This document shows positions 1 through 44,715 of a DNA stretch of 44,715 nt, piece after piece (position 1 is the first letter of the stretch; each line of letters begins with the position of its first letter). Location of the stretch: contig NZ_PSZM01000042.1 in assembly GCF_002964975.1 (NCBI RefSeq), positions 1 through 44,715 on the forward strand, in the 5' to 3' direction. The notes under the pieces are model-generated. The model searched no databases, was not told where the DNA came from, and saw only the letters and a program-made list of their open reading frames with translations. This DNA is from Apibacter adventoris. GTDB lineage: Bacteria > Bacteroidota > Bacteroidia > Flavobacteriales > Weeksellaceae. The position numbers and the translations under genes were made by a program.

Positions 1-652
<652 letters not shown>

Positions 653-755
653 TCCAAAAAAAGTACAGGTGAAGTAATAAAAACACAAATCAAATAAGCC
701 TAGTATAAAAGGTGAGAAGTTTAAAAAATATTATATAAAATTCCATTAACAATAT

Positions 756-863
<108 letters not shown>

Positions 864-875
864 GTTTTTTAAAAC

Positions 876-910
876 AAAGTCTCACTTATATAATAAGTGA
901 GACTTTTTTG
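876..910 (+). terminator. Intrinsic terminator of the rRNA operon
   Basis: A perfect 13-bp inverted repeat (876-888 paired with 894-906, loop TATAA) is followed by a T-rich tract (TTTTTTG TTTTT). It sits 12 bases after the 5S gene and should end the rRNA transcript. The A-rich left flank means it may also work on the other strand. Confidence 0.9.
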
Positions 911-1227
911 TTTTTATAGGGTAAAAAAATAAGAAAAAAATAGGAATATAAGAGGGATTATAGGTTTAATTAGTTTTACAGTAAGTCTGATTATAAAAAG
1001 TCTATAAAGAAGGGTAATTCCGGGCTTATTATTGGAGTTATATTTTATTATTTAATTGATGAAAGGGGGAAGTTTGTTATTTTTTATGAATAATGATTAT
1101 ATTATTTAATAAAAATAATTACTTTTGGCGAGTAATAAAGATTTAAAGTATAATTGTTATATTTTTTCCTTAACCCTGGGAATTAAATATTATCATGTTT
1201 TTGTCTTATTTTATTGTAAATTATTTA

Positions 1228-1235
1228 TATATTTG
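1228..1235 (+). promoter_or_regulatory. Promoter -7 element (TATATTTG) for the M20 peptidase gene
   Basis: This matches the Bacteroidota -7 consensus TAnnTTTG. A TTG at 1201-1203 is a possible -33 element, though the 24-base spacing is at the upper edge of the usual 17-23. The ATG at 1262 would lie about 20 bases after the transcription start. The rest of 911-1261 (over 300 bases) is AT-rich with no gene that I can see. Confidence 0.55.
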
Positions 1236-1261
1236 TTAATATCGTTAATAAAGTTACTATA

Positions 1262-2653
1262 ATGGATAAAGTTCTTAAATTCCAGAAAGAAAATAAACAA
1301 CGTTTTTTAGATGAATTATTTGAATTATTAAAAATTCCTTCTATAAGTGCAGATTCAGCATATTTTAAAGATCTTTTACATTGTGCAGATACTATTGCTG
1401 AAAATTTTAAACAATCTGGATTGGATAAAGTTCAAGTTTGTAAAACAAATGGTAATCCAGTAGTTTATGGAGAAAAAATAGTAAGTTCATCTTTACCTAC
1501 TGTATTAATATATGGACATTATGATGTTCAACCTGCTGATCCTTTAGATTTATGGGATAGCGATCCTTTTAAACCTGTAATAAAAAAAACAAGTATTCAC
1601 CCTGAAGGTGCTATTTTTGCTCGGGGTTCTGCAGATGATAAAGGTCAATGGTTTATGCATGTAAAAGCGTTGGAATCTCTTATTAAAACAGATTCATTAC
1701 CTTGTAATGTAAAAGTTATTATTGAAGGAGAAGAAGAAGTAGGGTCAGTGAATTTAGAAGAATTTTTGAAAGCTAATATTAAAAAATTGTCTTGTGATAT
1801 TATATTAATATCTGATACTCATATTTTTTCTAATAAAGTGCCAACTGTAACAACCGGTTTAAGAGGATTAAGTTATGTTGAAGTAATGGTAGAGGGTCCT
1901 AATAGAGATCTACATTCCGGACTTTATGGAGGAGCTGTCCCTAATCCCATTAACATTTTATCTAAAATGATTGCTTCATTAATAGATGAAAATGGGAAAA
2001 TAACAATTAAAGGTTTTTATGATAATGTAGTTGAATTATCAAAAAAGGATAGAGAAGAAATTAATAAATTACCTTTTGACGAAGAGAGTTTTAAAAAATC
2101 TATTGGCTTAAGGGGAACAGAAGGTGAAGCCGGTTATAATTCTTTGGAAAGAACTTCAATTAGACCAACCTTAGATGTTAACGGAATATGGGGAGGATAT
2201 ATAGGAGAAGGTTCCAAAACTGTAATTCCTTCAAAAGCGTACGCTAAAATATCTATGAGATTGGTACCTAATCAGAACTCAAATGAAATTACTCGTTTAT
2301 TTACAGAATATTTTATTTCCATAGCTCCGGAAAGTGTAAAGGTAACGGTAACCCCTCATCATGGAGGGAATGGGTACGTTTTACCAACTTCTGATCCGGG
2401 ATATATTGCTGCTAAAAAAGCTATGCAAAAAACTTTTGAAACCGAAACATTACCTTACAGAACCGGAGGAAGTATACCCATTGTAACTTTGTTTGAAGAA
2501 ATTTTGGGAGCAAAATCTGTGCTTATGGGATTTGGATTAGATACTGATGCTATCCATTCTCCTAACGAACATTATGGGCTTTTTAATTTTTATAAAGGTA
2601 TAGAAACAATTCCATACTTTTTGCAGTATTATGTAGAAAGTAAAAAAAGTTAA
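1262..2653 (+). CDS. M20 family metallopeptidase (dipeptidase)
   Basis: A 463-residue zinc-dependent exo/dipeptidase of the M20 (ArgE/DapE/CPG2) family, probably cytoplasmic because no signal peptide is present. Visible metal-site motifs in order: YGHYDVQP (His86, Asp88), ARGSADDKGQ (Asp125), EGEEEVGS (catalytic Glu around 157-158), a SDTH motif (Asp185), and HSPNEHY near the C-terminus supplying the last His. LHSGLYGGAVPNP in the middle marks the lid/dimerisation domain typical of the carnosinase-like branch that clips short peptides. The ATG at 1262 is about 20 bases after a -7 element and no Shine-Dalgarno is visible. The gene is a single transcription unit between the rRNA terminator and the next promoter. 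The precise substrate is not determinable by eye. Confidence 0.92.
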   Translation: MDKVLKFQKENKQRFLDELFELLKIPSISADSAYFKDLLHCADTIAENFKQSGLDKVQVCKTNGNPVVYGEKIVSSSLPTVLIYGHYDVQPADPLDLWDSDPFKPVIKKTSIHPEGAIFARGSADDKGQWFMHVKALESLIKTDSLPCNVKVIIEGEEEVGSVNLEEFLKANIKKLSCDIILISDTHIFSNKVPTVTTGLRGLSYVEVMVEGPNRDLHSGLYGGAVPNPINILSKMIASLIDENGKITIKGFYDNVVELSKKDREEINKLPFDEESFKKSIGLRGTEGEAGYNSLERTSIRPTLDVNGIWGGYIGEGSKTVIPSKAYAKISMRLVPNQNSNEITRLFTEYFISIAPESVKVTVTPHHGGNGYVLPTSDPGYIAAKKAMQKTFETETLPYRTGGSIPIVTLFEEILGAKSVLMGFGLDTDAIHSPNEHYGLFNFYKGIETIPYFLQYYVESKKS

Positions 2654-2813
2654 TTCATTTATAATCTATAAAGAATTTTATTTAATAAAATTTATAACAT
2701 TTTTTTAGAAGTCAATCATTTAATATAGAAAATATAATTTATTAAAAATTATGAAAGAAATAAATTAATATTCAATTAACATATTGTTAGGGTTCTTTTA
2801 GCTATTTAATTAA

Positions 2814-2821
2814 TAATTTTG
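2814..2821 (+). promoter_or_regulatory. Promoter -7 element (TAATTTTG)
   Basis: A full match to TAnnTTTG 27 bases before the ATG of the glycoside hydrolase gene. No well-placed TTG -33 element is seen. It suggests that the hydrolase is transcribed separately from the M20 peptidase. Confidence 0.5.
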
Positions 2822-2847
2822 TAAAATTAAACATATTTTAAGTTAAT

Positions 2848-4050
2848 ATGAACCCAATAAAACTTTATTCTTCACTAATTTGTATTTTATTTGTAACTAT
2901 ACTATTTGCTCAGCCCAAAGAAAAGAATAATTATTCATCTTCTTCAGTCAAACAAAAAGAATTTAGAGCGGTTTGGGTAGCAACTGTAGGAAATATAGAT
3001 TGGCCTACCAAAACAGGATTATCAGCAGACCAACAAAAACAAGAGTTTTTAACAATTTTAGATAATGTACAAAAGTGGAAACTGAATGCTATTGTGGTTC
3101 AAGTTAAGCCTTCATCAGATGCTTTTTACAAATCTAAAATGAGTCCTTGGTCTAAATATCTAACAGGAAAACAAGGAGTAAATCCCGGATATGATCCTTT
3201 AGAATTTATGATTGAAGAAGCTCACAAACGGAATATAGAAATTCATGCTTGGTTTAATCCTTTCAGATTATCTGCAGGAAGCACTAATTTAAGTACTTTA
3301 TCTTTAGATAATATAGCCTATAAACATCCTGATTGGGTGGTTAGATATGGGGATCAGCTATATTTAAATCCGGGAATACCTGAAGTATCGGATTATGTTA
3401 TAGAATCTATAATGGAAGTTGTGAAAAACTATAATATAGATGGAGTTCATTTAGATGATTATTTTTATCCGTATAAAATAGGAAAGTTAGAATACCCAGA
3501 TTATAAAGAATATGCAAAATATGGTGTTACATTTGCCAATAAATCGGATTGGAGACGAGATAACATTAATAAATTTATAAAAAAATTACATCAAAATATA
3601 AAAAAAGAAAAAAAGAGAATTGATTTTGGTGTGAGTCCTTTTGGGGTATGGAGAAATGTGAGTTCAGACCCTTTAAAAGGATCTAAAACCAGAGCATTAC
3701 AAAATTATGACGATTTATTTGCAGATGTACTTTATTGGATGGAAAATAACTGGATTGATTATGTAGCTCCTCAGTTATATTGGCATAGGGGTAATTCTAC
3801 AGCGGATTATACGACTTTAATTGAGTGGTGGAATAACGCTGCTAAAGAAACTAAAACAAAGTTATATGTGGGTTTGGCTGCTTACAGAGTGAGTGAATGG
3901 AAAAAAGAAGATGAATTAATTCAACAAATTTTTCTAAACAGAAACTTTACAGAAGTAAAAGGTAATATTTTCTTTAGTTATAGATCTTTAGTTCGTAATC
4001 CTAAAGATATTATAAATAGCCTTTTATCAGGACCTTTTGCATCCGAATAA
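2848..4050 (+). CDS. GHL10-type glycoside hydrolase (DigH/YngK-like, DUF187)
   Basis: A 400-residue exported protein of the glycosyl-hydrolase-like 10 family. A hydrophobic signal peptide ends near LFAQ (residues 18-22). The domain opens with EFRAVWVATVGNIDWP (38-53), followed by a Gly-Tyr-Asp-Pro helix region, HAWFNPFR, the acidic motif DGVHLDDY (198-205), and PQLYWHRG near 307-315. Family members such as E. coli DigH cleave peptidoglycan glycan strands stripped of peptides, so a cell-wall remodelling role is a reasonable inference. The length is close to the core domain alone; no extra C-terminal domain is present. It has its own -7 element and no obvious terminator after the stop. Confidence 0.88.
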   Translation: MNPIKLYSSLICILFVTILFAQPKEKNNYSSSSVKQKEFRAVWVATVGNIDWPTKTGLSADQQKQEFLTILDNVQKWKLNAIVVQVKPSSDAFYKSKMSPWSKYLTGKQGVNPGYDPLEFMIEEAHKRNIEIHAWFNPFRLSAGSTNLSTLSLDNIAYKHPDWVVRYGDQLYLNPGIPEVSDYVIESIMEVVKNYNIDGVHLDDYFYPYKIGKLEYPDYKEYAKYGVTFANKSDWRRDNINKFIKKLHQNIKKEKKRIDFGVSPFGVWRNVSSDPLKGSKTRALQNYDDLFADVLYWMENNWIDYVAPQLYWHRGNSTADYTTLIEWWNNAAKETKTKLYVGLAAYRVSEWKKEDELIQQIFLNRNFTEVKGNIFFSYRSLVRNPKDIINSLLSGPFASE

Positions 4051-4226
4051 CTAATTTTATCTTCTTTATTATAATCTTCACTAATTAATGCGCTATCGAC
4101 TTTTGTCATTTATTGTGTAAAATATTTATTTGTAGATAGGATGTATTTTAATTTTAAGTTTAAAATATACATTAATAAATTCTAAAAAAAGAATATATTA
4201 GCTATATAAACATAAAATTAATTACA

Positions 4227-5216
4227 ATGGGGAAAATGAAAATGAATTCATGGCAATGGCAGAAAAAAGGAGAACCAGAAAATTTAGTTCTTAAAGAAAG
4301 TAATATACCTGAATTAGGTAAAGATGAAATATTAATTCAAAACACTTTTATTGGCTTAAATCCTGTAGATTGGAAGTTGATTGAAAATGGACATCCTGAT
4401 TGGGAAATAAATCATATTCCTGGAGTGGACGGAACAGGAATTGTAATAAAAGTGGGTGATAATATGGAACATCTTCAATTAGGATCCAGAGTTTGTTATC
4501 ATACTGATCTATCCAAAGCTGGAAGTTTTTCTACTCATACGATTGTGAAAGGGAATAGTATTATGACTATTCCAAATAATTTAAATGATGCAGCTGCTGC
4601 AGCTTTTCCATGTCCTTCTTTGACTGCTATTCAGGCATTTCAAAAAATACCCAGTTTACTCAATAAGATAGTTTTAGTTAGTGGTGCGGGCGGATCTGTA
4701 GGATATTTTTTAACTCAATTATTATTAGAATCGGGAGCTAAAGTGTATGTAACTGCAGGAAAATTGCACCATCAGGAATTTTTAAAAATGGGTGTATTAA
4801 AAGCATTAGACTATAAAGATAAAGATTGGAAAAAAGAAATGAAGAAGAGTTTGCAAGGGAATTTATTTGATGTGGTTTTTGATATGGTTAGTGGAGCTCA
4901 TGCTGCAGGACTATTAGATTTAATCTCTTATTACGGACATATGGTTGCTATTCAAGATAGGATAAAAGAAAATTTGCTATCTCCATTTACTACCTGTGTA
5001 TCCTTGCATGAAATAGCTTTGGGGGCATTTCATAAATATGCCAGTCAGCAACAAATTGCCCATTTAATGCAAAACGGAGAAAAATTATTATGTAAAATAA
5101 GAACAGGCATTCTTAAACAAAGAGAATTTAAAATTACGACTTTTGATAGTTTGCCTCAACATCTGGCAGAAATGAAAAAAAACAATTTATCGACTAAATA
5201 TTTAGTCAAGATATAA
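4227..5216 (+). CDS. MDR-superfamily NADPH-dependent alcohol dehydrogenase/quinone oxidoreductase
   Basis: A 329-residue medium-chain dehydrogenase/reductase. The N-terminal GroES-like domain contains NPVDWK and HIPGVDGTGIV, and the Rossmann domain has the nucleotide-binding turn VSGAGGSVGYF (about residues 151-161). The zinc-ligand pattern of classical alcohol dehydrogenases (GHE and the four-cysteine lobe) is absent, which points to the zinc-independent quinone-oxidoreductase/zeta-crystallin branch. It is cytoplasmic. A second Met (MKMNS) lies three residues in and could be the real start. An intrinsic terminator follows, so this is the end of the transcription unit. The substrate is unknown; quinones or reactive carbonyls are typical for the family. 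Confidence 0.87.
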   Translation: MGKMKMNSWQWQKKGEPENLVLKESNIPELGKDEILIQNTFIGLNPVDWKLIENGHPDWEINHIPGVDGTGIVIKVGDNMEHLQLGSRVCYHTDLSKAGSFSTHTIVKGNSIMTIPNNLNDAAAAAFPCPSLTAIQAFQKIPSLLNKIVLVSGAGGSVGYFLTQLLLESGAKVYVTAGKLHHQEFLKMGVLKALDYKDKDWKKEMKKSLQGNLFDVVFDMVSGAHAAGLLDLISYYGHMVAIQDRIKENLLSPFTTCVSLHEIALGAFHKYASQQQIAHLMQNGEKLLCKIRTGILKQREFKITTFDSLPQHLAEMKKNNLSTKYLVKI

Positions 5217-5242
5217 AAAAATATAAAAAGAAGTTTAAATAG

Positions 5243-5280
5243 TAGCTATCCTGATTTCATGATAGCTATTTTCGTTTTTT
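5243..5280 (+). terminator. Intrinsic terminator after the MDR oxidoreductase gene
   Basis: TAGCTATC (5243-5250) pairs with GATAGCTA (5261-5268) around a 10-base loop and is followed by TTTTCGTTTTTT. It separates the core-type genes to the left from the accessory island to the right. Confidence 0.85.
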
Positions 5281-5422
5281 ATGATTCCAAAGATAATTTT
5301 TGAAAAAGTAAACAATTAATATAATTTATATATTCAGTTTTTTAGATAGATAAGTATAAATGATATTTATTTTATTAATTATTGTATTTATTTCACATAA
5401 AATATAATTAATTTATTTTAAT

Positions 5423-5430
5423 TATATTTG
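5423..5430 (+). promoter_or_regulatory. Promoter -7 element (TATATTTG) for the LysM gene
   Basis: A full TAnnTTTG match, 23 bases before the ATG at 5454, in very AT-rich DNA. No TTG was found at -33. It is the only candidate promoter I see for the following tightly packed cluster (5454 to about 11169). Confidence 0.45.
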
Positions 5431-5453
5431 TTTTTTATTTATATTAATAATTA

Positions 5454-6584
5454 ATGAATCATAAAGTATATAAAATACAAAAAGGAGATACCTTGCATAG
5501 TGTTGCTGAAAAATTTCAACTTTCTACTGAAGCTCTTCGTACCTATCATAATTTGCATTGTGAATTATCAGACTTGCTTTCCGGAGAAGAAAAACTGCCC
5601 AGACATTTGGAAATAATATTGTTACCTGCCGGACAAATTACCGGAGGAGATAAATTTAAAATAAATACCCCTCTCTCTTTTGGGCATAAGGAAGAATACA
5701 AGATAGAGATTAAAAATTTGTTTCTGGTTAAAAATGATCCGATGAGTGAGAATCAAACCGAAAGTATATGGGAAATTTCAGAAAATAAAAATGCTCAGGT
5801 TGACATACAGGTTAAAGATAAAAAAATACATAAGTACGATACTCAGTTAAAAACACTTATTGAAGTTATAAATAAAATTAATGAATCTTCAGACCATTTA
5901 CAAATAGCTTTGAATAAAGATGGAACCATTCAGAGTGTACTTAATAAAAATGAAATACTGGAGAGATGGGAAGAGATTAAATTTCAAGATGTGAAATTTT
6001 CTGAAATGCAGGATGATTTTGTGAAAATTATAGTAGAACAATACAATAAAGCTTTTCAGAATATATCAAAGCTTATAAAAGAAAATATGTTATATCAGGT
6101 AGTTTTTTGTCCTAAAAATGATCTGAGGTATCCTGTTCTTTATACACAACCTTTGAAAAAGAATATCGAAGTAAATTCGTTAATTTTTCCACAAAAAAAT
6201 ATATACTATGACTGGTCTTATACAGGCAAAGAGGAAAAAGAATACATACAGTTTAGCTTACAAGCAGATGTTCCATCTACCCGTTTGCAACATTTTAAAG
6301 AATTATACGAAAAAGGCTATGCTGCTATGTTGCAGTCACCTTTTAATCCTGAATTTAAGATAGAAGGAAAATACATGTTCCATAAACAAACGGGAAAATT
6401 AAAGCAGGCCTATGTATATGTTAAAGAACAAATGAGTAAAGAGTTGCTTTACATTGTACAATATAAAATAACCCGTATATCTTCTGATGAACCCGAAAAT
6501 ACGAAACCAAACATAAAAGATGAAACTATTCCACCCAATGAAGAAAAACCGAAAGCTTTTACCAGTCGTTTTTTGTTTGATTAG
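5454..6584 (+). CDS. LysM-domain protein of an effector island
   Basis: A 376-residue protein beginning with a single LysM motif (residues about 4-58: VYKIQKGDTLHSVAEKF ... LEIILLP). LysM binds peptidoglycan, or serves as a baseplate/adaptor fold in contractile injection systems. There is no signal peptide, which favours the adaptor reading over a secreted wall-binding role. The remaining ~310 residues are mixed charged sequence that I do not recognise; the last 25 residues are Pro/Glu/Lys-rich. Its 3' end overlaps the first ankyrin gene by 47 bases, so the two are translationally linked. Next to a DUF4280 lipase, a role in loading or delivering that effector is plausible, but this is inference. 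Confidence 0.72.
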   Translation: MNHKVYKIQKGDTLHSVAEKFQLSTEALRTYHNLHCELSDLLSGEEKLPRHLEIILLPAGQITGGDKFKINTPLSFGHKEEYKIEIKNLFLVKNDPMSENQTESIWEISENKNAQVDIQVKDKKIHKYDTQLKTLIEVINKINESSDHLQIALNKDGTIQSVLNKNEILERWEEIKFQDVKFSEMQDDFVKIIVEQYNKAFQNISKLIKENMLYQVVFCPKNDLRYPVLYTQPLKKNIEVNSLIFPQKNIYYDWSYTGKEEKEYIQFSLQADVPSTRLQHFKELYEKGYAAMLQSPFNPEFKIEGKYMFHKQTGKLKQAYVYVKEQMSKELLYIVQYKITRISSDEPENTKPNIKDETIPPNEEKPKAFTSRFLFD

Positions 6585-7488
6585 TATCAATATGCTGTTT
6601 ATTTCCTGTTTAGATCCCATTCGGGATAAAAACCGCAAGCGGTATACCCCAGAATTTTGTTTTGAAGAAGCGTATTTACCTCTGGGCAGGGCTATATATA
6701 AAGGAGATACCCGAGAGGCAGAACGCCTGGTACGGGAAAAAAAGATAGATATAAATGCCCTGAGCCGCAAAAGCGGTTTCCGTTTTTTGTACTATGCCTG
6801 CCTGATGGAAGATCTGCCTATGGTAAAAAAACTACTCCAATTAGGGGCCGATCCGAATAAAATATCTTTAGATATAACCAAAGGCAATCCGCCTATAAAA
6901 GAAACCAATATTTCTTTTGCTGTAGCCCGAGGAAACGTAAAATTAACTAAGCTATTATTAGAAAACGGAGCCAATCCCAATACTTCGGTAGACTTATTAC
7001 CTTTAAATGTAGCTATGACACATGACAATATGCAGGACTATCTCGATCTGCTTTTTAAATATGGGGCCGATGCTAATTATTTGGAATACGGAAGCTGTGA
7101 AAATGTGGCTCAAATAGCCTTAATTGGAAGGAAATTTGATTTGATAGATTATTTTTTGGATAAAGGATCTGATCCTAATTCTGTAGATAAAGCAGGATGG
7201 AGTTTGGCTTATTCTGTGCAACATGAATTGGAAAATTATCGGGGAACAGAGCAAGGTAGAAAAATACTGGAAAAAGTAAAAAATCGATTGCAGAACGAGT
7301 ATAAGATCCAATTTCCGGTAGAAGCACAAAGAAGAAAAGGAATGGAAACTGAGATTAAACGTTATGAACAACTTCCTCAGGAAATAAAAGGGCTTTCGGA
7401 AATGAAAAATAGTGAAAAATATTTTCAGAGGGTAAGAGATTCTTTATCAGCAGGAAAAACGCTTACCGGACAACCTTTAACAAACTAA
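6538..7488 (+). CDS. Ankyrin-repeat lipoprotein, copy 1
   Basis: A 316-residue protein. I chose the ATG at 6538 over the one at 6520 because it gives a clean lipoprotein signal peptide (MKKNRKLL... with lipobox FISC, Cys near 24). At least four ankyrin-type repeats follow in the mature part, recognisable by LLQLGADPN, LLLENGANPN, LLFKYGADAN and YFLDKGSDPN; then comes a charged helical tail ending KTLTGQPLTN. A mature protein anchored in the envelope and built from protein-binding repeats, lying beside a lipase effector, could be an immunity or accessory protein; that is inference. It is roughly 80% identical by eye to the copy at 7600-8547 from the lipobox Cys onward, while the signal peptides are unrelated. 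It overlaps the LysM gene by 47 bases. Confidence 0.8.
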   Translation: MKKNRKLLPVVFCLISINMLFISCLDPIRDKNRKRYTPEFCFEEAYLPLGRAIYKGDTREAERLVREKKIDINALSRKSGFRFLYYACLMEDLPMVKKLLQLGADPNKISLDITKGNPPIKETNISFAVARGNVKLTKLLLENGANPNTSVDLLPLNVAMTHDNMQDYLDLLFKYGADANYLEYGSCENVAQIALIGRKFDLIDYFLDKGSDPNSVDKAGWSLAYSVQHELENYRGTEQGRKILEKVKNRLQNEYKIQFPVEAQRRKGMETEIKRYEQLPQEIKGLSEMKNSEKYFQRVRDSLSAGKTLTGQPLTN

Positions 7489-7492
7489 TCTT

Positions 7493-7552
7493 ATGAGCCG
7501 GTTGTATGTACCCGATGGAGCATTAACTAGCTGTTTAAAAGGGAAACATTGA
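7493..7552 (+). pseudogene. 5' remnant of a PAAR-like (DUF4280) effector gene
   Basis: Four bases after the copy-1 ankyrin stop is an ATG that encodes MSRLYVPDGALTSCLKGKH and then a stop. The first 18 codons are nearly the same as the start of the intact effector at 8552 (MSQLYVPDGALTTCLEGK). Similarity stops after GGGAAA at about 7546. This is the scar of a second ankyrin-effector module whose effector body was deleted; the remaining 19-codon frame is unlikely to be functional. Confidence 0.85.
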
Positions 7553-7599
7553 TTGGATCATTGTTAAAAATTAAATATACAAATACTAATTTCTTACTT

Positions 7600-8547
7600 A
7601 TGAGAACTATATCTATATTTATAAAAATAATCTTAATTATAACCGGAATGAATGTATTATTATCATGTTTAGACCCTATTCGGGATAAAAACCGCAAACG
7701 GTATACCCCAGAATATTGTTTTGAAGAAGCGTATTTACCTCTGGGTAGGGCTATATATAAAGGAGATATCCGTGAGGCAGAACGTTTGGTACAGGAAAAA
7801 AAGATTGATATAAATGCCCTGAGCCGCAAAAGCGGTTTTCGTTTTTTGTATTATGCCTGCCTGATGGAAGATTTGCCTATGGTAAAAAAACTACTCCAAT
7901 TAGGGGCTGATCCAAATAAAATATCTTTAGATATAACCAAAGGTACCCCCCCTGCAAAAAGCACAAATATTTCTTTTGCTGTAGGACGTGGGAATTTAAA
8001 ATTGACTAAGCTATTGTTAGAAAACGGAGCCAATCCCAATACTCCGGTAGGCTTATTACCATTAAATGATGCTATGGCACATGGCAATATGCAGGACTAT
8101 TTCGATCTACTTTTTAAATACGGGGCCGATGCTAATTATTTAGAGTATGGAAGTTGTGATAATGCCGCCCAGATAGCTTTATCCGGAAGACAATTTGCTC
8201 TGATTAATTATTTTTTGGATAAAGGATCTGATCCTCTTTCTCCAGATCGTTTAGGAGAAACTTTAGCTTTTTCAGTACAAGAGCAGTTAGCAGAGTTTAG
8301 AGGGACAGATAAGGCTAAAAAAGAATTGGAATCTATAAAAAAACGCTTACAGAATGAATACCATATCCAATTTCCGGTAGAAGCACAAAGAAGAAAAGGA
8401 ATGGAAAATGAGATTAAACGGTATGAACAGCTTCCTCAGGAAATAAAAGATCTTCCGGGAATGAAAGATGATGCAGAATATAACCAAAAAGTAAAAGATT
8501 CTTTAGCTGCAGGAAAAACGCTTACCGGACAGCCTTTAACAAACTAA
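7600..8547 (+). CDS. Ankyrin-repeat lipoprotein, copy 2
   Basis: A 315-residue paralogue of the protein at 6538. The longer frame opens with TTG at 7549 inside the junction next to the effector remnant; the ATG at 7600 is preferred because it begins a proper lipoprotein signal (MRTISIFIKIILII... with lipobox LLSC). The mature part carries the same ankyrin repeats (GADPNKIS, GANPNTPV, GADANYLE, GSDPLSPD) and the same C-terminal tail. It ends four bases before the effector start, so the two genes are surely co-transcribed and probably translationally coupled. The close pairing suggests that this copy is the partner of the intact effector. Function is inferred from context only. Confidence 0.82.
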   Translation: MRTISIFIKIILIITGMNVLLSCLDPIRDKNRKRYTPEYCFEEAYLPLGRAIYKGDIREAERLVQEKKIDINALSRKSGFRFLYYACLMEDLPMVKKLLQLGADPNKISLDITKGTPPAKSTNISFAVGRGNLKLTKLLLENGANPNTPVGLLPLNDAMAHGNMQDYFDLLFKYGADANYLEYGSCDNAAQIALSGRQFALINYFLDKGSDPLSPDRLGETLAFSVQEQLAEFRGTDKAKKELESIKKRLQNEYHIQFPVEAQRRKGMENEIKRYEQLPQEIKDLPGMKDDAEYNQKVKDSLAAGKTLTGQPLTN

Positions 8548-8551
8548 TCTT

Positions 8552-10639
8552 ATGAGCCAGTTGTATGTACCCGATGGAGCATTAACTACCTGCTTAGAAG
8601 GGAAAGCAAATTCGGAAATAAAAGTAACCTCCCAGTCTTCCGTTTATATAAATAATAAACTGAAGGCTACGGAAAACGATCGATTTAAAGATAATTTTCA
8701 TTGCCAGAAAATGGTAAGCGGGTCTGCTTCCGTTTGCAGTTGGATAGGAGCTGCCGTAGGAGCATTGGGCGGACCGGTAGGTTCTTTTGTAGGGTATTTT
8801 GCCGGCAAGTTTGTCGGTGGATTATTGGGGAACCGTCTGGCTACCCAAACCCTGCCCAGCCTTTGTTCTTCGTTGTGCAAGCCTTCCCGTTGGACGGTCG
8901 TGCATCCTAAAGTCAAAATTTCCAAACAGAAAGCCTTACTGGAAAAAGCCAACCTTCGTTGCATGATGGGGGGTATTATTTATATTGTACTTCCCGATAT
9001 GAATGTAGCCCTTACCCATGCCCGGCTGGCACAGGGGGCGTATACGAATGTAGACTTTGATAATCCCGAGAATAACTCGGAGATTGACGGTTTTAAGCCG
9101 GTAAGTGCAGAACGAGCGGAGGAAATTTTAGGGAAGGATTGGAAAAAATTACTAGATCAAGATGAAAAAAACGGGTTTTATGCTACGCTCTACGAAGATA
9201 AAAACGGGAATATGGTAGTGGCTTACCGGGGAACCGACCCCGGGGCGGGGATTAACGATATTAAAGAAGACTATATGCAGGCAATGGGGCTAAGTTCCGA
9301 TCAGTATAATGCTTCGGTAAAATTAGCTAAAAAAGTACAGGACGCTAAAAATGCGGGAGATATAAAAGGCGATGTGAGTATTACCGGGCATTCCTTAGGA
9401 GGTGGGCTAGCAACTATTGCCGGTGCTGCCACCGGTTACCCTACCTATACCTACAATGCCGCTGCCGTGCACGAAAAAACCTATGAAAGAAACGGGATAG
9501 ATGCCAACAATACCAAGCATATACAAGCCTATGTAGGAACCAAAGATCCCTTAAACGGATTACAGGATAACCGGGAAATGGTATTATCCGGCGGGGTATT
9601 GGCAGCACCTGTTCTTCCGGTACTGGGAGGAGCTGCGGGTTCGGCTGCGGGTACTGTGGTAGGTGGTTCGGCAGGAGCTATTGCCAGATCTACAACCTTA
9701 AATCCTGTTACTATGGGAAGTACTATGGTTGGGGGAGGATTTATAGGCAGCCAAGCAGGAGGTATGTTAGGAACAGCCGGAGGAGGGGTATTGGGCGGAG
9801 TGTTAGCCTTGTCGGGTATATGGGGTAATTTTACTGGAGGGTTGCCCCGGCAGCAGGGAATGCAGCGTATAGTAGTTCTACAGGATTGTTCCTGGCTGCA
9901 AGGACATTTTATAGGAGATATGATTACCGCAATGGAACAAATGCAGAAGCGTATGGGAACAGGAAACCCTGTAAAAGCAAACATGGAAATTACTCCCACT
10001 ACCTTGAGCCGTTCCGAAATTCTGAAAGATTGGTGGAACGGGTATGACTATGAAGGTTCCGGTTGGGGGCATGGTCCCCGTCAATTATTAGCAGAATGGT
10101 TGGGAGTAGACAATAAAGTGAATAATCTGTTTGATGCCGGAATGCTTTCTATGCTACAGTTCGGAGAAGGACAAATATCCGGACAGGCTTTGGAAAAAGT
10201 GAAGAATGATCCGGCTATGGTAGCCAGGGAACAGGAATTAGTAAATCTGATAAAAAATGATCCACGATATGGTAATGAGGCTTTTTCTATAAAAGATGTT
10301 GACTTGGTATGTTTCGGAGGACAGCGGGCTCCGGGGGATATGTGGGATCAGGCTAAAGGATTTTGGAAAGAAGAATACCGCGATACCTGGAAAGTTGCCG
10401 GAAATGAATTAACCTGGATGGTTCGTAATACTAATGTAACTTCAGCGGCACAGGTGGCGGCTGATGGTACTATTACTATGAACCATAGCTTTTCCGATAT
10501 ATTCGATTTACGTCCGGGAGGAAGGAGCCATGCCTATAATACCATAACCGGAATTACCGGAACTGCATATCATGATGTGCTAGGAGGAAATGATCTGTTG
10601 CACCTTAATGCCGAATGGACATCAATAATTAAACCCTGA
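8552..10639 (+). CDS. PAAR-like (DUF4280) lipase, candidate T6SS/contractile-system effector
   Basis: A 695-residue protein without a signal peptide. Residues 1-148 form a DUF4280 PAAR-like spike-tip domain (GALTTCLEGK, SQSSVYINNKLKATE, and a closing RCMMGGIIYIV), interrupted by a glycine-rich hydrophobic stretch at 64-95. From about 152 an alpha/beta hydrolase of the lipase-3 type follows: VVAYRGTDP (223-230), nucleophile elbow GHSLGGG (Ser281), and a strand-loop YVGTKDPLNG (Asp332). A second glycine-zipper membrane-like segment (345-428) comes before His452 (LQGHFIGD), the likely third triad residue. The C-terminal ~200 residues are unrecognised. The family pattern is a phospholipase effector carried on a secretion spike. 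G+C is much higher than in surrounding genes. No T6SS structural genes are in the window, so delivery is inferred. Confidence 0.85.
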   Translation: MSQLYVPDGALTTCLEGKANSEIKVTSQSSVYINNKLKATENDRFKDNFHCQKMVSGSASVCSWIGAAVGALGGPVGSFVGYFAGKFVGGLLGNRLATQTLPSLCSSLCKPSRWTVVHPKVKISKQKALLEKANLRCMMGGIIYIVLPDMNVALTHARLAQGAYTNVDFDNPENNSEIDGFKPVSAERAEEILGKDWKKLLDQDEKNGFYATLYEDKNGNMVVAYRGTDPGAGINDIKEDYMQAMGLSSDQYNASVKLAKKVQDAKNAGDIKGDVSITGHSLGGGLATIAGAATGYPTYTYNAAAVHEKTYERNGIDANNTKHIQAYVGTKDPLNGLQDNREMVLSGGVLAAPVLPVLGGAAGSAAGTVVGGSAGAIARSTTLNPVTMGSTMVGGGFIGSQAGGMLGTAGGGVLGGVLALSGIWGNFTGGLPRQQGMQRIVVLQDCSWLQGHFIGDMITAMEQMQKRMGTGNPVKANMEITPTTLSRSEILKDWWNGYDYEGSGWGHGPRQLLAEWLGVDNKVNNLFDAGMLSMLQFGEGQISGQALEKVKNDPAMVAREQELVNLIKNDPRYGNEAFSIKDVDLVCFGGQRAPGDMWDQAKGFWKEEYRDTWKVAGNELTWMVRNTNVTSAAQVAADGTITMNHSFSDIFDLRPGGRSHAYNTITGITGTAYHDVLGGNDLLHLNAEWTSIIKP

Positions 10640-10644
10640 ATAAG

Positions 10645-11169
10645 ATGAATATAAAAAAGATAATAATAACAATAATAATTACAGTTAATTTTATTTCATG
10701 TACCCAGAATGAAAGTAAAAAACTAAATAAAACCCAAATGAATAAAGATCCCTTTTATACAGAAAATTCAGGATACGATTATATTCGTTTTCCTCTTATT
10801 AAGCCTTATGAAACCATATCATTAAATAAAGGGGAAGAATGGGCTATAAAGTCAGATTTTAAACCAAAAACTCCAGCTGAAATTGTAAAAGCATATGGAA
10901 TACAGAAAATAAATATTCTATTAAGGAAAATAATTATTTGTTATTGTGAGAAATATCCGATTATAGGTGGAGAAGAATTCCCTAAAGCTTGGTTTATATT
11001 TATACCAGAGAAAAATATAAATAAAGGTTTTACCACAGAACAAGAATTTAGGGCTTATTTACAAACACAAGGAATACAAAAGGAGCAAATAGAGTGGAAT
11101 ACACCAAAAGAATTATATGAACAATTTTCAAAGACTTATTGCCTTTCCTGGATCCCCGATTGTAATTGA
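10645..11169 (+). CDS. Small lipoprotein, candidate immunity protein for the lipase
   Basis: A 174-residue protein starting 5 bases after the effector stop. MNIKKIIITIIITVNFISC is a lipoprotein signal with the lipobox FISC (Cys19). I recognise no domain in the mature part; it has two cysteines close together (YCEKYP region) and a C-terminal SWIPDC. The position right after a lipase effector and the envelope anchoring match the usual arrangement of antibacterial phospholipase immunity proteins, which act in the periplasm, but this is inferred from context. Base composition returns to the AT-rich background here, unlike the effector. Confidence 0.6.
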   Translation: MNIKKIIITIIITVNFISCTQNESKKLNKTQMNKDPFYTENSGYDYIRFPLIKPYETISLNKGEEWAIKSDFKPKTPAEIVKAYGIQKINILLRKIIICYCEKYPIIGGEEFPKAWFIFIPEKNINKGFTTEQEFRAYLQTQGIQKEQIEWNTPKELYEQFSKTYCLSWIPDCN

Positions 11170-11193
11170 TAATAGAAAATTTAATTCTATTAT
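11169..11193 (+). terminator. Weak AT-only hairpin after the effector island
   Basis: ATAATAGAA (11169-11177) and TTCTATTAT (11185-11193) form a perfect 9-bp stem directly at the stop codon of the small lipoprotein gene, followed by TTCTCT. The stem has a single G-C pair and the T run is poor, so its strength as a terminator is doubtful. The rest of 11194-11381 shows nothing clear. Confidence 0.35.
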
Positions 11194-11381
11194 TTCTCTA
11201 TTGAATAGTAGGAAAGAAAGAGGATAAATGTCGGATCTGTAAAAACAAAGACTTATAGTTATGTGAAAAAGTATGGGGAAAATTTTGTATTATGCAGGTT
11301 TAGTTAGTTATTAGTAAGGAATAATCAGTATTTCAATGATGAATAAGCCAAGTATTATAAATGAGTTTAAAGAGAAATATG

Positions 11382-11389
11382 TAAATTTG
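11382..11389 (+). promoter_or_regulatory. Promoter -7 element (TAAATTTG) for argS
   Basis: A full TAnnTTTG match 24 bases before the argS ATG. No TTG at the expected -33 distance. It would drive argS and the Fur-type gene. Confidence 0.5.
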
Positions 11390-11413
11390 TAAGATTAATT
11401 TTAGACTTAACGA

Positions 11414-13177
11414 ATGAATCCAAAATCCTTAGTAAAAGAACAAAGCATAGAGGCAATAAAAGCAGTATTCAATATAGATATGCCTGCTGTTGAAATTCAA
11501 ATAACTAAAGATGAGTTTGAAGGAGATTATACTATAGTAGTTTATCCATTAGTAAAAGTGGTAAAACAAAAACCGGAAGATATAGCTACAAAATTAGGAG
11601 AGTATTTGGTAAAACTGAATATATTTACAGAGTTTACTGTAGTTAAAGGTTTTTTAAATCTATCATTAAATTCAGAATTACTAATTCAAACCATTGAAAA
11701 TAATTATTCAGATAAGTATTTTGGATTCAGCAAGGAGAAAAGATCTAAAATTATGGTGGAGTATTCTTCCCCCAATACCAATAAACCTATACATTTAGGT
11801 CATATTCGTAATAATCTCTTAGGATTTTCAATTAGTAACATACTTAAAGCTGCCGGGAATGAAGTTCTTATGTCTCAAATTATAAATGACAGAGGTATAC
11901 ATATTTGTAAATCTATGATAGCCTGGCAAAAATTTGGAAATAAAGAAACACCGGAAACTAAAAAGACTAAAGGAGATCATTTAGTAGGGAAGTACTATGT
12001 GCTTTTTGATAAAGAATATCAAAAAGAAATAGCAGAAATGGTAACTACAGGAGTAGATAAAGAAGAAGCGAAGAAAAAAGCACCCATTTTTGTAGAAGCC
12101 CAAAATATGCTTAAAAAATGGGAAGATGGAGATAAAGAAGTAAGGGAGCTATGGCAAAAGATGAATTCTTGGGTTTATTCTGGTTTTGAACAAACCTATA
12201 AAAATTTAGGTGTACATTTTGATGTCGTGCAATATGAAAGTAATACGTATTTACTTGGAAAAGATATTATAGAGAAAGGACTAAAAAATGGAGTTTTGTT
12301 TCAAAAAGAAGATGGTTCTGTTTGGGCAGATTTATCTGAAGAAGGATTGGATCAGAAACTTTTGTTAAGAAGTGATGGAACTTCTGTATATATGACTCAG
12401 GATTTAGGTACAGCTGTAGAAAGATTTACCCATTATAATTTAGATCAATTAATATACACCGTTGGAAATGAACAAGATTATCATTTTCAGGTATTATTTT
12501 TAATCTTAAAAAAATTGGGATATAACTGGGCAAGCCAATTATATCATTTATCTTATGGAATGGTAGATTTGCCAAGTGGAAAAATGAAATCTAGAGAAGG
12601 AACAGTGGTAGATGCTGATGATTTAATACAAGAAATGATAAATACAGCTACAGAAATATCCGGAGAATTAGGAAAATTAGATGGATATTCTGAAGAAGAA
12701 AAAAAGAAAATTAACCAACAAATTGGACTGGGAGCTTTAAAATATTACATTTTAAAAGTTGATCCTAAAAAAAGAATATTATTTGATCCTAAAGAAAGTA
12801 TCGATTTTAATGGAAATACCGGACCTTTTGTACAATATACATTTGCGAGAATACAGTCTATTTTAAGAAAAGCGGATACTCATACTATTGAAATAACATC
12901 TTATACATTAAATCAAACCGAAAAAAAACTAATTCTATTGCTGTCATCGTTCCCGGAAATAATACAAAAATCGGCAAATACTTTAAATCCATCTTTAATA
13001 GCGAATTATGTTTATGATGTTGTGAAAATATTTAATTATTTTTATCAAAATTATTCTATATTGAATGTAAAATATGAATCTGAAAAACAAATAAGATTGG
13101 CGCTTTCCCAATGGACAGGAAATGTAATTGAAAGTTCGTTAAATCTTTTAGGGATAGATTCTCCTGAACGAATGTAA
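11414..13177 (+). CDS. argS: Arginine--tRNA ligase
   Basis: A 587-residue class I aminoacyl-tRNA synthetase that charges tRNA-Arg. The HIGH signature is KPIHLGH (127-130 for HLGH) and the KMSKS-like loop is GKMKSREGT (about 388-396). The N-terminal Add1 domain (1-~110) and the C-terminal DALR anticodon-binding domain (FNGNTGPFVQYTFAR onward, ending at the last residue) are in the expected order, and the length is normal. The ATG at 11414 lies 24 bases after a -7 element. The Fur-family gene starts one base after the stop codon, so the two form an operon. Confidence 0.97.
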   Translation: MNPKSLVKEQSIEAIKAVFNIDMPAVEIQITKDEFEGDYTIVVYPLVKVVKQKPEDIATKLGEYLVKLNIFTEFTVVKGFLNLSLNSELLIQTIENNYSDKYFGFSKEKRSKIMVEYSSPNTNKPIHLGHIRNNLLGFSISNILKAAGNEVLMSQIINDRGIHICKSMIAWQKFGNKETPETKKTKGDHLVGKYYVLFDKEYQKEIAEMVTTGVDKEEAKKKAPIFVEAQNMLKKWEDGDKEVRELWQKMNSWVYSGFEQTYKNLGVHFDVVQYESNTYLLGKDIIEKGLKNGVLFQKEDGSVWADLSEEGLDQKLLLRSDGTSVYMTQDLGTAVERFTHYNLDQLIYTVGNEQDYHFQVLFLILKKLGYNWASQLYHLSYGMVDLPSGKMKSREGTVVDADDLIQEMINTATEISGELGKLDGYSEEEKKKINQQIGLGALKYYILKVDPKKRILFDPKESIDFNGNTGPFVQYTFARIQSILRKADTHTIEITSYTLNQTEKKLILLLSSFPEIIQKSANTLNPSLIANYVYDVVKIFNYFYQNYSILNVKYESEKQIRLALSQWTGNVIESSLNLLGIDSPERM

Positions 13178-13178
13178 G

Positions 13179-13592
13179 ATGATAAATCAACTTGAAAAAT
13201 TACTAAAACAAAAAGATATTAACCCCACAGCTATGAGGCTTTTGGTGTTAGATTATTTTTTAAAACAAGAAACAGCTATTTCACTTTCCGATTTAGAAAC
13301 AGATTTTGATTATTCAGATAGGACGACTCTTTTCAGAACGTTAAAAACATTTGAAAAGAAAGGACTTTTACATAGCATTAAAGATGGGAACATAACAGTG
13401 TATGCCTTATGTACAGATAACTGCTCAGAAGAATTTCATGCAGATAGCCATATACATTTTTGTTGCTCTTCATGTAAAAAAGTTTTTTGTTTATCTAAAG
13501 TTAAAGCTCCGGATGTAGAAATACCTTCTAATTTTAAGCTTGAAAAATTAGATATCATAGCACACGGTTTATGTGCTGATTGTATTAAATAA
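13179..13592 (+). CDS. Fur-family transcriptional regulator
   Basis: A 137-residue metal- or peroxide-responsive repressor of the Fur superfamily. The N-terminal winged helix contains NPTAMRLLVLDYFLKQ and the recognition helix DYSDRTTLFRTLKTFEKKG. The dimer/metal domain has EFHADSHIHFCCSSC and a final CADC, giving two Cys-x2-Cys pairs for a structural zinc. The usual HHHDH regulatory motif is altered to HADSHIH, so I cannot assign it to Fur, Zur or PerR. It starts one base after argS and is presumably co-transcribed with it; no terminator is seen after it. Confidence 0.88.
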   Translation: MINQLEKLLKQKDINPTAMRLLVLDYFLKQETAISLSDLETDFDYSDRTTLFRTLKTFEKKGLLHSIKDGNITVYALCTDNCSEEFHADSHIHFCCSSCKKVFCLSKVKAPDVEIPSNFKLEKLDIIAHGLCADCIK

Positions 13593-13715
13593 ATAGTATT
13601 TTATTATTATTTTCTAAGATCAAAATATAATTAAGTAATATAATAGATTAGAGAAAAAATTTCTGTACAATAGTTTGTATTGAAATAATTATGTATTCAA
13701 TTCATAGAAAAATCT

Positions 13716-13723
13716 TACCTTTG
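13716..13723 (+). promoter_or_regulatory. Promoter -7 element (TACCTTTG), dnaX, nearly leaderless
   Basis: A full TAnnTTTG match that ends only 6 bases before the dnaX ATG at 13730. If transcription starts at the usual distance, the mRNA begins at or within a base or two of the start codon, giving a leaderless message. No TTG is present at -33. Confidence 0.55.
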
Positions 13724-13729
13724 TAAGGT

Positions 13730-14821
13730 ATGGAAAACTTTGTTGTTTCAGCAAGAAAATACAGACCTTTAGAATTTGATTCTGTTGTCGGTCAAAGTCA
13801 TATAACAGATACTTTAGAACATGCAATTGAAAATAATCAATTAGCTCAAGCTCTTCTTTTTTGTGGTCCAAGGGGAGTAGGTAAGACTACATGTGCCCGT
13901 ATTTTAGCCCGTAAGATTAATGAAAAATTTGGAGAAACAGATGAAAATGATTTTGCTTTTAATATATTTGAACTAGATGCAGCATCTAATAATTCAGTTG
14001 ATGATATAAGGAACCTTATTGATCAAGTACGTTATGCTCCTCAGGTAGGAAAATATAAAGTATATATTATAGATGAAGTTCATATGCTTTCAAATGCAGC
14101 ATTCAATGCTTTTTTGAAAACTTTGGAAGAGCCTCCGGCTCACGCAATTTTTATATTAGCCACTACTGAAAAACAAAAAATTATTCCTACAATTCTTTCT
14201 AGATGTCAAATTTATGATTTTAAAAGGATTGAAGTAAACGATATAAAAGAACACCTGAAAAAAATAGCAAACGCTGAAAAGATTAATTATGAAGAAGATG
14301 CATTGCATATCATAGCGCAAAAAGCAGATGGAGGATTACGAGATGCTCTTTCAATATTTGACAGGTTAGTAACTTTTACCCAGAAAAATCTTACCATTGC
14401 TGCCGTAACAGAAAATCTGAGTATTTTAGATTATGAATATTTTTTTAAAATAACAGATTTAGCTTTAAAAAATGATATTCCAGAGATATTATTGTTATTT
14501 AATGCAATTATTAAAAAAGGATTTGATTCTCAGGCTTTTATTTCTTCTTTAGGTAGCCATTTCAGAGATTTAATGGTTTCTCAGAATCTGCAGACTCTTA
14601 AATTATTGGATGTAGGAGAAGCGACGAAGCAAAAATATTTACTACAGGCAAAAGAATGTACACCTAATTTTTTAATTCAAGCTATTGAAATATGTCATCA
14701 GGCAGATATTGATTTTAGAAATAGTAAAAACCCTAAATTGTCTATAGAAATAGCTTTAATGCAATTGGCTTCTTTAACTGCAGATGGACATATAGTAAAT
14801 AAAAAAAAAAATTTAGAATAA
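13730..14821 (+). CDS. dnaX: DNA polymerase III subunit gamma/tau (frame-0, gamma-like product)
   Basis: A 363-residue clamp-loader ATPase (domains I-III). Walker A is GPRGVGKTT (46-54), Walker B is IIDEVHML (114-121), sensor 1 lies in LATTEKQK and the SRC arginine finger follows. The zinc-binding cysteines of E. coli DnaX are missing, a pattern I associate with flavobacterial DnaX. Frame 0 stops at 14819-14821, eight bases after an 11-A tract. The -1 frame is open from this tract to 15435 and encodes a plausible tau C-terminus, so a full-length protein of about 568 residues would arise if the tract is slipped by one base. The short product would correspond to gamma. Confidence 0.93.
   Translation: MENFVVSARKYRPLEFDSVVGQSHITDTLEHAIENNQLAQALLFCGPRGVGKTTCARILARKINEKFGETDENDFAFNIFELDAASNNSVDDIRNLIDQVRYAPQVGKYKVYIIDEVHMLSNAAFNAFLKTLEEPPAHAIFILATTEKQKIIPTILSRCQIYDFKRIEVNDIKEHLKKIANAEKINYEEDALHIIAQKADGGLRDALSIFDRLVTFTQKNLTIAAVTENLSILDYEYFFKITDLALKNDIPEILLLFNAIIKKGFDSQAFISSLGSHFRDLMVSQNLQTLKLLDVGEATKQKYLLQAKECTPNFLIQAIEICHQADIDFRNSKNPKLSIEIALMQLASLTADGHIVNKKKNLE
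14801..14811 (+). other. A11 slippery tract in dnaX (candidate slippage/frameshift site)
   Basis: Eleven consecutive A residues read AAA AAA AAA AAT in frame 0. Adding one A (or a -1 ribosomal shift on A AAA AAA) joins frame 0 to the downstream open frame; staying in frame ends at TAA 14819. Transcriptional slippage at a similar A9 tract produces gamma and tau in Thermus, and E. coli uses A AAA AAG. I see no strong downstream hairpin, so RNA-polymerase slippage fits better than a stimulated ribosomal shift. A homopolymer sequencing error is the main alternative. Confidence 0.7.
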
Positions 14822-15435
14822 TTCCTCCTCATGGTTTCAAAACGGAACTAAAAAAACAAAACTTAAACTTAACGATTGACGAGAAAAAAGTAGAGGTAGT
14901 ATATAAAGAATTACAAAAAGAAAGTAAAACGAAAGAAGAAGTAGACAGTAAAAAAGTAATTTCTCCAGTGAATCCTAAGTCCAAAAGTATATCAGTACTT
15001 TCTATTAAAGATTTTTTAAAAGCTTCAATGGAAGAAAAAGAAGAAGATTTAATTATAGATTCTTCTCAAAAAAGTAGAGATCAATTTGAAGAAAAAGATT
15101 TAAAATTATTTTGGAATCAATATTTGCAAAATCTTAAAAATAAACAACCTATATTATATAATGTTTTAAATACCACAAGTTGTCAGCTAAAAGAAAATTT
15201 CACTATTTTTTTTCAGTTTCCCTCTCACTCTTCATATGAAGAATTTGAAAGTTTGAGAGAAAATTTTTTTCAGAAATTAAAAAAACAACTAAATAACTAC
15301 TCTATTATCTTTAATTACGAAATTAAGGAAACGCAAAAGAATATTTTTCTTTCAAATAAAGATAAATATGAAAAAATGTTAAAAAATAACCCATTACTGG
15401 AAAAATTGAAAAATGATTTTAAACTTGATATTTAA
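14809..15435 (+). CDS. dnaX: dnaX tau-specific C-terminal part, -1 frame
   Basis: Read in the -1 frame from the A11 tract, this stretch is open for about 208 codons: it runs KFRIIPPHGFK... into a charged linker, then a compact region near the end (DLKLFWNQYLQNL ... ENFTIFFQFPSHSSYEEFE) that looks like the C-terminal polymerase-binding domain of Bacteroidota DnaX. There is no good internal start before 14968 (GTG at 14965 and later ATGs are weak), so independent translation is unlikely. The KKK-x-IIP transition resembles the junction that I remember from intact flavobacterial DnaX proteins, which supports one continuous gene. Confidence 0.75.
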   Translation, partial: KFRIIPPHGFKTELKKQNLNLTIDEKKVEVVYKELQKESKTKEEVDSKKVISPVNPKSKSISVLSIKDFLKASMEEKEEDLIIDSSQKSRDQFEEKDLKLFWNQYLQNLKNKQPILYNVLNTTSCQLKENFTIFFQFPSHSSYEEFESLRENFFQKLKKQLNNYSIIFNYEIKETQKNIFLSNKDKYEKMLKNNPLLEKLKNDFKLDI

Positions 15436-15514
15436 GATAATGTTAGCTAAATTTTTTAATTTTATTTCGATAATTTATTAGATATTTGTAGTCAACTATA
15501 ACAATTCATATATA

Positions 15515-16231
15515 ATGAAGTTAAATATACTTTTTTTTATAACTTTTTTAATGTCAGCTTTTGTTTGGGGACAAAGAATAACAAAATTAAAAACAGATGA
15601 TGAGAGAGCCTCTTATGCATTAGGACTGAGTCTTGCGCAAAGTTTTAAACCACAAGGCTTAGATAAAAATATAAATTTAGACATAGTAAAACAAGCTATG
15701 CAAGATAAATTTGAAAATAAAAAATTACTTTTTCCTGAAGATTCCATACAGTCATTTTTTTCAGATTATATCCCTAGGCATATAGGAAAAATAGCTAAAT
15801 TAAATGCAAAAGAAAGCAAGAAATTTTTAGATGAAAACAAGAAAAAGTCAGGAATAAAAGTAACAAATTCAGGCTTACAGTATATGGTTGAAAAAGAAGG
15901 AACAGGAGCTAAACCTACGGATAATGACTTTGTAAGTGTAAACTATGTTCTTAAAACTATAGATGGTTATGTAATAGAAGCTTCTAAACAAAATACAAAT
16001 AATAAACCGGTAGAAATTTCATTATTAACGATAGTACCCGGATGGAAAGAAGGAATAAAATTAATGTCAAAAGGGGCTAAATATATTTTATATGTACCTT
16101 CAGATTTAGCTTATGGAGAAAATGGTCCTGCAGGTCCTAATCAAGCATTAATATTTGAAGTAGAATTAGTTGATTTTAAACCTATACCTGAAAATGAAAA
16201 AGATATAGAAGAGAGAGAATTAATTCCCTAA
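15515..16231 (+). CDS. Exported FKBP-type peptidyl-prolyl isomerase, copy 1
   Basis: A 238-residue Mip/FkpA-like protein. A signal peptide ends at about FVWGQ (residue 20). The FKBP N-terminal dimerisation domain (KTDDERASYALGLSLAQSF onward) leads into the FKBP domain from SGLQYMVEKEGTG. Key FKBP positions that usually read V-F-D are changed: the sequence is GYVIEAS instead of GTVFDS, while PGWKEGIKLM and YVPSDLAYG are kept. Prolyl isomerase activity may be reduced and chaperone activity retained (inference). It is the first of three tandem paralogues, 30 bases before the next. It is much closer to copy 3 than to copy 2. Confidence 0.9.
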   Translation: MKLNILFFITFLMSAFVWGQRITKLKTDDERASYALGLSLAQSFKPQGLDKNINLDIVKQAMQDKFENKKLLFPEDSIQSFFSDYIPRHIGKIAKLNAKESKKFLDENKKKSGIKVTNSGLQYMVEKEGTGAKPTDNDFVSVNYVLKTIDGYVIEASKQNTNNKPVEISLLTIVPGWKEGIKLMSKGAKYILYVPSDLAYGENGPAGPNQALIFEVELVDFKPIPENEKDIEERELIP

Positions 16232-16261
16232 TAATACGATAAATAATTAAAAAAATAATAA

Positions 16262-16996
16262 ATGAAAAAAAGAATTATAGTCATTGCTTTATGTGTGTTT
16301 TCATTACCAGCATTAGCACAGAGAGTAACAGAGCTTAAAACAGACAAAGAAAAATTATCTTATTCTTTAGGTGTGAATATAGCCCAAAATCTTAAACAAC
16401 AAAATATGGATAAAGATTTGGATGTGAAAATTTTTAATCAGGCGATGAATGATGTATTAAGTGGAACTAAGTTAGTATTCTCAGAAGATTCTATTAGTAA
16501 ATTTATGAATAGATATATAAGTATTAAGAGAGAAGAGTATACTAAAAAAATTAAAGAATTAGGTGAAAAAAATAAGGTTATTGGACAAAAATTTTTAGAA
16601 GATAATAAGAAAAAAAAGGGAGTTATTACTACAGCTTCTGGATTGCAATATGAAATATTGACTAAAGGAAAATCTGTTGGAACTCCTAAACCTGAAGATA
16701 TCGTTAAAGTAAAATATGAAGGTAGGCTTATAGATGGAACTGTTTTTGATTCTACACAAAACAATAATAATGGAGAAGCTATTGAATTTCCTCTAAATCG
16801 TGTAATAAAAGGATGGACAGAAGGCGTAGGTTTAATGACCAAAGGCTCAAAATATAGATTTTTTGTTCCTTCAGATTTAGCTTATGGAGAAAGAGAAGCA
16901 GGAACTAAAATAGAGCCTAATTCTGTTTTAATTTTTGATATTGAATTAATTGATTTTAAAGCAGCTCCTAAAGATGATGCATCAGAAGCTAAATAA
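16262..16996 (+). CDS. Exported FKBP-type peptidyl-prolyl isomerase, copy 2
   Basis: A 244-residue Mip/FkpA-like isomerase with a signal peptide ending near ALAQ (residue 20). The N-terminal dimerisation domain (KTDKEKLSYSLGVNIAQNL) is followed by a long charged helix and an FKBP domain with canonical catalytic residues: LIDGTVFDST (Phe and Asp present), VIKGWTEGVGLM, and FFVPSDLAYGERE. It is therefore the copy most likely to be a fully active prolyl isomerase in the periplasm. It sits between copies 1 and 3, with 30- and 28-base gaps, so the three form an operon. Confidence 0.92.
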   Translation: MKKRIIVIALCVFSLPALAQRVTELKTDKEKLSYSLGVNIAQNLKQQNMDKDLDVKIFNQAMNDVLSGTKLVFSEDSISKFMNRYISIKREEYTKKIKELGEKNKVIGQKFLEDNKKKKGVITTASGLQYEILTKGKSVGTPKPEDIVKVKYEGRLIDGTVFDSTQNNNNGEAIEFPLNRVIKGWTEGVGLMTKGSKYRFFVPSDLAYGEREAGTKIEPNSVLIFDIELIDFKAAPKDDASEAK

Positions 16997-17024
16997 AAAA
17001 TAATAATATAAAGAGTTTAATATA

Positions 17025-17804
17025 ATGATTAAAAAAACTATTTTAGTACTATTTACAGGAATATTACTTGTATCATGTAATAAAGAAAAGAAAGTAACAA
17101 CTTTAAAAACAGATGATGAGAAAGCCTCTTATGCAATAGGGTTGAGCCTTGCACAAAGTTTTAAACCACAAGGCTTAGATAAAGATATAAATTTAGACAT
17201 AGTAAAACAAGCTATGCAAGATAAATTTGAAAATAAAAAATTACTCTTTCCTGAAGATTCTATACAGTCATTTATGACAGCTTATATTCCTAAGCACTTA
17301 GAAAAGACAGCTAAAAGAAATACAGAAGAAAGCAAGAAGTTTTTAGATGAAAACAAGAAAAAATCAGGAATAAAAGTGACGAATTCAGGCTTACAGTATA
17401 AGGTTGAAAAAGAAGGAACAGGAGCTAAACCTACAGATGATGATTTAGTAAGTGTAAACTATGTTCTTAAAACTATTGATGGTACTGTAATTGAGGATTC
17501 TAAAAAAGCAACAGGCAATAAACCGGCAGATATACCTTTATCAAGAGTAGTACCCGGATGGAAAGAAGGAGTAAAATTAATGTCAAAAGGAGCTAAATAT
17601 ATTTTATATGTACCTTCAGATTTAGCTTATGGAGAAAATGGTCCTGCAGGTCCTAATCAAGCACTAATATTTGAAATAGAATTGGTTGATTTTAAGCCTA
17701 TGCCTAAACAAGAAGCTCAGCAAGAAAATGGAGAAAAAATCACACCAGAACAAATGGAGCAATTAAAACAACAAATGCAGAAAGCACAACAAGGCCCAAA
17801 ATAA
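17025..17804 (+). CDS. FKBP-type peptidyl-prolyl isomerase lipoprotein, copy 3
   Basis: A 259-residue Mip-like protein with a lipoprotein signal (lipobox LVSC, Cys18), so it is membrane-anchored rather than soluble. Mature sequence from KTDDEKASYAIGLSLAQSF to the FKBP domain is almost the same as copy 1, including long identical nucleotide stretches. The catalytic position reads GTVIEDS, again lacking the usual Phe-Asp. A Gln-rich tail (EQMEQLKQQMQKAQQ) extends beyond the FKBP fold and is not in the other copies. An intrinsic terminator closes the operon 25 bases later. Confidence 0.91.
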   Translation: MIKKTILVLFTGILLVSCNKEKKVTTLKTDDEKASYAIGLSLAQSFKPQGLDKDINLDIVKQAMQDKFENKKLLFPEDSIQSFMTAYIPKHLEKTAKRNTEESKKFLDENKKKSGIKVTNSGLQYKVEKEGTGAKPTDDDLVSVNYVLKTIDGTVIEDSKKATGNKPADIPLSRVVPGWKEGVKLMSKGAKYILYVPSDLAYGENGPAGPNQALIFEIELVDFKPMPKQEAQQENGEKITPEQMEQLKQQMQKAQQGPK

Positions 17805-17828
17805 AAGAAATTTTATAGAAATTAATTA

Positions 17829-17860
17829 AAAACTCTCATTTTAAATGAGAGTTTTTCTTT
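17829..17860 (+). terminator. Intrinsic terminator of the FKBP operon
   Basis: AAAACTCTCATT (17829-17840) pairs with AATGAGAGTTTT (17844-17855) around the loop TTA, followed by a T-rich CTTTTT tract. Confidence 0.9.
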
Positions 17861-17890
17861 TTATAAAACTTTTATTCAAATAGCATTTAT

Positions 17891-17898
17891 TAAATTTG
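17891..17898 (+). promoter_or_regulatory. Promoter -7 element (TAAATTTG) that decides the DegT start
   Basis: A full TAnnTTTG match. The longest frame of the next gene would start with TTG at 17896, inside this element, and so could not be transcribed from here. The ATG at 17917, about 18 bases after the element, is therefore chosen. Confidence 0.6.
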
Positions 17899-17916
17899 CG
17901 GGTAAAATTTATACTC

Positions 17917-19047
17917 ATGAAAAAAATACAAATGGTTGATTTGGTAAGTCAATATCAACCACTAAAATCACAGATAAATTCAGGATTTGAAGAAGTTTTG
18001 AACTCAGCAGCTTTCATCAATGGACCTCAGGTTAATTTGTTTTCAGATAATTTAGAAAAATATTTAGGAATAAAACATGTTATTCCATGCGGAAATGGAA
18101 CAGAAGCTTTACAAATCGCTTTAATGGCTTTAGAACTACAGCCGGGAGATGAGGTAATTACAGCAGATTTTACTTTTGCTGCCACTGTAGAAGTTATAAA
18201 TCTATTGAAATTAGAGTCCGTTTTAGTAGATGTAGATTATGATACTTTTACGATTAATCCGGAATCTATAAAAAAAGCCATTACTCCTAAAACTAAGGCA
18301 ATTATACCGGTTCATCTATTCGGGCAGTGTGCAAATATGGAAGAGATACTTAAAATAGCTGACGAGCACAATCTTTATGTGATAGAAGATAATGCGCAGG
18401 CTATAGGAGCTGATTATAAATTTAAAAATAATACTATAAAAAAATCTGGTACTATGGGAATTATCGGTGCAACTTCATTTTTTCCATCTAAAAATTTAGG
18501 ATGTTATGGAGATGGGGGAGCAATTTTTACTGATAATGATGATTTAGCCCACAAGATTAAGGGCATTGTTAATCATGGTATGTATAAAAGATATTATCAT
18601 GATGAAGTGGGAGTAAATTCTAGATTAGATAGCCTGCAAGCTGTGGTGCTAAATGCAAAATTACCTTTATTGGATTCTTATAATGAGAAAAGAAGAAAAG
18701 CTGCTGAATATTATGATAAAGCTTTTTCAAATCATCCTAATTTAATTACACCGGTCAGAGCAGAAGAGTATACTACTCATGTATTTCATCAATATACATT
18801 AAAAGTAGTAAATGCAGACAGAGATGCTTTACAAAAATATTTGTCAGAAAAACAGATACCAGCTATGATTTATTATCCGGTACCGTTGAGAAAACAAAAA
18901 GCATATGATAATGGCAAATATAAAGATGAAGATTTTCCTATGACTAATAAACTTATAGATCAGGTTATATCCCTACCTATGCATACAGAATTAGAAGAAG
19001 AGCAGTTAGATTATATTATAAAAAATGTATTAAACTTCTTTATATAG
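17917..19047 (+). CDS. DegT/DnrJ/EryC1/StrS-family aminotransferase
   Basis: A 376-residue PLP-dependent sugar aminotransferase that puts an amino group on a nucleotide-linked keto-sugar. Visible motifs are MVDLVSQY, FINGPQV, CGNGTEAL (PLP phosphate loop), VIEDNAQAIGA (Asp pairing with the PLP ring), and FFPSKNLGCYGDGGA with the Schiff-base Lys192. The sequence resembles WbpE/WlbC-type enzymes for surface polysaccharides, but there are no other sugar-pathway genes next to it, so the sugar cannot be named. The ATG at 17917 is preferred over a TTG at 17896 that lies within the promoter. It stands alone between two terminators. Confidence 0.9.
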   Translation: MKKIQMVDLVSQYQPLKSQINSGFEEVLNSAAFINGPQVNLFSDNLEKYLGIKHVIPCGNGTEALQIALMALELQPGDEVITADFTFAATVEVINLLKLESVLVDVDYDTFTINPESIKKAITPKTKAIIPVHLFGQCANMEEILKIADEHNLYVIEDNAQAIGADYKFKNNTIKKSGTMGIIGATSFFPSKNLGCYGDGGAIFTDNDDLAHKIKGIVNHGMYKRYYHDEVGVNSRLDSLQAVVLNAKLPLLDSYNEKRRKAAEYYDKAFSNHPNLITPVRAEEYTTHVFHQYTLKVVNADRDALQKYLSEKQIPAMIYYPVPLRKQKAYDNGKYKDEDFPMTNKLIDQVISLPMHTELEEEQLDYIIKNVLNFFI

Positions 19048-19202
19048 AGATGGATAGATTCTAAAAATATTTGTTTTTAGAAATGATATTTTTGAAAAAG
19101 ATATACTTTATGCTATATTACTCATTCATAGTAAATTATATATAGAAATTTTTTTCAAGAAAAAATTGATATAAAATTTAAATAAATAAAAAATAATTAT
19201 TT

Positions 19203-19224
19203 GGGGGTCTAGCCCCCTTTTTTT
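19203..19224 (+). terminator. G5/C5 intrinsic terminator
   Basis: GGGGG (19203-19207) and CCCCC (19213-19217) form a strong hairpin around TCTAG, followed by seven T residues. It is oriented for rightward transcripts and lies 155 bases after the aminotransferase stop. Nothing else is visible in the AT-rich 19048-19386 spacer, which separates this gene from the leftward HMG-CoA synthase. Confidence 0.88.
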
Positions 19225-19386
19225 GCTAAATATATTATTACAGAGTGGAGGAACGTGTAAAATATATTAAAATAATAATCCCTGATTATGTAATTTTATA
19301 ATTTCATGATAAGGTATATATTTTTTATTAAAAATTATTATTTATTTAATTTTAATTATAAGTAAAACTAAATAAAAACTATTATT

Positions 19387-20757
19387 TTACTTAATAAATT
19401 TATAATATCTTGCTCCCATTAAAAGGGGTTGAGTATTTTCAATTTTTTCTAATATATACTCATTTGAAGGAGAAATAACCGAATTTTTTAACTCTTTTTT
19501 ATGTAGTAAATGATATGTATCAATATCTATAGCTTGGCAATTTTCCATAGATTCAAACAAAGATATTTTTTTAGTAATAGTTTTCCATTCTTTTTCAATG
19601 GTTCCTTCAAATACCTTAGATTTTGAACCACTACCATAGGCTAAAAAACCAAATTTTTCATCAATAATATTATTATTATTTATATAATGATAATATAGAG
19701 TAGAAAGCAACGCCATAAAAATAGATCCGGTATACATATTTCCGATATTAGATGAGGCAATTTCAGCTGGACCAAATTTCTCTTTAACGAACGAAAGGTA
19801 ATTATCAGATTTTCCAATTTCTTTAAGCTGTTTTGCATAATCTTCAGAGTCGTTCGAAAGAGAAACCTGAAGTTCTGAATCTAAAGCAAATATTTCTGAA
19901 AACATTCTTCTTCCTTGGTAAGAGTAAGGTAAGTGAACAATGATGTTTTTCCAATGAGAGTATAAAGTTTGAGTTTCTCCTATTTTATTTTTTAAATCAA
20001 AATAAGCTCCCTTAATTCGATTTTGATAACAAAAATTAGAGTATTGTCCGTCAAAAACGGGTTGTTCTTTAAATAATTCAATTTCATTTTCTAAAACGCC
20101 AAACCATTCAGGATTAGAATTATTTCCGGTTACTTCTGTTTTAGAAAGTACTCTTTTGGGTTTAAAAAAGTCAAAAACCCCTTGAGCACTTATCCCTATT
20201 TTATTTTCAATAGAAAGTACCCTAGGATTAGCAGAAAGTAATAAAGCTACTGCACCAGCTCCTTGTGTATATTCTCCGGTAGAATAAAGATCATATTTAG
20301 CAAAATCTGTACAAATAATAATAGCTTTTTTATCAGTATTTACTCTAATAAAATCCAATGAATTATGCATAGCATCTATTCCGCCAATGCAGGCAAAAGT
20401 AAGATCTAAAGCATCACAATGTTCAAAAGAATTTTCGCCGAATTCTTTCTCCAAAATTGATAAAAGATAAGAGGCTATAGGTTTAGAAGAATCTATTCCG
20501 CTTTCACTTCCTACATAAATACGACTAATATCTGAAGGCTTTAAATTTTCTTGAATCATTAATTTTCGTAGGGCATTTGCAGCAAAAACTATTACATCTT
20601 GATGCACATCTGGAAAAGTCATTTTTATTAATCCTAATCCTTTTTCCAGCTTTTCAGGTTCGATATTACGAGCAATAGCAAGATCTTTTATTGGAAGATA
20701 AATTTTAGGAATATCAAATGAAAAGGCATCAATTCCTACTTTTATTTTTTGATTCAT
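19387..20757 (-). CDS. Hydroxymethylglutaryl-CoA synthase
   Basis: A 456-residue thiolase-fold enzyme that condenses acetyl-CoA with acetoacetyl-CoA to give HMG-CoA, the committed step toward mevalonate. The catalytic triad is visible: Glu85 in VGSESGIDSSK, Cys123 in DLTFACIGGIDA, and His275 in IIVHLPYSYQGRRM. The C-terminal region contains NIGNMYTGSIFMALL and GFLAYGSGSKSKVFEG, as in bacterial MvaS. The length is a little above that of Gram-positive MvaS (~390) and typical of the flavobacterial form. No other mevalonate gene is in the window. It starts with ATG at 20757, just after a -7 element at 20780-20787. Confidence 0.92.
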   Translation of the reverse strand: MNQKIKVGIDAFSFDIPKIYLPIKDLAIARNIEPEKLEKGLGLIKMTFPDVHQDVIVFAANALRKLMIQENLKPSDISRIYVGSESGIDSSKPIASYLLSILEKEFGENSFEHCDALDLTFACIGGIDAMHNSLDFIRVNTDKKAIIICTDFAKYDLYSTGEYTQGAGAVALLLSANPRVLSIENKIGISAQGVFDFFKPKRVLSKTEVTGNNSNPEWFGVLENEIELFKEQPVFDGQYSNFCYQNRIKGAYFDLKNKIGETQTLYSHWKNIIVHLPYSYQGRRMFSEIFALDSELQVSLSNDSEDYAKQLKEIGKSDNYLSFVKEKFGPAEIASSNIGNMYTGSIFMALLSTLYYHYINNNNIIDEKFGFLAYGSGSKSKVFEGTIEKEWKTITKKISLFESMENCQAIDIDTYHLLHKKELKNSVISPSNEYILEKIENTQPLLMGARYYKFIK

Positions 20758-20779
20758 ATTATTTTATAGTTTATAATTA

Positions 20780-20787
20780 CAAAAATA
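20780..20787 (-). promoter_or_regulatory. Promoter -7 element (TATTTTTG on minus strand)
   Basis: The complement matches TAnnTTTG. It lies 22 bases before the HMG-CoA synthase ATG. No TTG at -33. Confidence 0.45.
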
Positions 20788-20866
20788 ATAAAACTAAATT
20801 GACTACTTAGATGATTTTTCTACTAATTATAGATTTAATAAAGATATTTAGAGAAGTATTAACTAT

Positions 20867-21643
20867 TTATTTTTTATAATATAAAATTTGATTTTCGATA
20901 TATTTAATTTTTCCATTTTGATTATAGGCAAGTCTTTCAATCCAATTGCCTTTGGAATCGTTTATATTTTTATAAAAACTAAAATCGATCATAGAACCTA
21001 GATTTGAAAGATAAGAACCGGAAGTATATGTAAGCAGAAGATTATTATCATAAGTCCAGTAACTAATAGTTATTTTTTGGGGTTTTTCAACCATTTTCTT
21101 ATATATCAAGTTTCCTTTCACATCATATTTATATATAATTTTACTAAAAGACGAAGCGAGATTATAGTTTATTTCTTTAGTTTTTGAGTCTTGAGAATTA
21201 GTGATTTTTATACTATCTATAAAATATTTATTATTATCCATTTTATATTTTGCTGTCCATATTTCTTCTTTGTCCATATATGTAATAAAGTTGAGTGTTT
21301 TCGTAAAAGGGAGTTCTTTATAATTTTTAATTATGATTTGAATTACTTTATTATCTTTTATGCTAAAGATAATTTCTTCTTTTAATTCTTTAAGAGCACT
21401 ATATTTCTTTATTAATGTAACAAATCCACTATTATTAAATTTATAAAAGGATGATTCTATTAATTCTTTAATACTTACCGTATCACCAAATTTTTTAGGT
21501 ACTGATGTATATTTATTTATTACCAAAGAATCTATAATTCCATTATTTCCTAAAAATAAAGGATAAGAATGAGGAAATTCATGATTTTGACTTAAAACAA
21601 AAGAATAAAAAAATATATATATTAAAGTAAATTGAATTTTCAT
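20867..21643 (-). CDS. Secreted hypothetical protein with YD-like strands
   Basis: A 258-residue protein with a signal peptide (MKIQFTLIYIFFYSFVLSQ). I do not recognise a catalytic domain. The C-terminal part has repeated short beta-strand motifs of the RHS/YD kind (YKYDVKGNLIYKKM, NDSKGNWIERLAYNQNGKI), a common fold in secreted or outer-membrane-associated Bacteroidota proteins. It is transcribed leftward toward the HMG-CoA synthase, with 109 bases between them. No function is assigned. Confidence 0.75.
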   Translation of the reverse strand: MKIQFTLIYIFFYSFVLSQNHEFPHSYPLFLGNNGIIDSLVINKYTSVPKKFGDTVSIKELIESSFYKFNNSGFVTLIKKYSALKELKEEIIFSIKDNKVIQIIIKNYKELPFTKTLNFITYMDKEEIWTAKYKMDNNKYFIDSIKITNSQDSKTKEINYNLASSFSKIIYKYDVKGNLIYKKMVEKPQKITISYWTYDNNLLLTYTSGSYLSNLGSMIDFSFYKNINDSKGNWIERLAYNQNGKIKYIENQILYYKK

Positions 21644-21715
21644 TATATTATTTACATATAAAGTTAATTTTATAATTGCTAAAATAGATAATTTTTTTTA
21701 AGGAGAAAATACTAC

Positions 21716-21748
21716 TTGACAGAATAACTATATAAATTATTAATTTTG
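21716..21748 (+). promoter_or_regulatory. Promoter TTG-N22-TAATTTTG for the class III aminotransferase
   Basis: A TTG at 21716-21718 and TAATTTTG at 21741-21748 are 22 bases apart, within the 17-23 range known for Flavobacterium promoters. The ATG at 21774 follows about 20 bases after the predicted start of transcription. Confidence 0.7.
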
Positions 21749-21773
21749 CATTAATATAAAATAAACATTCAGA

Positions 21774-22967
21774 ATGGGACAGTTACAGAATGAATTCTTT
21801 GAATATCAGGCAAAAACCACTTTTTATGCTTCAGGTTTTGAAGTTGAAAAAGCAATAGGTAATTATATTTATGGGAAAGACGGAAAGGCTTATTTAGATT
21901 TTGTTGCAGGAGTATCTGCCAATACATTAGGACATTCACATCCAAAAATTGTTCAGGCAATTAAGGAACAAGCCGAAAAATATCTTCATGTAATGGTATA
22001 TGGAGAATATGCGTTGGAAAAACCGGTGCAGATATGTAAAATATTAGCAGAAAATTTACCATCACCTTTACATAGAACCTATTTAGTAAATTCAGGAACT
22101 GAAGCAATAGAAGCATCTCTTAAACTAGCAAAAAGATATACTGGACGTCAAGAAATTATTTCTTTCATAGATGCTTACCACGGGAATACTCAGGGTTCTT
22201 TAAGTGTTGCAGGAAGAGAGACTAACAAAATACCTTTTCAGCCATTATTGCCGGGAATTTCTTTTATAAATTTTAATAAAGAAGAAGATCTTAAAAAAAT
22301 TACTGAAAAAACAGCTTGTGTTATTGTAGAAACTATACAGGGAGCGGCAGGATTTATTACACCGGAAAAAGATTATTTATTTAAACTAAAGAAAAGATGT
22401 GAGCAAGTAGGAGCTTTATTGATATTAGATGAAATTCAACCCGGATTTGGTAGAACAGGTAAACTTTTCGCCTTCCAATGGTATAATGTTGTACCGGATA
22501 TTTTGGTAATGGGAAAAGGAATGGCAGGAGGTGTCCCTATCGGGGCTTTTATGGCTTCTGCTGAGATGATGGATAGTTTGGCAGATCATCCTAAATTGGG
22601 ACATGTTACTACTTTTGGAGGTAATCCTTTACCCGCAGCGGCTGCTTGTGTAGTGATGGAAGAACTTCTTACAACAGATCTTATGGAACAGGTACATGAA
22701 AAAGAAAAATTATTTAGAGAAAAATTACAACATCCGGAAATTATTTCTATAAATGGAAGGGGATTAATGTTGGCTGTTCAATTAAAATCACCAGAGTTTA
22801 CTTTAGCAGTGGCAAAAAAATGTATGGAAAAAGGGTTGATTGTATTTTGGCAATTTTATAAAAATGAATATATGAGGATTTCTCCACCTCTTACTATTAC
22901 TAAAGAAGAAATTATAAAAGGATGTTCTATTATCTTAGATTCAATAGAAGAAGTGGCAAAGCAATAA
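21774..22967 (+). CDS. Class III PLP-dependent aminotransferase (acetylornithine/ornithine transaminase-like)
   Basis: A 397-residue omega-aminotransferase. Motifs in order: LDFVAGVSANTLGHSHP, VNSGTEAIEASLKLAKR (PLP phosphate), DAYHGNTQGSLS, LILDEIQPGFGRTGKLF (Asp holding the PLP nitrogen), the Schiff-base Lys248 in LVMGKGMAGG, and TTFGGNPLPAAAA. The sequence resembles ArgD and related 4-aminobutyrate/ornithine transaminases, but no arginine-pathway genes flank it, so I do not assign argD. It is cytoplasmic. It has a good promoter of its own. Confidence 0.9.
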   Translation: MGQLQNEFFEYQAKTTFYASGFEVEKAIGNYIYGKDGKAYLDFVAGVSANTLGHSHPKIVQAIKEQAEKYLHVMVYGEYALEKPVQICKILAENLPSPLHRTYLVNSGTEAIEASLKLAKRYTGRQEIISFIDAYHGNTQGSLSVAGRETNKIPFQPLLPGISFINFNKEEDLKKITEKTACVIVETIQGAAGFITPEKDYLFKLKKRCEQVGALLILDEIQPGFGRTGKLFAFQWYNVVPDILVMGKGMAGGVPIGAFMASAEMMDSLADHPKLGHVTTFGGNPLPAAAACVVMEELLTTDLMEQVHEKEKLFREKLQHPEIISINGRGLMLAVQLKSPEFTLAVAKKCMEKGLIVFWQFYKNEYMRISPPLTITKEEIIKGCSIILDSIEEVAKQ

Positions 22968-23047
22968 TATATGTCAGTAACAATATAATTCAAATTTAAA
23001 ATACTATTTTTAACTTTACTTTTTTAACAGTAAATAAATTATAATAT

Positions 23048-23761
23048 ATGTCAACACCGCACATTCAGGCAGAGATTGGAGAAATTGCAAAAACAATATT
23101 AATGCCCGGAGATCCATTGAGAGCAAAACATTTGGTAGAAACTTATTTAGAAAACGTAAAGCCGTTTAATTCCGTACGTAATATGTTAGGATATACCGGA
23201 ACCTTTAAAGGCAAAGAAATATCTATTATGGGGTCAGGTATGGGTATGCCCAGTATCGGGATTTATTCTTACGAATTATATTCTCAATATAATGTAAATA
23301 ATATTATAAGGATCGGATCGGCTGGTTCCTATGTAAAAGAAGTCAAATTATATGATGTTGTTTTAGCAGATAGTGCATATAGTGAATCTACATATGCAAT
23401 GGTACAATCAGGATATCAAAAAAATATAACCTTTCCTTCTGAAGAGTTAAATGCGGCAATATTAAAGAAATCTCAGGAACTAAACTTAAATATACATACT
23501 TCTTGTATACATTCTAGTGATGTATTTTATATGGAAGGTGATAATAATTATAAAGAATTAGTTGATAAATATAATTGCAGTTGTGTGGAAATGGAAAGTT
23601 TTGCTTTATTTCATAATGCTCGGGTATTAGGTAAGAAGGCGGCATGTTTATTAACTATATCAGATTCATTTATTACTCATGAGGTAATTTCTGCAGAAGC
23701 TAGGCAAAAATCCTTTGATGCTATGATGAAATTAGCATTGGAAACTTCTATAGAATTGTAA
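23048..23761 (+). CDS. deoD: Purine-nucleoside phosphorylase, DeoD type
   Basis: A 237-residue hexameric phosphorylase that cleaves purine (deoxy)nucleosides with phosphate, giving free base and (deoxy)ribose-1-phosphate for salvage. Visible features: N-terminal STPHIQAEIGEIAKTILMPGDP (His5 reaches the neighbouring subunit's site, Gly-Asp for phosphate), GSGMGMPSIGIYSYEL, RIGSAGSY, CVEMESFALF (Glu for ribose), and LLTISDSF with the catalytic Asp. The length is normal. It is followed after 15 bases by a bidirectional terminator shared with the convergent M28 peptidase. Confidence 0.96.
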   Translation: MSTPHIQAEIGEIAKTILMPGDPLRAKHLVETYLENVKPFNSVRNMLGYTGTFKGKEISIMGSGMGMPSIGIYSYELYSQYNVNNIIRIGSAGSYVKEVKLYDVVLADSAYSESTYAMVQSGYQKNITFPSEELNAAILKKSQELNLNIHTSCIHSSDVFYMEGDNNYKELVDKYNCSCVEMESFALFHNARVLGKKAACLLTISDSFITHEVISAEARQKSFDAMMKLALETSIEL

Positions 23762-23776
23762 AAATATTTTTTCTAT

Positions 23777-23816
23777 AAAAAAAGGTTATTACAAACTAAA
23801 GTAATAACCTTTTTTT
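23777..23816. terminator. Bidirectional terminator between deoD and the M28 peptidase
   Basis: A perfect 16-bp inverted repeat: 23777-23792 (seven A then GGTTATTAC) pairs with 23801-23816 (GTAATAACC then seven T). The A7/T7 flanks let it work on both strands, which fits its place between convergent genes. Confidence 0.93.
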
Positions 23817-23827
23817 ATGAATAGAAA

Positions 23828-25126
23828 TTATAATTTGTCAATGAATTTAGTAAATAAACTAACTAACTTATCAAAAGCATATAAAGATACTTCGGAATCA
23901 TAAATGTCGTGATAGCCACTTTTACCTCCCAAAGTATAAACAAAAAAAGAAGGAACTCCTTTTTGATAAAAAGGACAGTGATCGCTATTACAAGAAGCCC
24001 CTCGAATTTTTACCTGTTTAAGATAATTATAGTTATAGTTAATTGTTTCTAACTTATTAAACTGTTTATTAAATTCTTTTCCATTTACTACTTGTATCCC
24101 TTCTTCTCCGGTACCTACCATATCAAAATTAATTAAAAATTTAATTTTTTTCAGCTCAATTAAGGGGTGATTCACAAAATATTGTGACCCTTTTAAACCA
24201 GCTTCCTCTCCTGCAAAAGCAATAAATACCATATCAAATTTAGGTTTTTCTTTAATGTATACTTTGGCTAAAGAAAGTAATAAAGCAATGCCACTGGCAT
24301 TATCATTGGCTCCTGGAAAAATTACGTCATTAATTTTGCCCAAATGATCATAGTGAGCAGTCAATACAATTAAACTGTCTGTACGTTTTCCCTTTATATA
24401 TCCAATTACATTTTGAGCATTAAAAGCAGGATTGAAATTAGATTTTAATTCAATAGCTATATTTTTTATTTCTTCAGGAACTGTTTCGCTGCTAATAAAT
24501 AAGTCTACAGTTTTAGATTGTATGGGGCTAAGTGTATGAATAAATTTAGAAGAGGTTTGTTCTGCTATTAAAGGAATGGCAATGTTTAATTCTCCTTGTA
24601 CTAGTAACTGAGGGATTTCTTTGTAAAATTGGTTAGCAGTACTTTCTCTAGAAATAAGATTTTCCGGGAATTTATAATTGGGAAAAACTACTGCATGATC
24701 CTTAATGCGGTCTATTTCCTTATCAAAATAAGAAGGATCCTCCCATTCAAATAAACTATCAATGACATGAGGATTGAAAATAAGGGGAACGAAAGTTTCT
24801 TTTAAAGAAGGAGATCCTGCACCAACCAAATAATCCTTACCTATTTGTAAGGGTTTTCCATTAATTTTCAAATCTGATTTTTCAATAATATTTACAGGAT
24901 AAGTAAAAGGTTGAAAATAGGAATTGTTTAGTTTCTGCAATCCGATTTTTTCAAATTGTTCGGCAATTTCTTGTGAAGCCTTTATCATTCCATCATTTAC
25001 ATAACCACGTCCGGAAAATTCCGGTGATGTTAGTTTTTTAATTACCTGTTCTGCATAAATTTTTGGGCTTTGTGCTCGTAAAAGAGCCAAAGTAAAAATA
25101 AAAGAAAGAAAGAAAATTTTTTTCAT
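23828..25126 (-). CDS. Exported M28-family metallopeptidase
   Basis: A 432-residue secreted aminopeptidase with a signal peptide ending at LLRAQ (residue 19). Two-zinc site residues are visible: TAHYDHLG (His258 region), GANDNASGIA (bridging Asp275), FAGEEAGLKGS (Glu307/308), INFDMVG (Asp335), and GYHDIYD near the C-terminus. An inserted region (about 100-235) between the N-terminal strand and the catalytic core is typical of PA-domain-like inserts in this family. A role in periplasmic or surface peptide digestion is expected. It is monocistronic and ends at a bidirectional terminator. Confidence 0.92.
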   Translation of the reverse strand: MKKIFFLSFIFTLALLRAQSPKIYAEQVIKKLTSPEFSGRGYVNDGMIKASQEIAEQFEKIGLQKLNNSYFQPFTYPVNIIEKSDLKINGKPLQIGKDYLVGAGSPSLKETFVPLIFNPHVIDSLFEWEDPSYFDKEIDRIKDHAVVFPNYKFPENLISRESTANQFYKEIPQLLVQGELNIAIPLIAEQTSSKFIHTLSPIQSKTVDLFISSETVPEEIKNIAIELKSNFNPAFNAQNVIGYIKGKRTDSLIVLTAHYDHLGKINDVIFPGANDNASGIALLLSLAKVYIKEKPKFDMVFIAFAGEEAGLKGSQYFVNHPLIELKKIKFLINFDMVGTGEEGIQVVNGKEFNKQFNKLETINYNYNYLKQVKIRGASCNSDHCPFYQKGVPSFFVYTLGGKSGYHDIYDSEVSLYAFDKLVSLFTKFIDKL

Positions 25127-25285
25127 AACTCAATTATTAATAAACAATAGGTTTATATTTTAGCCAAATTAGACCTTAAACTGTAAATATCCATTTTCAA
25201 ATTAAAAATAGGTTTTTATTTATTAAAATTTATCTATATTGTTTGATGATTTTTGACATATAAGAGCTTATAGGGGTATTGAATA

Positions 25286-27709
25286 TTAAAATTTTACATT
25301 CAATTTCACATTAAAAAACCTTCCTGTTGATTTATTGGGCACAGCATAGCTAAGAGAGCTGTTAATATCCCGTATCCATTGATTACTTATGGTGTTTTTA
25401 ATATCAAAAACGTTAAATATTTCTAAACCTAAAGATAGTTCTTTTAATTTCTTTAATGAGCTGCTTTTTTTTGCTTTGTTCAAACCTTGATCAACAAAAA
25501 CATAAGTTAATCCTACATCGGCTCTTTTATAATCAGATAATTTAGTTTGGTATTTATATGGATCAGAAAAGAGCGGAGCTCCATTAGGTAGACCTGAAGC
25601 ATAAACTAAATTTACACTGGCTTTTAATTGTGGATACTCTTTCATATAGTCCTGAAAAAATAAACCTACTTTAAATTTAGGATCTGTGGGTCTGGGTATA
25701 TATCCTTTTCCATCAATATTTTCCTTAGTTCGTCCATATGAAACGGAGATCCAGGATTCTGCTCCGGGAACAAATTCTCCGTTTAAACGAGCGTCTATTC
25801 CGTAGGCATACCCTTTAGAATTGTTCTCTCCAGTATAAATGATTCTTACATTATCTACAAAATAAGGAATTAGATCATCCAGTTTTTTATAATAAATTTC
25901 AGTTGTAAGTTTAAAAGGTCTTTTTTTCAACATTGTAAACTCATAGTCATTTCCTAAAATAAAATGAACAGACCTTTGGGATTTAATATTTTCATTCAGT
26001 GAACCGTCTAATCGCATAGCTTCTTTATAAAATGGAGGTTGATAATAAAATCCTGTTGCAAACCTAAATAGCATGTCAATATCCCAATTCGGTTTTATAC
26101 CTATCTGCGCTCTGGGACTAAAATCTGTTTTTCCGTTAAAATCCCAATGAGAAACTCTGATTCCTGCATTTATAAGTATACGGGTATTATTCCACATAAA
26201 TTTAGTAGTATATTGTAAATATCCGTTTAGCCTATTAGAGCTTAATTTATTATTAGCATTTCTGGAATTATTTAAAATTAAATCAGAACTATCTAATTCA
26301 CCGGGAAGCGAAATCGGATGAGGAATTGAATAATCTATAGAATCTATGAGCTGCCATTGATTCATTAGGTTTCTTATATCTTCATTTTGATATTTAATTC
26401 CTGCTTCCAGAATAGAGTTTACAGTAATAGAATATTGTGTTTTTAATTGAGTTCCGGTAACAAACATGTCCAAGTTATTTCTCCCATGGTCTATTTGCCC
26501 CCCGTAATTATATGAAGGGACCATTTCCCCGGTTTCGGTATCAAAATCTCGTATTAAATAACCTGAAGAAATATCATAGTATTCTTTTTCTTTAGAATGA
26601 AAAGCATATCCATCCAAAGCAAAAATCCATTTATGCATAGGTTTAAATTGCAAAGAAAAGGTTCCGTTTAAAGTTCTATACCTATCTTTTTCTTTGCCGT
26701 TATAAGCTACATTAATTTTGATGGGATGAGTTAAGGTACCAAATTCTACTTCTCTCGTTTTAGGTACCATTTCAAAATTATTTGAAGAATAAATACCTAA
26801 AAAAGAAATGTTCCATTTAGGGTTAAATTCATATTTCAGAAATGTTTGTGCATCAAAATACTCAGGATTAAAATTAGTATCCCCATTCATAGTATTTAAA
26901 ATCATATCTGTATTTCTGTAACGAATACCTCCAATTCCTGAAAATTTTTGATTTTTATCAGCGAAACCTATAGTTGCAGCCCCCCCCAATAAACTAGCTT
27001 CTAGGATTGATTCAAATTTTTTAGGACGGCGATAATTAATATCTAAAACACTAGACATTTTGTCTCCATAACGAGCTTCAAATCCACCGGCGGAAAAATT
27101 GACGGTAGAAACCATATTTGGATTTATTATGCTCATTCCTTCCTGTTGTCCGCTTCTTACTGTAAGTGGTTTATATATTTCTACTCCATTTAAATAGACA
27201 AGATTTTCATCATAATTACCTCCTCTTACTCTGTAAAAAGAACTTAATTCATCAGCTGTACTCACAAAGGCAGTATTTAAAATTTCTTCTATCCCTCCAG
27301 AAATAGAAGGCATTTTATTTATATTTTGCACATCTATTTGTTTTGCAGTTAAATCTGAAGATTTTCGTGTTCCTTTAAAAATGATTTCAGGAATTTCTTT
27401 TTCAACAAGAGTTTTTAACGAAATGTCTAAAACTATATCATTAGATGATGCTTGAATTGGTTGGGATACAAAGTTAAAATCTGGATGTTCTATTTCAAGT
27501 GTTATATTTGTATTTTTAGGTATTGATAATGAATAGTTACCTTGGGCATCCGTAAAAGTTATGTTAGTTTTAGAAGTAAATACTTTAGCTTTTGATATAG
27601 GTGTTCCTTTTTCAGTAATTATCCTACCGGATATATTGATATATTGTCCATACATAGATATTGTAACCATATGTATGAAAAGAAAGGTTATAAATTTATA
27701 ATTTTTCAA
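25286..27709 (-). CDS. TonB-dependent outer-membrane receptor with carboxypeptidase-like N-terminal domain
   Basis: An 807-residue outer-membrane transporter. A signal peptide ends near SMYGQ (residue 22). Residues ~25-110 form the carboxypeptidase-regulatory-like beta-sandwich (INISGRIITEKGTPISKAKV ... TDAQGNYSL). A plug domain follows (ISGGIEEILNTA ... FYRVRGGNYDENLVYLNGV), then the barrel, which ends in Phe (FFNVKLNVKF), the usual beta-barrel signal. The start codon overlaps the end of the M23 peptidase gene by 14 bases, so the two are co-translated. The substrate is unknown; no SusD-like partner is nearby, so glycan import of the Sus type is not indicated. Confidence 0.93.
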   Translation of the reverse strand: MKNYKFITFLFIHMVTISMYGQYINISGRIITEKGTPISKAKVFTSKTNITFTDAQGNYSLSIPKNTNITLEIEHPDFNFVSQPIQASSNDIVLDISLKTLVEKEIPEIIFKGTRKSSDLTAKQIDVQNINKMPSISGGIEEILNTAFVSTADELSSFYRVRGGNYDENLVYLNGVEIYKPLTVRSGQQEGMSIINPNMVSTVNFSAGGFEARYGDKMSSVLDINYRRPKKFESILEASLLGGAATIGFADKNQKFSGIGGIRYRNTDMILNTMNGDTNFNPEYFDAQTFLKYEFNPKWNISFLGIYSSNNFEMVPKTREVEFGTLTHPIKINVAYNGKEKDRYRTLNGTFSLQFKPMHKWIFALDGYAFHSKEKEYYDISSGYLIRDFDTETGEMVPSYNYGGQIDHGRNNLDMFVTGTQLKTQYSITVNSILEAGIKYQNEDIRNLMNQWQLIDSIDYSIPHPISLPGELDSSDLILNNSRNANNKLSSNRLNGYLQYTTKFMWNNTRILINAGIRVSHWDFNGKTDFSPRAQIGIKPNWDIDMLFRFATGFYYQPPFYKEAMRLDGSLNENIKSQRSVHFILGNDYEFTMLKKRPFKLTTEIYYKKLDDLIPYFVDNVRIIYTGENNSKGYAYGIDARLNGEFVPGAESWISVSYGRTKENIDGKGYIPRPTDPKFKVGLFFQDYMKEYPQLKASVNLVYASGLPNGAPLFSDPYKYQTKLSDYKRADVGLTYVFVDQGLNKAKKSSSLKKLKELSLGLEIFNVFDIKNTISNQWIRDINSSLSYAVPNKSTGRFFNVKLNVKF

Positions 27710-29345
27710 AATTATTATTATAAGTTTTTTTATTATTAGCTTTATCTGTTACGATAACTTCTACCTGATGGAGGCCGGAACTAATGCCTTCTTTTTTAAG
27801 ATCGGGTATAAATAAACTGTTTAATTTATATTCATATTCAGCCAATACCCAATTTCCATCAATAAAAACATTATAATCTTTGATTCCTGAACCGGAATCT
27901 TTGATTATAAAACTCAGGCGGTTTCCTATTTTATTAGTTTTATTTAATGTAGGGCATATAATGGTTGGTGCAGTTTCATCTAATTCTAAAGAGAAAATAC
28001 CTAAATCTTTAGGTTTAGTTTTATAAACTCCATTTTCAAAATTTGTTTCTAAATATTCTTTATTTTTCTTTCCAAAATTGGATGACCAAACAATCATATA
28101 TTTGTCATATTTGTTTTTATCTAATATATTCCAATCAGGTGAAATGGAAAGATAATATTTTTTATGTACAGGAATAGATGAATTATGAATTTGATATTGA
28201 TTATCAGCCAATTTTTGGTACGTAAAATTAAAATTTTCATAAAATGATCCTTTGTCAAATTTTAAAGAAATTTCATCTTTGGTAAAGGTAAAAGAGGTAT
28301 TGTATTTTACTGAGTAATTATTCTTCACTTCAGGTATTTTAAAATCAGTACCTTTCAATGTAAAATTTCTTGTAGTTATATTTCCTGCAAAATCACCTAC
28401 TTCGATTCTAATAGCATATATTTCATCGGGATAGGTTTTAAGAATACCTTTGTTTTTTTCTTGTTCATACATTTGTAATGTATTACCTGGTAATAAATAG
28501 GTTCTGTAAATCCAACTGTTTCTTTCCAAATGCTCTTTATAATCAGTAGTTGCATTTATAAAACGAGTTTCATCAAATGCATGTTTATCTGCCTGAAAAT
28601 TAGAGATTAATTTATCATTTACATAGGTTTTAATAAAATAAATTCCATTGATATTAGCAGATCCATCTTGTTTATCATAAGCTTTTACCCCAAATCCTAT
28701 TTCTCCGGATACAGTGTAAGTTCCGCCTTCTACTGTCAGTACTTTATTTTGATTATCATTAACCATCCCATTTATAGGATAGATCCAAACACCACTCACT
28801 TGAGGTTTAATATGATCGGGAATATCGAAACCAAATAAAAACGGATTCAGTACTTCTTCTGTTTTTGAATCTCGGACTTCAAAATGCAGGTGTGGACCTC
28901 CGGATCCTCCTGTGTTTCCACTAAAAGCTACCAAGTCTCCTTGTTTTACAGGTATTTCATTTGGTTTTAAATAAAAATCTACAGAATAACTTTGTTTTTT
29001 ATATTGTTCTTTTCTCGCTCTTTCTTCAATTTCTCCATATAGAGAACTTAAATGACCATATACGGTTGTATAGCCATTAGGATGAGTTATATAAATAGCT
29101 TTTCCATATCCGTAAGCAGAAATATTTATGCGGGAAACATAACCATCTTGAGGGGCTATGATTTTTAAACCTGTTCTTTGTTGTGTACGAATATCTAAAC
29201 CTGCATGAAAATGATTATTTCTTAATTCAGCATAATTTGCAGAAAGAGAGATAGGGATTTGTAAAGGAAATATGAAATCTTTAGGGTAATTTTGAGAATA
29301 TAATAAACTAGAAAAAAGAGATATTGCTATTATTATTTTCTTCAT
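27696..29345 (-). CDS. Exported M23-family (LytM) metallopeptidase
   Basis: A 549-residue protein with a signal peptide ending at LLYSQ (residue 18). The M23 domain is near the N-terminus: HFHAGLDI (His47, Asp51 of HxxxD) and GPHLHFEVRD (His152, His154), all four zinc/catalytic residues intact, so it should be an active peptidoglycan endopeptidase. The remaining ~380 residues look like beta-sandwich domains (EVGDFAGNITTRNFTLKGTDF; a final bacterial-Ig-like part with VEVIVTDKANNKK). It is the first gene of a two-gene operon with the TonB receptor; a -7 element lies at 29377-29384. Confidence 0.92.
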   Translation of the reverse strand: MKKIIIAISLFSSLLYSQNYPKDFIFPLQIPISLSANYAELRNNHFHAGLDIRTQQRTGLKIIAPQDGYVSRINISAYGYGKAIYITHPNGYTTVYGHLSSLYGEIEERARKEQYKKQSYSVDFYLKPNEIPVKQGDLVAFSGNTGGSGGPHLHFEVRDSKTEEVLNPFLFGFDIPDHIKPQVSGVWIYPINGMVNDNQNKVLTVEGGTYTVSGEIGFGVKAYDKQDGSANINGIYFIKTYVNDKLISNFQADKHAFDETRFINATTDYKEHLERNSWIYRTYLLPGNTLQMYEQEKNKGILKTYPDEIYAIRIEVGDFAGNITTRNFTLKGTDFKIPEVKNNYSVKYNTSFTFTKDEISLKFDKGSFYENFNFTYQKLADNQYQIHNSSIPVHKKYYLSISPDWNILDKNKYDKYMIVWSSNFGKKNKEYLETNFENGVYKTKPKDLGIFSLELDETAPTIICPTLNKTNKIGNRLSFIIKDSGSGIKDYNVFIDGNWVLAEYEYKLNSLFIPDLKKEGISSGLHQVEVIVTDKANNKKTYNNNFEKL

Positions 29346-29376
29346 ATTTATGATTTTCTTACTATATAAATCTTTT

Positions 29377-29384
29377 CAAAAATA
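29377..29384 (-). promoter_or_regulatory. Promoter -7 element (TATTTTTG on minus strand) for the M23-TonB receptor operon
   Basis: A TAnnTTTG match on the minus strand, 31 bases before the M23 ATG at 29345. It is back to back with the rightward element at 29435-29442, so this ~130-base spacer is a divergent promoter region. Confidence 0.5.
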
Positions 29385-29434
29385 AGAAATTCATTTTATT
29401 TAAATAATATAGGAATCCAATCAGTTAAAATTTT

Positions 29435-29442
29435 TACCTTTG
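29435..29442 (+). promoter_or_regulatory. Promoter -7 element (TACCTTTG) that decides the TonB-C gene start
   Basis: A full TAnnTTTG match. A TTG start at 29440 would lie inside it, so the ATG at 29473 is the better start. Confidence 0.6.
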
Positions 29443-29472
29443 ATAACTGAGTATAATTTTATAATAAGTGTG

Positions 29473-29958
29473 ATGATATTACCATTAAAAGCAAATAAAT
29501 ATAACTATTTTTTTTTATGTTCCTTTTTTCTTTTTTGTATACTAATTACTTTTTCATGTAAAGTAAAGGAAGAAGTTAAAAAAGAAAAAACAGGAATTAT
29601 TCATCATCCTGCAGAGTTAGAAAAGAAAGCAGAGTTTGAAGATGGGGATCATCGATTTATTAAATTTTTATCTTCTAATTTAGAATATCCTCAGGAAGCG
29701 ATTCAAAAGAATATTCAGGGAAAAGTCATTATAAAATTTCTAGTAGAAGATGATGGTACTATTGATAACTTTGTAGCGTTGAAAGATATAGGAGGGGGAT
29801 GTGCAGATGAAGTGATTCGTGTTTTGCTAAAAACCCAAGGTCGTTGGAATTCTGCAAAAATTAAAAGAGAACGAGTAAGGTCTTATTACTTTGTAAGTGT
29901 TGTTTTTAAAATGCCAAATGATGATTCGAAACCTTCTCTACAAGTAGATATAAAATAA
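29473..29958 (+). CDS. Lipoprotein with TonB C-terminal domain
   Basis: A 161-residue protein with an N-terminal hydrophobic segment and lipobox ITFSC (Cys29 counted from ATG 29473). The mature part is a single TonB C-terminal fold: FIKFLSSNLEYPQEAIQKNIQG, then KVIIKFLVEDDGTIDNFVALKDIGGGCADE, then VVFKMPN. It lacks the transmembrane anchor and proline-rich linker of a true TonB, so it is a stand-alone TonB-C lipoprotein of a type frequent in Bacteroidota; whether it works with the divergent receptor is unknown. A TTG start at 29440 was rejected because it sits in the -7 element. Confidence 0.82.
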   Translation: MILPLKANKYNYFFLCSFFLFCILITFSCKVKEEVKKEKTGIIHHPAELEKKAEFEDGDHRFIKFLSSNLEYPQEAIQKNIQGKVIIKFLVEDDGTIDNFVALKDIGGGCADEVIRVLLKTQGRWNSAKIKRERVRSYYFVSVVFKMPNDDSKPSLQVDIK

Positions 29959-30108
29959 TCTGACATATAGATACTATTTATATTTAAAATTTTTGGATCA
30001 TTTAATATCATTCAATTTCACCAATAAAAGAAGTAGTTAATAATGAAATTATAATAAAAAACTATCCATTTCTTCAATTAAAGTTATTTGGAAATCTGTA
30101 AAATCATT

Positions 30109-30330
30109 TTAGTAACTATTAGGTCCAGTTGTTTTATAATCTTGTAATTGATTATTTTTAAAATAATAATATCCGTTGAAATTTATTCAATATAGGAGGA
30201 TTAATCGAAAAAAATTATCCCCAACGTAAACAAAACTATCGAAGGTTTACAAATTAAAAATAATTGGGTTGTAATAAATTAAAATTTGAAATAGAAGAGT
30301 CAAAAGATAATAGGTCCTCAAATTATAAAT
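30109..30330 (-). pseudogene. Decayed minus-strand gene (3' part)
   Basis: Read leftward, this stretch ends in a protein-like C-terminus, NFNGYYYFKNNQLQDYKTTG then PNSY and a stop at 30109-30111. The upstream part continues in shifting frames (TFDSFVYVGDNFF; DSSISNFNLLQPNYF) with several stops and frame changes, as expected for a gene in decay. I do not recognise the family. The rest of 29959-30591 holds no intact gene. Confidence 0.4.
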
Positions 30331-30591
30331 TTTGTATTTTTTTCTTTATTAATAATATCCAGTTATTTTATTCCTTCGTTAACATTAAGGAAAAGAAAAT
30401 TCAAAATTAGAAGAAGTTATTTTTGATTATGTTTTATTTAGAGAAGTAGATTTCAGACATTGAAATAATTCTAAAAGATATTTGATTTTATGTAAAAATA
30501 AATTTACAAAAACCTAAAAAAGGAATGTTAGAAACTATGTAAAATTCATACAAAAATATCCTGTCAAAATTAAAAAAATAAATTATTTCAT

Positions 30592-30599
30592 TACATTTG
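30592..30599 (+). promoter_or_regulatory. Promoter -7 element (TACATTTG) for fhs
   Basis: A full TAnnTTTG match, 25 bases before the fhs ATG. No TTG at -33. Confidence 0.5.
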
Positions 30600-30624
30600 A
30601 GTACTAAAAAATAGAAAAGTTATC

Positions 30625-32316
30625 ATGAATAAGAAAGTAGAAATGCTTTGGAAATCAGATATTGAAATAGCGAGATCCATTCCTTTAGAACCTATTTCAA
30701 AAGTTGCAGAAAAGATAAATATACCAATAACAGAACTTATTCCTTATGGAAAATATATAGCGAAAGTTCCTTTAGAATTAAAATCAGAAGATCAAATAAA
30801 AAAATCTAAACTTATCCTGGTCACCTCTATCACTCCTACAAAAGCAGGAATAGGAAAAACAACGGTTTCGATCGGATTAGCTTTAGGGTTAAATAAAATA
30901 GGAAAAAATGCAATTGTTGCTTTAAGAGAACCTTCTTTAGGTCCATGTTTTGGTATGAAAGGCGGAGCTACAGGAGGTGGATATTCTCAAATTCTTCCTA
31001 TGGAAGATATAAACTTACATTTTACTGGCGATTTTCATGCTGTTACCTCTGCACATAATATGATTAGTGCTCTGTTAGATAATTATTTATATCATAATCG
31101 AGGAACAGATCACATGTTAAAAGAAGTAGTATGGAAAAGAGTCTTAGATGTAAATGATAGAAATCTGAGAAATATAGTGTCAGGATTAGGCGGAATAAAA
31201 AATGGAATTCCACAAGAATCGGGCTTTGATATAACACCGGCTTCAGAAATTATGGCAATTTTATGTTTATCCCTTAATATGGAAGATTTGAAAAGAAGAA
31301 TTGAAAATATATTATTAGGATATAAAGCAGACGGAAGTTTGTTTACAGTAAAAGATTTAGGAATTGCCGGAGCCATAACCGTATTGCTAAAAGATGCAAT
31401 AAAGCCTAATTTAGTACAAACCAATAATAATACAGCTGCTTTTGTTCACGGAGGTCCTTTTGCAAATATTGCTCACGGATGTAATTCTATATTAGCTACT
31501 CAAATGGCTATGAGCTATGGAGAATATGTAATTACAGAAGCAGGTTTTGGTGCTGATTTGGGAGCTGAAAAATTCTTTGATATAAAATGTAGGAAATCAG
31601 GATTAGAACCTAAACTTACAGTTATAGTGGTGACCGCTCAAGGGCTGAAAATGCATGGAGGAATTAATTTGGAAAAATTAAAAGAAAAAAGTGTAGTTGG
31701 AATAATACAAGGTCTCGAAAATTTAAAAAAACATATACTTAATATGAAGTCTTTTGGGCAAAGTATAATTGTAGCTTTTAATAGATATAGCTCAGATTGG
31801 GAAGAAGAAATTGCGATTGTTAAAGAATTTTGTTATAAAAAAAAGGTAGGTTTTGCCTTAAATAATTCTTTTATAGAGGGAGCAGAGGGAGCAGCTGATC
31901 TAGCCCGGTTAGTAGTTGAAACTATAGAAACTCAACCATCGGAAAAACTGGTTTTTCCTTATCAAGATGAAGAGGATATATCTACGAAAATAGAAAAAGT
32001 AGCTAAGAAAATTTATGGCGCTTCAAAAGTCATCTTTAGTAAAAAATCATTAATTAAACTAAAGAAGATTAAAGAAACAGATATGAATTCATTTCCTATT
32101 TGTATAGCCAAGACTCAGTACTCTTTTTCTGCAGATCCTAAAGCCTATGGGCAAATTCGTGATTTTGAATTTGAAATTAAAGATATAGTAATCAACCGAG
32201 GAGCAGAGTTTATTGTGGCAATAGCCGGAGATATTTTACGTATGCCGGGATTACCAAAAGTTCCGCAAGCTAATAAAATTGATTGGGTACATGGAAAAAT
32301 TGAGGGATTAAATTAA
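30625..32316 (+). CDS. fhs: Formate--tetrahydrofolate ligase
   Basis: A 563-residue enzyme that makes 10-formyl-tetrahydrofolate from formate, THF and ATP, feeding one-carbon units to purines and initiator tRNA. The ATP-binding P-loop is [11 protein letters not shown] (70-80), followed by the conserved block [19 protein letters not shown] and [14 protein letters not shown]. Later motifs [16 protein letters not shown] and [15 protein letters not shown] are also family-typical. The length is normal. It is monocistronic with its own -7 element; decayed sequence lies on both sides. Confidence 0.97.
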
Positions 32317-32320
32317 CTAA

Positions 32321-32428
32321 TTATTTTATTTTTAGATATTTCTTAATTTCAGATGATGGTTGATTTAAGTTATCTGCACATAATTGCAAAGAACAGAGTG
32401 CACTATGTGCAGGTTTAAAAGTTATGTT
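32321..32428 (-). pseudogene. Gene remnant on minus strand (C-terminal fragment)
   Basis: A stop-free 35-codon stretch on the minus strand reads KPAHSALCSLQLCADNLNQP and ends in KKYLKIK. It looks like a real protein end: amino-acid make-up is varied and hydrophobic positions alternate. No start is present, and just upstream a NTDYPDKT fragment is seen in another frame, so a frameshifted remnant is likely. It ends five bases after the fhs stop, tail to tail. The family is not recognised. Confidence 0.3.
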
Positions 32429-32669
32429 TTATCAGGATAATCAGTATTCTAATTTTTAACAAATAAGCTATAAAAAAATGTAGAGGTTATATTTTGTATC
32501 TTCTTGTCAGGTTGTAATATTAGGTAATATTTTATCGTATCTAAAACTTTTTATTGTTGCTTTAATTTAGATTAATGATTAATAACTAAACCTATAACAA
32601 GATATTTTTTCAATATTTTGTTAGCCCAAATATGAAATTAAAATACTTCAATTAGATTTTACACGATAT

Positions 32670-32924
32670 CTAACAGGTATAATCAAGGTTATAATATTTA
32701 ATCTGCTTTTTGATTTGCCTTTTTCCTTTTTGTAAAACGTCGAAAATTTTTCGATAATAGGAATTTCCACTGGATGTTTTTTTATTTATAATTTGTTCCT
32801 TATATAATCTTATTTTGCAGTTGGTTTTTCGCAATATTTCATTGAATGTTTTTAATACCTTGTTTTCATGAATTGTGAAATCTATATCAATTAACGAAAA
32901 TTCAACAAAATGACTATTTTCGAT
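32670..32924 (-). pseudogene. Coding remnant without a usable start, minus strand
   Basis: A stop-free run of 84 codons on the minus strand, bounded upstream by TAA and ending with TAG at 32670-32672. It reads HFVEFSLIDIDFTIHENKVL, continues KTFNEILRKTN and SGNSYYRKIFDVLQKGKRQI. There is no ATG at its beginning, which is why standard gene finding would miss it. The charged-helical composition looks like protein. It lies 36 bases after the HxlR gene on the same strand. I do not recognise the family. Confidence 0.3.
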
Positions 32925-32959
32925 TTAATGTTATCATAAATCATAAGTTTTATAAATAA

Positions 32960-33325
32960 TTATTTCTTGCTAGCTTCATGCTCACGTATAGGGATATTTT
33001 CTTTTTTCATTTGAGTAATTCCCCATTCTCTCAATTGATTAATGAAAGGAATCAAACTCTTGCTAACATCTGTAAGCCTATATTCAACCTTAGGAGGTAC
33101 TTCAGGATAAACTTTTCTAAATAAAAGATTGTCATTCTCGAGTTCTCGTAAGGTTTGAGTGAGCATTTTAGTGGTAATGTCGGTTATATGCCTTTTTAGC
33201 TCTCCAAACCTTAGGACTTCATTATTATAAATATGCCATAATATTCTTCCTTTATATTTTCCTCCTATTCTTCTAAATGCATAATCTACCGCACAAATAG
33301 TTTCCTTAATATTTTTTTCCTTCAT
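32960..33325 (-). CDS. HxlR-family winged-helix regulator
   Basis: A 121-residue DNA-binding protein. The ATG at 33325 is chosen over a TTG at 33340 because it gives the family's normal length. The single HxlR winged helix begins with ICAVDYAFRRIGGKYKGRILWHI, followed by FGELKRHITDITTKMLTQTLRELENDNLL and the wing YPEVPPKVEYRLTDVSKSL. The Cys just before the first helix corresponds to the redox-sensing cysteine of YodB-type members, so response to electrophiles or quinones is possible. It is divergent from the exported metallohydrolase; a palindrome in the shared spacer is a candidate operator. Confidence 0.9.
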   Translation of the reverse strand: MKEKNIKETICAVDYAFRRIGGKYKGRILWHIYNNEVLRFGELKRHITDITTKMLTQTLRELENDNLLFRKVYPEVPPKVEYRLTDVSKSLIPFINQLREWGITQMKKENIPIREHEASKK

Positions 33326-33373
33326 CTTATTGATAATCAATAATAGTTTATTTTAAGTAACTAAGGTACAAAA

Positions 33374-33414
33374 AAGTAGGTACTTGCGAATAGTAAATTA
33401 AATAAATAGTTTTG
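33374..33414 (+). promoter_or_regulatory. Promoter of the metallohydrolase gene with overlapping candidate HxlR operator
   Basis: The palindrome AAGTAGGTACTT (33374-33385, arms AAGTA/TACTT) overlaps the -33 TTG (33384-33386). TAGTTTTG (33407-33414) lies 20 bases further and matches the -7 consensus, a well-spaced promoter. A protein bound to the palindrome would block polymerase. A half-related GGTAC lies just upstream (33365-33369). Binding by the neighbouring HxlR protein is inferred from position. Confidence 0.6.
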
Positions 33415-33429
33415 TATAAAATTTATAAT

Positions 33430-34434
33430 ATGAATAGAAGAAAGGCTATAAAACTAAGTATATTAGCTGGAAGTACAATGGTTTCACCAGCATTAATGAG
33501 CAGTACTTTAAATCATAATGTTATGAAAAAAGGAAAAGAAAATGGTACTAAGTGTGAAAACCTGAAAATTAATTTAGGCAATATTTGTTTTTATATATTT
33601 TCAGATGGTTATTTAACACTAAACAAGCCACAACCAACTTTTGCGCCAGCCATTCCTCCAGCACAATTCATGGACGAAATGGAAAAATCTCATTTAACAA
33701 AGAATATCATAAATTTTGCGATCAATATTATGTTAATAAAGACACAAGAAAAGACGATTCTAATAGATGCAGGTATGGGTAACCATTTTGGGGATAAACA
33801 AGGTTGGTTATTGAATAATATTGAAAATGCAGGCTTCTCAAGAAACTCTATTACCGATATTTTAATTACCCATGCACATAGGGATCATATAGGAGGACTT
33901 ATCACAAATGATGGAACAATAGTTTATCCAAATGCAAAATATCATATAGCTAAAGAGGAGTATGATTTCTGGATGTCGGACAATCCGGATTTTTCTAAAA
34001 GCAAGCTAACCTTTGAGCAAAAGAATACAACTATTGATTTTACAAAAAAAGTTTTAAATAGAATTAAGGAAAAGATAGTACTATTTCATCCTGGAGATTT
34101 CTTGTTTTCTTTGGTTCAGACAGAATTAGCGGCAGGACATACACCGGGACATACTATTTTTACTATATCTTCCGAAGGAAAATCGATTAAAAATGTTGTT
34201 GATGTTTTTCATTCACCTTTGCTAATTTCAAATCCGGAATGGGGAATAGAATTTGACATTGACTTTGAGCAGGGCATCCATACCAGAACACAAATATTAG
34301 AAGATTGTTATATAAATAAACAATTGGTTATGTCCTCACATTTGCCTTGGCCGGGATTGGGTTATATTGACAAAAGAGACAAATATTATTGGAGTCCGAT
34401 ATATTATTATACCCCAACAGAAATAAATTTGTAA
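33430..34434 (+). CDS. Exported metallo-beta-lactamase-fold hydrolase (Tat-type signal)
   Basis: A 334-residue protein starting at ATG 33430; the longer frame from TTG 33412 overlaps the promoter. The N-terminus MNRRKAIKLSILAGSTMVSP has a twin-arginine motif followed by a hydrophobic stretch, suggesting folded export via Tat. The metal site HAHRDHIGG (His148, His150, Asp152, His153), HTPGHT (His241), an Asp in VVDVFHSP (258) and SHLPWPG (last His) are all present, so the two-metal centre is complete. The family includes lactonases and arylsulfatase-like hydrolases; I cannot pick the substrate. It is divergent from an HxlR regulator that probably controls it. Confidence 0.88.
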   Translation: MNRRKAIKLSILAGSTMVSPALMSSTLNHNVMKKGKENGTKCENLKINLGNICFYIFSDGYLTLNKPQPTFAPAIPPAQFMDEMEKSHLTKNIINFAINIMLIKTQEKTILIDAGMGNHFGDKQGWLLNNIENAGFSRNSITDILITHAHRDHIGGLITNDGTIVYPNAKYHIAKEEYDFWMSDNPDFSKSKLTFEQKNTTIDFTKKVLNRIKEKIVLFHPGDFLFSLVQTELAAGHTPGHTIFTISSEGKSIKNVVDVFHSPLLISNPEWGIEFDIDFEQGIHTRTQILEDCYINKQLVMSSHLPWPGLGYIDKRDKYYWSPIYYYTPTEINL

Positions 34435-34713
34435 TATAAAATGAAATATAGAAATGAAACTATCTCAAAATGGATTATTAGTTTAGATATAAAAATATTA
34501 ACGTGACACTATCACTTAAGGGAGAAAAAGTCTTTCAAAATTTACATCTAAACAAACTGATAATCAAGCAAAAAGATTAAAGTATCACATAGCTAATATA
34601 TTAACCGTATCAGGATTAATTGATTAGGAATAAATTCGTCAACATTTACAAATTAGAAACAAATAAAAAATAATTAGTATAAAAAAATTATTATTCTGAT
34701 TTACAGACTTTTA

Positions 34714-35613
34714 TTAATTAAAATTCGATCTATACTCTTTAGGGGTATATCCCACAGACTTTTTGAAAAAACGAGTAAAATATGATGAATGTTGAAATCC
34801 CAATTCGTAAGCAACCTCACTTATTGTTTTATTCATATAAGAGATACGTTCCTTAGCTATATTTATAATTTTAAGTTGAATATATTCCTGTGGTGATTTT
34901 CCGGTTTCCTTCTTTATTAAATCTCCAAAATAGTTGGGAGAAAAATGCAGTTGTTCTGCGCAATATTTTACAGAAGGTAAACCAAATTTTTTCGGTTTTT
35001 CATAAAGAAAATATTCATTCAGAAGATTCTCGAACCTAATTAATATATCCGTATTAACTCTTTCTCGTGTCTTAAATTGACGATCATAAAAACGCATACA
35101 GTAATTTAGCAGTAATTCGATATTGGAAACAATAATAGAATTACTATGCTTATCAGTAGTATGTTTTAATTCTAATTCAATTTTATTTAGGCACTCAATA
35201 AAAATACCTTTTTCTTCTTCCGAAATATGTAAAGCTTCATAAATCTGATAAGAAAAAAATGTATAATCTTGAATGTGTTTTCCTAGAGGTGTCCCATTTA
35301 GTAAGTCGGGATGAAAAAACAAAGCTTTTCCTTCAGATCTATAAAATTTTCTTTCATTTTCTTTACCTACAACTTGTCCCGGAGCAAGAAATACAAGCGT
35401 TCCCTCTTGGTAATCGTAATATTGTCGTCCATATTTTATATCTCCACAATCTCCTATTTTCAAAAAAATAGCATAAAGCCCTAGGTTTTTCTTAACGTTT
35501 TGCAATGGTTTTACCTCAGAAAAATCAACAACTGTTACCAAAGGGTGCAAAGTTTCAATACCCATGTAGACATTGCATTGGGGGATGGTTTCAAGATTAA
35601 GAATTTCATCCAT
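34714..35613 (-). CDS. AraC-family transcriptional regulator
   Basis: A 299-residue protein. The N-terminal half is a cupin-like effector domain (YQEGTLVFLAPGQVV). The C-terminal AraC DNA-binding domain has two helix-turn-helix motifs: VKYCAEQLHFSPNYFGDLIKKETGKSP and the signature ISEVAYELGFQHSSYFTRFFKKSVGYTPKEYR. It is divergent from the alpha/beta hydrolase gene at 35870, whose expression it probably controls. A -7 element, TATCTTTG, lies at 35639-35646 on the minus strand. The 279-base spacer 34435-34713 to its left shows nothing I recognise. Confidence 0.93.
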   Translation of the reverse strand: MDEILNLETIPQCNVYMGIETLHPLVTVVDFSEVKPLQNVKKNLGLYAIFLKIGDCGDIKYGRQYYDYQEGTLVFLAPGQVVGKENERKFYRSEGKALFFHPDLLNGTPLGKHIQDYTFFSYQIYEALHISEEEKGIFIECLNKIELELKHTTDKHSNSIIVSNIELLLNYCMRFYDRQFKTRERVNTDILIRFENLLNEYFLYEKPKKFGLPSVKYCAEQLHFSPNYFGDLIKKETGKSPQEYIQLKIINIAKERISYMNKTISEVAYELGFQHSSYFTRFFKKSVGYTPKEYRSNFN

Positions 35614-35638
35614 TGTATAGTTTTTGACTTTTTTTAAG

Positions 35639-35646
35639 CAAAGATA
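35639..35646 (-). promoter_or_regulatory. Promoter -7 element (TATCTTTG on minus strand) for the AraC gene
   Basis: A full TAnnTTTG match on the minus strand, 25 bases before the AraC ATG. No paired TTG. Confidence 0.5.
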
Positions 35647-35869
35647 AGGTTGCTTTTTATATCATATTATATTTTTTATTAAGATATGTAATATGTATAA
35701 GACAAAACGTAATTTACATAAGCTCAAATCGAAAAGTAACAGGTAATTTTATTTTAAATTTAATGAAAAATAATAAATAAAATAATCGGAATTAAAAAAT
35801 ATACATGCTATTCTTTAATTTTTGATTAGATATAACAGGTATTCTCGAATAAATTAAGATAAAATTACA

Positions 35870-36775
35870 ATGAAAAAAGTAACATTTAAAAATAACCAAC
35901 ATAAAATGGCAGGAATAATTTTTTTTCCTGGAAACTTTAAAGAAAATAAGAAATATCCGGCTATTGTAATATCTTCACCGGCAGGAGCAGTTAAGGAACA
36001 ATCTCCTTCTTTGTATGGTAGAAAATTAGCAGATAAAGGATTGATAGCACTAGCTTTTGATACTTCACATCAAGGAGAAAGTGGAGGAGAGCCTAGAAAC
36101 CTAGAAAATCCAACAGAACGAGTTGAAGATATAAAATGTGCTATAGATTATTTAACGACATTACCATACATTGATACAGAACGGATTGGAGCTTTTGGTC
36201 TTTGTTCAGGAGGAGGTTATGCTTTTAATACAGCTATGGCAGATCGAAGGATTAAAGCGGTTGCAGGAGTGAGTCTTTCAGATCCCGGAGCATGGATTCG
36301 CGAGGGAATTGATGGAAATATTTCCGTAGAGAATCAAATTAAATTCTTAGCAGAGGTATCCAATCAACGCACTCTTGAAGCAAATGGAGCAGCCCCGATC
36401 TATGGTGAATTTGTTCCGGAAAATATAACAGATGATATGTCTGTCACTTTAAAAGAAGCACACGATTATTACAGAACTCCAAGAGGGCAATACCCAACAT
36501 CGGAAAATAAAGTTTTGATGACCTCTATTGATAAAATTATGATGTTTGATACATTCCGATTCGTAGAACGTTTTTTAACACAGCCAATGTTAGTAATTGT
36601 AGGCAGTAAATCTGAAACTTATCATTATTCCCAAGATTTATATGAAAGAGTAGCTTCAGCTAAAAAGGAATTATTTGAAATTGACAATGCAACACACGTC
36701 GATTTATATGATATTACAAATTATGTAGATAGAGCAGTAATGAAATTAGCTGATTTTTTTAATAAAAGTCTTTAA
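35870..36775 (+). CDS. Alpha/beta hydrolase (dienelactone-hydrolase-like)
   Basis: A 301-residue cytoplasmic hydrolase. After an N-terminal strand region (YPAIVISSPAGAVKEQ), the nucleophile elbow GLCSGGGY places Ser113; FDTSHQGESGG is the conserved loop seen in this YcjY/DLH-like group; and NATHVDLYD near residue 280 supplies the His. An Asp in the strand before (VGSKSE region lacks a clear one) is uncertain, so the triad is only partly assigned. It is transcribed away from an AraC regulator and followed after 282 unannotated bases by a second AraC gene. Typical relatives accompany AraC and oxidoreductase genes in quinone or aldehyde stress responses. Confidence 0.87.
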   Translation: MKKVTFKNNQHKMAGIIFFPGNFKENKKYPAIVISSPAGAVKEQSPSLYGRKLADKGLIALAFDTSHQGESGGEPRNLENPTERVEDIKCAIDYLTTLPYIDTERIGAFGLCSGGGYAFNTAMADRRIKAVAGVSLSDPGAWIREGIDGNISVENQIKFLAEVSNQRTLEANGAAPIYGEFVPENITDDMSVTLKEAHDYYRTPRGQYPTSENKVLMTSIDKIMMFDTFRFVERFLTQPMLVIVGSKSETYHYSQDLYERVASAKKELFEIDNATHVDLYDITNYVDRAVMKLADFFNKSL

Positions 36776-37057
36776 AAGAATTTTAATATTATGAAGATTC
36801 TCACTAAATAATTTTTTTTCAATTCAATATAAGATCATTTTTTTGTTATTCCTAAAAATCGTAGATAAAATGTTGATTTTCCACTTTTACATACTATGAA
36901 ATGTTAAACATATTCACTTATTTTATATCCAATGATAAGAATTTAAATTACAATCTAAAATAATATTAAGTTTCATTCAAATATAATTATATAGCCCTAA
37001 TCTAAAATATAACTAGAAATGACATAATAAATAGTTTTGATTTTTTAACTTTAGCAC

Positions 37058-37966
37058 ATGCAAGATATAGATTCTTTATCCGATTTTTACAATAAATTAA
37101 TCCAACGCGTAGAAATTAAATCAGATGGAGATGGTTTAGGACATTTCAATATCTTTCCTAGACATTACTGCTCGTCCACATCCTCATTCCACCGTCGTGA
37201 TTTTTTCAAAATATCCTTTATTAGTGAAGGCACGGGTATTATTCATTATATCGACGAGAATATTATTATTGACCGTCCCGCTTTATTTTTTTCGAATCCC
37301 TTAATACCTCATTGGTGGGAAGCTACTTCTGTGGAACAATTGGGCTGGTTCTGTGTTTTTACCAAAGAATTTATACAGTCTGAAGGACATTCTTTCTCAG
37401 TTAATGATTACCCTATGTTCAGAATGGGCGAAAATCCTGTGGTTTTTCTGGATAATAGTACGGTTGAGGATGTTTCATATATATTCCGGAAAATGGCTAT
37501 GGAAATGGAATCAGATTATATTTTTAAGTACAGCAAGCTACGAAACTATTTGCAGTTAATTGTTCATGAGGCGCTTAACCATTACCCGGCAATAGATTCA
37601 CACAATAAACAAATTAATGCGGCTCACCGTATTTCTTATCGTTTTTTAGAATTATTGGAAAAGCAATTTCCAATTGAAAACTCAGATTACCCTATGAAAT
37701 TACGTACTGTTCATGATTTTGCTTCTAGCCTTTCCATACATGAAAACCACTTAAATAGTGTAGTGAAAGAAATTACGGGCAAAAATCCTTCGCAACATAT
37801 AGCATCACGTATCATACAAGAAGCCAAATCTCTGCTTAAGTATACTGATTGGTCGATCTCAAATATTGCTTACAGCTTATTATTTGAATATCCGTCTCAC
37901 TTTACAAGTTTCTTTAAAAAAAATGTAGGGATGACTCCTAAAATTTATAGGGATAAAAATATTTGA
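37058..37966 (+). CDS. AraC-family transcriptional regulator (second)
   Basis: A 302-residue protein with an N-terminal cupin-type domain (FFKISFISEGTGIIHYIDENII) and a C-terminal AraC domain: VHDFASSLSIHENHLNSVVKEITGKNPSQHI, then WSISNIAYSLLFEYPSHFTSFFKKNVGMTPKIYR. A TAACTTTA element at 37046-37053 (one mismatch to TAnnTTTG) nearly touches the ATG. The aldo/keto reductase gene follows after 92 bases with its own -7 element, so the regulator probably acts on that neighbour. It differs from the AraC protein at 34714 and is not a recent copy of it. Confidence 0.92.
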   Translation: MQDIDSLSDFYNKLIQRVEIKSDGDGLGHFNIFPRHYCSSTSSFHRRDFFKISFISEGTGIIHYIDENIIIDRPALFFSNPLIPHWWEATSVEQLGWFCVFTKEFIQSEGHSFSVNDYPMFRMGENPVVFLDNSTVEDVSYIFRKMAMEMESDYIFKYSKLRNYLQLIVHEALNHYPAIDSHNKQINAAHRISYRFLELLEKQFPIENSDYPMKLRTVHDFASSLSIHENHLNSVVKEITGKNPSQHIASRIIQEAKSLLKYTDWSISNIAYSLLFEYPSHFTSFFKKNVGMTPKIYRDKNI

Positions 37967-38018
37967 TTTTTATAAGAACCCCTTTGATTTTTCTTAAATG
38001 TAACCCTAATTCTGTGTA

Positions 38019-38026
38019 TAACTTTG
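38019..38026 (+). promoter_or_regulatory. Promoter -7 element (TAACTTTG) for the aldo/keto reductase
   Basis: A full TAnnTTTG match 33 bases before the ATG at 38059. No paired TTG. Confidence 0.5.
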
Positions 38027-38058
38027 GGTTACCTTAACATATATAAAGATATTAAATT

Positions 38059-39045
38059 ATGAAATTTCGAAAATTAGGCAGAACTAACGTACCGGTTTCT
38101 GCGATTGGTTTAGGTTGCATGGGAATGACAAACGTTTATGGTACAAGAAATGACGATGAAAGTATTGCTACTCTTTATAAAGCTCTGGATCTAGGTATAA
38201 ACTTTTGGGATACAGCCGATTTCTATGGCAATGGTGAAAATGAAAAACTTATCTCTTCTGTTTTGAAGCAGAACAGGGATAAGATATTTATCGCTACAAA
38301 GTTCGGCTTCAAATTTACCGGAGAGAGCCATTTGGCTAGTACTTTCGATGGTTCACCCAAATGGATGAAACAAGCGATTGAAAAGAGCCTAAAAAGATTG
38401 AATGTCGACTATATAGACCTCTATTATTCTCATAGGGTAGATCCGAATGTTCCGATTGAAGACACCGTGGGGGCAATGGCTGATTTAGTGAAGGAAGGTA
38501 AGGTAAGGTTTTTAGGTTTATCGGAAGCCTCTGCTAAAAGTATACGAAAAGCTAATTCTGTACATCCGATCGCAGCTTTGCAAAGTGAATATTCTTTACT
38601 GACTCGTGACCTTGAAAATGAAATTTATCCAACAATTACTGAATTGGGTATTTCTCTTATACCTTTTTCTCCGCTGGGGAGAGGTATGTTTACTGAAAAT
38701 TTTGACGTTTCTTCTTTTGCAAAAGATGATATCCGGTTTCAATTTCCACGTTTTCAGGGTGAACACCTGTTAAATAATCAAAAATTGATGACAGATCTAT
38801 CAGAATTTGCTTCAAGTAAAAATATCAATGTAGCACAATTAGCTTTAGCTTGGATTTTAGCTAAAGGTGAGAATATTATACCGATTCCCGGAACTAAAAA
38901 ACGCAAATATCTAGAGATGAACGCACAGGCTGTAGAGGTTGTTTTAAGTAATAATGACATTGCCGAAATAGAATCTATTATTGCTAAATATCCTAATACA
39001 GGAGATCGCTATACTTCTGAAGCCATGAAACTTGTAAATAATTAA
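38059..39045 (+). CDS. Aldo/keto reductase
   Basis: A 328-residue NADPH-dependent TIM-barrel oxidoreductase. The catalytic tetrad is complete: Asp51 and Tyr56 ([14 protein letters not shown]), Lys81 (IATKFGF) and His125 (LYYSHRVDP). The cofactor motif [15 protein letters not shown] is near the C-terminus. Substrates for this branch are usually small aldehydes or ketones. Its position after an AraC regulator and near an alpha/beta hydrolase and an HxlR gene suggests a carbonyl or quinone detoxification role. Confidence 0.94.
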
Positions 39046-39190
39046 ATACATGGACAGGCTTAAAAAATGAATTTGTAATTATTATTGATTGAAGTTAACA
39101 AAGAAAAAAAAGAAAATTATATGTAAAATCGGGTTAAATATTGCTTATCTCTAAATAATAAATTTGTAAAATAAAAAAAGAACAAATCCT

Positions 39191-39198
39191 TATCTTTG
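39191..39198 (+). promoter_or_regulatory. Promoter -7 element (TATCTTTG) for dgt
   Basis: A full TAnnTTTG match 16 bases before the dgt ATG; a TTG at 39164-39166 lies 24 bases upstream. A second match, TAAATTTG at 39159-39166, overlaps that TTG, so a tandem promoter is possible. Confidence 0.55.
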
Positions 39199-39214
39199 AA
39201 CTCGATATAGAAAT

Positions 39215-40588
39215 ATGGATATAAACAAATTATTTTCAGATAAACGAACCGGAACCCAATATAAATCACATAATAAAAAAAGTGATCCGCGAAGTGAGTA
39301 CCAGCGAGATTTTGATCGGGTAATATTCTCTACCTCATTTCGCAGATTGCAAAATAAAACCCAGGTATTTCCTCTTCCCGGAAGTGTTTTTGTACATAAT
39401 CGGTTGACCCATTCCTTAGAAGTAGCCTCCGTAGGTCGTTCTTTAGGTAGTGAAATAGGGAATTATATTGCCGAAACATTTGCCTCAGAATTGACGGAAG
39501 AAAATAAAGAGCTGTTTAAACATAGCTTGTATAATGTAATTTCCACAGCTTGTTTATGCCATGATATTGGCAATCCGGCTTTTGGACATTCGGGAGAAGA
39601 TGCCATAGCCAGTTATTTTTCCAGAAATGAGGGGATCTTGAAAGATAAATTTACCCAAAAACAATGGCTAGATTTCCTTAATTTTGAAGGTAATGCTAAT
39701 GCAATTAGAGTACTTACTCAACAACAGAATGGTAAATCAGAAGGAGGCACTATGTTAACCTTTTCTACCTTAGCTTCCATTGCTAAATACCCGTGTGAAT
39801 CTATAGCTAAAAATAAAAAAATACTACAACAAAAAAAATTTGGTTTTTTTCAGTCAGAAAAAGAAGTATTTGAGGCTATAGCAAAAGAAACAAGTATGAT
39901 AAAAGTAAGTGATGACCCTAAAGTATACCTTAGGCATCCCTTTGTTTGGTTGGTAGAAGCCGCAGATGATATTTGCTATAACATTATCGATTTAGAAGAT
40001 TCTCAGCGTTTAGGTTTTATTAATGCACAGGTATGCGAAGAATTATTACAGCAAATCATTACCGAAATGCAAGGAAATGCAAAATGGGAAAGGGTAAGCA
40101 AAAAATTAAATAATATTACCGATAAAAACGATCGGATATCATTTTTACGAGCCGTTTCTATTGGGGTATTAATTAACCGAACTGTGGAATTGTACAAACA
40201 GAATTTCGAAAAAATACTTTCCGGAGATTTAGAAATATCTATTTTTGATCAGATCAAAGGCGAAAGTAAAGCCATTCAGATAATAGAAGACTTTTCCATA
40301 GAACATATATATAATCACCGGTCGGTGGTCGAAATTGAAAATGCCGGGTATAACGTAATGTATGAATTGCTGGATCATTTCATTCCATCAATAATGAAAT
40401 CAGAAAATGAAAGACGAGAATACGAGAAAAAAGCCGTTAAACTTATTCCCCGTCAGTCCATATATGAAGAAGGTACCGAATATGAAAGAGTATTGGGAGT
40501 GCTAGACTTTGTATCAGGAATGACGGATAATTATGCTACAGATTTATATCGTAAAATTAAAGGAATTGATATTGGAATGACTTTGTAA
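39215..40588 (+). CDS. dgt: Deoxyguanosinetriphosphate triphosphohydrolase
   Basis: A 457-residue HD-domain enzyme that splits dGTP (or other dNTPs) into deoxynucleoside and triphosphate, affecting nucleotide pools and phage defence. The opening RSEYQRDFDRVIFSTSFRRL-type block with NKTQVFPL is diagnostic; the HD metal ligands are His66 (RLTHSLEVA) and His116-Asp117 (LCHDIGNPAFGHSGED), with a later Asp in VEAADDICY. Length is normal. It precedes mutS2 by 48 bases, which has its own promoter within the gap. Confidence 0.94.
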   Translation: MDINKLFSDKRTGTQYKSHNKKSDPRSEYQRDFDRVIFSTSFRRLQNKTQVFPLPGSVFVHNRLTHSLEVASVGRSLGSEIGNYIAETFASELTEENKELFKHSLYNVISTACLCHDIGNPAFGHSGEDAIASYFSRNEGILKDKFTQKQWLDFLNFEGNANAIRVLTQQQNGKSEGGTMLTFSTLASIAKYPCESIAKNKKILQQKKFGFFQSEKEVFEAIAKETSMIKVSDDPKVYLRHPFVWLVEAADDICYNIIDLEDSQRLGFINAQVCEELLQQIITEMQGNAKWERVSKKLNNITDKNDRISFLRAVSIGVLINRTVELYKQNFEKILSGDLEISIFDQIKGESKAIQIIEDFSIEHIYNHRSVVEIENAGYNVMYELLDHFIPSIMKSENERREYEKKAVKLIPRQSIYEEGTEYERVLGVLDFVSGMTDNYATDLYRKIKGIDIGMTL

Positions 40589-40604
40589 AAAATACATATT
40601 TTTG
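40572..40604 (+). promoter_or_regulatory. Promoter TTG-N22-TATTTTTG for mutS2
   Basis: A TTG at 40572-40574, inside the end of dgt, and TATTTTTG at 40597-40604 are 22 bases apart. The ATG at 40637 is 32 bases after the element. Confidence 0.6.
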
Positions 40605-40636
40605 TATTGTTGTAAATGGAGAAAGATGTTTAAGAT

Positions 40637-42784
40637 ATGCAGATTTCAGAAGAAACATTAAAAGAATTAGAATTTAGGAAAATAGTAGAAGAAATAGCAC
40701 CTTATTGTCATTCCGAAAAGGCAAAAGAAACCATATTGTCTCTCTGTCCGCTTAAAAAAGATAAAATAAAAAGAGAACTAAACCTTGTAAATGAATATTT
40801 AGGAAGTTTTTCAAATGAGAATTTTATTCCTTTTCGTGAATATGATGATATAGAAACGGAACTCAAAATGCTTCAGATTGAAAATTTTATTTTGGAAGCA
40901 AGGTCTTTTCATAAAATTCGAAATTTGTCACAATTAGTGAATTCATTGATCGTTCACTTTGAAAAATTTAAAGACTATTTTCCTACTTTACACCGGCAAT
41001 TATCTTCTATAGAGTATACCAAAGAAATTATAAGTTTAATAAATAAGGTTTTCAATCGTTTTGGAGAAGTAAAAAACGATGCCACTCAAAATTTACAAAA
41101 TATACGTTCTCAAATTCAGGAGATAAGAAAGAATATACAGGAAAATTTTGATAAAACCCTTACACATTTTTCACAAACAGGAGTATTAGACGAAATAAGG
41201 GAAAGTGTTATAGATGATCAAAGGGTTTTAGCCGTTAAATCAGCATTAAAAAAATCAGTAAAAGGAAGAATATTAGGGTTTTCAAAAACAGGTTCCATAT
41301 GTTTTATATTGCCCGAATCGGTAATTCAGCATAATGTAAAATTGCTGGAATGGGTAAATCAGGAAAAAAAAGAAATAGAAAAAATACTTTTCAATCTAAC
41401 GCAAAATATTCTTGAATTTTATCCATTATTACAACAATATCAAAACTATATCTATGCTTTAGATGTTATTCAGGCCAAAGCAAGATATGCAGACAGTATC
41501 AATGCCGTATTACCCGAAGTTAGTGATACCCAGGAAGTAAATTTAATAAATGCTTACCATCCCATATTATACTTAACCAATAAAAGAGAAAAAAAACATA
41601 CTATACCTCAAACCTTAACACTGAATAAAGATATTCGAATTTTATGTATCTCAGGACCTAATGCCGGCGGGAAAAGTATCACTTTAAAAACGGTAGGCCT
41701 TCTTCAGTTAATGATTCAAAGCGGAATTTTAGTACCAGTGCATCCTAAATCTAAAATGGGTTTTTTTAATAAAATATTAACCGATATAGGAGATAATCAA
41801 TCTATAGAAAACCAATTAAGTACTTATAGCTCCCGATTGAGAAAGATGCAACAAATTATAAAACAGGCAGATTCTCAAACTTTGTTATTAATTGATGAGT
41901 TTGGAACAGGTTCCGATCCCGAGTTGGGGGGAGCTTTGGCTGAAGCCTTCCTGGAATATTTCTACGATAAAAAATCTTTTGGAATCATTACTACTCATTA
42001 CACAAATATAAAACTTCGGATTGAAGAGCTAAAGCATACTCAAAATGCATCAATGTTATTTAATGAAAAAACTTTGCTTCCTATCTATAAGCTGGAGATA
42101 GGACAAGTGGGAAGTTCTTTTACTTTCGAAGTGGCCGAAAAAAATAAAATTCCTAAAGAAATCATACAAATAGCTAAAAAAAAGATAGAGAGAGATAAAG
42201 TAAATTTAGATAAAACGATTGTACGTTTACAACAAGAAAAATATCAGGTAGAAAAGTTAAAAGGAGACTTAAATAAACAAATTGATCATTCGGCAGAAAA
42301 GAAAAAAGAGCTTTCAAATACACTAAACAGCTATAAGCAAAAGTTGGTAAGCTTTCAAAAACTATATGATGAGGAAACTAAATTAAATCAGTTAGGACAA
42401 AAATTTGAAAAGTACATAGATGCCTATTCTCGGGGGAAAAGTAAAAGAGATATTATTAAAGAATTTACAAAAGTTCTGGAACAGGAAAAATATAAAAAGA
42501 CCCAAAGTACAGAAGTAGAAAAAATCCAGACCAAAAAGCAAAGAAATAAAATTAAATCGGAGCTTAAAAAAGAAGAAATCAAAGAAGAATTAGAACAAAC
42601 CAAGGCCGAAGAGGTTAGGACCACCGTAGATAGGGCAAATAAATGGATGAATGAGGGGAAAAGAGTTCGTATAAAAGGAAGCTCCAGTTCTGCAACCATA
42701 GATAAAATAGAAGGTGAAACGGCATTTTTAAATTATGGATTGTTTACCACTAAAATTTCTGTGTACGAAATAGAAAAAATATAA
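40637..42784 (+). CDS. MutS2-family ATPase without Smr domain
   Basis: A 715-residue MutS2-type protein. The MutS core/lever region (to ~330) precedes the ATPase: Walker A GPNAGGKSITLK (about 340-351), STYSSRLRKM, Walker B LLLIDEFGTGSDPELGGALA (about 417-436) and ITTHYTNIK. A long charged coiled coil (about 515-680) follows. The protein stops after a short beta-rich KOW-like end (IKGSSSSATIDKIEGETAFL) and has no C-terminal Smr nuclease domain, unlike the ~780-residue Firmicutes MutS2. It may act in recombination control or on stalled ribosomes, but without Smr it would need a separate nuclease. Confidence 0.9.
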   Translation: MQISEETLKELEFRKIVEEIAPYCHSEKAKETILSLCPLKKDKIKRELNLVNEYLGSFSNENFIPFREYDDIETELKMLQIENFILEARSFHKIRNLSQLVNSLIVHFEKFKDYFPTLHRQLSSIEYTKEIISLINKVFNRFGEVKNDATQNLQNIRSQIQEIRKNIQENFDKTLTHFSQTGVLDEIRESVIDDQRVLAVKSALKKSVKGRILGFSKTGSICFILPESVIQHNVKLLEWVNQEKKEIEKILFNLTQNILEFYPLLQQYQNYIYALDVIQAKARYADSINAVLPEVSDTQEVNLINAYHPILYLTNKREKKHTIPQTLTLNKDIRILCISGPNAGGKSITLKTVGLLQLMIQSGILVPVHPKSKMGFFNKILTDIGDNQSIENQLSTYSSRLRKMQQIIKQADSQTLLLIDEFGTGSDPELGGALAEAFLEYFYDKKSFGIITTHYTNIKLRIEELKHTQNASMLFNEKTLLPIYKLEIGQVGSSFTFEVAEKNKIPKEIIQIAKKKIERDKVNLDKTIVRLQQEKYQVEKLKGDLNKQIDHSAEKKKELSNTLNSYKQKLVSFQKLYDEETKLNQLGQKFEKYIDAYSRGKSKRDIIKEFTKVLEQEKYKKTQSTEVEKIQTKKQRNKIKSELKKEEIKEELEQTKAEEVRTTVDRANKWMNEGKRVRIKGSSSSATIDKIEGETAFLNYGLFTTKISVYEIEKI

Positions 42785-42818
42785 GATTGATTTATTATTA
42801 ATTTTGTGCGTAGGGTAT

Positions 42819-43595
42819 TTAATAATTAGGAACTTTTGAAGGTGAATTTTCGGTTATTTTTTCTCGTTGAATTTTATTTCTATAATATTCCTGAGCTGCA
42901 TAATATTTATCAGTAGTCATATCTAATTCAATTTTCCCCGAACGTCCGTTTATAAAAATAAATCTTTGAGGAAAATTATATCCATAGTTATAAGATTCGG
43001 GAGCTTCTTTTACTCGTGGATCGGGTAGATAATTTTTTAAAGCCTCATTATCTAGACTATAAGAAACCATATATTTAGGATAATCATAAGGGTCATCTTT
43101 ATTCCAACCTCTTACTACATCTATAAACTGGCGTTTACCAAATTCTTTTTCCAGATCTACATGATAGTCTTTCTTTATTTTATCTATTACCTGAGTATAA
43201 GTAAAAGGATAGTTTTCATCTTCACTTCTTTGCCTTATAATTTTTTTATCCTTATTATAAATCTTCCAATCGTTTAATAATAAAGAATAGAAATATATCC
43301 CACCTCCTCGATAAATTCCAATTTCTTTATCATATAACTTTACTAAATTATAAGGGCTTTTATTTTTTCGAACATTTATTTGGTAATAATCAGATCGCCA
43401 TATTAGTTCAACCTTTGTACTGTCTTCTAAATATGTAATTCCTCCGTTTATATCCTCATTTTTCTCAAACCATTGAATATCGAGTTTTTGTAGGGTGTCT
43501 ACAGTGGGAATTAAGGAAACATCTTGTGCATAGGTAAGCAGGCAACCAAGAAAGAATAGGGGATAAATGAAAAATCGGGATATAGGTAAATACAT
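42819..43595 (-). CDS. Secreted 258-residue paralogue, array copy 1 (last in transcription order)
   Basis: A 258-residue protein with a signal peptide (MYLPISRFFIYPLFFLGCLL then TYAQ). The LGC at 15-17 could also be a lipobox, but the AQ site after TYA favours signal peptidase I. I recognise no domain. Conserved features shared with the next copy are PFTYTQVIDKIKK, LEKEFGKR, a RGWNK/RGWDK-PYDYP segment, LPDPRV and the tail IQREKITENSPSKVPNY. It is one base from its upstream neighbour, which indicates a polycistronic array. The middle of the protein differs from copy 2 while both ends are almost identical, a pattern of gene conversion or of diversifying selection. Confidence 0.78.
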   Translation of the reverse strand: MYLPISRFFIYPLFFLGCLLTYAQDVSLIPTVDTLQKLDIQWFEKNEDINGGITYLEDSTKVELIWRSDYYQINVRKNKSPYNLVKLYDKEIGIYRGGGIYFYSLLLNDWKIYNKDKKIIRQRSEDENYPFTYTQVIDKIKKDYHVDLEKEFGKRQFIDVVRGWNKDDPYDYPKYMVSYSLDNEALKNYLPDPRVKEAPESYNYGYNFPQRFIFINGRSGKIELDMTTDKYYAAQEYYRNKIQREKITENSPSKVPNY

Positions 43596-43596
43596 T

Positions 43597-44373
43597 TTAG
43601 TAGTTAGGAACTTTAGAAGGTGAATTTTCGGTTATTTTTTCACGTTGAATTTTATTTTTATAATATTCTGCAATCGCATAATATTCATCAGAAGCCATAT
43701 CCAGTTCGGTTTTTCCTGTTCTGCCATCAATAAAAATATATCTTCGGGGCGTATTATAATAATAATTGTTAACAGGAAGAGAACCTCCCACGCGAGGGTC
43801 CGGGTGGTAATTTTTGAGTTCTTCGGGAGTTAGAGTATAAACAACTACATAGGCAGGATAATCATAAGGATTTTTTTTATCCCAACCTCTGCGTACATCG
43901 ATATATTCCCTTTTACCAAATTCTTTTTCCAGATCTATATGATACTCTTTCTTTATTTTATCTATTACCTGAGTATAAGTAAAAGGGTAATCTTGGTCAT
44001 AGTTTTGATTGTTTATTAATTCATTATTTATATCATAATCTTTCCAATTACCTATTCTACAAGAATAAAAATATATACCCCCCCCTTGATAAATACCAAT
44101 TTTTTTATCATAAAATTTCATTAATTTATAAGGACTATTTTTTTTACTTATATCTTCTCTATAAAAATCAGGTTGCCATATTAATTTAATCTTAGTACTG
44201 TCTTCTAAATAAACTACTCCATTATTTTGGCTTCTGTTCTCCTTAAACCATTGAATATCGAGTTTTTGTAGGGTGTCTACAGTGGGAATTAAAGAAACAT
44301 CTTGTGCATAGGTAAGCAGACAACCAAGAAAGAATAAGGAATAAATGAAAAATCGGGATATAGGTAAATACAT
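43597..44373 (-). CDS. Secreted 258-residue paralogue, array copy 2
   Basis: A 258-residue homologue of the gene at 42819 with nearly the same signal peptide and an identical last 17 residues. It has the same PFTYTQVIDKIKK and DYP motifs and a distinct NNYYYNTPRRYIFIDGRTG segment. Its last 341 bases (43597-43937) are repeated exactly in the truncated copy 3. Spacing to both neighbours is one base between stop and start. The family is unknown; tandem secreted paralogues of this kind can be immunity or surface-binding proteins, but nothing here proves either. Confidence 0.78.
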   Translation of the reverse strand: MYLPISRFFIYSLFFLGCLLTYAQDVSLIPTVDTLQKLDIQWFKENRSQNNGVVYLEDSTKIKLIWQPDFYREDISKKNSPYKLMKFYDKKIGIYQGGGIYFYSCRIGNWKDYDINNELINNQNYDQDYPFTYTQVIDKIKKEYHIDLEKEFGKREYIDVRRGWDKKNPYDYPAYVVVYTLTPEELKNYHPDPRVGGSLPVNNYYYNTPRRYIFIDGRTGKTELDMASDEYYAIAEYYKNKIQREKITENSPSKVPNY

Positions 44374-44374
44374 T

Positions 44375-44715
44375 TTAGTAGTTAGGAACTTTAGAAGGTG
44401 AATTTTCGGTTATTTTTTCACGTTGAATTTTATTTTTATAATATTCTGCAATCGCATAATATTCATCAGAAGCCATATCCAGTTCGGTTTTTCCTGTTCT
44501 GCCATCAATAAAAATATATCTTCGGGGCGTATTATAATAATAATTGTTAACAGGAAGAGAACCTCCCACGCGAGGGTCCGGGTGGTAATTTTTGAGTTCT
44601 TCGGGAGTTAGAGTATAAACAACTACATAGGCAGGATAATCATAAGGATTTTTTTTATCCCAACCTCTGCGTACATCGATATATTCCCTTTTACCAAATT
44701 CTTTTTCCAGATCTA
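44375..44715 (-). CDS. Secreted paralogue, array copy 3 (5' end beyond window)
   Basis: The frame is open from the right window edge to the stop at 44375, giving about 112 C-terminal residues. Over these 341 bases I find no difference from 43597-43937. A start at 44569 would be an internal GTG (Val of the array sequence) and is not real; the true start lies outside the window. The exact match implies a very recent duplication of a 778-base unit. Confidence 0.8.
   Translation of the reverse strand, partial: DLEKEFGKREYIDVRRGWDKKNPYDYPAYVVVYTLTPEELKNYHPDPRVGGSLPVNNYYYNTPRRYIFIDGRTGKTELDMASDEYYAIAEYYKNKIQREKITENSPSKVPNY

Follow-up and report, generated by a model that had tools for sequence, protein, structure and literature searches.

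The window, that is, the whole stretch of 44,715 nucleotides analysed here, is contig 42 of a 2.75-Mb draft genome of the Apibacter group, a genus placed by the NCBI taxonomy in the Weeksellaceae (Flavobacteriales, Bacteroidota). It carries dnaX, an essential replication gene, interrupted by a run of 11 adenines (Table 1). Frame 0 encodes the AAA+ ATPase, lid and domain III of a DnaX protein, reads the run as three consecutive AAA codons and terminates three codons past it, with a product ending in ...NKKKNLE. The −1 frame is open from the run onward; in its tail a conserved RIIxP motif adjoins the lysines, and the C-terminal domain is conserved as well. Among the listed ORFs of at least 80 aa, the sole one in this frame having a start of its own begins with a GTG at 14968, downstream of RIIxP. 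By simple arithmetic, one A added to the tract would give a protein of 357 + 4 + 207 = 568 aa. The tract is the only A run of at least nine on the plus strand of the window. Genome-wide (2.75 Mb), A11 or longer occurs at four places (five A11 windows, with one A12) as against 383 A9 windows, and the other three places lie in no open frame above ~110 codons.

Table 1. Features of the dnaX locus, in positions of the window.
Feature	Positions	Strand	Basis or remark
dnaX frame 0, gamma-like product, 363 aa	13730..14821	+	ORF list; PF13177, PF22608, PF12169; TIGR02397
A11, candidate slippage tract	14801..14811	+	Run begins at codon position 1 of frame 0
TTTAGAATAA, holding a stop in each non-tau frame	14812..14821	+	TAG 14814-14816 (+1 frame), TAA 14819-14821 (frame 0)
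Tau tail in the −1 frame, 207 codons past the tract plus stop	14803..15435	+	NF011531 match; codon-position divergence; AlphaFold2; stop at 15433-15435

Both parts were recognizable as DnaX. The core scored 389 bits against TIGR02397 (dnaX_nterm, cut-off 250), which identifies it as a DnaX core, and E. coli-type gamma/tau chains matched the frame-0 product with an E value of 2.6e-59. The curated family NF011531 (PRK14971) matched the first part at its positions 1-372 and the tail at its positions 435-613 (E 5.8e-15 for the tail), indicating that the tail is homologous to the C-terminus of the same DnaX family; its cut-off of 685 bits was reached by neither piece alone (600 and 55 bits). An AlphaFold2 model of the tail had a mean pLDDT of 67, the C-terminal part being the confident one. 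Searched against PDB folds, this model gave no match at E ≤ 0.001 (best E 0.021), the weak matches being to DnaA domain I complexes and DciA, and the tail sequence gave no PDB match at E ≤ 1. Domain V of tau, which binds the polymerase, shares a DnaA domain I/DciA-like fold. Thus, an earlier note made from the sequence was right to describe a dnaX split at A11 into a 363-residue product with the ATPase core and a −1 frame open for more than 200 codons as a tau tail, and its estimate of about 568 residues for the joined protein was exact.

We then have to consider whether this arrangement is a peculiarity of one genome. In all nine genomes of the genus group, that of the window included, a run of A10, A11 or A12 stood at this position and split the gene in the same way. 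In every one of them frame 0 stopped three codons past the tract and the −1 frame was open for 202-215 codons; the +1 frame stopped after one codon in eight loci and after 15 codons in L013. All nine had RIIxP immediately behind the tract, L014 showing one further changed residue ahead of it. Divergence per site in the tail, read in the tau frame across the nine genomes, was 0.36, 0.26 and 0.54 at codon positions 1, 2 and 3, and mean amino-acid identity was 0.53. This pattern of substitution is that of a tail constrained as coding sequence in the tau frame. The earlier note had kept in reserve the alternative that the true genome has 12 or 9 A's and hence one continuous frame; the recurrence of the split in nine genomes answered it. 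Conservation strongly supports programmed recoding that would give gamma from frame 0 and tau from the −1 frame.

The same was seen in the family. In a tool-drawn subset of a larger group, 243 of the 246 genomes had a dnaX match (E ≤ 1e-60), and in 239 of these 243 the dnaX frame was short (360-419 codons), so that open-frame annotation truncates this essential gene in nearly all of them. Full-length dnaX was found in the other four (G159, G058, G116 and G023). Where the tract itself was examined, that is, in 71 family loci of 32 genera, it was A9-A13 without exception. Four relatives of the window's family, L057-L060, were fused in frame.

To follow the site across the phylum, 209 dnaX loci from 31 family groups were compared. 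They were a chosen and not a random sample: the best-scoring relatives, loci representing the remaining genera of the family, and dnaX genes of both short and full length from the order and the phylum, the phylum draw taking 40 of 146 matches, 36 of which had A9 or more. L157-L168, partly duplicates of G genomes, were left out of the counts. A tract of A9-A14 at the gamma/tau junction, followed by a tail of at least 100 codons, was present in 197 of the 209 loci, the window's included. Run lengths of 9, 10, 11, 12, 13 and 14 occurred in 21, 136, 34, 4, 2 and 1 loci, the run being shorter or missing in 11, and A10 was the commonest length. Alignment of the tract in related genomes, which the earlier note had named as a check, gave A10-A12 throughout the genus group and A9-A14 in nearly all the other loci compared. 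Draft assemblies may be wrong by one A in single cases, but hardly across the pattern. Three of the counted loci (L242, L245 and L255) had their run 139-158 bases past the aligned core, which makes it less sure that the site is the same. Outside the 197 fell L075 (A10), unscored since a contig end cuts the locus, L080 (A8), L182 (A7) and L082 (A6), L205, L207 and L208 without a run, L239 and L240 (300-kb genomes) without a run there and with the frame ending at the core, and L241, L243 and L244 (600-kb genomes) with 6-8 A's.

Some of these deserve a separate word. L080 and L082, of family f7, have a split dnaX with tau in the −1 frame, and their mechanism may differ. In L239 and L240 (f16 g48, ~300-kb genomes), dnaX stops two codons past the aligned core (343 and 346 codons), and these symbiont-sized genomes apparently make gamma only. 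In L241-L248 (f16 g53, ~600-kb genomes), the longest nearby runs are of 6-11 A's and the tails are in frame 0 or +1; the site looks as if it were decaying or drifting, with a single-A difference between L246 and L248.

The position of the tract was constant, but the phase in which it left tau was not. Among the 197 loci, 108 had tau in the −1 frame, 83 had it in frame 0 and 6 in the +1 frame. The +1 phase was rare (four genera), and two of its loci, L069 and L130, were alike around the site and came from two separate genomes. On a FastTree phylogeny of the DnaX core, the fewest phase changes numbered 27, a figure that tree errors can inflate; independently of any tree, 11 of the 31 genera having at least two scored loci contained more than one phase. 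Three comparisons between loci with like flanks isolated a single A: L058 (A11, frame 0) against L260 and L261 (A10, −1), L246 (A11, +1) against L248 (A10, frame 0), and L073 (A11, +1) against L137 (A10, frame 0). L058, L246 and L248 are from single-contig assemblies. Relatives that differ by one A at one site amount to a natural test between transcriptional and ribosomal recoding. A rule put forward with the GeneTack survey (PMC3711429, in the excerpt available) takes a conserved shift direction as a sign of ribosomal, and an unconserved one as a sign of transcriptional, recoding. The dnaX cluster of that survey had one direction; the direction found here among dnaX orthologues is unconserved, which by this rule points to transcriptional realignment.

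The best-placed alternative, although we hold it to be unlikely, is that tau is made by programmed −1 ribosomal frameshifting at A_AAA_AAA, the tract being long only through lysines that flank the heptamer. E. coli dnaX itself uses A_AAA_AAG (PMC3711429, excerpt), and the partial text of PMC5009743 reports that a few bacteria have a reversed dnaX arrangement and that one candidate carries potential E. coli-like stimulators. A slip site is at hand too: besides the three AAA codons of the window, at least two AAA codons stand in the upstream frame of all 197 genes (mostly two or three full ones), and of the 114 genes whose tau lies outside frame 0, 108 need a −1 shift. Against this stand the 6 loci in which the same tract would need the opposite shift and the 83 in which none is needed.

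A second line of evidence came from the stops behind the tract. Ribosomes that shift by −1 enter just one of the wrong frames, so that the other would be free to stay open. As a null we took the positions after other runs of at least four A's in the same genes, which replaced a looser one made of all tail positions; the two agreed in direction wherever tau was in −1 or 0. Genes that have tau in frame 0 stopped in the +1 frame at a median of 4.5 codons versus 8.5 at the null positions, and 54 of 63 genera fell below the midpoint (p 1.3e-8). Where tau was in −1, it was the third frame that stopped early, at a median of 4 versus 8.75 codons (41/53 genera, p 2.4e-6); both p values overstate the significance, as genera are related. 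Hence the frame that −1 shifting never enters also stops early. The three scored genera of the +1 phase had an early stop in one of their wrong frames and not in the other (mean percentiles 0.089 and 0.469).

E. coli-type stimulators, namely a downstream stem-loop and an upstream Shine-Dalgarno (SD) sequence, were found neither at the window's site nor as a general signal across genera. The window's tract had no clear downstream stem-loop (z ~ −1.1), in keeping with what the earlier note had seen, and no SD-like motif upstream. There was little excess of downstream structure: mean z was −0.43 with tau in −1 (n=55) and −0.51 with tau in frame 0 (n=66) versus −0.20 in 125 control windows, z below −2 being reached by 6/55, 4/66 and 5/125, respectively. 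The four +1 loci had a mean z of −0.23. Two of the nine genus-group loci stood out, with z of −2.5 and −3.5. Upstream of the tract, an SD-like motif occurred in 1 of the 55 genera of the −1 phase, versus 20 of 1000 control windows.

The family itself also speaks against programmed −1 ribosomal shifting. As far as the accessible part of PMC8710568 goes, the anti-SD is sequestered in Bacteroidia and altered in Weeksellaceae, and prfB frameshifting, which depends on rRNA (SD) pairing, occurs in 523 of 726 Bacteroidia genomes, outside Weeksellaceae, and in none of the Weeksellaceae analysed there. Since prfB shifting is common in Bacteroidia at large, ribosomal dnaX shifting is possible in other lineages. 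SD-like motifs were in excess in genera with tau in frame 0 (8/66, versus the same 20/1000 controls), and an E. coli-like ribosomal mode possibly operates in some of these frame-0 lineages.

A tract kept in three phases, early stops in both wrong frames where tau is in −1 or 0 and the lack of a general stimulator together favour RNA-polymerase slippage. On these comparative grounds we regard it as highly likely that slippage at the A11 tract yields both gamma and tau, whatever the template phase, and the preference of the earlier note for RNA-polymerase slippage over ribosomal shifting gained support from the frame-indifference seen across relatives. In the proposed mechanism, the all-A-T RNA-DNA hybrid would slip during transcription of A11 and produce a pool of mRNAs with varied run lengths. 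Those with the templated 11 A's, or with any other length out of the tau phase, would reach a stop only a few codons later, producing gamma (363 aa); those with one A more or two fewer would join the core to the tail and give tau (~568 aa). Since such a pool would contain all three phases, the template phase would hardly matter, and relatives could hold ~10 A's in any frame. We infer the slippage, its ratio and the entry of both proteins into the clamp loader.

From this we propose that dnaX of Bacteroidota is probably a frame-indifferent poly-A cassette, made of ~10 A's and stops in both wrong frames, whose phase drifts among the three frames, within genera too, as RNA polymerase resets the frame in every round of transcription; gamma and tau would have been kept in this way through much of the phylum. 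If so, a single-base indel at the tract would be near-neutral, though normally ruinous in an essential gene. Likewise, should slippage prove to be the mechanism, dnaX would show that an essential gene tolerates a DNA sequence that does not define its reading frame, and that producing gamma together with tau was worth maintaining for a long evolutionary time.

A translational scheme can be frame-indifferent as well: ribosomes might slide on the poly-A of a uniform mRNA and exit in all three frames. Such sliding is described for E. coli ribosomes on consecutive AAA codons and is robust at A11 (PMC4363877, from its available portion). We nonetheless judge it very unlikely here, as in the same source the yield was low with nine or ten A's, and 136 of the 209 loci compared have A10. 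Moreover, what stayed constant was the nucleotide run and not the number of AAA codons: the median run was 10 whether its first A stood at codon position 1, 2 or 3, while the number of full AAA codons varied.

It could still be asked whether the run was a mere by-product of AAA-rich lysine codons. Outside the tract, the mean AAA fraction of lysine codons in the 197 genes was 0.733, and at this usage ~0.446 of loci should have three consecutive AAA codons. The rest of the same genes (335,797 bases) held 24 runs of at least nine A's and 2 of at least ten. In GC-rich genes three AAA in a row are expected almost never, and two such genes still carried A10, namely L198 (dnaX stretch 66% GC, 12% AAA among lysine codons) and L200 (65% GC, 9% AAA). 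The by-product explanation was rejected on account of these GC-rich dnaX. A constant run across codon registers and its retention in GC-rich genes indicate that the nucleotide run is what is kept.

Certain points do weigh against RNA-polymerase slippage. A ribosomal slip site is present alongside the tract in all 197 genes, E. coli ribosomes can slide in vitro on a run of the window's own length, A11 (PMC4363877, available portion), and two split relatives, L080 and L082, have only A8 and A6.

Gene fission, with the tail translated separately and no fusion made, is hardly credible: the GTG at 14968 could open a 155-aa ORF, but the conserved RIIxP adjoins the tract upstream of that GTG, tract length is conserved, and L057-L060 of the window's family are in-frame fusions. 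An assembly error or gene decay is just as improbable and was rejected, for homopolymers are error-prone in sequencing but the split recurs in 9/9 genus-group genomes, two of them single-contig assemblies (G003, G004), with a tail that diverges as coding sequence in the tau frame.

Several known systems resemble the present one in part. Split dnaX genes with ten A's have been known since 2013: as given in the available part of PMC3711429, the GeneTack survey listed 17 two-ORF dnaX genes from 12 genera, all of the −1 type, and named Chloroherpeton and two Chlorobium species among them; 12 of the 17 had poly-A, nine of these with 10 A's, and transcriptional realignment was suggested. Like the window's gene, these need a −1 shift for tau and have poly-A at the junction; unlike that −1-only cluster, the loci compared here show three phases, mixed genera and early wrong-frame stops. 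Frame-indifference at the dnaX tract is undescribed as far as the literature was searched; the search, mainly of open-access text and so weak evidence of absence, returned nothing on phase drift at the dnaX site or on Bacteroidota-wide dnaX slippage.

In Thermus thermophilus (Larsen et al. 2000, as described in PMC1088944, excerpt), as proposed here, RNA-polymerase slippage on poly-A gives gamma and tau, and wrong-frame stops lie nearby. Its tract is A9 with tau in frame 0, whereas the window has A11 with gamma in frame 0; the Thermus-like phase was that of 83 of the 197 scored relatives. E. coli shares the gene, the two products and lysine codons at the site, but makes gamma by a −1 shift at A_AAA_AAG with SD-like and hairpin stimulators (PMC3711429, in part), none of which was general here. 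In Blochmannia and Buchnera, too, homopolymer frameshifts are tolerated via transcriptional slippage, and Blochmannia dnaX is a proposed case; there, however, AT bias is involved, several genes are affected and the dnaX frameshift is downstream of the gamma site (PMC3017870, partial text), whereas here one site is retained even in GC-rich dnaX. The analogy with AT-rich endosymbionts, which the earlier note had drawn, therefore did not hold as a cause, since relatives with a GC-rich dnaX, such as L198, retain the tract.

Two other features of the window may be mentioned. Directly 3' of dnaX, three FKBP-type peptidyl-prolyl isomerase genes follow in a row (15515-17804, plus strand), copies 1 and 3 being 76% identical and copy 2 44-46% identical to both. 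At the other end, on the minus strand (42819-44713), lie tandem paralogous ORFs of 258 aa with 177 of 258 residues identical and no Pfam match at E ≤ 1e-5. The contig end holds part of a third copy that agrees with the second at 112 of 112 residues, and the contig may thus break off within a tandem repeat.
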